A stretch of DNA of 64,000 bases, from the NCBI GenBank assembly GCA_029865845.1, contig JARXAM010000027.1, positions 84,956 to 148,955 on the forward strand. Direction: 5' to 3'. The notes under the pieces were generated by a model. That model worked only from the letters and a program-made list of their open reading frames with translations. It ran no database searches and had not been told where the DNA came from. Position numbers and translations under genes: made by a program. Below, one piece after another: positions 1-64,000 of the stretch; position 1 is the stretch's first letter; every line of letters starts with the position of its first letter. The stretch is from Rhodoferax sp. (GTDB lineage: Bacteria > Pseudomonadota > Gammaproteobacteria > Burkholderiales > Burkholderiaceae_C).

Positions 1-1852
1 CACCCTGTAGCTGCGCCATTTGCACCGGCTTGCTCACAAAGTCGTTAACACCGGCTGCCAGTGCCTGCTCCTTGGCATCGTTCATCACATCTGCCGTCAG
101 CACGATGATGGGCACGCTGCCCATGGCCCCCGGCATGGAACGCAAGATGCGGGTGGCGGTCAGCCCGTCCATGATGGGCATGTGCACATCCATCAGCACC
201 AAATCAAAAACGCCGGACCGCGCAGCATCCACCGCCAGTTGGCCGTTCTCGCAAAACGTGGACACGCAGCCCATCTTGTCCAGCAATATGGCCACAAACT
301 TGCGGTTGACCGGATGGTCCTCGGCCACCAATACGCGCAAGCCCTGCAGCGCCTGCTCTGGCGGGGTTCCGGGTGGCGCCGGGGCGCGCAGCATTGCGGG
401 TGGCAGCGGGGTGAGGCCGGGCGCGTGGGCGCAGTGTTCGGAGCCCGCAGGGGGGTCGTACACCGTAAACGGCACTTGCAAGGTAAACACCGAACCCTTG
501 CCGGGGGTGCTGGTTACATCAACGTGGCCGCCCATCATGCGGGCCAGGTTTTGTGAAATCTCCAGGCCCAGTCCGGTCCCGCCAAATTTGCGGGCGAGCC
601 CGCCATCCACCTGGTAAAAGCGCTGAAAAAGCTTGGACAGCACCTCGTGGTCCATGCCAATGCCGGTGTCTTCCAGCACGAAGGCATAGGTCGGGCGGTC
701 ATCGCCGGTGGCCACGGGCGATACGGTCAGCGTGACTTTGCCCTGCTCGGTGAACTTGAGCGCGTTGTTGAACAGGTTGAACAAAATTTGCTTGAGTCGC
801 GTGGCATCTGCATGTACCCAGGGCGGCAAATCGCCATGTACCGCGACAGAAAACTGCAACTTTTTTTCTACCGCCAAGGGCTGCATCAGGGCGTTGACTT
901 CTTGTAGCAAGGCCGACAGTTGCACGGGGGCGGGGGCCAGCGCCATCTTGCCGGACTCCAGAGCCGACACATCCAAAATGTCGTTGAGCAGTGACAGCAA
1001 ATGCGTGGCCGAGCCCTTGGCGGTCCTGATGTAGTCCATTTGCGCACTGGTCAGCGGTGAGCTTTCCAGCAGGCTCATCATGCCCAACATGCCATTGAAG
1101 GGCGTGCGCAATTCGTGGCTCATGTTGGCCAGAAACTGGCTCTTGCCCCGGTTGGCCGCCTCCGCCCTGAAGTGCGCCTCGCGCAACTTGTGAGTCAGGT
1201 CTTCCAGTGCCTGCCGCTCTTTTTCTTGCCAGCGTTGGCGCAGTGCCAGGGCCCCCGATGCCAGCAGCAGAAAAACAAGTTGCGCCGCAATCAGCCGAAT
1301 GATGTGGTTGTTTTGTTGCAGCATGGTGCGGGCCTGCCGCTCCAGCAAGGCCGCCACCTCCGAGTTGGCTGCCACGCTCAATGCTTGCACCTCCACCCCG
1401 ATGGCGTTGAGTTCGGTGAGCAGTACCGCCAAATCAGACTTCTTCAACTGGGGTGACGCCATGACCGCATCCGTCTGTGCGATCAGCGTGTCCATGTGTG
1501 GCAACAGGGTTTGGTACTCGGCCTTGTGCGCAATCAACTCGGTGGTGGGGTTGTCGCGCATCAGGGTCATGCGACTCAGAAACAGATCGTAGCGCAGCGT
1601 CAGGGTGTCTTGGTCTGGTGCTCCGGGTCGAATCACGCTGGCTTCCACGGCTTGGCGGAAGCGCAAAAACTCCCGCTCAAACTGAAACACCAAGGCGGTG
1701 ATCGAATCGGCCCGCAGGTCATTGGCGGCTTCGATCGCTCGTTTTTGGGTGAGTTGCAGGGCCAACAACACTGCCATGGCCAGGGCCAGCACCCCTGTCC
1801 CGACCGCCAGCCACAAAAGATAGCGTTTGTTTTTGCTGAATCCAGTCACCAT
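1..1852 (-). CDS. Hybrid sensor histidine kinase with C-terminal receiver domain (C-terminus beyond window start)
   Basis: Reverse-strand translation from ATG at 1852: [17 protein letters not shown]..., H-box [14 protein letters not shown], ATPase motifs GIGMD / [13 protein letters not shown] domain [13 protein letters not shown]...[13 protein letters not shown]. The + strand ORFs listed here are antisense shadows. Confidence 0.9.
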
Positions 1853-1858
1853 GCCACG

Positions 1859-2392
1859 TTACTCGACGGCCATCGACTTCAGCTGCCAGGCGGAGCGTTC
1901 GTAATACACGTTGGAGCGCAGTTCAGGCTTGGAATCAAAGGGATACACGATAAACAGGGGGCCTTTGGTCCGAACCGGAATGGTTTGGTCATTCATCTGG
2001 TGCGCCACGATCACATCAAAACTCTTGGCATCTTCTAGGGGAATGCTGGTCTGGTAATCATTCAAGGCAGCCGCCTTGAGCGTGGTGCCACTGGCCTTGG
2101 CGGCGGCAAGCACATCACGCAACAACGGCCCTTTGAACTTGATGGGGTTTTTGTCCCACGGGGTTTTGGTGGTGAAGGTTTGCTGTGGCAGCCGCTCTAA
2201 CATGGAGAGGTCAAACGCTGCACCCGTGGAGCTGTTTTTTTCACCTACCTTGCCGGTAATGGTCAAAATGACCTTGCCCTTGGCGGGCTCCAGCGCATGG
2301 GCGCACGGCAGGGTGGCGATCCACACACACACTGCTGCAATAAGGGGGCGTAGGGCGATAGTCATGCTGAAACTCAGGGTGTGAAAAAGCAC
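1859..2392 (-). CDS. Secreted molybdopterin-binding-like oxidoreductase domain protein
   Basis: 177-aa ORF with signal peptide; GKVILTITGKV...FDLSMLERLPQ...TTKTPWDK..FKGPLLRDVLAAA...IPVRTKGPLFIVYPFD resembles sulfite-oxidase-like molybdopterin-binding folds. Confidence 0.65.
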   Translation of the reverse strand: MLFHTLSFSMTIALRPLIAAVCVWIATLPCAHALEPAKGKVILTITGKVGEKNSSTGAAFDLSMLERLPQQTFTTKTPWDKNPIKFKGPLLRDVLAAAKASGTTLKAAALNDYQTSIPLEDAKSFDVIVAHQMNDQTIPVRTKGPLFIVYPFDSKPELRSNVYYERSAWQLKSMAVE

Positions 2393-2775
2393 AGCGAGTG
2401 TAGTCCACTGCTAGCAATTTTTTCAAATTTGCGACAGGTTGCACCGCGTTATGTGCACGATATGGTCAGCATGCGTGTGCCGCACCCTCAAAGGGGTGGA
2501 TCACGCTATGCCTGCTACCGCATCGCCCAAAACTGTGGCCAACGCAAGCCAGAGATTGCGTTCGACCAAACCACCTCGCTGTCCAAACCCGCAAGGCTGA
2601 GCGGATTGGGCAGCGCGTGCTAGAAGTGGAGTGTGTTCAGGCGCGCCGCAAGCTCCACACGCGCTACAGGCCCATTTGGCGCAAAAAACCATCGCGCTGG
2701 ATTCTTGGCCGTCCGGCTTTCTGTGAAAGCTTGCTTTCATACTTGTGCCTTTAATTAAAGATTGCATTAATGTGA

Positions 2776-3951
2776 TTGGGCTGCATGAAAGTCATCTTTT
2801 GCACCATGCGCAAAGCCGGTACCTACGCAATCTCCAACACTCTGGGCGAGTCTGTGCAGGCGTTTGTGCCCAACGCGCTGCCGCCAGCCAAGCCTGTGTT
2901 GGCACCTGAGTGCTATGTAGAGGCCAACCGTGCCGCTGAGCTGGCGCTGGCCCGCTTATCAGGAGTGGCGGGGCTGGTGCCGTCAGTGGATTGGTTGCTC
3001 TACAGCGCTATTCGCAAAGAGGCGCTGCTGACCTCGCAGATTGAGGGCACCCGAGCCACTCTGGCAGACCTGTTTGACGAAGAAGCGGGCTTTGCGGTGA
3101 GCAACACCGATGATGTGGAAGAAGTCACCAACTACCTGCGTGCCTTCAAGATGGTGCAATCGCAACTGCGTGACCCGACTGGACTCCCTTTGAGCGTGCG
3201 TTTGATGTGCGATGCCCACCGCCTGCTGCTGGATGGCGCCCGAGGCAGTGGCAAGCAGCCGGGTGAACTGCGCCGCTCGCAAAACTGGATTGGCGGCACG
3301 CGGCCCGGCAATGCGGTGTTTGTACCGCCGCCGCCTGAGCGGGTGCCTGCGTTGCTGGCCGATCTGGAGCGCTTCATCCATGACGCTGCGCAGCCCTTGC
3401 CGCCGTTGGTAAAGACGGCGCTGATTCATTTGCAGTTTGAGACGATCCACCCGTTCTTGGATGGCAATGGCCGTATTGGGCGCCTGCTGATTGCCGCGCT
3501 GCTGGAGCACTGGCGCTTGCTGCCCGAGCCATTGATGTACCTCAGCGGCTACTTGAAACAGCACCAGACAGAGTATTACCGCCGCCTGTTCAACGTGCGC
3601 ACTGAGGGCGACTGGGAGGGCTGGGTGGCGTTTTTCCTTGAAGGCGTAGCAACGGCAGCGCAAGACGCCGAACGCAACATCGTGGCCATCGCCACACTGC
3701 TGGCCACCGACCGCCGCAGTTTGCTGGCTGCGCCCAAAGCCGGGCCCAGCAGCTACCGTTTGTTTGAAATGCTGCCCACGATGCCGCGCTTCACGATTGA
3801 CCAAGTGCGCCAGAGGCTGGCCACCAGCTTCCCCACCGCTACTGCGGCGGTGAAGGTGCTGGAGGATTTGGGCATCGTGGTTGAGGTGACGGGGCAGAAG
3901 AAGAACCGAAGCTACAGCTACGCTGCGTACATTGCGCTGCTGGCTGGATGA
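2776..3951 (+). CDS. Fic family protein with C-terminal winged-helix-like region
   Basis: Fic motif HPFLDGNGRIGR; N-terminal inhibitory-type motif TSQIEGT; C-terminal HTH-like TIDQVRQRLATSFPTATAAVKVLEDLGIV. Confidence 0.9.
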   Translation: MGCMKVIFCTMRKAGTYAISNTLGESVQAFVPNALPPAKPVLAPECYVEANRAAELALARLSGVAGLVPSVDWLLYSAIRKEALLTSQIEGTRATLADLFDEEAGFAVSNTDDVEEVTNYLRAFKMVQSQLRDPTGLPLSVRLMCDAHRLLLDGARGSGKQPGELRRSQNWIGGTRPGNAVFVPPPPERVPALLADLERFIHDAAQPLPPLVKTALIHLQFETIHPFLDGNGRIGRLLIAALLEHWRLLPEPLMYLSGYLKQHQTEYYRRLFNVRTEGDWEGWVAFFLEGVATAAQDAERNIVAIATLLATDRRSLLAAPKAGPSSYRLFEMLPTMPRFTIDQVRQRLATSFPTATAAVKVLEDLGIVVEVTGQKKNRSYSYAAYIALLAG

Positions 3952-4098
3952 ATGGCAACACAGTGAGCATACATATGCGGTCACAAATAATGACCTCAAA
4001 CTAAGTGGCGTTGACCTAGCTGCATATGCTGACCGAGCGAAGCCGCTCCCATACCCTGCGATACAGTAGGGCATAAGAGATTCGAGGGGAGGTTTGGT

Positions 4099-6970
4099 AT
4101 GGCAGATTCTGCTGAAAGCAAAGTCCAGGTAGCGCACACCACTGCGCACCACGCAAAGTACTTTGCATGGGAGCTCACGCGCCGTCGCGCGGCATCCGAA
4201 GAAGACCGCCTGGCGCAGTCGCTTTTCGATGCCAGTGTTGACCTTAACCCCCATCAAATTGACGCAGCACTGTTTGCGCTCAACAACCCGCTCAGCAAAG
4301 GTGTAGTTCTTGCCGACGAGGTGGGGCTGGGCAAAACCATTGAAGCCGCGCTCGTCTTGTGCCAACTCTGGGCAGAGCGCAGGCGTCGATTGCTGGTGAT
4401 TTGCCCCGCCGCTCTACGCAAGCAATGGGCTCAGGAGCTTGCCGACAAGTTCAACCTGCCTGCTGAAGTGCTCGTGGTACCGCCTTCGTGAAGGCGGCAT
4501 CTACGACCCGCTGGACCGTGACGTCATCAGCGTCATGTCCATCCATTTCGCTGCCCGCATGGAAACTCAGTTGGCAGTGGTTCCGTGGGATGTGGTTGTC
4601 ATTGATGAAGCCCACAAGCTGCGCAATGCCCACCGCAAAAGTCATGAAACCGGGCAGGCGCTCAAGCGCGCGTTGGCAGGCCGCAAGAAGCTGCTGCTGA
4701 CCGCCACGCCCTTGCAGAACTCCTTGATGGAGCTGTACGGCCTCACCTCGCTCATTGACGAGGAAATCTTCGGAGACGAGCGCAGCTTTCGCTCGCAGTA
4801 CAGCAGCATCGATGGCGACATCCAATCCTTGCGTCGCCGTCTGCAGCCCTTCATCAAACGCACCCTGCGCCGTGACGTATTGGAGTACGTGCCGTACACC
4901 CAGCGCCATGCCCTCACCACACCGTTTTCGCCGTCAGAGGAGGAAGTCCGGTTTTACGAGCTGATCTCCGCCTACCTGCAGCGCGACTTCAGCTATGGCT
5001 TCCCTAGCCGGCAAAAACACCTGGTCGGGCTCATCTTGCGCAAGCTGCTGGCTTCGTCCACCGAAGCCGTGGTGGCCACGCTGGACGCCATTCGCACCCG
5101 TCTGCAGCGCTTGCTGGATAAGCAGACCATCGACGAAGAGTGGATTCAGCAACTGATTGAAGACGAAGACCTCGACGAAGACTTGCTGGAGGAGGACGAC
5201 CCGGTTGCACCCCATGCCGACGGCGCACCGCCGGTGGACTATGCCCTGGTGCGCGAGGAGCTGGCCGAGCTGGATGAATACCTGCGCTTGGCCCGCAACA
5301 TCCGTGAAGACCAGAAGTCTCATGCGCTGTTGTCTGCGTTGCAGCAGGGCTTTGAACGCATGGGTGCCATGGGTGCAGCCCGCAAGGCCGTCATCTTCAC
5401 GGAGTCCCGCCGCACGCAAGACTATCTGGCCCGCTACCTTGAAGCCCATGGCTATGTGGGAAAAGTCACCATTTTCAGCGGTGGCAACCAAGGCCCCGCG
5501 TCCACCGGCATCTACCAGCGCTGGCTGGCCCAATACACCGGCAGCGACCGCGTTACCGGTTCCCCGGCCATTGACCGGCGCACCGCGCTCATCGACCACT
5601 TCCGACAAGAGTCCGAAATCCTCATCGCTACCGAAGCTGCGGCCGAGGGCGTCAACTTGCAGTTCTGCTCTCTCGTCGTCAACTACGACCTGCCCTGGAA
5701 CCCGCAGCGGGTGGAGCAACGCATCGGCCGCTGCCACCGCTACGGCCAGCGGTTCGATGTGGTGGTTATCAACTTCCTGAACCAGCGTAACGCGGCCGAC
5801 CAGCGCGTGCTGGAGCTGCTGCAAGACAAGTTCCACCTGTTCGACGGCGTGTTCGGCGCGTCTGACCAAGTGCTGGGCCAGATCGAAAGCGGCATGGACT
5901 TTGAAAAGCGCATCGCCGAGATTTACGACCGGTGCCGCGCGCCTGCAGATATCGACGCCGCCTTTGCCCAACTGCGCACCGAGTTGGACGCCGACATTCA
6001 GGCCCGAATGCAAGAGACCGAAAAGCTCTTGTTGGAGCACTTCGACGCCGACATCCACGACCTGCTGCGCAGCCACAAAGAGCGCGCCGAAAGCCAGCTC
6101 GACCGCATCACCCGGTTTTTCTGGTGGCTCACCCAGTACGTGCTGGCAGGTCTTGCCCGGTTCGACACCGTCAAGCTGGGCTTTGAACTGCAAGTGCCCC
6201 CCGTTGTACAGGCACCCACCGGCGCCTACCAGCTCATCCGCAAAGGCGAGCCCCCACCTGAGCACGCCCGCGTCTACCGACTCACGCACCCGCTGGGTCA
6301 GTACGTGCTCGACACCGGGCGCAACTTGCAAGCGCCCCTGCAGAGCCTGACCTTTCACTACGGCAGCCACAAGCCCCGCATCAGCATGGTGGAGCGCCTG
6401 GTTGGGCAAAGCGGCTGGATGCAGCTCAGCCTGCTGGAGCTCGACAGCTTTCAGCACGAAGAGCACCTGGTGTTCACCGCGATTACCGACACCGGGGAAG
6501 TACTGGACCAAGAAAGCTGCGAGAAGCTTTTCTACCTGCTGGCCACCACCACCGACCTGCAAACCAGCCCACCTATGGAGCTTCAGGCCAACACCCAGCG
6601 CCAGCTGGAAGCCACCCTCAGCCGCGCGCTGGAGCTCAACGACCAGTTCTTCCAGCAAGAGCGCGACAAGCTCGAAGCCTGGGCCGACGACCGCATTGCA
6701 TCGGCCGAGCAGGCCCTCAAAGACACCAAGCTCAAGCTCAAAGGCCTCAAGCGCCAGGCCCGCATGGCGCTCAGCATGGAAGAATCCCAGCGCCTGCAGC
6801 AAGACATCCGCAAGGCCGAAACCGAGCAGCGCCGCCAGCGGCAAGAAATTTTTTCTGTGGAAGACGAGATCGAAGCCCGGCGCGACGCGCTCATTGCGGC
6901 CCTGCAAAAGCGCCTGCACCGTGCCAGCCGCAACCAGAGCCTCTTTGTGGTGCGCTGGAGCGTGGTGTGA
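4099..6970 (+). pseudogene. SNF2/DEAD-like helicase, interrupted by a frameshift near 4470-4491
   Basis: ORF 4099..4491 carries Walker A (DEVGLGKTIEAALVLC); ORF 4439..6970 in the next frame carries DEAH (VVIDEAHKLRNAH), TATPLQNS and VEQRIGRCHRYGQ. Reading through the frame change gives a continuous helicase. Confidence 0.85.
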
Positions 6971-7104
6971 CGTGTCGCAAAAACCCGAAAATGGCGACAC
7001 GTTGTCGTCTCATGTCGCTGCTGCGTACAGGTTCTGCACACCACGTTAGCCACGCCATACTTGGGCCACACCCCGCAAACCCCTTATCGCACCTATAAGA
7101 AGCC

Positions 7105-7710
7105 ATGACCAACACCACCAACCTCACCGAACTTGGCCATAGCCCCGACGCATTGGCCCAGCGCCAGACCGACCTGCTGGCCCTTCTGCGCCAGACCGCC
7201 CCCGAAGTGTTGAGCGACAACCAGCTCAACCTCGAAAAACTCAAAGAACTTCTGGGCCAAGAGCGCATTGCACCGACAGAGCATTACGAATTGAACTGGG
7301 CCGGCAAGGCCGCTGCCCGGCGTGAAATCCAAAAAACCAGCAGCCATACCCTGCGGCCTGACGCCAACAACCCGGCCCACGCTCAGCACATGCTCATTGA
7401 AGGCGAAAACCTAGAAGTGCTGCGTGTGCTGCAAAAAAGCTACTACGGCAAGGTGAAGATGATCTACATCGACCCGCCGTACAACACAGGCAACGACAGC
7501 TTTGTGTACCCGGACGACTATTCAGAAACGCTGGACGAATACCAAAAGCGCACGGGTGAGAAAAGTGCTGAAGGGTATTTGAATAAGCAAAGCCTTTGGA
7601 AGAAAAACAGCAAAGAGAGCGGTCAGTACCACAGCGCCTGGCTAAGCATGATGTACCCGCGCTTGTATTTGGCGCGGAATTTGTTGCGGGATGATGGGGT
7701 TATTTTTATT
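7105..7710 (+). pseudogene. Mod-type (type III R-M-like) adenine-specific DNA methyltransferase, 3' part lost at IS30 insertion
   Basis: MLIEGENLEVLRVLQKSYYGKVKMIYIDPPYNTGNDSFVYPDDY...LARNLLRDDGVIFI: motif IV DPPYNTGNDS present; protein stops matching exactly at the IS left end, before the expected SIDDNE segment. Confidence 0.87.
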
Positions 7711-8774
7711 TGGCGGATTCAAGCACGAAGTGCAACTTTGATGAACCAAGGAAAGGAGGCTGAGGATGTTTAGCATTCAAGGCTTCTAGACCTGCAAGTC
7801 GAAGTTGCCAATTGAGCTACAAACACCTCAGCCAAATTGAAAGATACCAGATTCACAGCCTCATGAATGCCGGACACAACAGCACACAGATTGCGGATTT
7901 ACTGGGTCGCAGCAAATCCACGATCAGTCGCGAGTTACGCCGCAATGCGGGTAGTCGTGGATACCGGCCTAAACAGGCCTGTGAGTTGTCGCGTGAACGC
8001 GCCCAAGGCAGCCGCAATGCCGCTGTGGTGGCCCCTTGGGTGAAGCAGCAGGCCAATGCACTGCTTAACCTGCAATGGAGCCCCGAGCAGATCGCCGGCA
8101 AGCTGCCTGTGAGCCATGAGACGCTCTACCAGCATGTCTATGCGGACAAAGCCCAGGGTGGCAAGTTGTGGAAGAACCTGCGTTGCCAGAAGCAAAAGAG
8201 AAAGCGCTATGCCAGTGGGCGTGATCGCCGGGGTCAAATACCCAACCGCAGGCCCTTGAGCGAGCGCCCGGCGCACATTGAGGAGCGCAAGCAAATTGGC
8301 CATTGGGAGTGTGACACCGTCATTGGAGCGAACCACAAGCAAGCCATCGTGACGGTGGTGGAGCGCAAGAGCGGATATGCGGTCATTGCCAAGGTTTCAA
8401 ACAAGACAGCCGACCTGGTGGGAGACGCGATCATCCAAGCGCTCAAGCCCCTCCAAGCCAGGGTCAAAACTCTGACCTATGACAACGGCAAGGAGTTTTG
8501 CGGGCACGCCAAGATTGACGATGCGCTGGGCAGCACGAGCTATTTTGCCCGGCCTTTTGCAAGCTGGGAGCGTGGCTCCAATGAGAACTTCAATGGGCTG
8601 CTGCGGCAATATGTACCGAAGAAGCGGAAGATGGAAAATATCACCGATGAAGAAATTAGAATGATCGAAAACAGGTTGAATAACCGACCCCGTAAACGAT
8701 TGGGATTCAAGACGCCTTCAGAGGTGTTTCATCAATCGTTATCCCGTGTTGCACTTCGGGCTTGAAGCCGCCCA
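7711..8774 (+). mobile_element. IS30-family insertion sequence (about 1064 bp)
   Basis: Terminal inverted repeats: left GGCGGATTCAAGCACGAAGTGCAAC vs right (revcomp) GGCGGCTTCAAGCCCGAAGTGCAAC, 2 mismatches; flanked by TTATT at 7706-7710 and 8775-8779. Confidence 0.88.
7812..8765 (+). CDS. IS30-family transposase (TTG start)
   Basis: SYKHLSQIERYQIHSLMNAGHNSTQIADLLGRSKSTISRELRRN... ; GHWECDTVIG, LTYDNGKEF, ...ERGSNENFNGLLRQYVPK: DDE catalytic blocks typical of IS30. Confidence 0.95.
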   Translation: MSYKHLSQIERYQIHSLMNAGHNSTQIADLLGRSKSTISRELRRNAGSRGYRPKQACELSRERAQGSRNAAVVAPWVKQQANALLNLQWSPEQIAGKLPVSHETLYQHVYADKAQGGKLWKNLRCQKQKRKRYASGRDRRGQIPNRRPLSERPAHIEERKQIGHWECDTVIGANHKQAIVTVVERKSGYAVIAKVSNKTADLVGDAIIQALKPLQARVKTLTYDNGKEFCGHAKIDDALGSTSYFARPFASWERGSNENFNGLLRQYVPKKRKMENITDEEIRMIENRLNNRPRKRLGFKTPSEVFHQSLSRVALRA

Positions 8775-8831
8775 TTATTAAAATAATTGCGATTGATTTG
8801 AATATTTTTTTCACTTAGGGCAAGTGGATTC

Positions 8832-9605
8832 TCAGAAACCTTTGGTTCTTTGCGAGGTATCTATTACCAGCAGCAAAGGCATGTGATCACTGAAATTAAG
8901 CCAAGTGCTTGGATCACCTATTTCTACACGGGCTTGGTCCAATAGGTCACCAGACGTGAATACATAGTCAATGTGATAGGCCTTTTCTAAATTGCGATGG
9001 AGAAAGAAGGTCTGCATACTTTCCTGCCCATGAGCCTCACCGGTTTGTCTGTGATAAGTGCTTTGCAGCTCAATATCTCTTAATTCCTCAACGACGTCTG
9101 AATGGTTCCACCAACGATCTGGCATGTCCCAAATGCTGTTGCTATTGAGGTCGCCAAGCAAGATCGTTCTTTCTCGTCGGAGTTGGCCTCTGTGAATTTG
9201 CAGGTATTTCCAAAGTTGACCGATGTAACTGAAGACATCGGCTCCTTCAGCCTTTGTCCAAACACCCAGAAATTGGAAATCCTCGTTCAGAGTGAAGGGA
9301 AGGAACAGCTTGAGGTCAGGAGTTGACCAGCTTGTTGACGAGTTGCTGTTGATGACACCTAGTTGTTTGAATGTCCCAAACCAATCTTCTGCTTTCACGG
9401 TGTTGCCCTTTTTCGGGAAGACACCCAAACCCTTGTGCTTTGAAGTTCCCACCCACAAGTAGGAACCGGCCCAATCTCTGAAGGCATCAGTTGATTGAGC
9501 AGGGTCTTCGCACTCTTGAACTACGTAGACATCCGCATCCAGAGTGTCCAGTTCGTGTGTCTTCTTGCGAAGCGCCCCATTGCAATTCCAGGTGACAATT
9601 TTCAT
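8832..9605 (-). CDS. Endonuclease/exonuclease/phosphatase (EEP) family protein
   Basis: MKIVTWNCNGALR..., VVQECED, ILLGDLNSNS, FSDHMPLLL: canonical EEP motifs. Confidence 0.85.
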   Translation of the reverse strand: MKIVTWNCNGALRKKTHELDTLDADVYVVQECEDPAQSTDAFRDWAGSYLWVGTSKHKGLGVFPKKGNTVKAEDWFGTFKQLGVINSNSSTSWSTPDLKLFLPFTLNEDFQFLGVWTKAEGADVFSYIGQLWKYLQIHRGQLRRERTILLGDLNSNSIWDMPDRWWNHSDVVEELRDIELQSTYHRQTGEAHGQESMQTFFLHRNLEKAYHIDYVFTSGDLLDQARVEIGDPSTWLNFSDHMPLLLVIDTSQRTKGF

Positions 9606-9630
9606 GGGGCTTTATAGCGTCCGTTTAGGA

Positions 9631-11535
9631 TCACTTCCCCCAAGAATCCTTCAACCCCACCGCCAAGTTAAACACCGGCTTGTCCGCCTTGTGGTCCAAT
9701 CGGTCGGCCACAAAGTACCCATGCCGTTCAAACTGAAACTTTTGGTCGGGCTGTGCGTTGGCCAGTGATGGCTCCACGATGGCTGTCACCACATTCAGGC
9801 TGTTGGGGTTCAGGCTTTCCAGGAAGTCTTTGCCGCCCGCGTCGGGTTGGGCGTCGCTGAAAAGGCGGTCGTACATGCGCACTTCAGCGTGCACGCCGTC
9901 GGCCACGCCCACCCAGGTGATGGCGGCTTTCACCTTCACCAGGTCGGCGCCGGGGGTGCCGCTCTTGGTGTCGGGCACTACGGTGGCCAGCACTTCGGTA
10001 ATCACGCCATTGGCATCTTTGGTGCAGCCGGTGCACTCGATCACGTGGCCGCCCTTCAGGCGCACTTTGTTGCCGGGCAGCAATGTGCCATCCGCGCCTG
10101 GCCGGGGCGGATAAAGGCGCTTGTAGCCCTTGGGCGGCACTTCTTCAAAGTCTTCGCGCTCTATCCACACCTCTTTGCCGATGGTGAAGTGGCGCATGGC
10201 GGGCGCTTGGGTGCCCTCCGCGACGCCTGGTGTCGCATCATGGTTCTGGTGGGGCAGGGCGGGCATGCTGCACGCGTCCAGATACGCGTCGCCACCTTGT
10301 GCGGCAAACACCTCGCCCCAGTTGGTCAGCACCAGCTTCACGGGGTTCAGCACGGCCATGCCGCGGTGGGCGGTGTTTTCCAAGTCTTCGCGCAGGCAGC
10401 CTTCCAGGGTGCTGTAGTCGATCCAGCTATCGCTCTTGGTCACGCCAATACGCTCGGCAAACAGTTGGATGGCGGCGGGCGTGTAGCCACGGCGGCGCAG
10501 GCCCACGATGGTTGGCATGCGCGGGTCGTCCCAGCCGCTTACCTTGTGGTCGTACACCAGTTGGGCCAGCTTGCGCTTGCTAGTGATGACATAGGTGAGG
10601 TTCAGGCGGGCAAATTCGTATTGCTTGGGCGCGGGGGCTGCCAGCAGGCCGGTATCAATGAGGCGGTCCATCAGCCAGTCGTAAAACGGGCGCTGGTCTT
10701 CAAACTCCAGCGTGCAGATGCTGTGGGTGATTTGCTCCAGTGCGTCCTCAATCGGGTGCGCAAAGGTGTACATGGGGTAGATGCACCAGGCATCAAGCGT
10801 GTTGTGGTGCGTGGCGCGGCGGATGCGGTAGATAGCCGGGTCGCGCATATTGATGTTGGGGCTGGCCATGTCGATCTTGGCGCGTAGCACCATGGTGCCA
10901 TCTTCATGCTTGCCGTCGCGCATTTCGCGGAAGCGGGCCAGGTTTTCAGCAGGCGTACGGGTGCGGAATGGGCTGTCCACACCGGGCTTGCCGAAGTCGC
11001 CACGGTTCACGCGCATTTGCTCGGGCGTTTGCTCGTCCACATAGGCGTGGCCGGATTCAATCAGCGCCTCGGCGGCGCGGTACATAAAGTCAAAGTAGTC
11101 GCTGGCCTGGTAGGGCGCCACGCTGTAGTCGCCGTGGCTGCCGTTCCAGTCAAAGCCGAGCCACTTCACCGCGTCGATGATGCTGTTGACGTATTCGGTG
11201 TCTTCTTTTTCGGGGTTGGTGTCGTCAAAGCGCAGGTGGCACACGCCGCCGTAGTCGCGCGCCAGCCCGAAGTTGATGCAGATGCTCTTGGCGTGGCCCA
11301 CATGCAGGTAGCCGTTGGGCTCGGGCGGAAAGCGGGTGCGGATTTTGGCCGGGTCGGGCTCGCCTTTGGCGTGGTGCGCGGCGTCGCCGGGGGTGCCTGC
11401 CCAGCGGCGGCTGGCGTAGGTGCCTTGTTCGAGGTCTCGCTCGATAATCTGGCGCAAAAAGTTGCTGGGTTTGACGGTTTCGGTGTTCGCGGGCGCAGAG
11501 TCGGCGGGGTGTTGCGCGGGGGTAGGGGTGCTCAT
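9631..11535 (-). CDS. glnS: Glutamine--tRNA ligase
   Basis: 634 aa; TRFPPEPNGYLHVGHAKSICINFGLARDYGGVCHLRFDDTNPEKED; class I HIGH-type motif plus VITSKRKL (KMSKS-like). Confidence 0.97.
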   Translation of the reverse strand: MSTPTPAQHPADSAPANTETVKPSNFLRQIIERDLEQGTYASRRWAGTPGDAAHHAKGEPDPAKIRTRFPPEPNGYLHVGHAKSICINFGLARDYGGVCHLRFDDTNPEKEDTEYVNSIIDAVKWLGFDWNGSHGDYSVAPYQASDYFDFMYRAAEALIESGHAYVDEQTPEQMRVNRGDFGKPGVDSPFRTRTPAENLARFREMRDGKHEDGTMVLRAKIDMASPNINMRDPAIYRIRRATHHNTLDAWCIYPMYTFAHPIEDALEQITHSICTLEFEDQRPFYDWLMDRLIDTGLLAAPAPKQYEFARLNLTYVITSKRKLAQLVYDHKVSGWDDPRMPTIVGLRRRGYTPAAIQLFAERIGVTKSDSWIDYSTLEGCLREDLENTAHRGMAVLNPVKLVLTNWGEVFAAQGGDAYLDACSMPALPHQNHDATPGVAEGTQAPAMRHFTIGKEVWIEREDFEEVPPKGYKRLYPPRPGADGTLLPGNKVRLKGGHVIECTGCTKDANGVITEVLATVVPDTKSGTPGADLVKVKAAITWVGVADGVHAEVRMYDRLFSDAQPDAGGKDFLESLNPNSLNVVTAIVEPSLANAQPDQKFQFERHGYFVADRLDHKADKPVFNLAVGLKDSWGK

Positions 11536-11615
11536 CCGGCGATTTTAGACGCCGCTTCTCACGCTTAGCCGCACGCTTTACACTGTGACGGCGGTCAACC
11601 TCAGTTTTCAGTTCC

Positions 11616-12542
11616 TTGTCTATCGTTGCACCCTCGCCATCTTCGCCAGACTACCTGCCCCACCTGCAGCGTCTGTACCACCAGTCGCCTCTGTTGGTGG
11701 GGCTGTTTGATACATCCGATGTGTTGTGTTACGCCAACCCTGCGTGGTGTGACACCTTTGGGTTGACCGACCACCTTCCCATATCGTGGACTGCGCTCAT
11801 GCGGCACTGCCACGCTACCAACCAGGGGGTGGCTATCCGCACCCCCAACCTCGAGGCGTGGCTCACCTCCACCCGTTCGCGCCGGGGCAAGCAGCCGTTT
11901 CGCAGCTTTGAGGGCGATATGTGCGATGGGCGTTGGTTCAATGTGACCGAAACCACCGATGAGCAGGGCTGGATGCTGTGCATAGCCTTTGACATCACCA
12001 CCCTGCGCGTGGGTGCGCGCAGCTTGCGCCAGGCGCGCGATGGGGCCTTGCGGGCCGCCCAGGTGGATGCACTCACGGGCATTAGCAACCGGCCGCATGT
12101 GCTGCAACAGCTCGACATGCGTTTGCAGGAACTGCGCGAGCGGCAGCAGCCGTGTGGTTTGGTCATGCTGGATTTGGACAAGTTCAAAAGCATCAACGAC
12201 ACCTACGGCCACAGCGCCGGCGACATGGTGCTGGTGCACTTTGCCCGCCTGGTAGAGGCCACGCTGCGCCGGGGCGATGGGTTTGGCCGCATAGGCGGCG
12301 AAGAGTTCATGCTCTTGCTTCCCAACATCACGCCGCACGCGCTGACGCACGCGGTCAGCCGTGTGCTGGAGCTGTTGCGCGCGGCGCGCCCACTGATCCA
12401 CGTGCCACACTTCAGCTACACCTGTTCGGCGGGTTTGGCCATGCTCGATTCAAGTGCTGAGGTTGCCGACAACATGCGCCGTGCCGACGATGCCCTGTAC
12501 CGGGCCAAGGCGGTAGGCCGGAACCGCCTGGAATGGGCCTGA
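11616..12542 (+). CDS. Diguanylate cyclase with N-terminal PAS-like sensor
   Basis: GGDEF domain ALTGISNR...LDLDKFKSINDTYGHSAGDMVL...GRIGGEEFMLLLP. Confidence 0.92.
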   Translation: MSIVAPSPSSPDYLPHLQRLYHQSPLLVGLFDTSDVLCYANPAWCDTFGLTDHLPISWTALMRHCHATNQGVAIRTPNLEAWLTSTRSRRGKQPFRSFEGDMCDGRWFNVTETTDEQGWMLCIAFDITTLRVGARSLRQARDGALRAAQVDALTGISNRPHVLQQLDMRLQELRERQQPCGLVMLDLDKFKSINDTYGHSAGDMVLVHFARLVEATLRRGDGFGRIGGEEFMLLLPNITPHALTHAVSRVLELLRAARPLIHVPHFSYTCSAGLAMLDSSAEVADNMRRADDALYRAKAVGRNRLEWA

Positions 12543-12561
12543 TGGTTTGAGGGGCCAAAAA

Positions 12562-12589
12562 AAAAGCGCACTGCATGCAGTGCGCTTTT
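12562..12589. terminator. Bidirectional intrinsic terminator between convergent genes
   Basis: Perfect 28-nt palindrome AAAAGCGCACTGCATGCAGTGCGCTTTT with A/T tracts on both sides. Confidence 0.9.
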
Positions 12590-12630
12590 GGGCCGGCTGG
12601 CAACTTGCGTTGCCAAGGCGCTGGCTGTGC

Positions 12631-13773
12631 TTAGCGGATCACGCTGAGTTTTTCCAGCTTGCCACCCTTGATGGTCTTCAGTGTCAAAGCACCCTTCAAG
12701 ATGTCGCCCTTGTTGTCAAAGGAGATGTTGCCGGTTACGCCTTTGTAGTCCTTGGTGGCTGCCAGCACGGGCAGGTACTTGGCGGGGTCAGAAGAACCAG
12801 CCTTGACCATGGCAGCTACCATGACCTTCACGCCGTCGTACACGTAGGGGGCGTACACCTGCACGTCAGCATTGAACTTGGCCTTGAACTTGGCGTCAAA
12901 CTCGTTGCGGGCTTTTTCGAAGGGGCTGCCCGCTTCGATACCACCGGCTTCTGCGCAGAACACTTGGTTGTCAGTCACTGCATCGCCAGCGAGCTTCACC
13001 AATTCGGTGGAGCAGATGCCGTCACCACCCAGGAACTTGGCCTTGATACCCAAGGACTTCATTTGACGCAGCATGGGGCCAGCAACAGCGTCCATACCGC
13101 CAAAGAACACCACATCAGCCTTCTTGCCCTTGATGGTGGTCAGGATGGCGGAGAAGTCGGTTGCCTTGTCGGTGGTGAACTCTTTGGCAACCAAGTTACC
13201 GCCAGCAGCCTTCACTGCCTTCGAAAACTCTTCTGCCACACCTTGGCCGTAGGCGGTACGGTCGTCGATCACGGCGATGGACTTGCCTTTAAGTTCCTTC
13301 ACAGCGTACTTGCCCAGGGTGCCGCCCAACTGAGCGTCGTCAGCCACCAAGCGGAAGGCGGTTTTGAAGCCTTGGCGTGTGTACTTGGGGTTGGTAGCGG
13401 AGGGAGAAATTTGGGGAATACCAGCTTCGGAGTAAATGCTGGAAGCAGGAATGGTGGTGCCGGAGTTCAAGTGACCGATCACGCCCGCCACTTTGGCGTC
13501 CGCCAGCTTTTGAGCCACTGCAGTGCCTTGCTTGGGGTCTGCTGCGTCGTCTTCAGTCACCAGTTTGATGGTGACTTTTTTGCCGCCAATGGTCACACCC
13601 GCAGCGTTGAGTTCTTCGACAGCGAGGATGGCGCCGTTTTCGTTGTCCTTGCCCAAGTGGGCGATCGCGCCACTGGTGGGGCCAACGTGAGCGATAGTGA
13701 CAACCGCGTTTTGTGCGAAAGCCAGGCCAGTGGACAGGGCGATGGCTGCGGCTGCAACAAGTTTCAACTTCAT
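12631..13773 (-). CDS. Branched-chain amino acid ABC transporter substrate-binding protein
   Basis: Signal peptide plus VTIAHVGPTSGAIAHLGKDNENGAILAVEELNAAGVTIGGKKV...; LivJ/LivK-type. Confidence 0.92.
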   Translation of the reverse strand: MKLKLVAAAAIALSTGLAFAQNAVVTIAHVGPTSGAIAHLGKDNENGAILAVEELNAAGVTIGGKKVTIKLVTEDDAADPKQGTAVAQKLADAKVAGVIGHLNSGTTIPASSIYSEAGIPQISPSATNPKYTRQGFKTAFRLVADDAQLGGTLGKYAVKELKGKSIAVIDDRTAYGQGVAEEFSKAVKAAGGNLVAKEFTTDKATDFSAILTTIKGKKADVVFFGGMDAVAGPMLRQMKSLGIKAKFLGGDGICSTELVKLAGDAVTDNQVFCAEAGGIEAGSPFEKARNEFDAKFKAKFNADVQVYAPYVYDGVKVMVAAMVKAGSSDPAKYLPVLAATKDYKGVTGNISFDNKGDILKGALTLKTIKGGKLEKLSVIR

Positions 13774-14018
13774 AAAAGCTCCAATAAAAAAGTGTGAGTA
13801 AGTGTCTCACCGGGCGAACATTACAGCAAGTCTTCAGGGGTAAACATCAGGCTTGTACCCATATGGTACTTGTATTCGAATGTCTAATGCACTATGAATT
13901 TGATTGCTCCCAAAAACGGGATTTTCGCTCGTGCATGGGTCACGCTTTGGTGCGTGCGGCGGGTCAGGTGCACATGGCAAGTGCACGCTTCATCCCTTGG
14001 GTTGCGTGGCGGCGGTGC

Positions 14019-14609
14019 TCAGGCTAACAAGGTGTGGGCAAAGGCTTGTATGGCGGCAACGTCTGCTTCCAGCACCGTAAATGGCAGGCCTTCGCTCACC
14101 AGCGTGGCGCGCAGCCCCCGGTCCACCTCGCGCGCCTGGTCTTCGTCTTGAAACCGGCCGGTGTGTACGTACTTTTTGTCTCCGCGTTCCACCAAAATGT
14201 TGATGTTGTTGTGCTGCCGGTACCACTCCAAAATTTGCGCCCGGGTTTTCCCGATATCGCAGATGTTGTCCGGGTAGTGCTCGTTGTAGTACAGGAGCTG
14301 GGGCAACGAGCATTCCGTGATCAAAAACTGCACCTGTCCATCGAGTAGGTTGAGCATCTCAAACTGTCGCTGGGCAATGAAGTACTGGTTTTTCAGCACT
14401 TCGAGGTTGCTTTGCCATACCAATGATTTGGCGTAGTCGGGAATGGTCTCCACGGTTTTGTGGTGCAGGTGCAAGAACAACACAATGGCCGCCGAAAACA
14501 GCGACTTGTCGCTGCCCGGCCCGCCAATGATGTTGATCACCCGGGTGGGGTACAGCCGCATTTTGTTGTCGGGCAGGCTGTTGGGCACGGTGGTGTAACG
14601 CAAGGTCAT
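14019..14609 (-). CDS. Phage-type P-loop ATP/GTP-binding protein (AAA-like) with altered Walker A
   Basis: MTLRYTT...RVINIIGGPGSDKSLFSAAIVLFLHLHHKTVETIPDYAKSLVW...NQYFIAQRQFEML...VQFLITECSLPQLLYY; start taken at ATG 14609. Confidence 0.7.
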   Translation of the reverse strand: MTLRYTTVPNSLPDNKMRLYPTRVINIIGGPGSDKSLFSAAIVLFLHLHHKTVETIPDYAKSLVWQSNLEVLKNQYFIAQRQFEMLNLLDGQVQFLITECSLPQLLYYNEHYPDNICDIGKTRAQILEWYRQHNNINILVERGDKKYVHTGRFQDEDQAREVDRGLRATLVSEGLPFTVLEADVAAIQAFAHTLLA

Positions 14610-14698
14610 GGCGGGCTCCTGTGGGTTCGTGGCACCCCCTGTTGTACCAGCAATAGCCCCCATTGCGAAAGGGGTTGGGCCGGTCCGTGGGGCAGTGC

Positions 14699-15559
14699 TT
14701 ACATGGCCTTGAAACGCGGTGCGTACAGACGGCTGATGGCCAGGGTTTCGGGTCGGTTGTGCAGGGTCAGGCTCATGCGCCCGGTGTCGTCGCGTGTCAC
14801 GCTGTGAATGGCGGTGGCGCGCACCACGGTGCCCCGGTGAATTTGCCAAAAAACGCCAGGGTCTAGTTGGGTCAGCAGGTCTTTGAGCGCTGTGCGCAAC
14901 AGGTATTCGTGGCCCTCGGTGAGCACCCGCACGTATTTGTCGGCCGCGTCAAAGTACAGCACATCGCCAATAGGCACCATGCGGATCTGTCCCGCAAACC
15001 CCACCTGTAGTACCTGCAAGGGGGCGGCGGTGTGTTGGTGCGGGGCTTGCGCGGCCAGCAGGCCACGCAGTTGGTGCAAGGCGGTGTCCAGCGCCGTGTT
15101 GCCTCCGGCACTTGCACCTGCCGCCATAGCCTCCACGGTGTGGCTGGCCTGCACCGTTGGGCTGGCGTCCAGTACGTTGCGCTGCAATTTCTGGACGGTT
15201 TTTTGCAGCCTCGCTGTTTGCACCGGCTTGAGCAGGTAGTCCACCGCCTGGGCGTCAAAGGCCTGCACCGCGTATTCGTCATACGCCGTCACAAACACCA
15301 GGGCCGGAAACGGCTGTTGCGGCGCGTGCGCGGGGGGCCATTGGTCTGCCAGCTCTATCGCCGCATCCAGCCCGCTCATGCCCGGCATGCGGATATCCAA
15401 AAACAGCACCTGGGGTGCGAGCTCCAGGGCCGCGTGGATGGCGGATGTGCCGTCCCCCACCACACGCAGCACCTCCAGCGCGGGCCAGGCGCGCCTCAGC
15501 TCGTCGCGCAGTGCCTGCGCCAGCAGGGGCTCGTCTTCAGCAATCAGGGCCGTGGGCAT
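14699..15559 (-). CDS. LytTR-family response regulator
   Basis: MPTALIAEDEPLLAQALRDEL...LFLDIRMPGMSGLDAA...LVFVTAYDEYAVQAFDAQAVDYLLKP plus C-terminal LytTR domain. Confidence 0.93.
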   Translation of the reverse strand: MPTALIAEDEPLLAQALRDELRRAWPALEVLRVVGDGTSAIHAALELAPQVLFLDIRMPGMSGLDAAIELADQWPPAHAPQQPFPALVFVTAYDEYAVQAFDAQAVDYLLKPVQTARLQKTVQKLQRNVLDASPTVQASHTVEAMAAGASAGGNTALDTALHQLRGLLAAQAPHQHTAAPLQVLQVGFAGQIRMVPIGDVLYFDAADKYVRVLTEGHEYLLRTALKDLLTQLDPGVFWQIHRGTVVRATAIHSVTRDDTGRMSLTLHNRPETLAISRLYAPRFKAM

Positions 15560-16611
15560 GGTTGGGGGGCAAAGGTAATGCGGGCGCACACGCCACCGCC
15601 GGGGGCGGCTACAAGTTGCAAAGCCGCGCGGTCGCCAAACGCGCTGGCCAGCCGTTCGCGTATCTGTTGCAGCCCAAAACCCTGAACGGCCTGTGCGCCC
15701 GCGTGGGCTTGCCAGCGGCTTGGGTCTGCCCCCATGCCGGTGTCGTGCACCTCTAGCTGCAGCATGTCGTCAGCCAGCGCCGCTGCGATGCGGATGTGGC
15801 CGCCCTCCACTTTGGGCTCCAGCCCGTGCTGAATGCTGTTTTCCACCAGCGGTTGCAACAGCAGGGGGGGCACGGTCAGGTCGCGCAACGCAGGGGGAAG
15901 ATCTAGTTCGTAGCGCAGGCGCGGGCCCATGCGGATGGCCATCAGCTCTAGGTAGTCGCGCAAGCGGGCAAACTCATCGGCCAAGGTATGCCTGCCCCCT
16001 GGGGCTGTGCGCGATGCTTGCAGGGTGGTTCGCAGGTAGGCAATCAGGTGGTCCAGCATGGTTTGCGCCCGTGGCGGGTCCACGGCAATCAGTGCGCGCA
16101 AATTTGCCAAGGTGTTGAACAGCATGTGGGGCTCTAGCTGCGACTCCAAGAGCTTGAGCTGTGCCTCGCTGGCCTGGCGGCGCGCTACCTCCAGGTTTTG
16201 GCGCTCGGCGGCGAGTTGTTCGCGGCTTACAAATACCCAGCAAATGGTGCCGCCTGCCACCAGGCTCACAAACAGCATGCCCAAGGCCATGCGCGGCGCC
16301 TGCTTCCAGTACTGGAACGATGTGGTGCCCAAAATCAGGTCGGTGAGCAAATGCCCGGTGACATACCCAAGCACCACCGCTACCGGCACGATGTACAGCA
16401 GTCGGTGCACATGCACCTGCCAGTTATCCACAAAAAAGTGGTTGGCCCCTTCGATATACGCCCAAATGCTGATGCCGATGCAGTGCGAATACACCAGGTT
16501 CAAGCCCAGGGAATGTTTGTCAAACAGCGTGATGGCAATCGCAATCACGGTGTTGAGCACCAATACTTTCAGGCCGCGCAGAACCCGCGCGTGGGAGAAA
16601 TAGGATGGCAT
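15544..16611 (-). CDS. LytS-like sensor histidine kinase
   Basis: LLESQLEPHMLFNTLANLRALI (His_kinase) and PLLLQPLVENSIQHGLEP; overlaps the response regulator by 16 bp. Confidence 0.92.
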   Translation of the reverse strand: MPSYFSHARVLRGLKVLVLNTVIAIAITLFDKHSLGLNLVYSHCIGISIWAYIEGANHFFVDNWQVHVHRLLYIVPVAVVLGYVTGHLLTDLILGTTSFQYWKQAPRMALGMLFVSLVAGGTICWVFVSREQLAAERQNLEVARRQASEAQLKLLESQLEPHMLFNTLANLRALIAVDPPRAQTMLDHLIAYLRTTLQASRTAPGGRHTLADEFARLRDYLELMAIRMGPRLRYELDLPPALRDLTVPPLLLQPLVENSIQHGLEPKVEGGHIRIAAALADDMLQLEVHDTGMGADPSRWQAHAGAQAVQGFGLQQIRERLASAFGDRAALQLVAAPGGGVCARITFAPQPCPRP

Positions 16612-16632
16612 AGAGCCCGCAGTATGCCGCGC

Positions 16633-16929
16633 CTACCAGGGGTCGCGCAGGGTTTCGAGGCGCTGGCGCTCGCGCTGCACCAGGGTGCTAAAGAAGCTGG
16701 ACCGGAGCGGGCTTAGCACCACCACCACGCCATGTACCGCCAAGCCCAAGCCCCAACCGAGTGAGGAGAACACGGCCCAGTGGTGGCCGTGCAGGGTAGC
16801 CCACGTCGCCATAGCCCCATTCACGAGCACAAACACCAGGGCATGGATGTACCAGCCCATTTTGGCACCCGCGCGCTTGCGGGCCAGGCGGTCGAGTTCA
16901 GCGGGGGAGAGGTGGGTGAGTGCGTTCAT
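16633..16929 (-). CDS. 2TM domain-containing small membrane protein
   Basis: 98 aa, two TM helices: KMGWYIHALVFVLVNGAMATWATLHG...GLGLAVHGVVVVL. Confidence 0.65.
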   Translation of the reverse strand: MNALTHLSPAELDRLARKRAGAKMGWYIHALVFVLVNGAMATWATLHGHHWAVFSSLGWGLGLAVHGVVVVLSPLRSSFFSTLVQRERQRLETLRDPW

Positions 16930-16956
16930 GGTGTGCTCCTTGCGCGCTACGGTGGT

Positions 16957-17370
16957 TTACAAAAGCCCCAGCCACTGGCCCCAGACCAGTTGACCCAGGT
17001 AGCGGCCGGGTAGCAAGGTGAAGGCACCCGCACCCAGGCAAGCGCTGACGTACAGGCTTTGCATGATCTTTTGATGGCGGCTGATGTCTTTCAAGTACAA
17101 AGCACGGAATGCCCCAAAAAGCCCCGCCAGCGTGAGCGGTACAAAGAGGTGGATCCAGGTGAAGCCCGCCCAGTTGGGCAGTTGGTAGTCACGAATGAAG
17201 ATGGCGCTGATCGCGGTGGCCAGCATCAGCGTCACCCAGGCATAGCCCGCTGCGCGGTGCAGTCGGGCGCGCTGCACACGGCCTTTGCGAGCCCACAGGG
17301 CGACCGGACCGAGGGCCACGGCGGACAGCGCGGCGGCCAAGTGAATGGCGATTAAAGGGGTGAGTTGCAT
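16957..17370 (-). CDS. DUF2306-like multi-TM membrane protein
   Basis: MQLTPLIAIHLAAALSAVALGPVALWARKG..RARLHRAAGYAWVTLML...RHQKIMQSLYVSACLGAGAFTLLPGRYLG. Confidence 0.7.
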   Translation of the reverse strand: MQLTPLIAIHLAAALSAVALGPVALWARKGRVQRARLHRAAGYAWVTLMLATAISAIFIRDYQLPNWAGFTWIHLFVPLTLAGLFGAFRALYLKDISRHQKIMQSLYVSACLGAGAFTLLPGRYLGQLVWGQWLGLL

Positions 17371-17556
17371 GGTTGAGGGGGCGTTGTTGTGGCGTGGCGT
17401 GACTGTGCCAGCGACACATTGCGCCGCCCACCGGTTTGCGACGGAATGCAGGGCGCACACCGTGAAACGCATTTGCGTAGCGCGAACGGCCGCTGCCAGG
17501 CGGGGACTCTGCCCGTGTGTCGCTGCTGTGCCTCACAGGCTTTCTAGAATCGGCGC

Positions 17557-18843
17557 ATGAACAAACAACGCATAGGAGTCGCTGCGGTCGTGGCAGCGCT
17601 GCTGGCCGGGGGCGGCTGGTGGTGGACGCAGCAGAGCAGCGCGGGCCGGGTGGAGTACCGCAGCGCCGTCATCACCCGTGGCAGCCTGCAGGCCACGGTG
17701 GCCGCCAGTGGTGCCGTGAGCCCGGTGGCACAGGTGAGCGTTGGCACCCAGGTGAGCGGCCAAATTCGTGAAGTACTGGTGGACTTCAACAGCGAAGTCA
17801 AAGCCGGCCAACTCATTGCCCAGATTGACCCCGAGACCTTTGAATACCGGGTGCGCAGCGCTCAGGCCGATGTGGATGCCGCCCGCGCCGCCGTGCTGAC
17901 CGCGCAGGCCAACGCACTGGCCGTGCAAACGCAGGTGTCGCGCGCGCAAGTAGATGTGGACGAAGCCCGCCGCGACTTCGACCGCAAGCAAAGCCTGGCC
18001 GATCAACAGTTCATCGCCACGAGTGAGGCCGACAAGGCCCGCGCCCTGGTGAATACCAGCCAGCAAGCCTTGAAGAGCGTGCAGGCCCAGGTGGGCGTGG
18101 CCCAGGCGCAGGTGATCACTGCGCAGGCCAATGTGGCCCAGCGCGAGGCGGCGCTGGCGCAGGCGCGTATCGACCTGGCGCGCACCCGCATCACCTCGCC
18201 GGTGAACGGCATCGTTATCAAGCGCACCATTGAGCGCGGCCAAACGGTGGCCAGCAGCCTGCAAGCGCCCGAGCTATTTGTGATTGCCCAAAACCTCTCC
18301 GACATGCAGGTGGAGGCCGCTATTGACGAAAGTGATGTGGGCCGCCTGCAAACCGGTCAGAAAGCCAGCTTTACGGTGGACGCCTTTCCTGGCCAAACTT
18401 TTGAGGGCCGCATCCGCCAGGTGCGCAAGGCAGCCACCAATGTGGCCAATGTGGTGACGTATGTGGCCATCATCGGCTTTAAGAACGAAGGCGGTCAGCT
18501 ACTGCCCGGCATGACGGCCAATGTGCGCGTCATCACCGACCAGCGCGACAACGCCCTCAAGGTGCCCAACGCCGCACTGCGCATGCGCATTGAAGGCCTA
18601 GACGCCCCCGCTGGCGGGCGTGGCCCGGGCCGGGGCCGCGTCTACACCCTGGGGGTGGATGGCAAGCCGCAGGCGGTGGCGGTGCGCATTGGTGTGTCAG
18701 ACGGCAGCAGCACCGAGTTGCTCGAAGGCAGCGACAACGGAGCGGCCTTGGCCGAGGGCACCGAGGTGATCACCGGCATCAAGACAGCGGCGTCTGCCAA
18801 GGCGGGCGGCACCGGTGGCAATGGCCCGCGCCCACTGTTTTGA
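17557..18843 (+). CDS. macA: Efflux RND/ABC periplasmic adaptor subunit (MacA-like)
   Basis: MNKQRIGVAAVVAALLAGGGWWW...VAASGAVSPVAQVSVGTQVSGQI; next to MacB-type ABC genes. Confidence 0.9.
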   Translation: MNKQRIGVAAVVAALLAGGGWWWTQQSSAGRVEYRSAVITRGSLQATVAASGAVSPVAQVSVGTQVSGQIREVLVDFNSEVKAGQLIAQIDPETFEYRVRSAQADVDAARAAVLTAQANALAVQTQVSRAQVDVDEARRDFDRKQSLADQQFIATSEADKARALVNTSQQALKSVQAQVGVAQAQVITAQANVAQREAALAQARIDLARTRITSPVNGIVIKRTIERGQTVASSLQAPELFVIAQNLSDMQVEAAIDESDVGRLQTGQKASFTVDAFPGQTFEGRIRQVRKAATNVANVVTYVAIIGFKNEGGQLLPGMTANVRVITDQRDNALKVPNAALRMRIEGLDAPAGGRGPGRGRVYTLGVDGKPQAVAVRIGVSDGSSTELLEGSDNGAALAEGTEVITGIKTAASAKAGGTGGNGPRPLF

Positions 18844-18853
18844 AGGGCCGCAC

Positions 18854-19647
18854 ATGCTGATTTCGGCCCGCGAGTTGAGCAAGACCTACGCCATGGGTGA
18901 CCAGACGGTGCACGCCCTGCGTGGCGTGTCGCTGGACATTGCCCAGGGCGAGATGGTGGCCATCATGGGCACCTCGGGCTCCGGCAAATCGACGCTGATG
19001 AATATTTTGGGCTGCCTGGACCAGCCCAGCAGCGGCAGCTACCGGTTGGCGGGCGAGGCAGTGCAGGGCATGGCCCCCGATGCACTGGCTTCCATCCGCA
19101 ACCGGCGCATAGGCTTTGTGTTTCAGCAGTTCAACCTGCTGGCCCGCACCAGCGCGTTGGAAAACGTGGAGCTGCCCCTGGTGTACGCCGGCATCAAGGC
19201 ACCGCAGCGCCACGCCCGGGCGCTGGAAGCCCTGCACCGCGTGGGCCTGGGCGAGCGCGTCCACCACACCCCGGCCGAGCTGTCGGGCGGTCAGCAGCAG
19301 CGCGTGGCCATTGCGCGTGCGCTGGTCAACCAGCCCCCGCTCTTGCTGGCCGACGAGCCCACCGGTGCGCTGGACTCACAGACCAGCGACGACATCATGC
19401 GGCTGCTGGCCGACCTCAACCACCAGGGCATTACCGTGGTGTTGGTCACCCACGAACCCGATATTGCCGCCTGGGCACGCCGCAAGCTGGTATTCAAAGA
19501 CGGCCGCATGGTGGAAGACACGGTTCAGGCGCAGGCAGAGGGAAGATCAACCGCCGCCGGGCCGCCCCAAAGCGTAATGGCCCCGGTTGCTGGCGACCCC
19601 TTGGGTCGTTGGGGCAGCGACCCGCAAACTAGCGGCGCGTGGGGACT

Positions 19648-19651
<4 letters not shown>
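18854..19651 (+). CDS. macB: MacB-type ABC transporter ATP-binding protein
   Basis: MLISARELSKTYAMGDQTVHALRGVSLDI...GTSGSGKSTLMNILGCLD...LSGGQQQRVAIARAL...LLADEPTGALD. Confidence 0.93.
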
Positions 19652-20883
<1,232 letters not shown>

Positions 20884-20981
20884 ACAGGCACGGGGCCGCA
20901 TCGCCCGACAGGGGGGCCCATGGCTGCTGGGTGTGGCATGGAATTGCATTGCATAGGTATTACGTTAAAGGGAGATGTGTT

Positions 20982-21815
20982 GTGGACAGTGTGTTGTTGA
21001 TCAAGGCCGCCATCATGGGGGTGGTGGAAGGGCTGACCGAGTTTTTGCCGATTTCGAGCACCGGCCATTTGATATTGGCGGGCGCGCTCCTCGGGTTTGA
21101 CGATGAAAAGGCCAAGGTGTTTGACATTGCCATTCAGACCGGTGCCATCCTGGCCGTGATCTTGGTGTACTGGCAAAAAATCCGTGACACGCTGGTGGCG
21201 CTGCCCACCGACAAGGCGGCCCAGCGTTTTGCGCTGAATGTGCTGGTGGGCTTTGTGCCTGCGGTGCTGCTGGGCCTACTGTTTGGCAAGGCCATCAAGG
21301 CCCACTTGTTCACCCCGGAGGTGGTGGCCACCACCTTCATCGTGGGCGGCTTCATCATTTTGTGGGCAGAGCGTCGCCAGAGCACGGGTGGCAATGCGGT
21401 GCGGGTGCACAGCGTGGATGACATGACCGTGCTCGACGCCCTCAAGGTAGGGCTGGTGCAGTGCCTGGCCATGGTGCCGGGCACCAGCCGCAGTGGGGCC
21501 ACCATCATTGGCGGCATGTTGCTGGGCCTGTCGCGCAAGGCGGCCACCGACTTTTCTTTCTTTTTGGCGATTCCCACCCTGATCGGCGCGGGGGCCTACA
21601 GCCTCTACAAAGAGCGCGCGCTGCTGTCCATGGCAGACCTGCCGATGTTTGCGGTGGGGCTGGTGTTTTCGTTCATCAGCGCGTGGCTGTGTGTGCGCTG
21701 GCTGCTGCAGTTCATCTCCACCCACAGCTTTGTGGGCTTTGCGTACTACCGCATCGTGTTTGGTTTGGTCGTCTTGGTCACCGCTTGGACGGGGTGGGTC
21801 GTCTGGGCTGCGTGA
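20982..21815 (+). CDS. uppP: Undecaprenyl-diphosphatase
   Basis: GTG start; [23 protein letters not shown] and [34 protein letters not shown]. Confidence 0.96.
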
Positions 21816-22612
21816 TCCATATTGCGAATGGCGGCCTCCAGCGCGGCGGCCACGACCAAGGGCTTTTCCATGGGGAACAGGTGGCTGCCATCGAGCATCA
21901 TGTGGCGGCCACGGGTCACTTTGTGGGTCAGGTCTAGGCCCGCCTGGCGCAGCTCGCGTGAGCGGGTTCCACCAATAAAGGTGACGGGGCATTGCAGTGC
22001 CGAGGGGGTGAGCACCTGGGCCAAATTGTCGGGCAGGGTGTTGTAGAGCGCGGTTTCGACCTCGCGGTCAAACGCCAACTGGCGATGCCCGTCTGCGTTT
22101 TCGGGAAAGCTGTGCACGTAGTCGTGCAGCACTTGGGGGTCCCACTGGGAAAACGCCTTCTTTTTCTGAAAGTGCTCCAGCGCGGCCTCTGCGCTGGGCC
22201 AGCTGATGCGGCGCTTGCGGCTGATGGTGCCGGGGGAAAACGCCCCCACCAGACGCACCGTTTTCGCCAACCCCACCATGCGGGAGCGCCAGCCTCCAAC
22301 CAGCGGCGAGTCCAGCAACACCACCCCTTTGGCCAGTGCGGGGTTTTGGGCGGCGGCCATCACGCTCAAGTACCCGCCTAGCGAATGGCCCACCAACCAC
22401 ACGGGCTCGCCCGCCGCGTCCACGGCGGTACGCGTGAAATGCACGAGTTGCTGCACGATGTGTGGCCAGTTGTCGCTGACGGGGTACAGGGGGTCGTGGC
22501 CTACCTTGTCAATGGCAAGCACCTGAAAGCCGCGCGCACGCAAGTTGTCAAACAACACCCGGTAGGTCGTGGCGGGGAATCCATTGGCGTGGGAGAAAAC
22601 GATGGTGGACAT
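21746..22612 (-). CDS. Alpha/beta hydrolase
   Basis: [10 protein letters not shown] nucleophile elbow, [13 protein letters not shown]-terminal DGSHLFPME. Confidence 0.87.
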
Positions 22613-22665
22613 GCAGCCATCCTAATGCAGCCCGCGTGGGACTGCATAGCCCTGCCCATTAGTGC

Positions 22666-22752
22666 ATCAGCACTCCACGATATTCACCGCCAGTCCGCCA
22701 CGGGCGGTTTCTTTGTATTTGGTTTTCATGTCGGCACCGGTTTCGCGCATGG
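22666..22752. repeat. Left 87-bp direct repeat: orphan copy of sdaA 3' end (includes stop codon)
   Basis: ATCAGCACTCCACGATATTCACCGCCAGTCCGCCACGGGCGGTTTCTTTGTATTTGGTTTTCATGTCGGCACCGGTTTCGCGCATGG; matches 25960..26046 with 2 substitutions. Confidence 0.95.
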
Positions 22753-22802
22753 ATTTTTATCCGATACTTTGTGTCCACCCAGTTGCCAGTGGAACTTTAT
22801 TT

Positions 22803-23798
22803 ATGAATCAGCTTGATGTTCTGTACCAGCTTGAGAGGCTTCTAGCCAGCCCTCAGCCTATGGGGCGTGACGCACTAATGAGCAAGTTGGAGGTATCCAG
22901 GGCGACGCTCAAGCGCTATTTGGAAATCCTGCGCAACAGAATGAATGTACCTATCGAGTACGACAGGTGTACAAATACATATGCCATTCAACGCAACGTC
23001 GGCGCGAGCGGCTTCGCATTGGATCGCCAAGAGCTTCCCGGCGTCTGGTTCAGCCAACAGGAACTGATTGCTCTTTTGACCATGTCAAAGTTGATTGGCG
23101 AACTCGACGCCACGGGAATGCTTCACCGCCAACTGCGACCAATTTTGGAGCGGCTGGACAAAATGTTGGGCTGCACACCAATGCAATCCCAAGAGTTCCA
23201 GCGCCGCGTTCGCATTCTTGGGGTCGCTCGTCGAGAGGTTTCAAATCAGTTTTTTGAACGGGTTGGCCTCGGACTTACCCAACGCAATCAACTGCATGTC
23301 AGATATTTCACGCGCAGTCGGGGAGTAGAAACCAGTCGCATTCTTTCACCGCAGCGACTTGTCCATCATCGACACACGTGGTTCTTGGATGCTTGGTGCC
23401 ACGCGTCATGTTCGCTAAAGCGCTTTGCTTTGGATGCATTTCGCGAGGTGCAAGTCTTGAAAGATGCAGCCCACAATGTTCCCGTTAGCGAGGTGGAAAA
23501 AGCATTTGATGTTGGCTACGGTATCTACCATGGAGACAGAATTCGGTGGGCTACATTGGTGTTTACTGCACGTGCATCTGCCTGGGTCGCTTTGGAACAG
23601 TGGCATCCTGATCAAAAAGCGCGGCGACTGGCCTCTGGCTCGTTGGAGTTGAAGGTTCCTTATACCAACGATGAAGAGTTGCTGATGGATATACAGCGTC
23701 ACGGCGCTGATGTAAAGGTCAAGGCACCTGCCGCGCTCAGGAACAAATTACTGAACGGGTTGAAGCAGGCAGTGACGCAATACGAGAACGGCGAATGA
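22803..23798 (+). CDS. WYL-domain transcriptional regulator
   Basis: N-terminal HTH MNQLDVLYQLERLLASPQPMGRDALMSKLEVSRATLKRYLEILRNRMNVPIEYDR; C-terminal WYL-like LHVRYFTRSRGVETSRILSPQRLVHHRHTWFLDAWCHASCSLKRFALDAF. Confidence 0.85.
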   Translation: MNQLDVLYQLERLLASPQPMGRDALMSKLEVSRATLKRYLEILRNRMNVPIEYDRCTNTYAIQRNVGASGFALDRQELPGVWFSQQELIALLTMSKLIGELDATGMLHRQLRPILERLDKMLGCTPMQSQEFQRRVRILGVARREVSNQFFERVGLGLTQRNQLHVRYFTRSRGVETSRILSPQRLVHHRHTWFLDAWCHASCSLKRFALDAFREVQVLKDAAHNVPVSEVEKAFDVGYGIYHGDRIRWATLVFTARASAWVALEQWHPDQKARRLASGSLELKVPYTNDEELLMDIQRHGADVKVKAPAALRNKLLNGLKQAVTQYENGE

Positions 23799-23874
23799 CT
23801 TCCGCAGGCTCATTTGGTGAGCCTCTGTTCAACCATACTAGCGGACGGTGATTTGGACAGACTAAGGAGTATTT

Positions 23875-24264
23875 ATGCTGCGACAGGATTGGGGATTCGA
23901 CTACACGGCTGCAAACTTGGCGGAAGCCGCCGCGCAAAAGAAGGCGTTTCATCAAGAACGCTTTGATTGGTGGAAGAATAAGCGCGACGAGGTAATGAAC
24001 ACCATTCGAACTGAGGGACTGGAGATCGATGAAAAGATTGCCCTTGAGTACAGGAGTCCAAAGTCCCGTGATTGGGATCGAAGTTCGCAAGTGATGGTGC
24101 GTAACGATCTGCAAAAGGATCTCAATGAATGTGTAGAAAAACTCAGTCATCACACCTCATTTATCCAACAATATGTTGGTTGGCAACAGGTGCTAGCGGC
24201 GAATCCCGAGTCTCGGGTTAAGTTGGATATTGATGATTGGTTGTTCTTCTTCAGTCGCAATTAA
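23875..24264 (+). CDS. Hypothetical protein, mostly helical (129 aa)
   Basis: Uninterrupted ORF MLRQDWGFDYTAANLAEAAAQKKAFHQERFDWWKNKRDEV..., plausible RBS (aaggagtattt), co-oriented in the cassette; no recognised family. Confidence 0.75.
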   Translation: MLRQDWGFDYTAANLAEAAAQKKAFHQERFDWWKNKRDEVMNTIRTEGLEIDEKIALEYRSPKSRDWDRSSQVMVRNDLQKDLNECVEKLSHHTSFIQQYVGWQQVLAANPESRVKLDIDDWLFFFSRN

Positions 24265-24300
24265 AAGCCTTTGTTTATATCTGGAAATTGAGGGGTTGGT

Positions 24301-24969
24301 GTGGATAAGTTATCAATGCTTCATATGTTGGGGAAAAAGAGGAGAGTGTCTGCATTAGGAGATTATAGAAATATTGGGTTTTATCATGACGGCGCATATG
24401 ATTGTGATTGGGTGTCTCCATACACAAAATCAGCTTGCAATATAAATGCAGACGTCATGGTCGTACTTCAGGATTGGGCTTCGGACTCAGACTTAAGCAA
24501 AACACTGGATCCTGATGTCGTGGAATATGGACTGACGCCTAATGCACCTACAAATACAAATTTAAAAAACTTGCTTTGGACGCATTTAAAGCTAGAGCTT
24601 AAGGATGTTTTTGTGACCAATATGTTTCCTTTCGTCAAGCTCGGGGCAATGAGTGATTCAATTCCAATAGGGGCTATGTTGCGTGCCGCGCGCGATTATT
24701 GTCAGCCACAAATTGATATCGTAAGGCCCGCGCTTGTGATTTGCACCGGTATTGCGGTGTTCAATGTTCTTCGTAGGATCCATAAGTTTCCTAGAGTGAA
24801 GAATGCGGACGAAGGCATCAAGAGTCCATTTGTTGTGGGCGCGACAACATATTATTGTCAGTCGCACCCCGGTATGCTTGGCAAAAACAACAGGCAGCGT
24901 CATGGCAGGCGTGACCAAGTTGCTAAAGATTGGGAAACAATGGCGAAGGTATTGAAAGGCCAATCGTGA
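24301..24969 (+). CDS. Uracil-DNA glycosylase-superfamily-like protein (GTG start)
   Basis: VMVVLQDWASD, TNTNLKNLLW, DVFVTNMFPFVK, IVRPALVICTGIAVFNVLRR, CQSHPGMLGKNNR: layout of UDG-fold blocks. Confidence 0.7.
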   Translation: MDKLSMLHMLGKKRRVSALGDYRNIGFYHDGAYDCDWVSPYTKSACNINADVMVVLQDWASDSDLSKTLDPDVVEYGLTPNAPTNTNLKNLLWTHLKLELKDVFVTNMFPFVKLGAMSDSIPIGAMLRAARDYCQPQIDIVRPALVICTGIAVFNVLRRIHKFPRVKNADEGIKSPFVVGATTYYCQSHPGMLGKNNRQRHGRRDQVAKDWETMAKVLKGQS

Positions 24970-25802
24970 CTTTGAAGCAAGCCGCAGAAATTGTCTCTTC
25001 TGCCGATGCGCTTTTCATCTGCGCTGGTGCGGGGATGGGGGTTGATTCTGGACTTCCAGACTTCCGAGGCAATGAGGGATTTTGGAAGGCATATCCAGCA
25101 TTAAAGAGTGTAAACCTGCGTTTTGCGGAAGTTGCGAGCCCTTTCACTTTTGCGGAAGATCCAGTGTTGGCTTGGGGCTTTTATGGACACAGGTTGCAGC
25201 TATACAGGAATACCCAACCGCATCAAGGGTTTGCAATACTAAAGAAGTGGGCAAAAGCGAAGTCACTTGAATGGCGTGTATTCACCAGCAATGTGGACGG
25301 GCAATTTCAAAAAGCAGGGTTTGACGAGTCAAATATTTACGAGTGCCATGGTTCCATACACCATCTTCAGTGTATGGATGGATGTTCAAACCATATTTGG
25401 GATGCGGAATCGTTTAAGCCCATAGTGAATGAATCTACTTGTCGGCTGATTTCCGCATTGCCTAAGTGTCCGCAATGTGACGGTTTGGCCCGACCCAACG
25501 TCATGATGTTTGGTGACGGTGGTTGGCAAAGTCACCGTAGCCAATCTCAAGAAGATCGCTTGGAAAACTGGCTTTCCAGATTGGCCGACCAAAGCGCGCG
25601 TTTGGCGGTGGTTGAAGTTGGCGCGGGAACATCCATTCCATCTGTCCGTACATTTAGTCATTCGTTGATTCGTCGCTATGGCGCGCGCCTTGTACGAATA
25701 AATTTGCGTGAGCCTCAGGTTCCCAATCTTGATCATGTCGGCTTGGAGATGGCCGCATTGAGTGCATTGAAAGAAATAGATTCCTACATAAATAGGTTCT
25801 AG
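24966..25802 (+). CDS. SIR2 (sirtuin) family protein
   Basis: GTG start overlapping the upstream stop (GTGA); ICAGAGMGVDSGLPDFRG, FTSNVDGQFQKAGF, ECHGSIHHLQC, two cysteine pairs (C..C ... CPQC), VEVGAGTSIPSVRTF. Confidence 0.9.
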   Translation: MTLKQAAEIVSSADALFICAGAGMGVDSGLPDFRGNEGFWKAYPALKSVNLRFAEVASPFTFAEDPVLAWGFYGHRLQLYRNTQPHQGFAILKKWAKAKSLEWRVFTSNVDGQFQKAGFDESNIYECHGSIHHLQCMDGCSNHIWDAESFKPIVNESTCRLISALPKCPQCDGLARPNVMMFGDGGWQSHRSQSQEDRLENWLSRLADQSARLAVVEVGAGTSIPSVRTFSHSLIRRYGARLVRINLREPQVPNLDHVGLEMAALSALKEIDSYINRF

Positions 25803-25803
25803 T

Positions 25804-25941
25804 ATGTCAATTGCACGATTGTTTACGCTTCCACCAGCAGTGCTTTTGCATATCAATTTGCACGGGTTGGGTGTACTCATTGGATTGTTTTTGTGCTACC
25901 GAGCATACCGACGCAAATCCTTAACGAGTACCAAAAAGTGA
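25804..25941 (+). CDS. Putative small single-TM protein (45 aa)
   Basis: ATG directly after the SIR2 stop; MSIARLFTLPPAVLLHINLHGLGVLIGLFLCYRAYRRKSLTSTKK; hydrophobic core followed by a basic tail. Below the supplied track's size cutoff. Confidence 0.55.
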   Translation: MSIARLFTLPPAVLLHINLHGLGVLIGLFLCYRAYRRKSLTSTKK

Positions 25942-25959
25942 CTTTGAAACCAGGCGCAG

Positions 25960-26046
25960 ATCAGCACTCCACGATATTCACCGCCAGCCCACCACGGGCG
26001 GTTTCTTTGTATTTGGTTTTCATGTCGGCACCGGTTTCGCGCATGG
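25960..26046. repeat. Right 87-bp direct repeat: native 3' end of intact sdaA
   Basis: Same sequence as 22666..22752 except two third-codon-position changes. Confidence 0.95.
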
Positions 26047-27349
26047 TCTTGATGACCTTGTCCAGGCTCACCATGTGGCTGCCGTCGCCACGCAGGGCCA
26101 TGCGGGCGGCGTTGATGGCTTTGACCGACGCAATGGCGTTGCGCTCTATGCAGGGTATTTGCACCAGCCCACCCACCGGGTCGCAGGTCAGGCCCAGGTG
26201 GTGTTCCATGCCGATCTCTGCGGCGTTTTCCACCTGCTCGGGGGTGCCGCCCATCACCGCGCACAGGCCAGCGGCTGCCATGCTGCACGCTACGCCCACC
26301 TCGCCTTGGCAGCCCACCTCGGCACCGCTGATGGAGGCGTTTTCTTTGTAGAGGATGCCGATGGCGGCTGCGGTGAGCAAAAAGTCCGTCACGCCTGCGT
26401 CACTGGCCCCAGGCAAGAAGCGGCTGTAGTAGTGCAGCACAGCGGGGATGATGCCGGCCGCGCCGTTGGTCGGTGCGGTGACCACGCGTCCGCCTGCGGC
26501 GTTTTCTTCGTTCACGGCCAGGGCATAGAGGTTGACCCAGTCCATCACCTGCAAAGGGTCTTTGAGCGCGGCTTCGGGGTTGCGGGTGAGCGCGGCATAC
26601 AGGCTGGGCGCACGGCGCTTGACTTTGAAGCCGCCGGGCAAAATGCCCTCGGTACGGCAGCCGCGCTGCACACAGTCTTGCATGACATGCCAGATGCGCA
26701 AAAGGCCGGTGTCGATGTCGGCATCGCTGCGCCAGTGCTGCTCGTTACGCCGCATCACCTGGGCGATGCTTAGGCCTTCGCGGTGGGCGACTTGCAGCAA
26801 GGCATCGCCGCTGGTGAAGGGCAAGGGCAGCACGGTGGCATCTGGGGCAATGACCTTTTGGCGGCTTCCATCGGCGGCCACGTGGTCGCTCACGATAAAG
26901 CCGCCCCCCACCGAGTAATACACGCGGTTGGACAGCTCTTGCCCTGCGGCGTCCAGTGCGACCAGGCGCATGCCGTTGGCATGAAACGGCAGCGGCGCTC
27001 GCATGAACAGCAGGTCTTCCTTTTCGTTGTACGCAATGGCGTGTGCCCCTGCCAGCACGATGCGTTGCGTGCTGCGGATAGCTGCCAACGTGGGGGCGAT
27101 GTGGTCGACCTCGACGGTGTCTGGCTCCAAGCCCGAAAGCCCCAACAGCACTGCCACATCGCTGGCGTGGCCCTTGCCTGTGGCCCCCAAAGATCCATGC
27201 AGCCAGCAGCGCACCGTGGCAGTGTGGGATAGCAATTTGTCGGCTTCCAGCCGTGCCACAAAGAGCCGTGCGGCGCGCATGGGGCCCACGGTGTGCGAGC
27301 TGCTGGGGCCGATGCCGATTTTGAAGAGGTCAAAGACAGAAATGGCCAT
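25961..27349 (-). CDS. sdaA: L-serine ammonia-lyase
   Basis: [27 protein letters not shown]... ; [22 protein letters not shown]...[25 protein letters not shown]. Confidence 0.96.
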
Positions 27350-27471
27350 GGTGAGCGGTCCCGGCGGTTAGGGGCAAAAAGTGTACGTCAGCATGACGCG
27401 GGTGTGCGTGGGGCGGTGTCGCACAGGTGCGCTGCAGGCAGCTCTAGGGTGGCGCGGCCTGTGCCCCCGGT

Positions 27472-28554
27472 TCACGGCACCACGGTTGTAAACAAGTAGG
27501 TGGCTAGCAGCACGAGGTGCACCGTGCCTTGCAGCACCGTGGTGCGCCCGGTGCTCAGGGACAAGCTGGTGACAAACAGCGAGAGCAGCAGCAAGACGGT
27601 GGACTTCAAGTCCAGGCCCAGGGTGAGCGTCCAGCCCGTGCCTAGCGACACGACAGCCACAGCGGGAATGGTCAGCCCGATACTGGCCAATGCCGAGCCC
27701 AATGCCAGGTTCAGGCTGGTTTGCAGGCGGTTGGCTTGTGCCGCACGCACGGCGGCCATGCCTTCGGGCAAAAGCACGACGGCCGCAATGATGATGCCCA
27801 CCACGGCCTTGGGGGCCCCCGCGTTGGCTACCAGTGTTTCAATGGTGGGCGCCAATGCTTTGGCGAGGAGCACGACGGCGCCCAGCGCCAAACACATCAA
27901 ACAGGCGCTTAGTGCTGCGACCCGCCGCCCCGGCGGGCGCGCGTGCGTCTGCTCGTCGGCGTGTGCGGGCAAAAAGTAATCGCGGTGGCGCACGGTTTGC
28001 ACCAGCACGAAGGTGCCGTAAAGCACCAGGGACACCAGCGCTACAAATGCGAGCTGGCTGGCGCTGTACACGGGCCCGGGAATGCTGGTGGTGTAGTTGG
28101 GCAGCACGAGGGTGAGCACTGCGATTGCGGCCAGGGTCGTGAGCGATGCGCTTACGCCTAACTGGCCAAACGTCTGCTCCCGGTGCTTGCTGCCGCCTGC
28201 GAGCAGGCACACACCGACGATGCCGTTGAGGATGAGCATCACCGCCGCGAACACCGTATCGCGGGCCAGTGCCGTGGTGGCAGGCCCGCCTGCCAGCATC
28301 AAGGACACGATGAGCGCCACTTCAATGACTGTGATGGCAACGGCCAACACCAGCGTGCCATACGGTTCGCCGACTTGGTGGGCGACTACCTCGGCGTGAT
28401 GCACCGCCGCCAGTACAGCCCCTACCAATCCGATGGCCAGCAGACATAGCCACGCCGTACCGGCCCCATTCGTCCATTGGCCCACGAGCAGGACCCACCC
28501 CAGCAGCGGCCAGGCGATGGACCACCGTGGCAACGAGGCAAAGGGTGTGCGCAT
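27472..28554 (-). CDS. chaA: Calcium/proton antiporter-type ion transporter (ChaA-like)
   Basis: MRTPFASLPRWSIAWPLLGW...; HHAEVVAHQVGEPYGTLVLAVAITVIEVALIVSLML; LPEGMAAVRAAQANRLQTSLNLALGSALASIGLTIP. Confidence 0.83.
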   Translation of the reverse strand: MRTPFASLPRWSIAWPLLGWVLLVGQWTNGAGTAWLCLLAIGLVGAVLAAVHHAEVVAHQVGEPYGTLVLAVAITVIEVALIVSLMLAGGPATTALARDTVFAAVMLILNGIVGVCLLAGGSKHREQTFGQLGVSASLTTLAAIAVLTLVLPNYTTSIPGPVYSASQLAFVALVSLVLYGTFVLVQTVRHRDYFLPAHADEQTHARPPGRRVAALSACLMCLALGAVVLLAKALAPTIETLVANAGAPKAVVGIIIAAVVLLPEGMAAVRAAQANRLQTSLNLALGSALASIGLTIPAVAVVSLGTGWTLTLGLDLKSTVLLLLSLFVTSLSLSTGRTTVLQGTVHLVLLATYLFTTVVP

Positions 28555-28606
28555 GCGGGGCTTTCGTTCGGGGGGGTGGATGGCAGTGTATCGAGGTCGT
28601 GCGGCT

Positions 28607-31531
28607 TTATGCAGCGGCGTAGTCGCCCACCGGCACACAACTGCAAAACAGGTTGCGGTCGCCATACACGTTGTCCACCCGGCCTACGGTGGGCCAATAC
28701 TTGGCCGCCTTGAGGGTGGCTACCGGGAAGGCACCCACCTCGCGGCTGTAGGGGCGGTCCCACGCGGCGCCAATCACACTGGCAGCGGTGTGGGGAGCAT
28801 GCTTCAAGGGGTTGTTGTCCTGTGGCCAGACACCGCCCTCGATTTGCGCGATTTCGCCACGGATGGCAATCATCGCGTCAATGAAGCGGTCCAGCTCGGC
28901 GAGCGTCTCGCTCTCGGTGGGTTCCACCATCAAGGTGTTGGGCACGGGGAAGGACAGCGTGGGCGCGTGAAAGCCGTAGTCCATCAGGCGCTTGGCCACG
29001 TCCTCGGCCATCACGCCGCAGGTTTCCTTGAAGTGGCGCAAGTCCAAAATGCATTCATGCGCTACATGCCCGTTGGCCGATGCGTACAGCGTGGGGTAGT
29101 GGTCGGCCAGGCGGGCGCTGATGTAGTTGGCGCTCAAGATGGCTACCTCGGTGGCTTGCTGCAGGCCGTCCGGGCCCATCATGCGGCAGTACATCCAGCT
29201 GATGGGCAGCACGGCTGCGTTGCCCAGCGGTGCGGCTGAAATGGCCCCTGTGCCGGACACACCGCCGGTGGCATGGCCGGGGAGGTAGGGCACCAGGTCT
29301 TCCACCACGCACACGGGACCCACACCGGGGCCGCCACCGCCGTGGGGAATGCAAAAGGTTTTGTGCAGGTTCAGGTGGCTCACGTCGCCGCCAAATTCGC
29401 CGGGTGCCGCCGTGCCCACTAGCGCGTTCATGTTGGCGCCGTCCACATACACCCGGCCACCGTGGCTGTGCACCAGTGCGCACAGCTCTTTGACGGTGGT
29501 TTCAAACACGCCGTGCGTGCTGGGGTAGGTGATCATGATGGCCGCGAGGTTGGCGCTGTGCTGCTCGCACTTGGCTCTCAAATCCGCCATGTCCACATTG
29601 CCGCGCTCGTCGCATTTGGTCACCACCACCGTCATGCCCACCATCATGGCGCTGGCGGGGTTGGTGCCATGCGCGCTGCTGGGAATCAGGCAGATGTTGC
29701 GGTGGCCCTGGCCCCGCGCCTCGTGGTAGGCCTTGATGACCAACAAGCCGGCGTATTCGCCCTGGCTGCCTGCATTGGGCTGCAGGCTGATGCCCGCGTA
29801 GCCGGTGGCCGCGCACAGCCAGGCGCGCAGTTGGGCGTCTAGTGCGGCGTAGCCCTCGCGCTGGTCGGCCGGGGCAAAGGGGTGGATGTTGGCGAACTCG
29901 GGCCAGGTGATGGGGATCATCTCGCTGGTGGCGTTGAGCTTCATGGTGCAGGAGCCCAGCGGGATCATGCTGCGGTCCAGCGCCAGGTCTTTGTCGCTGA
30001 GTGCGCGGATGTAGCGCAGCATGCCGGTCTCAGAGTGGTGGGTATTGAACACCGGGTGGGTCAAAAACGTGCTGGTGCGGCGCAGGGCAGCGGGGATGCG
30101 CACATCGGTAGCGGGTTCCAGTGCGTCCACGCTGGGAGGGGTCTGGCCCGGCTGCACGAAGAGGCTCCACAGGAGCGCAATGTCGTCGCGGGTGGTGGTT
30201 TCGTCGAGCGATATGCAGAGGTACTCGTCCCATGCAATTCGGATGTTGGCCCCAGCAGCGACTGCGCGTGCCGCGATGGCGTTGGTGGCGTCTTGGGTGT
30301 GCAGGCACACGGTGTCGAAAGCCTGCTCATGGGTGAGCACCACGCCCATCTGTTGCAGACCTTCGGCCAGGATTGCCGTGAGCTTGGCAACTCGCTGTGC
30401 AATGCGCTTGAGGCCTTCGGGCCCGTGGTACACGGCGTACATGCTGGCCACCACGGCGGGCAGCACCTGTGCGGTGCAGATGTTGGAGGTGGCTTTTTCG
30501 CGGCGTATGTGCTGCTCACGGGTTTGCAGGGCCAGGCGGTAAGCGGGGTTGCCATGGGTATCGATACTCACGCCCACCAGTCGGCCTGGCATGGAGCGTT
30601 TGTACTCGTCGCGGCAGGCCATGTAGGCGGCGTGCGGGCCGCCATTGCACAGGGGCATGCCAAAGCGCTGGGTGGTGCCCACCACAATGTCGGCCGCGCC
30701 TGTCGGGTCGCCCGCGCCCCATTCGCCGGGTGGCACCAGCAAGGTGAGGGCCAGCAGGTCGGCTGCCACGATGTAAGCGCCGCCCTTGCGGTGCACGGTT
30801 TTGACATCGTCGCCCTCTTCGCCCAGGCGGCCGCTGGTGGAGGGGTATTGCTCCAGCACGGCAAAGTAGTCGTCACCGGCAATCAAGGTGTCCCACTCTT
30901 CCTGGGAGTTGGCCAGCTTGACGCTGATGCCCAGGGGCGCTGCGCGGGTCTGGATGACTTCGATGGTTTGCGGGTGCGCGTCGCCTGCCACGATGAACAC
31001 GTTGCCTTTTGCCTTGACCGAGCGGCGGGCCAGGGTCATGGCCTCAGCGGCGGCCGTGGCTTCGTCCAGCATGGAGGCGTTGGCAATCGGCATGCCGGTG
31101 AGGTCGCAGACCATGGTCTGGAAGTTCACCAGCGCTTCCATGCGGCCCTGGCTGATTTCGGCCTGGTAGGGCGTGTAGGCGGTGTACCAGGCGGGGTTTT
31201 CCAGGATGTTGCGCAGGATGACGCCGGGGGTGTGGGTGCCGTAGTAGCCCTGGCCGATGAAGCTCTTGAGCACCTTGTTTTTGCCCGCAATGCTTTTGAG
31301 TTCTGCCAGCGCGGCGGCTTCGGTGATGGCTGCCGGAATGGCCATGGCGCTCTTGCGCGCAATGCTGGCGGGCACGATGCTGGCAATCAGATCGGCGCGC
31401 GACTTTTCGCCGATGGCCTGGAGCATCAGCGCTTCGTCGTCGGCAAAGATGCCAATGTGGCGCGCCTGGAATTCGCTAGCGTTTTCGAGTTGTGACAGGG
31501 TGGGCGTAGAGGTTGTGGCAGAAGTGGACAT
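28607..31531 (-). CDS. gcvP: Glycine dehydrogenase (decarboxylating), P-protein
   Basis: ~975 aa; [62 protein letters not shown] (PLP lysine region). Confidence 0.97.
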
Positions 31532-31602
31532 GGCGGTGGCGTTCGGTGGTGGGCGGTTCACACAAACGGGTAGCCTGCTGGTTCAGGGCGGGCTCCCGGG
31601 GA

Positions 31603-31625
31603 CTTTGCAGGCAGCGCCTGCAAAG
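31603..31625. other. Perfect 10-bp stem-loop between gcvH and gcvP
   Basis: CTTTGCAGGC-AGC-GCCTGCAAAG; no adjacent T tract. Confidence 0.6.
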
Positions 31626-31632
31626 CGGGCGT

Positions 31633-32004
31633 TTAAGCGTTGGCGGAAAACGCGGTGTAGCTGGTCTCGTCCATCAGGCCTTCGAGTTCGGCCGGGTTGG
31701 ACAGCTTGACTTTGAAGAACCAGCCTGCGCCCAACGGGTCGGTGTTGGCCAGCGAGGGGTCGTCGCGCAGGGCCTCGTTGACCTCGGTGATTTCACCGGT
31801 CACGGGCATGTACACGTCGGCCGCCGCCTTGACGGATTCGACTACACCGGCCACGGCCTTGGCATCAATGTGGGCACCCACGGCGGGCAGGTCCACAAAG
31901 ACCACGTCGCCCAGCGCATCTTGCGCGTGGTGGGTAATGCCGACGGTGGCGATGTCGCCTTCGATTTGGAGCCATTCGTGATCGGCTGTGTATTTAAAGG
32001 ACAT
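31633..32004 (-). CDS. gcvH: Glycine cleavage system H protein
   Basis: [40 protein letters not shown]...[13 protein letters not shown] (lipoyl-lysine context). Confidence 0.97.
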
Positions 32005-32125
32005 AACGTTCTCCTGAAACTAAAGATAAGGGTTTGCTGTGAGGGGTTGAACCACCGGAACTAGAACCTGCCAGACGCCACTGTAGCGGCTGAATGTGCT
32101 GTTTTCGGCCCCGTGGTGCCTTGGA

Positions 32126-33286
32126 TCAGCCGCGGTAGTAGTTCGTGGGTACAAAGGGCATGGCACTCACCACCATGGGTACCGGCTTGCCGCGCACGAT
32201 AGCCATCACTTGGGTGCCCAAAGCCGCCATTGACGCATCGACATAGCCCATGGCTACGCACTGGTTGATGGTGGGGCCGAGCAGCCCGCTGGTGACTTCG
32301 CCGATGGGGTTGCCCGCTCCGTCTTGCAGCTCGGTGTGTTCGCGCACTGGGATGCGCTCTTGCGCCACCAGGCCCACGCGCTTCTTGGTGCCCGTTGGCC
32401 CACTGGTACTGCTGGAGTCCGCAAGAGCGGCGAGGATGCGCGGCGCGCCCGGAAACGCGCCCGCGCGTGCGCCACCGGTGCGGCGCACCTTTTGGATAGC
32501 CCAGTTCAGGCTGGCTTCGACCGGGGTGGTGGTCGTGTCAATGTCGTTGCCATACAAGCACAAGCCCGCTTCCAGGCGTAGCGAGTTGCGGGCACCCAGG
32601 CCTATGGGCTGCACTTCGGGCTGCGCCAGCAGAGCGCGGGCCAAGGCTTCGGCATGATGGTTGTGAACCGAGATCTCAAAACCGTCTTCACCGGTGTAGC
32701 CGCTGCGAGTGAGGAATACGTCAATCTTTTGGGTGCCGGTATCCACTGTGAAGTCCCCACCGGTCATGAATACCAGTTTCTCCACGCCGGGCGCCAGGCG
32801 GGCCAGCGCCGTCACCGCTTGCGGGCCTTGCAGGGCCAGCAGCGCGTGGTCGGGCAGGGGGGTGACTTGGCAGCGATGTCCGATATGGGCTTGGATGTGG
32901 GCGATATCCCCCGCTTTGCAGGCACCGTTGACGATGACGAAGAGGTCGTCCTGCGCCTTTTTGAAAAACATCAGGTCGTCGATGATGGTGCCCTCTTCGG
33001 TGAGCAGCAGGCCGTAGCGCTGTTTGCCCACCGGCAGGTCGATCACGTCCACTGGCATCAGGCTCTCAAACGCAGCGCAGGCGTCGGGGCCGCCCAGGCG
33101 CAGTTGACCCATGTGGGACACGTCAAACAGACCAGCGGCCTTGCGGGTGTGGTGGTGTTCGGCCATCAGGCCTGCGGGGTATTGGACCGGCATGGAGTAA
33201 CCGGCAAACGGCACCATGCGGGCACCCAGTTCCCGGTGCAGGGCATGCAGGGGTGTGGTCAACAAAGAAGCGTCAGAAGCAGACAT
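32126..33286 (-). CDS. gcvT: Aminomethyltransferase (T protein)
   Basis: MSASDASLLTTPLHALHRELGARMVPFAGYSMPVQYPAGLMAEHHHTRKAAGLFDVSHMGQ. Confidence 0.96.
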   Translation of the reverse strand: MSASDASLLTTPLHALHRELGARMVPFAGYSMPVQYPAGLMAEHHHTRKAAGLFDVSHMGQLRLGGPDACAAFESLMPVDVIDLPVGKQRYGLLLTEEGTIIDDLMFFKKAQDDLFVIVNGACKAGDIAHIQAHIGHRCQVTPLPDHALLALQGPQAVTALARLAPGVEKLVFMTGGDFTVDTGTQKIDVFLTRSGYTGEDGFEISVHNHHAEALARALLAQPEVQPIGLGARNSLRLEAGLCLYGNDIDTTTTPVEASLNWAIQKVRRTGGARAGAFPGAPRILAALADSSSTSGPTGTKKRVGLVAQERIPVREHTELQDGAGNPIGEVTSGLLGPTINQCVAMGYVDASMAALGTQVMAIVRGKPVPMVVSAMPFVPTNYYRG

Positions 33287-33374
33287 GGCGGTGATCCAAA
33301 CAGGCCCAGCGCTGGGCGCTGGAGGGGCAATCCAAACCCAAATGCACGCAAGTCTGCGCCCATTCGGTGCTGCC

Positions 33375-33630
33375 CCCGCTGTCCGCTTTACCTGAGAGAT
33401 TCGCCGGGACTGCATGCGCCGGGCACTTGCCCAACGCGCAGACTGCGGGTTGCTCCTTCGGTGGTTTGCAGGCCGCTGCGCGGTGCAAACTCTCTCCAGT
33501 GGGGTGTTGCTGGTGGCGCAAGCGGCTACCAGCATTTGTCAGTCCTTTTGCCTGAGCGTTCAGACCGCTGCAATCAGCCGTCCTGCGCCTTCGGCGGCCC
33601 CCTGAGGGGCGCTCTCCTGAACAGGCCGAA
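33375..33630 (-). promoter_or_regulatory. Tandem glycine riboswitch upstream of gcvT
   Basis: Minus strand holds two GGAGAG...CUCAGG-type aptamers (GGAGAGCGCCCC...CGCUCAGGCAAAAGGACUGACA then CUGGAGAGAGUUUGCA...CUCUCAGGUAAAGCGGACAG) in front of gcvT. Confidence 0.92.
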
Positions 33631-33680
33631 TTCTAAACCAGCAAAAGGGTGCCACGGGGCTGTACGGGTGGGCCTTGCGA

Positions 33681-34589
33681 CTACCGTGGCGCATGTGCCG
33701 GGTTGCTGGCAAACCAGTCCAGCACCTCGTGCCACAGCGGTTGGGCTTGGCGGCGGAAGTAGCCCATGTGGCCGATAGGCCCCAGGGCGTGGTCTGGCGG
33801 GCGGATATCCACCGTTTGCACGGTGGTGTTGCAGTATGCCGCCATGAAGGCGTCCCGTGAGGCCGGGAGCGCCCAGAGATCGTCGGTGGCGTTGGCTGCA
33901 ACGATGGGTGCCCGCACGCGCCCAAACAATCCGGCGATATGCGCCATACCGGGGTCGTCAAAAAAGTAGCGCGGGAACTTGCACCAGCGCTTCCAGTCGC
34001 GGTAGACCCCCAGGGGCAGGTCTTCGCCCATGCCGAGTTTGCTCCAGGCGAGATAGCCCTTGTACCGGGTGAGCGCGGGGCCCACCACATTCCACAGGCA
34101 CCACACTTTGATTTGCTCGGCGCGCGGCATCCAGCCGTGCCAGCCTGCGCCCGTGCCAAAGGTGTACAGCTTTGCGACCTTGTGGTGGTTGGGAAGCACG
34201 CCAAACGCATGGCCACCAAACGAGTGCCCGACCATGAACAGCGCAAGGTGTTCATCGGCCATGGCGTCCACGGCCGCGGCAACATCCTGAAAAGCCCAGT
34301 CCAGATAGTCCATTTGAAAGCCACGCAGGCCGCCGGATTTGGACAGCCCAATGCCCCGGTAATCGACCGTCAAGGTGTCGTAGCCCTGTTGCGCTGCGTA
34401 GTCCGCAAAATGACGGTAGAAGTGCTGTGGTACCCCCGTGGCTCCGGCGACCACGATGCGGCCTCGAACCTCTCCGCGGGCGCGGTATCGCAGCGCTTGC
34501 AAGTCAACGCCATCCAGCGTTTGGAGGGTGAGGGGCTGTGGCTGTGTAACGGGTTGTGGCTGGGGTGTGAGCTGCGGATGGGTTGTCAT
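33681..34589 (-). CDS. Alpha/beta hydrolase
   Basis: IVVAGATGVPQHFYRHFADYAAQQGYDTLTVDYRGIGLSKSG; FMVGHSFGGHAFG. Confidence 0.87.
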   Translation of the reverse strand: MTTHPQLTPQPQPVTQPQPLTLQTLDGVDLQALRYRARGEVRGRIVVAGATGVPQHFYRHFADYAAQQGYDTLTVDYRGIGLSKSGGLRGFQMDYLDWAFQDVAAAVDAMADEHLALFMVGHSFGGHAFGVLPNHHKVAKLYTFGTGAGWHGWMPRAEQIKVWCLWNVVGPALTRYKGYLAWSKLGMGEDLPLGVYRDWKRWCKFPRYFFDDPGMAHIAGLFGRVRAPIVAANATDDLWALPASRDAFMAAYCNTTVQTVDIRPPDHALGPIGHMGYFRRQAQPLWHEVLDWFASNPAHAPR

Positions 34590-34600
34590 GGGCCTAGGAG

Positions 34601-35215
34601 TTATGGCTGGGGTGACAGACTTTGGCGGACAAGGTCCACCAATGCTTCTGTGGTGTGTTGCATGGGGTCTACCCGGCCCGCGACGCGGGCCTGGATGAGT
34701 GCGCCCTCGTATGCAGACACCACCAATGCCGCGAGGTTGGCGCTGCGCGCCGGGGCTACTCCGGCGTTTTCCAGCGCCAAGGCGAGTTGCTGTCGCACGC
34801 GGGCAAAGCCGGTGGCCAGTGCCTGGCGGATGGCGATGTCTTCTGGTGTGGATTCAGATGCGATGGACGCTAATGGACAACCTTGCTGGTATCCGCTTGC
34901 AGACAGGACTTTTTGTGCAGACACCATCCAGGCTTGGAGCGCATCTGCGGGGTCTGCGTGGCGGTGCAGCAACTTTTGAAGTCCGTCGGAGATCTGGTGG
35001 ACGAACAGGTCAATCGCGGCAATGGCCAACTCCGATTTGCCACCGGGAAAGTGGTGGTACATCACGCCCTTGGGCGCACCGGCTTGCGCCAAGAGTTCGC
35101 TCAAGCCCACGCCATGAAAGCCAGTGCGCCGTAGCGCGTTGAGCATGGCAGTAACTAGCCGGTCCCGCGTGGGTGCGGCATTGTTGCTTGTGAGGGGTGT
35201 GTCAGAGCGCGGCAT
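34601..35215 (-). CDS. TetR/AcrR-family transcriptional regulator
   Basis: TRDRLVTAMLNALRRTGFHGVGLSELLAQAGAPKGVMYHHFPGGKSELAIAAI. Confidence 0.93.
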   Translation of the reverse strand: MPRSDTPLTSNNAAPTRDRLVTAMLNALRRTGFHGVGLSELLAQAGAPKGVMYHHFPGGKSELAIAAIDLFVHQISDGLQKLLHRHADPADALQAWMVSAQKVLSASGYQQGCPLASIASESTPEDIAIRQALATGFARVRQQLALALENAGVAPARSANLAALVVSAYEGALIQARVAGRVDPMQHTTEALVDLVRQSLSPQP

Positions 35216-35314
35216 GGATCGGCGAAAGTCTATAGACCAGTCGGTCTAGTTGTCAAGCATGTATGCCCAAAAAAAACGGGACACATAGGTCCCGTTGGAG
35301 GTGTAGCGCATTGT

Positions 35315-37024
35315 TTACATGCCTGCGTAGTTGGGTCCGCCGCCACCTTCGGGTGTGACCCACACGATGTTTTGTGTCGGGTCTTTGATGTCGCAGGTTT
35401 TGCAGTGCACGCAGTTTTGCGCGTTGATTTGCAGGCGGTCGGTGTTGTCTTCGTTTTTGACGAATTCATACACCCCTGCGGGGCAGTAGCGCGCCTCGGG
35501 TCCAGCGTACTTGGCCAAGTTGATGGCGACAGGCACCGAGGCGTCCTTGAGCGTCAGGTGGGCCGGTTGTTGTTCTTCGTGGTTGGTGTTGCTGATGAAC
35601 ACGCTACTCAAGCGGTCGAAGGTCAGCTTGCCATCGGGCTTGGGGTAGACGATGGGCTCGCACTCTGCGGCAGGCTTCAGGTAGGCGTGGTCAGGCTTGT
35701 CGCGGCGCAGGGTCCAGGGGATGTGCCCGCGCAGCACGAATTGCTCGAAGGCGTTCATCAGCGTGGCGGTGGTCAGGCCGTACTTGAACCAGTTTTTGAA
35801 GTTGCGGTCCTTGTTCAGTTCGGCATGCAGCCAGCTTGCCTCGAACGCTTCGGGGTAGGCGTTCAGTTCGTCGTGCTGGCGGCCTGAAACCACCGCGTCG
35901 TAGGCGGCGTCTGCGGCCAGCATGCCGGTCTTGATGGCGGCGTGGCTGCCCTTGATGCGGCTCACGTTCAGGTAGCCCGCGTTGCAGCCGACCAGACAGC
36001 CGCCGGGGAATACGGTTTGGGGCAGGGCGTTGAGACCACTGGCGTTGATGGCCCGTGCGCCGTAAGACAGACGCTTGGCTGTTACCTGGCCTTGTTCGTT
36101 CTCAAAGTAGTAGCGTACGTTGGGATGCGTTTTCCACCGTTGAAACTCTTCAAACGGGCTGAGATACGGGTTGCTGTAGCCCAGGCCGGTAACGAAGCCC
36201 AAGGCCACCTTGTTTCCATCCAGGTGGTACAAAAATGCGCCACCGTAGGTGTCACTGTCCATGGGCCAACCGGCGGTGTGCATGACAAAGCCAGGCTTGT
36301 GGCGGCTGGGGTCAATCTCCCATAGTTCCTTGATACCGATACCAAAACTTTGCGGGTCGCGACCTTCATCGAGTTTGTACTGGGCAATGAGCTGTTTGCC
36401 CAGATGGCCTCGCGCACCCTCTGCGAACACGGTGTATTTGCCCAGCAATTCCATGCCGAGCTGGAAGCTTTCCATCGGCTCACCGTCTTTTCCTACACCC
36501 ATGTTGCCGGTGGCGACGCCCCGGACCGCAGGTATGCCGCCGTTTTCGGAGCCGTCCGTGTACAGCACTTGCGCCGCAGTGAATCCCGGAAATATCTCTA
36601 CGCCCAGGCTCTCGGCATGTTCTGCCAGCCATTTGGTGAGCGCGCCTAAGCTGATGATGTAGTTGCCTTCGTTGTGCGCGAACGGTGGCAGTACCATGTT
36701 GGGCACCCGAAAACCGGATTTTTCGCTGAGAAAAATGTAGGCGTCGTCAGTCACGGGCTGGTGCAAGGGGGCACCAAGAGCCTTCCAGTTCGGTATCAGT
36801 TCGGTGAGCGCTTTGGGGTCCATGATGGCGCCGGAGAGAATGTGGGCACCGGGTTCCGAGCCTTTTTCGAGCACAACGACCGATATGTCAGTGCCTTTCT
36901 CTGCGGCCAGTTGTTTGAGGCGTATGGCCGTTGCCAGGCCACCGGGGCCTGCGCCGACGACGACCACGTCGTATTCCATGGATTCACGGGGGCCGAATTG
37001 AGCCAGTATTTCCTGGTTTGTCAT
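35315..37024 (-). CDS. Electron transfer flavoprotein-ubiquinone oxidoreductase
   Basis: MEYDVVVVGAGPGGLATAIRLKQL...; C-terminal ferredoxin-like RLQINAQNCVHCKTCDIKDPTQNIVWVTPEGGGGPNYAGM. Confidence 0.96.
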   Translation of the reverse strand: MTNQEILAQFGPRESMEYDVVVVGAGPGGLATAIRLKQLAAEKGTDISVVVLEKGSEPGAHILSGAIMDPKALTELIPNWKALGAPLHQPVTDDAYIFLSEKSGFRVPNMVLPPFAHNEGNYIISLGALTKWLAEHAESLGVEIFPGFTAAQVLYTDGSENGGIPAVRGVATGNMGVGKDGEPMESFQLGMELLGKYTVFAEGARGHLGKQLIAQYKLDEGRDPQSFGIGIKELWEIDPSRHKPGFVMHTAGWPMDSDTYGGAFLYHLDGNKVALGFVTGLGYSNPYLSPFEEFQRWKTHPNVRYYFENEQGQVTAKRLSYGARAINASGLNALPQTVFPGGCLVGCNAGYLNVSRIKGSHAAIKTGMLAADAAYDAVVSGRQHDELNAYPEAFEASWLHAELNKDRNFKNWFKYGLTTATLMNAFEQFVLRGHIPWTLRRDKPDHAYLKPAAECEPIVYPKPDGKLTFDRLSSVFISNTNHEEQQPAHLTLKDASVPVAINLAKYAGPEARYCPAGVYEFVKNEDNTDRLQINAQNCVHCKTCDIKDPTQNIVWVTPEGGGGPNYAGM

Positions 37025-37368
37025 GGGGTCTCGCTTGATAATGGGGGCTTACAGACAGCGCTCGCATCGTGCTGCGTATGCGATCAAGAAGCGATTTTAT
37101 TCGCTGATTTTTAAAAATGAACGATCGTTCTTTTTTAATTTGCGATGTCAGCCTCTATCGCCAACGTAGCCCATCTTGCCGGGTTAGTTGCGCCCTTCCC
37201 CCGAGCGTTGTGGGGGCGAACTTCGCGGGTGGTCAGCCCCACTGGACTTGTTGTTCGGCAACTTGATGGGCGGTGGAGCCCGATTACATAGTTGCTTGGC
37301 TACATTTTGTTGTGTTGTGGAAATTGGCGGCTTGCGACCTGCTACAATCTCCCTTCTCGAATAAATGT

Positions 37369-37445
37369 AGGCGCATAGCTCAGCTGGTTAGAGCACCACC
37401 TTGACATGGTGGGGGTCGTTGGTTCGAGTCCAATTGCGCCTACCA
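37369..37445 (+). tRNA. tRNA-Val(GAC)
   Basis: AGGCGCATAGCTCAGCTGGTTAGAGCACCACCTTGACATGGTGGGGGTCGTTGGTTCGAGTCCAATTGCGCCTACCA; cloverleaf with GAC anticodon and encoded CCA. Confidence 0.97.
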
Positions 37446-37564
37446 AACTTCCCGAATATGTTTTTCACTAGGGTATTCCTAGGCAGTCCCTAGGCTACAC
37501 ATCTCTAGAATGTGCTGCAGTGCAACACTTACTCAGCCACTTCAATTGGTGCTGAGCACTCGCA

Positions 37565-38014
37565 ATGCAAAAAAATGCCCCCAATGATTCAAAACCCGCG
37601 CAGCGGGTAATCAAAAAATACCCCAATCGGCGTCTTTATGATACCGATACCTCCACGTACATCACGCTGGCGGAGATAAAGCAGTTGGTTATGGATAGCC
37701 AGGCATTTGCCGTGCTGGATGCCAAGACCGGGGATGACCTGACGCGCAGTATTCTCTTGCAGATTATTCTGGAAGAGGAAGCCAATGGTTCGCCTATGTT
37801 TACCACTCCCGTGCTGTCCAACATCATTCGGTTTTATGGGCATGCAATGCAAGGGATGATGGGCGGTTATCTGGAAAAAAACATGCAAGCCCTCATGGAT
37901 ATGCAGGCACCTTTGGTGCAAGGCGTGATGGGCAACGGCATGTTCCAACAGATGCAAGAACACATGCAAAAACAAACGGAGCAATTCCTCGGTACCTTTG
38001 GAATCAAGCGCTGA
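37565..38014 (+). CDS. phaR: Polyhydroxyalkanoate synthesis repressor
   Basis: RVIKKYPNRRLYDTDTSTYITLAEIKQLV. Confidence 0.93.
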   Translation: MQKNAPNDSKPAQRVIKKYPNRRLYDTDTSTYITLAEIKQLVMDSQAFAVLDAKTGDDLTRSILLQIILEEEANGSPMFTTPVLSNIIRFYGHAMQGMMGGYLEKNMQALMDMQAPLVQGVMGNGMFQQMQEHMQKQTEQFLGTFGIKR

Positions 38015-38058
38015 GCGTTCCGCAAGGTCATCGGCGCCCGACTCTGTAACTTCGCACT

Positions 38059-39462
38059 ATGACTGATATTTTGACCCCCGCCCCCACCGCACAAGCGGCG
38101 CCTAAAGTGGGCTTCGTGAGCCTAGGCTGCCCGAAGGCGCTTACCGATTCCGAACTTATTCTGACCCAACTCAGTGCGGAGGGGTACCAAACTTCCAAGA
38201 CCTTCCAGGGCGCGGATTTGGTGATCGTCAATACCTGCGGTTTTATTGATGACGCTGTAAAGGAAAGCTTGGACACCATTGGTGAGGCGTTGGCGGAAAA
38301 TGGGCGTGTGATTGTGACGGGGTGCCTAGGGGCAAAAACCACCGATGGTGGCGAGAACATGGTGCGCCAGATGCACCCCAAAGTGCTTGCGGTCACCGGC
38401 CCCCATGCCACACAAGAAGTGATGGATGCCGTGCATCTGAACTTGCCCAAGCCGCACGATCCGTTTCTGGATTTGGTGCCGCAATCTTTTGGTGTTGCGG
38501 GCGTCAAACTCACGCCTCGCCACTATGCGTATTTGAAGATCAGCGAGGGATGCAACCACCGGTGCACCTTCTGCATCATTCCCAGCATGCGCGGTGACTT
38601 GGTATCCCGCCCCATCGGTGACGTGCTGACAGAAGCGCGTGCATTGTTTGAAGGCGGCGTGAAGGAATTGCTGGTCATCAGCCAAGATACGTCCGCCTAC
38701 GGTGTGGACGTGAAGTACCGCACGGGATTCTGGGATGGCAAGCCCGTCAAAACACGCATGCTTGAACTGGTGCAGGCGTTGGGTGATATTGCAGCGCCTT
38801 ACGGTGCGTGGGTACGGTTGCACTACGTGTATCCGTACCCTAGCGTTGACGACATTGTTCCCTTGATGGCAACCGGTCGTGTGCTACCGTACCTCGACGT
38901 TCCTTTACAACACAGCCATCCGGATGTGTTGCGCCGCATGAAGCGGCCCGCCAGCGGAGAGAAAAATCTGGAGCGCCTGCAGCAGTGGCGAGAAGCCTGT
39001 CCCGCGTTGGTGGTGCGCAGTACGTTTATCGCGGGTTTTCCTGGTGAAACAGAAGCTGAGTTCGAGCACTTACTCGACTTTGTTCGAGAGGCGCAAATTG
39101 ACCGCGCTGGTTGCTTTGCCTATAGCGCAGTGGATGGCGCCACCGCTAACGACTTGCCTGGCATGCTGCCTCTTGAAATTCGTGAAGCGCGCCGCGCCCG
39201 ATTCATGCAAGTGGCCGAAGAAGTTTCCGCTGCTCGATTGCAGCGTCGAGTAGGTTCGGTCATGCAAGTGTTGGTGGACTCTGCACCCGCCTTGGGGCGC
39301 AAGGGTGGGGTTGGCCGTAGTTACGCCGATGCCCCAGAGATTGACGGTGTGGTCCGACTGTTACCACCGGAAAAAATCAGCAAGACGTTGAAAGTGGGCG
39401 AGTTCACCAAGGCTCGCATTGTGAGCGCTCAAGGCCACGACTTGGTCGCGCTGCCCATTTGA
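38059..39462 (+). CDS. rimO: Ribosomal protein S12 methylthiotransferase
   Basis: [23 protein letters not shown]...; radical SAM motif [20 protein letters not shown]-terminal TRAM-like region. Confidence 0.96.
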
Positions 39463-39551
39463 AATCGTGACTCGATCTCTCTGTCACGGATCGATGTGAT
39501 GCGCGATCCGTGGCGTGAATCAAGCAGGCAAATTACCTCAATCACACAGGC

Positions 39552-39579
39552 AAAAAAAAGCCGCTGAATTTACAGCGGC
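39552..39579 (-). terminator. Intrinsic terminator downstream of tRNA-Leu
   Basis: Minus strand GCCGCTGTAAATTCAGCGGCTTTTTTTTG. Confidence 0.85.
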
Positions 39580-39604
39580 ATTTACCTAACTACATTACTA
39601 TTGT

Positions 39605-39689
<85 letters not shown>

Positions 39690-39738
39690 ATCTCAGGAAA
39701 GAGAGAAGTATATCAAACATTTAGAGAAGAATGGCAGT

Positions 39739-42000
39739 TTGCTGGAAGAAGTTGAAGGCACTGTGCAGGGTCATCGTGACGGGCATGGATTCGTTGCTCG
39801 TGACGATGGTGGGTCAGATATTTACTTGCCCCCGAATGAAATGCGGGCGGTGTTGCACAAGGACCGCGTCAAGGTTCGTGTGGTGCGAAACGACAGAAAA
39901 GGTCGCCCCGAAGGTCGGGTTACTGAAATTACTGAGCGATCCACTCAGCCCATTATCGGCAGGCTGTTGCAGGAGAGTGGGGTATGGCTTGTAGCGCCAG
40001 AAGATAAGCGGTATGGGCACGACGTCCTTATTCCAAAGGGGGCGGTCAGTGTGGCTAAGCCTGGCCAGGTTGTCGTGGTGGAGTTGATCGAGCCACCAGC
40101 ATTGTTTGGTCAGCCCGTCGGAAGAATTACCGAAGTACTGGGGGAAGTGGATGACCCGGGCATGGAGATCGAAATAGCTGTTCGCAAGTTCAGCGTGCCG
40201 CATCAGTTTTCTGATGCATGCCTTGCGCTTAGTAAGACCTTGCCAGAGCACGTACGTGCAGAGGACAAGTCCCACCGTGTGGACCTGACGGACCTGGCAT
40301 TGATCACTATCGATGGCGAGGACGCGCGGGATTTTGACGACGCCGTGTATTGTGAGCCTGCAGTGCAGGGGCGTGGCAAACAAGCGCACAAGGGGTGGCG
40401 ACTGTTGGTGGCGATTGCAGATGTGAGCCACTATGTGGAGACGGGCAATGCCATCGACGTAGATGCATATGACAGGGCGACGAGTGTATATTTCCCGCGC
40501 CGCGTCATTCCGATGCTTCCGGAGAAGCTCTCGAATGGTTTGTGCTCCTTAAACCCCGGGGTAGAGCGTTTGTGCATGGTCTGTGACATGTTTGTCACAG
40601 AAGAAGGGGAAGTTACCGCCTACCAGTTTTACCCGGCGGTGATGTGGAGTCACGCCCGACTGACGTACACGGAGGCGGCAGCAATTCTTGGGAATACCCG
40701 AGGGCCAGAGGCCACGAAGTACAAGGCTTTGGTTCCTCACTTGTTGAATCTGCATGGCGTCTATCGTTCCTTGTCGATGTCGCGCCATGCGAGGGGTGCT
40801 GTCGATTTCGAGACGACCGAGACACAGATAGTGTGCGATGTCAACGGTCGCATTGAGAAGATCGTGCCTCGCACCCGCAACACTGCCCATAGGCTTATCG
40901 AAGAGGCGATGTTGGCGGCAAATGTCTGTAGTGCGGACTTTATTGCCCAGAATAAACACCATGGACTGTTTCGAGTACACGAAGGTCCGACTCCAGAAAA
41001 GCAAGAGGTACTGCGGAATTTCTTGAAAGCCAGTGGTATCGGTTTGGGCATCAGCCAGAGGCCAACGCCCGGTGAGTTTCAAGCGATTGCCAACGCCACC
41101 AAGGAGCGGCCCGACGCGCAGCAGATTCACTCTATGTTGCTTCGCTCCATGTCGCAGGCGATTTACACGCCGGAGAACAGCGGGCATTTCGGCTTGGCAT
41201 TTGAGGCCTATACGCACTTCACCAGTCCTATCAGGCGATACCCCGATTTGCTGGTGCATCGGGTTATCAAAGCGATATTGGCGGACAAAAAGTACCAGTT
41301 GCCAGTGTTGCCAACGCCCGGCGAAGCGCACGCGAAGTTGGCACGACGACTGGAGAAAAATGCGGCCTCACGCCCGCCGGGTGCGAAACCTGCCAAACCC
41401 AGCCGTGACAGTGCGGCGTGGCAAGCGGCGGGTCTGCATTGCAGTGCCAATGAACGCCGCGCTGATGAGGCCAGCCGCGATGTAGAGGCTTGGCTGAAGT
41501 GCAAGTATGTTCGTGAGCACTTGGGCGAAGAGTACGCAGGCGTTGTTTCGTCCGTCGCAAGTTTTGGTTTGTTTGTAACTTTGGATGCCATGTATGTGGA
41601 GGGGCTGGTTCACATCACAGAGTTGGGAGGCGAGTTTTTCCGCTTCGATGAAGTTCGGCAAGAGCTGCGTGGAGAGCGCACCGGAATTCGGTTTGCTATT
41701 GGTACACGGGTCCGGATTCAGGTGAGTCGGGTCGATCTTGACGGGCGCAAGATTGATTTCAGGCTAGTGCATGAGGGACTCGGAGGTCCCGCCAAAGCGC
41801 TGCTCGAAAAGCCGCCACGACGCGAAGGCAAAGCACTCAGTGGGACCCGTGTGGACCGCATGGACTTGGAGCGAGTGTCGCCACGCGGCCGCAAGCCAAA
41901 ATCTGCCTCGGCAAGCGCCAAAGGCACGTCGCTGCGTGCGGCGCGTGAGAAAGGCAAGCCCGTCGCTTCCACCAAAAAGACCTCAAAATCGAGGCGATGA
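39739..42000 (+). CDS. rnr: Ribonuclease R (probable TTG start)
   Basis: EGTVQGHRDGHGFVARDDGGSDIYLPPNEMRAVLHKDRVKVRVV; DLALITIDGEDARDFDDAVYCE; S1 domain YAGVVSSVASFGLFVTL. The listed start at 39601 reads through the antisense tRNA and is unlikely. Confidence 0.9.
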   Translation: MLEEVEGTVQGHRDGHGFVARDDGGSDIYLPPNEMRAVLHKDRVKVRVVRNDRKGRPEGRVTEITERSTQPIIGRLLQESGVWLVAPEDKRYGHDVLIPKGAVSVAKPGQVVVVELIEPPALFGQPVGRITEVLGEVDDPGMEIEIAVRKFSVPHQFSDACLALSKTLPEHVRAEDKSHRVDLTDLALITIDGEDARDFDDAVYCEPAVQGRGKQAHKGWRLLVAIADVSHYVETGNAIDVDAYDRATSVYFPRRVIPMLPEKLSNGLCSLNPGVERLCMVCDMFVTEEGEVTAYQFYPAVMWSHARLTYTEAAAILGNTRGPEATKYKALVPHLLNLHGVYRSLSMSRHARGAVDFETTETQIVCDVNGRIEKIVPRTRNTAHRLIEEAMLAANVCSADFIAQNKHHGLFRVHEGPTPEKQEVLRNFLKASGIGLGISQRPTPGEFQAIANATKERPDAQQIHSMLLRSMSQAIYTPENSGHFGLAFEAYTHFTSPIRRYPDLLVHRVIKAILADKKYQLPVLPTPGEAHAKLARRLEKNAASRPPGAKPAKPSRDSAAWQAAGLHCSANERRADEASRDVEAWLKCKYVREHLGEEYAGVVSSVASFGLFVTLDAMYVEGLVHITELGGEFFRFDEVRQELRGERTGIRFAIGTRVRIQVSRVDLDGRKIDFRLVHEGLGGPAKALLEKPPRREGKALSGTRVDRMDLERVSPRGRKPKSASASAKGTSLRAAREKGKPVASTKKTSKSRR

Positions 42001-42067
42001 GTCTGGCTGTGTAGGCGCGCCTTTCTCGAGGGGCTTGTTTCGCAAGGCAGACCGAATGACCCGTGTT

Positions 42068-43522
42068 TTACATGTGCTCAATCAACCGGCTGGCGGTCAA
42101 TGCGTGGGCCCGTGGCCACCCGTCGGCCAGCGCCCCGTGTTGGTAGCAGGCCTCGCATGCAGCCCGCCAGGCATCTGCGTGGTGGGCCCATGCGGCCGCC
42201 ATCATTCCCGAGAGTACGTCACCAGCGCCTGCAATTGCCAACTTCGCATTGCCGGTGACGTTGAGGTGTGGTGTTCTTGACGGTGCCGCGACAACGGTCC
42301 CGGACCCCTCGAGCACCACGGTGCAGTGGTATCGGTTCGCAAGTTGTTGGGCAGCATGCAGCCGGTCTGACTGAACGTCTTGCACCTTGCATCCCAAGAG
42401 TCTGGCAGCTTCGAGCGGATGCGGGGTCATGATGGTGGTGTGTGCGACTCGTTGCTTCACGAGGTCTTTAAGTGCGTCGCAAGCAGCTATCGCGTTGAGC
42501 GCGTCGGCATCCAACACCAGCTGCGTGGAGGCTGAAAGCCAGTGGGGGAGCATGTGGGACACCTCTTTTCCGCCTCCGCAACCAACGACGAGCGTCATTC
42601 CATGGACGTCAGCAGTGTCGACATTGCGCTGCATCAAGTCCGCTGGCAAATCGCCATCCGCATGCAATAACCGCTGTGGCGGGACTCCCAAGTAGACCCT
42701 GCCCGCCCCCCCGTGCAAGGCCGCACGCGCTGCCAAGATGGAGGCCCCTTGCATGGTTGCCATGCCGGCGATCACCATGACGTCGCCATAGTTGCCTTTG
42801 TTCGACGCGTGGCGCCTCGGTTGAACGGATGGTGCAGGATTCAACCATGCAACTGGCGGCATGGGTGCATGGGTACCGAGTGCGTTGAACCACACCGTGC
42901 CGCAAACGTCCCTGCCATGATGGGTAAAGAGTCCGGGCTTGAGGCCCAGCAATGTCAACGTATGGGTTGCCCGTACACAGGCTCCAGGAGTCGCACCGGT
43001 GTCCGCCATGAGTCCGCTGGGAACGTCCGCTGCAATGACGCATCCTTTTTTGGTATTGATGATGTCAATCCAATCGGAGTAGGTGTTTTGCGGGGCATCG
43101 TGCAAGCCAATACCAAGCATGGCATCGATGCACGCGTCCCAGTCCTCCGGCGGGTGGTGGCTCAGCGTTGCACCGGCGCTAGACAAACGTTGGACAGCAT
43201 GCGCCATGCCCACCGGCAGGAGTGTGGTTTCAAGGGGCGTACTAACGTGTACTCCCTTGCCCCATTGAAGTAGGTGCAGGGCGGCGTCCAAGCCAATCGC
43301 TGCAGTGCCCCCTGTACCCGCTGCTACCCAGATTCGCCGCGCGTGTGGGGCAACAGCCAGTGCGAGCTGTGCGAGCGCGAGTCCTGCCCGTTCCGTCAAG
43401 GTTTCGCGACCTGTGTCCAATGCAGTTATGGTTCCGAGTGCCAAGCATTGTGCGGCGTTGAGTAAAGGGTGGCACAGGCCGCTGTACACCCCGTGGGTCG
43501 ACAGTATTTTTTCAGAACTCAT
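42068..43522 (-). CDS. nnrD: NAD(P)H-hydrate repair enzyme, epimerase-like + dehydratase domains
   Basis: N-terminal YjeF_N-like region and C-terminal carbohydrate-kinase-like dehydratase (YGDVMVIAGMATMQGASILAARAALHGGAGRVYLGVP ... AIAGAGDVLSGMMAAAWAHH). Confidence 0.87.
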   Translation of the reverse strand: MSSEKILSTHGVYSGLCHPLLNAAQCLALGTITALDTGRETLTERAGLALAQLALAVAPHARRIWVAAGTGGTAAIGLDAALHLLQWGKGVHVSTPLETTLLPVGMAHAVQRLSSAGATLSHHPPEDWDACIDAMLGIGLHDAPQNTYSDWIDIINTKKGCVIAADVPSGLMADTGATPGACVRATHTLTLLGLKPGLFTHHGRDVCGTVWFNALGTHAPMPPVAWLNPAPSVQPRRHASNKGNYGDVMVIAGMATMQGASILAARAALHGGAGRVYLGVPPQRLLHADGDLPADLMQRNVDTADVHGMTLVVGCGGGKEVSHMLPHWLSASTQLVLDADALNAIAACDALKDLVKQRVAHTTIMTPHPLEAARLLGCKVQDVQSDRLHAAQQLANRYHCTVVLEGSGTVVAAPSRTPHLNVTGNAKLAIAGAGDVLSGMMAAAWAHHADAWRAACEACYQHGALADGWPRAHALTASRLIEHM

Positions 43523-44399
43523 AGGTCTCGCCCTCTCGGGCGAGGCGAATGTCAACGCTTTCGGAGTCCGCGCTGCTCTGGCGTACGGCTTCACGGAATA
43601 CCGATTCCAGCGCGTCGTCACTGCGGGTGGGTTCATGGTGCGTGCAAAAAAGTGTTCTGGCTCCGGCAGCGCGTGCAGTGGCAATGCTGCTGGTAAATGT
43701 CCCATGTCCCCAGCCCTGTTTGCCCCGGTATTCTTCATCTGTGTAGGACGCGTCGGCAATGAGCACATCAACCCCCCGAATCGCGCTCAGTATTGCTTGG
43801 TTTCGTTCGTCGACAAGACTTTGGTAGTCCGCATAGTTGGCGTCGTCTGGCGCATAAATGTTGTAAGGAGGTTCGTGGTCGCCGGTAAAAAAAACGGACT
43901 TTCCGTTGCATTCGATCCGGTATCCCAAATTGACGACGGGGTGATTCAGTAAACAAGGGGTAACCGTTGCACTTCCGATCGTGAACGGTTGACGGGGCGT
44001 CACCGTCACGTACTCAATGCGGCCCCGCATCTCGTCTTCGCGCACCGGAAAATAGCTGTACTGCAACTGCACCGACATCACGTGCTCCACGCCCCTGCCG
44101 GTCACTGGATCGATGCCGCCGTGTAACCGCAACACGTTGCCTGCAATAAAGTTGGGAACAAAGAAGGGAAGTCCTTGGATATGGTCCCAGTGGCTGTGTG
44201 TGATGAGGATATTTGCCGTTACCGGCATTTCTGCAAGAAGTGTTTGTGACAAGGGAAAGAGGCCGGTGCCGGCATCCAGAATGATGAGCTCATTGTTGTC
44301 AGTCCTGACTTCGATGCAGGTGGTGTTGCCGCCATAGCGAGCCGTTTGTGGGCCTGGCGAGGCAATAGAGCCTCTAACACCCCAAAATGTGACTTTCAA
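43512..44399 (-). CDS. MBL-fold metallo-hydrolase
   Basis: MKVTFWGVRGSIASPGPQTARYGGNTTCIEVRTDNNELIILDAGTG...LITHSHWDHIQGLPFF. Confidence 0.92.
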   Translation of the reverse strand: MKVTFWGVRGSIASPGPQTARYGGNTTCIEVRTDNNELIILDAGTGLFPLSQTLLAEMPVTANILITHSHWDHIQGLPFFVPNFIAGNVLRLHGGIDPVTGRGVEHVMSVQLQYSYFPVREDEMRGRIEYVTVTPRQPFTIGSATVTPCLLNHPVVNLGYRIECNGKSVFFTGDHEPPYNIYAPDDANYADYQSLVDERNQAILSAIRGVDVLIADASYTDEEYRGKQGWGHGTFTSSIATARAAGARTLFCTHHEPTRSDDALESVFREAVRQSSADSESVDIRLAREGETYEF

Positions 44400-44410
44400 G
44401 TTGACCCCCT

Positions 44411-45253
44411 TTAGGCACTGGCGAACATTTGGGCTTCTTCAAATAGCTGATCGAGGTCACCCAAGGATGCGATTGTTTCCGGTAGATCACCTCCCAAGCG
44501 CTTGCGCACGAGTTCGGGAAACGGATCAACACATGCGTTGCCTGCAAAACCATATTTCAGGTGTTTGCTGATTTGATTGGCTGCAAAGACACAGGCAATC
44601 ATGTCAGTGTCTTTGAGGTTGTCTGTACGTTGATGCCGGATGGTCTCTACCAACATTGGAGAAAATCTCCACTTCTCAACCAGCATTGCGCCTACTACCG
44701 CATGGTCGGTGCCTATGGTTTGCTGAAGTGCTTCATGCAAGGAGCTTGCGTTGGCCGCACTTAAGGCCAAGGCTGCTCTGAATTCTTGCGGCATGAACTG
44801 GGCAAAAACCATTTTTCCGAAATCGTGCAACAGCCCAGCGATGAAGCAGTCCATGGGGTCGGCATCCGCGAGTTTGTTTGCAAGTCGTTTTGCGATGTTC
44901 GCGGTGGACAGAGAGTGCAGCAGGTACTGCTGTACATCGAACCCAGCCGGGTTATCTTTGGGCAGCATGCCGACAGCGGCAATACCGAGTGCCAAGTTTT
45001 TGATCGTGTTGAACCCCAGATAGACCACTGCATGTCCGATTGACGTGACTTGGCGGGGCAGTCCGTAATACGCGGAGTTGATGACTTTGAGGATCTTGAC
45101 CGTGGCCACTGGATCTTTATCAATGACATCCACCAAGTCTTTGGGGGTGCTGTTGGGGTCGCGAGTGAGGTCGAGAATGCGTTGCACACTTTTGGGAAAA
45201 GCAGGCATTCCGTCGACAGCGAGTGCAAGTCTTTGAGAGAGATCCGGCGTCAT
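44411..45253 (-). CDS. HDOD domain protein
   Basis: ALAVDGMPAFPKSVQRILDLTRDPNSTPKDLVDVIDKDPVATVKILKVINSAYYGLPRQVTSIGHAVVYLGFNTIKNLALG. Confidence 0.94.
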   Translation of the reverse strand: MTPDLSQRLALAVDGMPAFPKSVQRILDLTRDPNSTPKDLVDVIDKDPVATVKILKVINSAYYGLPRQVTSIGHAVVYLGFNTIKNLALGIAAVGMLPKDNPAGFDVQQYLLHSLSTANIAKRLANKLADADPMDCFIAGLLHDFGKMVFAQFMPQEFRAALALSAANASSLHEALQQTIGTDHAVVGAMLVEKWRFSPMLVETIRHQRTDNLKDTDMIACVFAANQISKHLKYGFAGNACVDPFPELVRKRLGGDLPETIASLGDLDQLFEEAQMFASA

Positions 45254-45269
45254 GTACTTTTCTCAGCGA

Positions 45270-46547
45270 TTAATCGGTCGTTTGCGCGTCGAGCTCACTC
45301 TGCAGACGCAATGGGCTAATCAGGTGGTGCATGGGGCCTGTTGCCTGGCCTTCGAGTTGATCGCGCAGCAGGCGGGCGCTGGCACATGCGAATGTCCATC
45401 CGCCAGCACCGTGTGCGAGATTAAGCCACACCCCTTGCGCACCTGAAGGGCCTACCAATGGGTTACCGTCTGCGGTGAAAGTGCGACTCCCTCTCCAGAC
45501 TTGGGTGCCGCCGGCGTAGTTTGCGGCGCCTGGAAAACAAGCATCCAACGCATGAAACATCTTGCGTACCAGTCGATCGTCATGGCGCGCGTTGGGCGCT
45601 GGGTTGAGTTCTGCGCCACCGCAAATACGCAAACGCTTACCCAAGCGAGTGACGATGTAACCGGACTGGTGTAACTGGACGCCACTTGTTGGGGCATTCG
45701 CTGTATCCCGAATGCCCACGCTTAGGCCGTAACTCGCAATGTTGGCGGTGGCTGAATAAGCTGGTAATTCCAGCATGTCGCTGGGTGGTAGCGCTTCCGT
45801 GCAAAGGACTACATGGTCAAACGCATGGACATTGCCGTCACTTACCCGCACTTGGGGGAGGGCTCCCGGGGTGATGCCTGTGACCTGCTGACTAAAGTGG
45901 AAGTCAACCCCGAGTCGCTGCGCGGCTTGTCGAACCAAGGATGCGAACTGCCGACAGTTGAGTATTCTGTCGTCTTGAAAATGAATGGCTTTATGGAATG
46001 GAACTGACAACTCCAAGGCAGGCTCCACCGCTGCCAACTCGGCTTTATCGAGCAAACGGAAGTGGCCGCCCGCTCCCTCTAGGCATTGGAGTGCTAAAGC
46101 GTAGTGTTGGAGGTCGGATTCACGGGCGAGCAGCACGGTGTGCCCCGGGCTTTGTTCCACATCCCAATTGTGTTGGACCATCCACGCGTCACCAATTTCT
46201 TGCCCCAGTTTGGCCATTTGTTGGTGGAGCTGCATCTGGTGGTGACGCGTGTCGTGGGGTGAAGATGCGCTTCTCGCCCATAGCCAACGCAGATTGTCGG
46301 GCGCAGCCCAGCGTGAGGTGGAAAGTTGCTGGGTCAAGCGCGCGAGCTTCCCCAGTTGGTGCCCGACTGGGCAGGGCATGAGTAGAGGCAAAGTACAACT
46401 TGCGCTCAGAATGCCACCATTGGCAAAACTGGCCGCCTCGCAGGCAGTCCCATTTCTTTCGAACACGGTGACCACATGACCGGCGTTGGCAAAGTCAAAC
46501 GCAGACGCTATTCCCACGACCCCCGCCCCGATGATCGCAATGTTCAT
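45270..46547 (-). CDS. dadA: D-amino acid dehydrogenase (FAD-dependent)
   Basis: MNIAIIGAGVVGIASAFDFANAGHVVTVFERNGTACEAASFANGGILSAS. Confidence 0.87.
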   Translation of the reverse strand: MNIAIIGAGVVGIASAFDFANAGHVVTVFERNGTACEAASFANGGILSASCTLPLLMPCPVGHQLGKLARLTQQLSTSRWAAPDNLRWLWARSASSPHDTRHHQMQLHQQMAKLGQEIGDAWMVQHNWDVEQSPGHTVLLARESDLQHYALALQCLEGAGGHFRLLDKAELAAVEPALELSVPFHKAIHFQDDRILNCRQFASLVRQAAQRLGVDFHFSQQVTGITPGALPQVRVSDGNVHAFDHVVLCTEALPPSDMLELPAYSATANIASYGLSVGIRDTANAPTSGVQLHQSGYIVTRLGKRLRICGGAELNPAPNARHDDRLVRKMFHALDACFPGAANYAGGTQVWRGSRTFTADGNPLVGPSGAQGVWLNLAHGAGGWTFACASARLLRDQLEGQATGPMHHLISPLRLQSELDAQTTD

Positions 46548-46685
46548 TTTCTCTTTCATTATTTCTGAGTAATTCCCCCTATTTTTTCATAGCTTAGGGG
46601 CCCCTTCGCGGGTGTCGGTGACTCTATTGCATGCCACCAACGAACAGTCTTTGCCACGCCGGGTGCATGCTACAATCGACGGGCT

Positions 46686-46762
46686 TTGGCATTGTGAAAC
46701 GCAGTGCCAAGTATTCACAAACCACCCTCTCACAAGGTGTTTCCCGATGACTTTGTTTCGGG
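46686..46762 (+). promoter_or_regulatory. Structured 5' leader of rpsB (two stem-loops)
   Basis: TACAAT box just upstream, then TTGGCATTG...CAGTGCCAA stem (46686-46710) and CCCGA...TCGGG stem (46743-46762) before the AUG at 46806. Confidence 0.45.
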
Positions 46763-46805
46763 CGATCAGTGGGGTGGATTTCAGACCTAACCTTTGGAGT
46801 TAATC

Positions 46806-47558
46806 ATGGCAGTAACAATGCGCGAAATGCTGGAAGCTGGCGTCCACTTTGGTCACCAGACCCGTTTCTGGAATCCCAAGATGGCACCGTTCATCTTCGG
46901 TCATCGCAATAAAATCCACATCATTAACCTGGAGAAGTCGCTTCCGATGTTCCAGGAAGCGGCGAAGTTCGTGCGCCAGCTGTCTGCCAAGCGCGGCACC
47001 ATTTTGATGGTTGGCACCAAGCGTCAGGCACGCGAAATTGTGGCTGCTGAAGCGCAGCGTGCCGGTGTTCCCTTTGTGGATCAGCGTTGGTTGGGCGGCA
47101 TGTTGACGAACTTCAAGACAGTGAAGACGTCCATCAAGCGTTTGAAGGATATGAAAGTCCAACAAGAAGCCGGTTTGGACAGCATGAGCAAAAAAGAGCA
47201 GCTAATGTTCGCTCGTGAACTGGAAAAGCTTGAGAAAGATATCGGTGGCATCCAAGAGATGAACACTCTGCCCGATGCGATTTTTGTTATCGATGTCGGC
47301 TATCACAAGATCGCAATTGCTGAGGCGCGCAAGCTTGGCATTCCATTGATCGGTGTGGTTGACTCCAACCATTCCCCCGAGGGAATTGACTACGTGATTC
47401 CTGGCAACGACGACTCCTCGAAAGCGGTTACGTTGTATGCGCGCGGAATTGCAGATGCAATTTTGGAAGGGCGTGCCAACGCGGTAGATGATGTTGTCAA
47501 AGCTGTTGCGGCAGACAACGAAGATGAATTTGTGGAAGTGAGCGAAGCCGCCGCCTAA
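46806..47558 (+). CDS. rpsB: 30S ribosomal protein S2
   Basis: [45 protein letters not shown]. Confidence 0.98.
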
Positions 47559-47572
47559 GGCTGTTTCGCCCG

Positions 47573-47599
47573 AAAAAGGGGGCTTATTGCCCCTTTTTT
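47573..47599 (+). terminator. Intrinsic terminator/attenuator between rpsB and tsf
   Basis: AAAAAGGGGGCTTATTGCCCCTTTTTTTT. Confidence 0.85.
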
Positions 47600-47638
47600 T
47601 TAGCCCATACCTCAACTATTGAAATTTGGAGAATACAA

Positions 47639-48562
47639 ATGGCAGCAATCACAGCGAGCATGGTGGCAGAACTGCGTGGCAAGACTGACGCGCCCATGAT
47701 GGAGTGCAAGAAGGCATTGACAGAGGCCGATGGCGACATGGCCAAAGCGGAAGAAATTTTGCGTGTCAAGTTGGGCAGCAAGGCTGGCAAAGCGGCAGCA
47801 CGAGTGACCGCAGAAGGCGTTGTGGCGAGCAGCATTGCGGGTGGCGTCGGTGCGCTCATCGAAGTCAATTGCGAAACCGACTTTGTGACCAAAAACGACA
47901 GCTTCTTGGCATTGGCCAATGCTGCTGCTGCTTTGGTTGCGGCCCACAATCCTGCTGACGTTTCTGCATTGGGTGCGTTGGCTTACGAACAGGATGGCTT
48001 CGGTCCGACCTTGGAAGACGTTCGCAAGGGCTTGATTGGCAAGATCGGCGAAAACATGACCTTCCGTCGCTTCCAGCGTTTTGACGGCAAGAGTGGTTTG
48101 GCCTCCTATTTGCATGGCACACGCATTGGCGTCGTCGTCGAGTTTGAGGGGGATGAGGCTGCGGCAAAGGACGTTGCGATGCATGTTGCGGCTATGAAGC
48201 CCGTGTCCTTGTCTGCGGACCAAGTGCCCGCTGAACTGGTAGAGCGCGAGCGTTCGGTGGCAGCTGCCAAGGCAGCGGAGGATGCTGCTGCAGCAACTGC
48301 GGCAGGCAAGCCCGTGCAATCTGCCGAAATTGTGGCCAAGCGCATCGAGGGCGGTGTACAAAAATTCCTGAAAGAAGTTTCTTTGTTCAATCAGCCTTTC
48401 GTGAAGAATGACAAGCAGACGGTTGAACAAATGCTGAAGGCGGCTTCTACAACTGTCAAAGGCTTCACCTTGTATGTGGTGGGCGAAGGCATTGAGAAGA
48501 AGGTTGACGATTTTGCAGCGGAAGTCGCCGCGCAAGTTGCAGCCGCGAAGCAATCAGCTTGA
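47639..48562 (+). CDS. tsf: Elongation factor Ts
   Basis: [44 protein letters not shown]. Confidence 0.98.
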
Positions 48563-48599
48563 CCCGAGAAAATTGTTCTGTGTTGAACGGGAGTCGTCC

Positions 48600-49322
48600 A
48601 TGAATCAGTCCGAACCGGCCTACAAGAGAATACTGCTGAAGTTGTCTGGCGAGGCGTTGATGGGCGACGACCAATTTGGTATCAACAGGGCCACCATCGT
48701 TCGAATGGTGGATGAAATCGCAGAAGTAACCCGTTTGGGTGTACAGGTTGCAGTCGTCATTGGTGGGGGCAACATTTTTCGGGGTGTCGCAGGTGGGTCT
48801 GTGGGTATGGACCGAGCGACTGCGGACTACATGGGGATGTTGGCCACCGTGATGAACGCGCTTGCTTTGGGCGACACGATGAACAAAGCAGGCCTGACGG
48901 CGCGTGTGATGTCGGCGATCGGTATTGAGCAGGTGGTCGAGCCTTATGTGCGACCCAAAGCGCTCCAATACTTGGAGGAAGGTAAGGTAGTAATTTTTGC
49001 AGCCGGCACGGGAAATCCGTTTTTTACGACGGATACGGCTGCTGCACTTCGAGGCGCGGAGATTGGGGCTGAGATGGTGCTCAAGGCTACCAAGGTGGAC
49101 GGTGTGTATACCGCAGACCCCAAAAAAGACCCCGCGGCAACGCGCTACTCGGAGATCACCTTCGACGATGCAATGGCCCAAAATTTAGGCATCATGGACG
49201 CGGCTGCGTTTGCGCTGTGCCGAGATCAGAAGCTACCCATCAAGGTCTTTTCAATCTTCAAGCACGGTGCTTTGAAGCGTGTGGTGTTAGGTGAGGACGA
49301 AGGTACGTTGGTGCACGTGTGA
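48600..49322 (+). CDS. pyrH: UMP kinase
   Basis: [21 protein letters not shown]...[12 protein letters not shown]...[21 protein letters not shown]. Confidence 0.98.
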
Positions 49323-49358
49323 CCGCGTACTGACGGGGATTGAACAGGAGTAGTGACT

Positions 49359-49919
49359 ATGTCCATAGAAGAAATCAAACGAACAACAGATGGCAAGATG
49401 GACCAGTCCATTGCCGCTTTGAAAAACAATCTCACAAAGATTCGCACTGGTCGTGCCAATCCGGCACTTTTGGATACCGTGCACGTGGATTACTACGGTT
49501 CTATGGTCCCCTTGAGTCAGGTGGCCAACCTGTCGTTGATGGATGCGCGCACCATCAGCGTTCAACCCTGGGAAAAGAGTATGGCTCCCAAGATTGAGAA
49601 GGCCATCCGTGATTCCGATCTCGGACTGAACCCGTCCAGTTTTGGTGAGCTTATTCGTGTCCCAATGCCGGCCATGACGGAAGAGCGCCGTAAAGAACTC
49701 ACCAAGGTCGTTCGCAGCGAAGGTGAGGGTGCAAAGGTAGCCATCCGTAATCTGCGGCGCGATGCCAACGAATCGGTGAAGCGGCTGGTCAAGGACAAGC
49801 TTGCCTCCGAGGACGATCAAAAGCGTTGCGAGGCCGATGTGCAGAAAGTTACAGACAAGCACATTGCCGAAATTGATCGTTTGGTGGCGTCCAAGGAACA
49901 AGACATCATGGCCGTTTAA
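49359..49919 (+). CDS. frr: Ribosome recycling factor
   Basis: [39 protein letters not shown]. Confidence 0.98.
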
Positions 49920-49928
49920 GGTTGCTCA

Positions 49929-50636
49929 ATGCCTGTTGATGACGTAGCGAACCCGCTCCACGTTGCCATTGTGATGGACGGGAACGGTCGATGGGCATCG
50001 AAGCGGTTTTTGCCTCGTTTGGCCGGGCATCGGCAGGGGCTGGAAGCCCTTAAGCGGTTGGTGAGGGCCTGTCCTTCACGCAACATTTCGGTACTCACTG
50101 TTTTTGCGTTTTCTTCCGAGAACTGGAGTCGCCCTGCTGAGGAAGTCTCAGGTCTTTTGGAGTTGTTGGCTGGCGCGCTGGCTAAGGAAGTGCGCACTCT
50201 TCAGCAAGAGGGTGTACGTCTGCGGTTTGTTGGTAGCCGCGTGGGGCTTTCCACAAAAGTTCAGCAGGGGCTTCATGAGGCAGAAGTTGTGACCGCTTCC
50301 AACCAGGGCCTGACCTTGAATGTATGCTTTAACTACGGGGGGCGATGGGACATCGCTCAGGCAGCTGCTTCGCTGGCCGCGCGTGGTGTGGATATCACGG
50401 AAGAGACCCTGACTGACGCAATGGCGCTTGCACCTTGCCAAGACCCAGATTTGGTCATCCGCACCGGTGGGGAATATCGTCTCAGTAACTTCCTGTTGTG
50501 GCAAGCCGCCTACGCGGAACTGGTTTTCAGTCCCAGTCTTTGGCCCGATTTCGGCGAAGAGGAACTCGATGTGGCACTTGTCGAGTTTCACGGTCGCGAA
50601 CGGCGTTTCGGTAAAACTTCACTACAAATCCGATAG
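49929..50636 (+). CDS. uppS: Isoprenyl transferase (undecaprenyl diphosphate synthase)
   Basis: HVAIVMDGNGRWASKRFLPRLAGHRQG...LTVFAFSSENWSRP...LVIRTGGEYRLSNFLLWQAAYAEL. Confidence 0.97.
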   Translation: MPVDDVANPLHVAIVMDGNGRWASKRFLPRLAGHRQGLEALKRLVRACPSRNISVLTVFAFSSENWSRPAEEVSGLLELLAGALAKEVRTLQQEGVRLRFVGSRVGLSTKVQQGLHEAEVVTASNQGLTLNVCFNYGGRWDIAQAAASLAARGVDITEETLTDAMALAPCQDPDLVIRTGGEYRLSNFLLWQAAYAELVFSPSLWPDFGEEELDVALVEFHGRERRFGKTSLQIR

Positions 50637-50665
50637 GCGCTTTGCGTACTCCGGGAAGGGTCTCT

Positions 50666-51511
50666 ATGCTAGGTTTGCGCGTCCTTACCGCTGTCGGAAT
50701 GCTTGCCGTACTGCTTCCTGCAGTGTTCTTTCCGGCCCCTTTGGCGTTCGCGGTCGTTGCGGCTGTGTTGGTTGCATGCGCCACCTGGGAGTGGTTTGTG
50801 CTCAACGGCGGCGGTCGCAGGCAAGCACTTGCGGCGGGTGTGGTGTCTTTGGTGGTCTGTGGGTTGCTTTGGAAGTTTGCTCCCTCCGCGGCCACGCATC
50901 AGAGCGTTTGGATTGCCAGTGCGGTACTTTGGGCCGCAGGTGTTTGCGCGCTGTTGTACGCGGGCGTCCCCGGCTGGAAGGCATTGCATCCCGTGATGCG
51001 GCAATGGGTTGGTTTCGTGATGCTGTGTGTCGCGTGGTTGGCGGTGGTGTTGGCACGCATGCGCGGGATAAATTTTCTGTTCTCTGTCATGGCGCTGGTG
51101 TGGGTGGCTGACATTGCCGCGTACTTTGTGGGGCGCGCGTTCGGAGGTGTGTTATTTACAAAAAAGCTAGCTCCAACGATCAGTCCTGGGAAGACACGGG
51201 AAGGCGCCTTGGGCGGGTTGACAGCGATCGTTCTCGTCGGATGGGTCTGGGTAGTGGCAGACGCGGCAATGGCACCGGATTCAGTGAGTATTTACACGGC
51301 GCTGGCGGGGCGGCACTGGCTGTGGATGGTGCTCGGAACCCTGTTGCTCGGGGTAATGAGCATTTGCGGTGATTTGTTGGAGTCCTTGGTGAAGCGAGCC
51401 GCTGGTGCCAAGGACAGCAGCCGCCTGTTGCCGGGGCATGGCGGTGTACTGGACCGGTTGGACGCGTTGTTGCCGGTGGTTCCGCTGGCTATGTTTATGC
51501 TGAGCTTGTGA
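50666..51511 (+). CDS. cdsA: Phosphatidate cytidylyltransferase
   Basis: WVADIAAYFVGRAFG..KLAPTISPGKTREGALGG...SICGDLLESLVKRAAGAKDSSRLLPGHGGVLDRLDALL. Confidence 0.95.
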   Translation: MLGLRVLTAVGMLAVLLPAVFFPAPLAFAVVAAVLVACATWEWFVLNGGGRRQALAAGVVSLVVCGLLWKFAPSAATHQSVWIASAVLWAAGVCALLYAGVPGWKALHPVMRQWVGFVMLCVAWLAVVLARMRGINFLFSVMALVWVADIAAYFVGRAFGGVLFTKKLAPTISPGKTREGALGGLTAIVLVGWVWVVADAAMAPDSVSIYTALAGRHWLWMVLGTLLLGVMSICGDLLESLVKRAAGAKDSSRLLPGHGGVLDRLDALLPVVPLAMFMLSL

Positions 51512-52710
51512 GCGAGTCTGAAATGCAGCACATCACCGTTTTGGGATCCACCGGGTCGATCGGAACCAGTACCTTGGATGTACTTCGGCGCCATCCGGAA
51601 CGGTTTTCTGTTTTTGCGCTAACCGCGGCAAGTAGCGCGGACCTACTTTTTGCCCAATGTGTCGAGTTTTCTCCGCGCTTTGCCGTGATGGTTCACCCGC
51701 AGAGCGCACTGGAGTTGCAACAACGACTCCGGCGGGCCGGGGTGACCACCGAGGTGCTCAGTGGTACCGCAGCGCTGGATCAGGTCGCAGCCGATCCTGT
51801 GGTGGATGTCGTGATGGCAGCCATCGTGGGTGCGGCAGGTTTGTCATCGTGCATGGCGGCGGCATATGCAGGCAAGCGCCTGCTTTTGGCCAACAAAGAG
51901 GCGCTGGTGGTGGGGGGGCATGTGTTTATGGCCGCGGTGCATGCCGGTGGTGCAACACTGCTTCCCATCGACAGTGAACATTCGGCGGTATTTCAGTGTT
52001 TGCCGGATGATCGCTCGCATTGGTCATCCGTGATCGACAAGGTGATACTGACGGCGTCAGGTGGCCCATTCAGAACGTGGTCTGCGGTCGAGCTTGCGCA
52101 TGTGACCCCTGAGCAGGCCTGTGCGCATCCCAACTGGGTGATGGGGCGCAAGATATCGGTGGACTCTGCGACCATGATGAACAAAGCGCTCGAAGTCATA
52201 GAAGCCAAGTTTTTGTTTGATCTGCGGCCCCCGCAAATTGACGTCGTGATTCACCCGCAAAGCGTGGTGCATTCGATGGTGCAGTACGTGGATCATTCGG
52301 TAGTTGCGCAACTTGGCACGCCCGATATGCGCAGCCCCATCGCTTATGGCTTGGCGTGGCCTCAACGGATTGCATCGGGCGCTGCAGCCTTGGACTTTTC
52401 TTCGATGGCTTCGTTGACATTTGAGTCCATTCACCATGCCGAGCACCAAGCGCGCTTCCCTGGTTTGAAGCTCGCGTGGGAAACCCTTTTGGGCCAGCCA
52501 GGTGCCACCGTGGTGTTGAATGCAGCCAATGAGGTGGCTGTAGCTGCCTTTTTGGATCGTCGTATCCGCTTTGACCAGATTCACGCGGTGAACACCGAGG
52601 TGTTGGAAAAGACTGTTTTTGTATCGCCCTCGGACTTGCCATCGTTGATGGACTTGGATGCTCAGGCCCGTCAGGTCGCTGAGCAAAGTTGCGTCGCATT
52701 CCAACGTTGA
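51508..52710 (+). CDS. dxr: 1-deoxy-D-xylulose 5-phosphate reductoisomerase
   Basis: MQHITVLGSTGSIGTSTLDVLRRHPERF...LLLANKEALVVGG...LPIDSEHSAVFQCL; start GTG 51508 or ATG 51523. Confidence 0.96.
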   Translation: MSESEMQHITVLGSTGSIGTSTLDVLRRHPERFSVFALTAASSADLLFAQCVEFSPRFAVMVHPQSALELQQRLRRAGVTTEVLSGTAALDQVAADPVVDVVMAAIVGAAGLSSCMAAAYAGKRLLLANKEALVVGGHVFMAAVHAGGATLLPIDSEHSAVFQCLPDDRSHWSSVIDKVILTASGGPFRTWSAVELAHVTPEQACAHPNWVMGRKISVDSATMMNKALEVIEAKFLFDLRPPQIDVVIHPQSVVHSMVQYVDHSVVAQLGTPDMRSPIAYGLAWPQRIASGAAALDFSSMASLTFESIHHAEHQARFPGLKLAWETLLGQPGATVVLNAANEVAVAAFLDRRIRFDQIHAVNTEVLEKTVFVSPSDLPSLMDLDAQARQVAEQSCVAFQR

Positions 52711-52728
52711 TTGGAAAGGGAAGTTATC

Positions 52729-54087
52729 GTGCAAACCGTGTTGGCGTTTATTGTTGCCATAGGCGTTCTGGTTGCCGTGCACGAGTGGGGGCATTTTTAT
52801 GCAGCGCGTCTGTGTGGCGTGAAGGTGTTGCGGTTTTCTATTGGGTTTGGCCCAAGGCTGTGGGGGTGGACATCGCCGAGCACGGGTACAGATTTCATGG
52901 TCAGCGCGATACCGCTTGGGGGCTACGTCAAGATGTTGGATAGCCGGGAGGGGCCTGTAGGCACACAGGATTCTGCACATGCGTTCGACGCGCAGAGCGT
53001 GGGTCGGCGGGCATTTATCGTCGTTGCAGGACCGCTAGCCAATTTGTTACTCGCGATTGCGCTGTACGCATTGGTGAACTGGCAACCGGCCTTGCAAGCT
53101 GCGCCGGTATTGCCCACGCCGCTCGCCTCCTCACTGGCTGAAAAGGCGGGCTGGATTGGGGGTGAACGCATCGTGGCAGCGGGTGTGTCGCAAGACCAGT
53201 TGCAACCGGTGCAAACATTTGACGAGCTCCGCTGGTGGCTAACGACAGCCGCGATGGATCGCCAAAGGGTGTACCTGAAATTTCATGCCGCTGGCGGATT
53301 ACAAGGCGATGCAGCGGCGGTGCGCGCGCTTGACTTGGCAGTTCTTGAGGGGGCAGTGGCTGATGCAGGTCTTTTCCAGACCATCGGATGGACTGCACCT
53401 TTTTCTGAAGCGGTGTTGGGCGAGGTCAGCAGCGACGGACGCGCGCGCGCAGCGGGAGTGATGCCTGGCGACAAGGTGCTGTCGGTGGACGGTAAACACA
53501 TACCTGATGCAAGTCAGCTCCGGGCCTTGATTCGCCAGTCCCCGGATGCTGCGATGTCATGGCAGATTGCGCGTGGCGACCAGCTGATGACGATCACGGT
53601 CACCCCCAAAGCAGAGAAGCAGGGGGCGGAATGGCTAGGACGCGTGGGCGCCTATATTGGTGCCGTGCCTGAAACTGTGACCATCCAGTACGGTTTTGCC
53701 CAAGGGCTCACCCGGGCCATAACAAAGACGTGGGACATATGGCGCATGTCCGTCATCGCCATAGGTCAAATGGTGACAGGCCAAGTGTCTATCAGTAACC
53801 TGAATGGCCCGCTGCTGATTGCAGACTATGCCGGTAAGTCTGCCGCCATGGGGATCTTGCAGTTTTTGAGCTTTCTTGCCCTCATCAGCGTCAGCCTCGG
53901 CGTTCTCAACTTGCTGCCCTTGCCGGTGTTGGACGGGGGGCACCTGATGTATTATCTTTACGAGGGGCTCATGGGTCGTCCGCTGTCTGAGAGGTGGTGG
54001 GCTTTCCTTCAACGAGCGGGTGTCGCGTTATTGCTAGTCGTGATGTCCATTGCCTTCTACAACGACATTTTGCACTTCCTGGGCTAA
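52729..54087 (+). CDS. rseP: RIP metalloprotease RseP
   Basis: VAVHEWGHFYAARLCGVKVLRFSIGFGP (HExxH), PDZ region, NLLPLPVLDGGHLMYYL. Confidence 0.95.
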   Translation: MQTVLAFIVAIGVLVAVHEWGHFYAARLCGVKVLRFSIGFGPRLWGWTSPSTGTDFMVSAIPLGGYVKMLDSREGPVGTQDSAHAFDAQSVGRRAFIVVAGPLANLLLAIALYALVNWQPALQAAPVLPTPLASSLAEKAGWIGGERIVAAGVSQDQLQPVQTFDELRWWLTTAAMDRQRVYLKFHAAGGLQGDAAAVRALDLAVLEGAVADAGLFQTIGWTAPFSEAVLGEVSSDGRARAAGVMPGDKVLSVDGKHIPDASQLRALIRQSPDAAMSWQIARGDQLMTITVTPKAEKQGAEWLGRVGAYIGAVPETVTIQYGFAQGLTRAITKTWDIWRMSVIAIGQMVTGQVSISNLNGPLLIADYAGKSAAMGILQFLSFLALISVSLGVLNLLPLPVLDGGHLMYYLYEGLMGRPLSERWWAFLQRAGVALLLVVMSIAFYNDILHFLG

Positions 54088-54125
54088 CCCTCCAGGTGCC
54101 CACAACCAATCCCCGGAGTTTCCAA

Positions 54126-56432
54126 TTGCGTACCTTGAACAGTCTTCGTCGAAGCGTGGTTTACGGCCTGTGCATAGCCTTTGGGGGCGCACTGATGCAA
54201 GCGGCGTGGGCCTTGGAGCCCTTTGTCGTGCGGGACATTCGAATTGAAGGCCTCCAGCGGGTGGAGGCGGGAACTGTGTTTGCGTCGATCCCGGTACGCG
54301 TGGGGGATAGTTTCACAGAGGAAAAAGCTTCGGCGTCTATTCGATCATTGTTTTCTTTGGGCCTCTTCAAAGACGTCCGAATCGACAACAAAGATGGCGT
54401 GATCGTTGTGATCGTCGAAGAGCGGCCCAACGTGGCAGAGGTCGATTTTTCTGGTAACCGCGAATTTGACAAGGATCTTCTTAAACGGGCCTTGCGGGAT
54501 ATCGGGCTGTCCGAAGGGCGCCCATTCGACAAGGCGTTGGTTGACCGCGCTGAGCAAGAACTGAAAACGCAATACATCAACAAAAGCCTGTATGGCATTG
54601 AAATCGTTACCACGGTCACCCCTATTGAGCGCAACCGGGTCAACGTCAGTTTCGCAATCACTGAAGGCGAAATTGCGAAAATCAGCGAGATAAATATTGT
54701 GGGCAACAAAGCCTTTACGGCTGACAAGTTGCGTGGGCTTTTCGACTCGGATACGGGCAATTGGCTGAGCTGGTACACCAAATCGAACCGCTACTCCCGG
54801 ACCAAGTTAAACGCGGATGTGGAGTCATTGCGGGCGTTTTACATGGCGCGAGGGTTTCTGGAGTTCAAAGTAGACGCATCCCAAGTCGCGATTTCGCCTG
54901 ACAAGAAAGATATTGCTATCACTGTGAGCGTGACGGAAGGCGAGCAGTTTGTGGTCTCAGAGATCAAGCTCGCAGGCAACTATCTCAACAAAGAACACGA
55001 GTTCCAGTCGCTCGTGACAATTAAGGCAGGTGAGCCCTACAACGCCAATGACGTGGCGCAAACAACAAAAGCGTTTACCGACTATTTCGCCAACTTTGGC
55101 TATGCCTTTGCCCGTGCCGAGGTACGCACAAGCGTGGATCGGGCTACAAATCGCGTGGCCATTACGTTGGTGGCGGACCCGTCCCGAAGGGTGTATGTGC
55201 GGCGAATCAATGTTGCAGGCAATGACCGCACCCGAGACGAAGTCATTCGTCGCGAATTCCGGCAACTTGAAGCTGCGTGGTACGACGGTGAGAAAATTCG
55301 CACCTCCCGCAATCGGGTGGACCGACTGGGTTACTTCACGAATGTGGGCATCGACACTCAGGAAGTAGCGGGTTCACCCGATCAGGTCGACCTCACCATA
55401 ACAGTGGCCGAGAAGCCCACCGGCAGCATCAGCTTGGGTGCGGGCATATCGAGCGCCGAAGGCTTGGGTTTGTCCTTCGGGTTTAAGCAGGACAACGCCT
55501 TTGGCTCGGGTAACTCATTGGGTATCGAGCTCAACACGAGCAAGGCCAACCGTACGCTGGTGCTGAGTACGACCAATCCCTATTTCACGGACGATGGCGT
55601 TTCGCGCTCGCTCGATTTGTACCAGCGCACTGCCCGCCCGTATGCGGACGTGGATAGTTATGCCATCGAAACCACCGGGGTTGGCGTCCGGTTTGGTGTG
55701 CCATTTTCAGACGCCGATACCGTGTATTTTGGAATAGGCTGGGACAAAACCCGCATTCTTCCTGGAACCTATCTGCCCACGGTGTATGACGACTACGCCA
55801 AGGAATACGGCTTTGAGGCCACTGCCTTGCCCGTGACCGTCGGCTGGTCGCGCGATACACGAGACAGCGCCTTGGTTCCTAGTACAGGTCGGGTTATTCG
55901 CACCAATGCGGAGTGGAGTGTCAGCGGCGATATGCGGTATGTGCGCGGAACTGCGCAGTTCCAACAGTTTTACCCCATTAGTCGCACCATCACGGCGGCG
56001 TTTAACTCGGAGCTGTCTTTGGGTGCCGCCACCGGTTCGAGCTCCTATCCGGTGTTTAAAAACTATTATTTGGGTGGCTTGGGTTCGGTGCGTGGCTTTG
56101 AGCAAGGCAGTTTGACGACCGCCGCGCAACGCGCAGCATCGCTTACCGCCACCGGGGGCGCGAAAAAGGTGGTGTTCAACGCCGAGGTGCTGTCGCCGTT
56201 TCCCGGCGGCGGCAGTGACCGGACCTTGCGCGCTTTTGCCTTCGTGGACGCGGGGGGGATCTATGCTCCGGATGAGTCGCTTCAGTTGGGTGATATGCGC
56301 GCGTCTTACGGCGTGGGTGTAAGCTGGATTTCTCCGGTGGGTCCTTTGCGTCTTGCCATAGCACGTCCCTTGTCCAAGTTTGACGCAGATAGAATGCAAA
56401 ATGTTCAATTTCAGATCGGAACTACTTTTTAA
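54126..56432 (+). CDS. bamA: Outer membrane protein assembly factor BamA
   Basis: POTRA repeats from FVVRDIRIEGLQRVEAGTVFASIPV; surface-antigen barrel ending QMQNVQFQIGTTF-type; TTG start inferred. Confidence 0.95.
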   Translation: MRTLNSLRRSVVYGLCIAFGGALMQAAWALEPFVVRDIRIEGLQRVEAGTVFASIPVRVGDSFTEEKASASIRSLFSLGLFKDVRIDNKDGVIVVIVEERPNVAEVDFSGNREFDKDLLKRALRDIGLSEGRPFDKALVDRAEQELKTQYINKSLYGIEIVTTVTPIERNRVNVSFAITEGEIAKISEINIVGNKAFTADKLRGLFDSDTGNWLSWYTKSNRYSRTKLNADVESLRAFYMARGFLEFKVDASQVAISPDKKDIAITVSVTEGEQFVVSEIKLAGNYLNKEHEFQSLVTIKAGEPYNANDVAQTTKAFTDYFANFGYAFARAEVRTSVDRATNRVAITLVADPSRRVYVRRINVAGNDRTRDEVIRREFRQLEAAWYDGEKIRTSRNRVDRLGYFTNVGIDTQEVAGSPDQVDLTITVAEKPTGSISLGAGISSAEGLGLSFGFKQDNAFGSGNSLGIELNTSKANRTLVLSTTNPYFTDDGVSRSLDLYQRTARPYADVDSYAIETTGVGVRFGVPFSDADTVYFGIGWDKTRILPGTYLPTVYDDYAKEYGFEATALPVTVGWSRDTRDSALVPSTGRVIRTNAEWSVSGDMRYVRGTAQFQQFYPISRTITAAFNSELSLGAATGSSSYPVFKNYYLGGLGSVRGFEQGSLTTAAQRAASLTATGGAKKVVFNAEVLSPFPGGGSDRTLRAFAFVDAGGIYAPDESLQLGDMRASYGVGVSWISPVGPLRLAIARPLSKFDADRMQNVQFQIGTTF

Positions 56433-56942
56433 ATGAAAACTGCACGAGTACAAAAGTTGGTGGCATTGGCTTTCGCGTTTTTGTGTGCAAGCAGCTTCGC
56501 CCAAGAGTCCAAAGTGGGCTACATCAACACGCAGCGCATCACCACAGAGTCCGCTCCTGCGAAGGCCGCGCAGACCAAGTTGGAGCAAGAGTTTTCCAAG
56601 CGCCAAAAAGATTTAGCGGACTTGCAGCAGTCCCTTAAATCCATGAGCGAAAAGTTTGAACGTGACGCGCCAGCGATGACGGAGCAGCAACGCACGGCAC
56701 GCCAAAAGGAGTTTGCGGAGCAAAACCGAGACTTTCAGCGCAAGCAAAGAGAGTTCCAAGAAGACCTGAACGGTCGTCGTAACGAAGAACTTCAAAAAGT
56801 TCTGGATGTGGCAAACCGTGCTGTGAAACAAGTAGCCGAGAGTGAGAAATACGACATCGTGTTGCAAGAAGTGGTTTACAGCAGCACACGCCATGACATT
56901 ACCGAAAAGGTTTTGAAGATTCTCAACGCAGGTGCCAAGTAA
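56433..56942 (+). CDS. skp: OmpH/Skp periplasmic chaperone
   Basis: Signal peptide, KVGYINTQRITTESAPAKAAQTKLEQEFSKRQKDLADLQQSLK; directly after bamA. Confidence 0.93.
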   Translation: MKTARVQKLVALAFAFLCASSFAQESKVGYINTQRITTESAPAKAAQTKLEQEFSKRQKDLADLQQSLKSMSEKFERDAPAMTEQQRTARQKEFAEQNRDFQRKQREFQEDLNGRRNEELQKVLDVANRAVKQVAESEKYDIVLQEVVYSSTRHDITEKVLKILNAGAK

Positions 56943-56945
56943 GCC

Positions 56946-57950
56946 TTGACGACACCGGTTGTTCGTGTGGACCCCCTTGCGCTCTCCGCGTTGGTTGAAC
57001 AACTGGGGGGCGAGCTGCTAGGGTCTGGTGATGTGTTGATTGCCGGGCTGGCTCCCTTGGAGTCTGCTACCAGTAAGGACATCAGTTTCCTTAGTAACCC
57101 CAAGTACCAGCAGCAACTGTCGCAGTCCTCTGCTGGCTGTGTCATTGTCGGTCCTTCTATGAAGGTGCTCGCAGCGGCCCGTGGGCCGTGCATCGTGACC
57201 CCCAATCCTTATCTTTACTTCGCCAGACTGACCCAACTGTGGCGCAGGCGTGTGGCGCGCGACGTATCCCGGATTCCAGTCATTCATCCCAGCGCCCTTG
57301 TTGACCCAGAGGCCCGCATTGCTTCGTCGGCTCGCATCGGGCCCCTGTGTGTTGTTGAAGCCGGTGCAACGGTAGGTGAAGGTACAGTATTGAAGTCCCG
57401 GGTGACCGTAGGCGAGGATTGTCATATCGGCGATCGATGCATCGTCCACTCCGGTGTTGTGATCGGTGCGGACGGCTTTGGTTTCGCGCCTGACGGTGGA
57501 CGCTGGGAGAAGATTGAACAGCTAGGTGCAGTCCGCATCGGCAATGATGTGGAGATCGGTGCCAACACATGCATCGACCGAGGCGCACTGAATGACACCA
57601 TCATTGAAGACGGCGTGAAGTTGGACAACCTGATCCAAATCGGCCACAACGTGCGCATTGGTGCAAACACTGCTATGGCAGGGTGTGTGGGTGTGGCTGG
57701 TTCTGCCACCATCGGACCGCACTGCACAGTGGGCGGCGGCGCCATCATTCTTGGCCATCTGACGCTGGCTGCTGGTGTGCACATCTCGGCTGCCACCGTG
57801 GTTAGCAAGTCGATTCACAAGCCAGGCAACTACACCGGCATCTTTCCTCTTGATGAAAATGCAAACTGGGAACGTAATGCTGCATCTTTGAAGCAGCTTC
57901 ACAGTTTGAGAGACCGAATTAAAACCCTAGAAAAAGAGAACAAGCCATGA
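56946..57950 (+). CDS. lpxD: UDP-3-O-(3-hydroxymyristoyl)glucosamine N-acyltransferase
   Basis: Hexapeptide repeats ...[45 protein letters not shown]. Confidence 0.96.
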
Positions 57951-58387
57951 TGGATATCCACAAAATTTTGAAGCAACTGCCCCACCGTTACCCGTTCTTG
58001 TTAGTGGATCGTGTGTTGGAGTTGGACAAGGGCAAAACCATCAAGGCCCTGAAGAATGTCACGATCAACGAACCCTTCTTTGAGGGACATTTCCCGCACC
58101 GCCCAGTGATGCCTGGTGTGTTGATGTTGGAAGCTTTGGCCCAGGCGGCTGCCTTGTTGGCGTTCGATGCCTTGGATACTGCTCCCAATGACCAAATGGT
58201 GTATTACTTTGCTGGCATTGATGGGGCCCGCTTCAAACGACCTGTGGAACCCGGTGACCAACTTCTCCTGCATGTGGAAATGTTGCGCATGAAAGCTGGC
58301 ATCTTTAAGTTCAAGGCCAGTGCGACGGTGGGTAGCGAATTGGCTTGCGAAGCTGAGTTGACCTGCGCCATGCGCGCGATCAGCTAA
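57947..58387 (+). CDS. fabZ: 3-hydroxyacyl-ACP dehydratase
   Basis: [24 protein letters not shown]...[26 protein letters not shown]. Confidence 0.97.
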
Positions 58388-58397
58388 GGGGCCGGGT

Positions 58398-59192
58398 GTG
58401 TCAAACATACACCCTACCGCCATAGTGGCGTCTGGTGCCGAGCTAGATAGTTCGGTCACTGTTGGTCCCTACACCGTCATCGGTCCTCACGTGCGTATCG
58501 GTGCCGGAACTACCGTGGGGCCCCACTGCGTCATTGAGGGGCATACGACGATTGGTGAGGACAACCGCATCTTCCAGTTCAATTCGCTTGGCGCCATACC
58601 ACAAGACAAAAAGTATGCCGGTGAACCCTGTGAGCTGATCATTGGCGACCGCAACACCATTCGCGAGTTTTGCACTTTCAACATAGGTTCCCCCGGTGAC
58701 GCTGGAGTCACCAGGGTGGGCAGTGACAACTGGATCATGGCCTATGTTCACCTCGCGCACGACTGCTTGGTGGGCAACCATGTGATCTTTGCCAATAACT
58801 CTCAGCTCGCTGGCCACGTGCAAGTGGGCGATTGGGTCATCCTGGGTGGCTTTACGGTAGTGCACCAGTTTGTGCGCCTGGGCGCGCATAGCATGAGCGC
58901 CATGTGCTCACTTTTGTTTGCGGACCTTCCGCCGTTTGTGATGTGCCAAGGTCAGCCCGCCGCAGCCCGTTCCATGAACTTCGAGGGCCTACGCCGACGT
59001 GGTTGGACGCCCGAGCGTATCTCGGGCGTGAAGGCGATTCACAAGGCCTTGTACCGGGATGATCTCACCCTGGACCAGGCGAAAGAGCGTATCGCTGGTT
59101 TGGCGGTGGAGCGTCCCGAGACCGCCCCCGACGTGGCCATGATGCGCGACTTTTTAGCTGGCGTGTCCGCTCACCGCGGCATCGTGCGCTGA
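58398..59192 (+). CDS. lpxA: Acyl-ACP--UDP-N-acetylglucosamine O-acyltransferase
   Basis: [60 protein letters not shown]. Confidence 0.96.
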
Positions 59193-59206
59193 TCGTTACC
59201 GTTCGC

Positions 59207-60391
59207 GTGCTTTCTGTCGACACCAGTTCCCGCGCTACGGGCGCGTTGGCCATTGCGATGGTGGCGGGCGAAGCCTCGGGTGACTTGCTTGCCGGTTTGT
59301 TGCTTGCCGGCGTGCGCCAGCGCTGGCCCCAAGCGCGTGCTTACGGCATCGGCGGCCCGCAAATGGCGCAGCAAAACTTTCAAGCGTGGTGGCCACATCA
59401 CAAACTGGCGGTGCATGGCTTTAGCTGGGAGTTGTTGCGGCGCTATCGCGAAATTGTGGGCATTCGCGCAGCACTAGGCGACAGACTTTTGGCTGACAAG
59501 CCCGATGTGTTTATCGGTGTCGACGCGCCGGACTTCAACCTCGGCCTCGAAGCCCGTCTTAAGGCGCAGGGCGTGAAGACGGTGCATTTTGTGTGCCCCT
59601 CTATTTGGGCTTGGCGCCCGGAACGGGTGGATACACTGCGCCGCAGTACCGACCATGTACTGTGCATTTTTCCCTTTGAGCCGGAGTTGCTGGCATCGCA
59701 TGGGATTTCTGCGACTTATGTAGGCCATCCTTTGGCCCATGTCATTCCCATGGAGCCGGACAAGGTTGCAGCGCGTAGTGCGCTGGGCCTGTCGGACACG
59801 GACGAGGTGGTAGCCATTTTGCCGGGCAGCCGACAGTCCGAAATTCGGCACCTGGCTCCCCGGTTTTTTCGGGCTGCGGCGCTCATTCAATCTGCGCGGC
59901 CAGCCGTCAAATTCATTGTTCCCGCAGTACCTGGTTTGTTACCTGAAATCCAGGCCTTTGCCCGACGAAGCGGTATGGCAGAGCGTTTGCAGTTGCTGAG
60001 CGGCGCGTCCCATTCTGCGCTGGCTGCCTGTGATGTCACTCTCATCGCCAGTGGCACCGCGACCTTGGAAGCCGCTCTGTTCAAGCGGCCCATGGTCATT
60101 GGTTATCACATGTCGTGGTTTTCGTGGCAGATCATGCGTCGCAAGCGCCTGCAGCCATGGGTGGGTTTGCCCAACATTCTGTGCCGCGACTTTGTGGTGC
60201 CAGAGTTGCTGCAGGACGATGCCACACCGGACGCACTCGCAACCTGTGTATTGCAGTGGCTGGATGCCGCACGGCACGAGCCCGTCAAAATTGCGGCTCT
60301 TGAATCCACCTTCCGCGCGCTTCACGTTGATTTGCAGCGCGATACCGTTTCTCTCGCTACCAATGCCATCGAAAAAGTCCTCTGTCGCTAA
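59207..60391 (+). CDS. lpxB: Lipid-A-disaccharide synthase
   Basis: [38 protein letters not shown]...[30 protein letters not shown]. Confidence 0.96.
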
Positions 60392-61001
60392 AAGTCCCGG
60401 GGCGGCCACAGTGCACCAGGTGGCTTTCAGTTGGGAAATCACGGGATTGACTGCCGGCGTCGATGAGGCGGGGCGCGGGCCTTTGGCCGGGCCGGTCGTG
60501 GCAGCGGCTGTCATCTTGGATGAACTGCGTCCCATTGCCGGCCTGGCCGACTCTAAAAAACTCAGCGCCTCGCGCCGCGATATGCTGTTTGATGAAATCC
60601 GCGCCAAGGCCCTGTGCTGTTCGGTAGCACAGGCGAGCGCCGAAGAAATTGACCAGCTCAACATCCTGCAAGCCACCATGCTGGCGATGCGCCGTGCGGT
60701 GGAGGGCTTGCGGCTCAAGCCAGCCAAAGTGCTTGTCGATGGAAACTGCTTGCCCGTACTGGACGTGTTGGGCGAGGCCATAGTCAAGGGCGATGCCACC
60801 GTGCCTGCCATATCGGCTGCTTCCATCTTGGCCAAGGTCACCCGCGATCGCTGGTGTTCTGAGTTGGATGCCCGATACCCCCAATACGGTTTTGCTGCCC
60901 ATAAGGGCTATGGCACTGCCGAGCACCTTGCCGCGTTACAGGCGCACGGTGCCTGTCCTGCGCATCGCAAAACCTTTGCGCCTGTGATGCGCGTACTGTG
61001 A
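60363..61001 (+). CDS. rnhB: Ribonuclease HII
   Basis: [24 protein letters not shown]...[12 protein letters not shown]...[15 protein letters not shown]; overlaps lpxB end by 29 bp. Confidence 0.95.
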
Positions 61002-61008
61002 GGCATCT

Positions 61009-61785
61009 ATGAGCGAACCCCTGCGTATCGCATCGCGCGAAAACGCGCTCCTTAAAGAGCTGCGCAAGCTCAGTACCGACAACACCGCCTATCGCAAAGC
61101 GGGGCGATTCTGGATCGAGGGAGATCATCTGTGCAGTGCCGCGCTCGCACGTGGTGTAGCGCCAGCGGTGCTCGTACTAGCGGAGTCGTTTTATTCTGTG
61201 GTACCCGTTGCATACGCCCGGGCTGCGCGTAAGACGGTTGTCATTCCCGATGCGTTGTTCCGCGAGATTAGTGGGCTGGAGTCACCAGCCAGGGTCGGTT
61301 TTTTGGTCGACTTGCCGGGGGTGTGCACTCTTGAGCCGCTCGTCGCCACGGTGGTCTTGGACCGGGTGCAGGATGCTGGCAATGTGGGCTCCATTCTTCG
61401 CAGTGCAGGCGCATTTGGATTTCGGCAAGTGCTGGCGCTCAAGGGCACGGCTGCCCTCTGGAGCGCCAAAGTGCTGCGGGCAGGCATGGGGGCACATTTT
61501 GGCCTTCGGCTGCTGGAGGGTTTGGACTTGCAAGACCTAGATGCCTTGCGAGTGCCGCTGGTGGTAACAAGTTCGCATCAAGGTGAGCTGGTGCATACCC
61601 TCGATTTGCCGCAACCATGTGCGTGGGCCATGGGGCATGAAGGGCAGGGGGTGTCAGACGCGCTGATGTCCAGAGCCAATGCATTTGCGCGCATCGGTCA
61701 GCCTGGGGGGGAGGAGTCATTGAATGTGGCCGCTGCCGCTGCGATTTGTCTGCATGCCAGTAGTCTGAAGCTCACACAGCGGTGA
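61009..61785 (+). CDS. TrmH/SpoU-family RNA 2'-O-methyltransferase
   Basis: RVQDAGNVGSILRSAGAFGF...AWAMGHEGQGVSDALMSRANAFARIGQPGGEESLNVAAAAAICL. Confidence 0.93.
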   Translation: MSEPLRIASRENALLKELRKLSTDNTAYRKAGRFWIEGDHLCSAALARGVAPAVLVLAESFYSVVPVAYARAARKTVVIPDALFREISGLESPARVGFLVDLPGVCTLEPLVATVVLDRVQDAGNVGSILRSAGAFGFRQVLALKGTAALWSAKVLRAGMGAHFGLRLLEGLDLQDLDALRVPLVVTSSHQGELVHTLDLPQPCAWAMGHEGQGVSDALMSRANAFARIGQPGGEESLNVAAAAAICLHASSLKLTQR

Positions 61786-61839
61786 ACCAGGGGTGCCCTC
61801 AGCTATAATGGGAGGCTTTCCAGAAAACAGCCGTCCCAA

Positions 61840-61907
61840 GCGCATTTCAAGCAAAATTCCCTCATACATTTGCACCACTCAAGCAGCTCGCTTGACGTGG
61901 AATGCGC
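61840..61907 (+). promoter_or_regulatory. Potential structured leader of carA mRNA
   Basis: TATAAT at 61804-61809; GCGCATTTCAAG (61840-61851) can pair with CTTGA(cgtgg)AATGCGC (61891-61907); competing hairpin TCAAGC-AGCTC-GCTTGA (61879-61895). Confidence 0.4.
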
Positions 61908-61962
61908 CAAGAGTTTGGCTTGAGCGCGTTTGGGCGTACCCGTAAATCATTCGGAGAAACCA

Positions 61963-63132
61963 GTGCTTTTGTCTCTCAAGGGAACCCACCCACCCGCCAT
62001 CCTGGCGCTCGCAGACGGCACGGTCTATATTGGCAATTCCATTGGAGCCGCAGGCTCTACCGTCGGTGAAGTCGTGTTCAACACGTCCATGACCGGCTAC
62101 CAGGAAATCCTCACGGATCCTAGCTACTGCCAGCAGATCGTTACCCTGACCTACCCCCACATCGGCAACTACGGTGTCAATCCCGAAGACGTGGAGTCCG
62201 ACAAAGTCTTTGCTGCCGGTTTGATCATCAAAGACCTGCCTTTGGTGGCCAGCAACTTCCGCAAAACCCAAACGCTGACAGAGTACCTGGTCGCTGAGGG
62301 TACTGTGGCGATTGCCAACATCGACACCCGTCAGCTGACCCGCCAATTGCGCACGCATGGCGCGCAAAACGGTTGCATCATGGCATTAGCTGCTGGCGAA
62401 ACGGTGACCAAGGAGGCCATTGAAAAGGCCGTGGCTGCAGCCAAGGGTGCACCCAACATGGCCGGCCTCGATTTGGCCAGGGTAGTTTCCAGCTCCAGCA
62501 GTTATGCGTGGACTGAAGCTGAATGGACCTTGGGCAAAGGCTATGGTCAGCAAACGGCTCCCAAGTTTCACGTGGTGGCCTACGACTTCGGTGTGAAGAA
62601 AAATATTCTGCGCATGTTGGCCGAGCGCGGGTGCAAGGTCACCGTGGTGCCTGCGCAAACCTCCGCGGCGGAGGTGCTCAAGCTGCAACCGAACGGCATC
62701 TTTTTGTCCAATGGCCCTGGCGACCCGGAGCCCTGCGATTACGCCATTGCTGCGGCCACAGCGCTGATCGAAAACGGTATACCGACGTTCGGCATTTGCC
62801 TGGGGCACCAGATCATGGCTTTGGCCAGTGGCGCCAAGACCTTCAAGATGAAATTTGGCCACCACGGTGCCAACCACCCGGTCAAAGACCTGGACAGTGG
62901 CCGTGTGTCTATCACCAGCCAGAACCACGGTTTTGCGGTGGATGAGAAGTCCCTGCCTGCCAACCTGCGCCCCACGCACGTCAGCTTGTTTGACGGCACC
63001 TTGCAAGGACTGGAGCGCACCGACAAGCCCGCGTTCTGCTTCCAGGGTCACCCTGAGGCATCCCCTGGCCCGACCGACATTGGCTATCTGTTTGACCGCT
63101 TCATCGCATCGATGGAAAAGACGGCAGGCTAA
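61963..63132 (+). CDS. carA: Carbamoyl-phosphate synthase small subunit
   Basis: [88 protein letters not shown]. Confidence 0.97.
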
Positions 63133-63137
63133 GCGGC

Positions 63138-63800
63138 ATGAGCTTCTACGGTGTCACTGACCTCTGGACCTACGTGATAGGCGCTTTGGGCATCGTTTTG
63201 CTGCCCGGTCCGAACTCATTGTTCGTCCTGTCGGTGGCTACCGTACGCGGTGTCAAGGCCGGTTACCAAGGTGCCATGGGCGTGTTTGTGGGTGACAGCA
63301 TCTTGCTGCTGCTCACCGCTTTGGGAGCTGCAGGGTTGCTGCGTACTTATCCCGCCTTGTTCATGGTGGTGAAGTACGCGGGTGCTGCCTACCTGACCTG
63401 GGTAGGTGTCAACCTCGTGATCGCAGCCATCCGCAAATGGCGCATCGACACACCAGTTGCCGCCGAGGCTGCCGTGGCAGAAGCTGCAAGTAACCTGCAG
63501 CAGCCCTTCAAGCGGGCGCTGGTGATTAGCGTGCTTAACCCCAAAGCGATTTTGTTCTTGCTGTCCTTCTTTGTGCAGTTCATCGACCCTGGCTACGACA
63601 CCCCCGCTGTGCCATTCCTGATTCTGAGCGCCATCATCATGGTGTTCAGTGCGGTGTACCTGTCTGCCCTGATTTTTGCAGGCGCCCGTCTGGCCCAAGG
63701 TTTCAGTCGCCACAAGCGGCTGAGCGCCACCTTGTCCAGTGCCGTAGGCTGCCTGTTTGTCTGGTTCGGCGCGAAGTTGGCAACCGCCAGCCTGAACTGA
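63138..63800 (+). CDS. LysE-family amino-acid exporter (LeuE-like)
   Basis: IGALGIVLLPGPNSLFVLSVATVRGVKAGYQGAMGVFVGDSILLLLTALGAAGLL. Confidence 0.9.
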   Translation: MSFYGVTDLWTYVIGALGIVLLPGPNSLFVLSVATVRGVKAGYQGAMGVFVGDSILLLLTALGAAGLLRTYPALFMVVKYAGAAYLTWVGVNLVIAAIRKWRIDTPVAAEAAVAEAASNLQQPFKRALVISVLNPKAILFLLSFFVQFIDPGYDTPAVPFLILSAIIMVFSAVYLSALIFAGARLAQGFSRHKRLSATLSSAVGCLFVWFGAKLATASLN

Positions 63801-63851
63801 ACCCGATTGATTTGATTAAAAAGTAAAAAGCCCCAAAGCTAAGAGTCCACC

Positions 63852-64000
63852 ATGCCAAAACGTACCGACATTCAAAGCATTCTCATCATCGGCGCCGGCC
63901 CCATCATCATTGGGCAGGCCTGTGAGTTCGACTACTCCGGCGTGCAAGCATGCAAGGCTTTGCGTGAAGAGGGCTACAAGGTCATCCTGATCAACAGCAA
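63852..64000 (+). CDS. carB: Carbamoyl-phosphate synthase large subunit (partial, runs off window)
   Basis: ATGCCAAAACGTACCGACATTCAAAGC...: [49 protein letters not shown]. Confidence 0.97.

Follow-up and report, generated by a model that had tools for sequence, protein, structure and literature searches.

A QDW lineage within the UDG superfamily, and a member on a mobile island in Rhodoferax with a plausible anti-phage role

The window, a 64,000-nucleotide stretch of a Rhodoferax sp. contig, contains a gene whose product near certainly has the uracil-DNA glycosylase (UDG) fold and belongs to a lineage that we designate QDW, after its motif A. The QDW proteins are a new, unnamed subfamily; the UDG fold and the superfamily were already known. 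The window protein looks active, as predicted from its motifs, but fits no named UDG family, and its gene sits on an island that is foreign to this chromosome and mobile. The explanation that we prefer, and to which as a whole we give an even chance, is that the protein is a monofunctional glycosylase that would attack foreign DNA containing uracil or modified thymine, carried on a mobile, WYL-regulated island with a Sir2-family protein as its partner.

The glycosylase ORF (24301-24969, plus strand) is intact and encodes 222 amino acids from a GTG start, which is backed by the relatives, whose methionine aligns with residue 1. A reading made from the sequence alone had placed the protein in the UDG superfamily on the basis of five sequence blocks; the ORF and all five blocks are present exactly as described. 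The placement was confirmed by Pfam model PF03167 (UDG; E 2.6e-5, 24.8 bits against a cut-off of 24.3), by matches in the PDB, and by the predicted fold. A PDB search with the window sequence alone returned nothing useful, but a profile built from 12 sequences of the lineage matched family-4 UDGs at E 2.6e-9 to 3.7e-7. The AF2 model, computed from a 12-row alignment, has a pLDDT of 87.5 and a pTM of 0.87, with poor confidence only at residues 194-201. In a Foldseek search of the PDB, the best match to this model was the family-4 enzyme 4zbx (E 1.7e-9, TM 0.65/0.74); family-4 UDGs ranked first, followed by UdgX, TDG, and SMUG1. Among viral structures, the model matched phage UDG-like proteins and the UDG domains of phage polymerases. 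The Pfam score is just over the cut-off; together with the lineage profile and the AF2 fold, it lifts the assignment above chance. The NCBIfam family-4 model TIGR00758 scored far too low (20.3 bits against a cut-off of 125.3), and no PADLOC or PHROGs model matches the window glycosylase.

The putative active site is made up of three motifs, all on the plus strand and all invariant in the lineage: the motif A core Gln57-Asp58-Trp59 (24469..24477), Thr106-Asn107 (24616..24621), and the motif-B histidine, His189 (24865..24867). In the profile alignment to PDB chains, Asn107 falls on S. tokodaii N82 and His189 on the motif-B histidine of family 4. LQDWA is aligned with the GEGPG or GEQPG of family 4 and UdgX, so that Gln57 replaces the Glu that serves as the general base in family 4 (PMC10359453). 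Asp58 falls on Ala, Gly, or Gln, at the site of the catalytic Asp64 of family 1, and is the predicted water-activating residue. Position 60 is Ala, Ser, or Gly in the QDW proteins; it corresponds to family-1 Tyr66, the residue that shuts out C5 substituents. An insertion in the alignment prevented us from placing the stacking Phe of families 1 and 4. Motif B reads HTG, HPG, or HCG in the lineage where family 4 has HPAYLLR.

Asn107 is predicted to read the Watson-Crick face of the base. The residue at the S. tokodaii N82 position has this function, and Brig1 has Glu147 there (PMC11078745); D127, which is essential in Brig3 (PMC13160076), is its apparent counterpart. The Asn at this position is invariant in the QDW lineage, which predicts a base of the uracil/thymine type and not hmC. 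Exchanging this Asn for Asp makes Ung a cytosine glycosylase. Judged from these residues, uracil, hmU, or a hypermodified thymine is a likelier substrate than hmC or glucosyl-hmC. A phage DNA with a hypermodified thymine is that of Delftia phage phi W-14, which contains putrescinyl-thymine (PMC6449724).

We searched whole genomes, genome contigs, viral contigs, and phages for relatives. QDW genes are few: they were found in three of 399 genomes of the order, the window's own included. Loci turned up in Acidobacteria, Nitrotoga, another Burkholderiales MAG, Fictibacillus, Paenibacillus, and a Gemmatimonad; SPbeta-like phages carry relatives, with Bacillus phage SPR found in the phage search; and one more QDW genome was found in the class of an Acidobacteria relative. 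Viral contigs contributed a handful of loci: a scan with a single-sequence query found no relatives, and scans with three alignment queries found no loci other than L014-L016, L068, and L069, apart from repeats. Plasmid searches returned no QDW relatives. The weak class-wide profile matches that were inspected proved to be family-4 UDGs wherever a motif was readable, and not members of the lineage.

The first motif had been called non-canonical, neither GQDPYH nor GEAPG. This is correct (motif A is LQDWA, and the motif B region is SHPGML) and the motif is unusual; however, it is no peculiarity of the window gene, because LQDW is a fixed motif of its lineage. A local mutation was ruled out, as 13 loci share the motif, one of them with TGA at the Trp codon. 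Of the 13 sequences examined, 12 have [L/G]QDW as motif A, and the other (L009) has the TGA in place of its Trp codon. The L009 gene (also L003), from Burkholderiales MAG ES-bin-258, reads QD-stop-SSD in an otherwise intact frame, and its in-frame TGA marks either a pseudogene or an assembly error. With that TGA taken as Trp, the residues invariant over 12 sequences include Q57, D58, W59, T84, T106, N107, H189, G191, D210, and W211, and the QDW, TN, and HxG motifs are invariant across 12-13 sequences.

We calculated a maximum likelihood tree that also took in family-4 UDGs and the UDG domains of phage polymerases. All QDW proteins lie on one side of a branch with 100/100 support, which separates them from family 4. 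The lineage consists of two branches, one with GQDWG proteins and one with LQDW[A/S][S/C]D proteins. The latter is itself supported at 100/100 and includes the window protein, which has the longest branch of its clade. The two branches differ in the four cysteines that bind the Fe-S cluster of family 4. The GQDWG branch keeps the CxxC, the Cys after TNxxL, and the Cys before the next helix in six of seven sequences, whereas the window's branch has lost these cysteines in all six of its sequences. The simplest reading of this pattern is that a family-4-like ancestor with an Fe-S cluster would have acquired the QDW change first and lost the cluster later; as the tree is rooted at the midpoint only, we infer this order. 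QDW proteins form a coherent lineage whose motif A is a hybrid: the Gln-Asp of family 1, joined by an invariant Trp that is new, is set on the scaffold of family 4. The GQDWG branch, with its Fe-S cysteines retained, is a visible intermediate.

UDG families are defined by motif A, and the sequence-only reading had suggested a comparison with families 1-6 and Brig1. On the features tested, no family matched the window protein, and it is not an ordinary repair UDG with a clear family. Family-4 UDGs (TthUDG 1ui0, S. tokodaii 4zbx, and T. maritima 1l9g) share its fold (E 1.7e-9 to 7e-8), its Asn and His motifs, and its overall sequence profile; however, they carry GE[A/G]PG in motif A. Membership in family 4 was ruled out by motif A, the absent Fe-S cysteines, and the TIGR00758 score. 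Family-1 UDG (Ung, GQDPYH) has the Gln-Asp of motif A in common with the window protein, but the Pro-Tyr-His of that motif and the HPSPLS of motif B are missing, and LQDWAS and SHPGML in their place ruled out family 1; no family-1 UDG was among the fold or profile matches listed. Families 2, 3, 5, and 6 (Mug/TDG, SMUG, UDGb, and HDG) were ruled out by LQDWA, from which the motif A sequences of families 3, 5, and 6 differ. The motif A of family 2 is GINPG (PMC10359453). UdgX, defined by GEQPG and the KRRIH R-loop (PMC10359453), shares the fold and the family-4 ancestry; it was ruled out by motif A and by a gap in the profile alignment at KRRIH. The anti-phage glycosylases Brig1 and Brig3 resemble the QDW proteins in belonging to the UDG superfamily and in their accessory, defence-type contexts (PMC11078745, PMC13160076). 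They have an acidic residue at the base-reading position (E147 in Brig1 and, apparently, D127 in Brig3), in contrast to Asn107, and this residue and the different motif A, compared by published residues, ruled out membership. The UDG-like N-terminal domains of family-A DNA polymerases from phages PMBT14 and P744 (L150 and L151) have a weak sequence match to the GQDWG branch; their motif A is GDNP or GDAP, without QDW, and they fall outside the QDW clade. These DNA polymerase I genes adjoin dCMP or cytidine deaminase genes.

The glycosylase gene is located on a 3.2-kb island with 48% GC (44% in the gene itself), in a neighborhood of about 65% GC. The island lies between direct repeats of 87 nt that are 98% identical: the left one (22666..22752) is a copy of the 3' end of sdaA, comprising the last 28 codons and the stop, and the right one (25960..26046) is the 3' end of the intact sdaA gene (25961-27349, minus strand). 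The low GC content and the flanking repeats point to a foreign origin; no integrase was found on the island. In a genome of the same genus (G463), a second sdaA 3' fragment lies about 1.08 kb from the intact end (L051, 1957-2041 and 3036-3170), and the repeats enclose two small ORFs that, judged by eye, resemble a toxin-antitoxin pair. Small cargo that lacks an integrase may insert repeatedly at the sdaA 3' end. Besides the window gene, its genome carries three genes of the UDG superfamily, one of them with GQDPYH, and each of the five other QDW genomes checked has at least one in addition to its QDW gene, which argues that the window gene is not a housekeeping gene.

The island carries four genes, all on the plus strand: a WYL-domain transcriptional regulator (22803..23798, likely start ATG at 22803; Pfam WYL, WCX, and HTH_11), a 129-aa protein of no known family (23875..24264; no Pfam or NCBIfam match) that ends 36 nt upstream of the glycosylase, the glycosylase, and a Sir2-family protein of 278 aa (24966..25802; Pfam SIR2, 3.7e-24), whose start overlaps the glycosylase stop (GTGA). 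The Sir2 protein carries features of active sirtuins, namely the NAD-binding GAG, NVDG, CHG, and Cys pairs. Its relatives, with 50-58% identity, occur in Burkholderiales genomes and on plasmids. One of them is fused to a WYL regulator in a single ORF (L144), another is part of an operon with WYL, AAA-ATPase, Sir2, and a MavL-type macrodomain (L093), and a third follows a KptA gene (L140). WYL and Sir2 are therefore associated independently of the glycosylase, probably in conflict systems linked to NAD and ADP-ribose, as surveyed in PMC9503650, and the glycosylase is a variable component. This Sir2 type recurs beside WYL regulators and ADP-ribose/NAD enzymes (MavL macrodomain, KptA, and a HIT protein), and it is possibly a conflict system of its own. 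Relatives of the 129-aa protein, 40-80% identical, occur in scattered genomes of the same family unaccompanied by the rest of the island, one of them near an integrase-like ORF (L129). The neighborhoods of the Sir2 and 129-aa-protein relatives in other genomes contained no further QDW gene; thus, the exact four-gene set was seen only at the window locus.

The surroundings of other QDW genes bear on the suggestion that the window enzyme recognizes a modified phage base. On two viral contigs, one per branch (L014 and L068), the QDW gene occupies a moron position: it is flanked by genes for a gpA-type terminase and a lambda-family portal and is encoded on the strand opposite to them. In Paenibacillus (L013), what comes after the QDW gene is a gene for a 190-aa protein, a small ORF resembling a pyrophosphohydrolase, and a PLD-ResIII helicase classed by PADLOC as a type IV methyl-directed restriction enzyme (5.1e-90). 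Elsewhere, the QDW gene is directly 3' of an Mrr_cat endonuclease (L149) or of a DUF429 gene that is the PADLOC candidate PDC-S44 (L012), and one has a large serine recombinase nearby (L007). An HsdS fragment suspected after the QDW gene in L007 was not confirmed by Pfam. Most of the close relatives in the LQDW branch have no clear defence genes alongside. As a control, PADLOC was run on the neighbors of nine QDW loci and of 13 ordinary-UDG loci from five QDW genomes and the window's own. The ordinary-UDG loci also gave a few hits (HNH, SoFic, and PDC-S01), and there was no clean separation; with these control hits and only nine QDW loci, the enrichment of defence genes is suggestive and not demonstrated. 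The phages, the moron positions, some restriction-enzyme neighbors, and the mobile island fit an accessory role against foreign DNA, whereas the neighbor control does not set the QDW loci apart. As a member of a rare branch that also occurs in phages and beside enzymes that cut modified DNA, the window glycosylase is probably not a housekeeping repair enzyme but an accessory weapon aimed at foreign DNA whose bases are unusual, and an anti-phage role is plausible.

Under the explanation that we prefer, the QDW branch would have split from the family-4 side of the superfamily, with the Fe-S cluster lost in the window's sub-branch, and the enzyme would be catalytically competent, monofunctional, and directed at pyrimidines. 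It would flip a pyrimidine into its pocket, where Asp58, at the family-1 general-base position, would activate water, Asn107 would recognize a base of the uracil/thymine type by its Watson-Crick face, and His189 would stabilize the leaving base. As an accessory enzyme on the WYL-regulated island, presumably coupled translationally to the Sir2 protein, it would most likely make abasic sites in foreign (phage) DNA carrying uracil or C5-modified uracil or thymine. The glycosylase and the Sir2 protein are presumed to cooperate.

Unlikely, but a serious contender, is a plain uracil-DNA glycosylase whose motif A has diverged; it would excise unmodified uracil, either as a redundant repair enzyme or as one directed against phage DNA that contains uracil, and might not respond to the inhibitor Ugi. 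In its favor, motif A has regained the family-1 Gln-Asp, the protein retains the uracil-reading Asn and the motif-B His, and the enzymes closest to it in structure are specific for uracil; yet the genome already has its three UDG-superfamily genes, the distribution is rare, scattered, mobile, and phage-borne, and the invariant Trp and the altered motif B suggest a changed pocket. We consider it distinctly improbable that the fold is dead or re-purposed, binding modified DNA or an ADP-ribose-like ligand as the sensor of a WYL/Sir2 system. The family-4 general base is indeed lost, and the ties of the Sir2 relatives to WYL, MavL, and KptA mean that the operon may concern NAD/ADP-ribose chemistry; however, the next position has regained an acidic residue, in family-1 style, and no member has lost any of the three catalytic motifs. 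A Brig-like enzyme for the modified cytosines (hmC and glucosyl-hmC) of T-even-like phages is very unlikely. Against the common superfamily and the presence of a SIR2-domain gene and an ADP-ribosyl glycohydrolase in the vicinity of Brig1 (PMC11078745), which loosely resembles the Sir2 partner here, stand the base-reading position, invariantly Asn and neither Glu nor Asp, and a motif A unlike the Brig3 pocket residues N50, P51, S52, R53, and E55 (PMC13160076).

A more elaborate reading, which we regard as a long shot, has the Sir2 protein strip acyl or ADP-ribosyl groups from hypermodified uracil or thymine in phage DNA, the QDW glycosylase excise the base so exposed, and the WYL sensor act as the switch. 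If true, this two-enzyme defence would be the thymine-side counterpart of BapA-Brig3. QDW glycosylases could also serve for detecting modified thymines. The QDW proteins form a small, testable group in which to ask whether base-excision immunity, as known from Brig1 and Brig3, has a separately arisen thymine/uracil branch.
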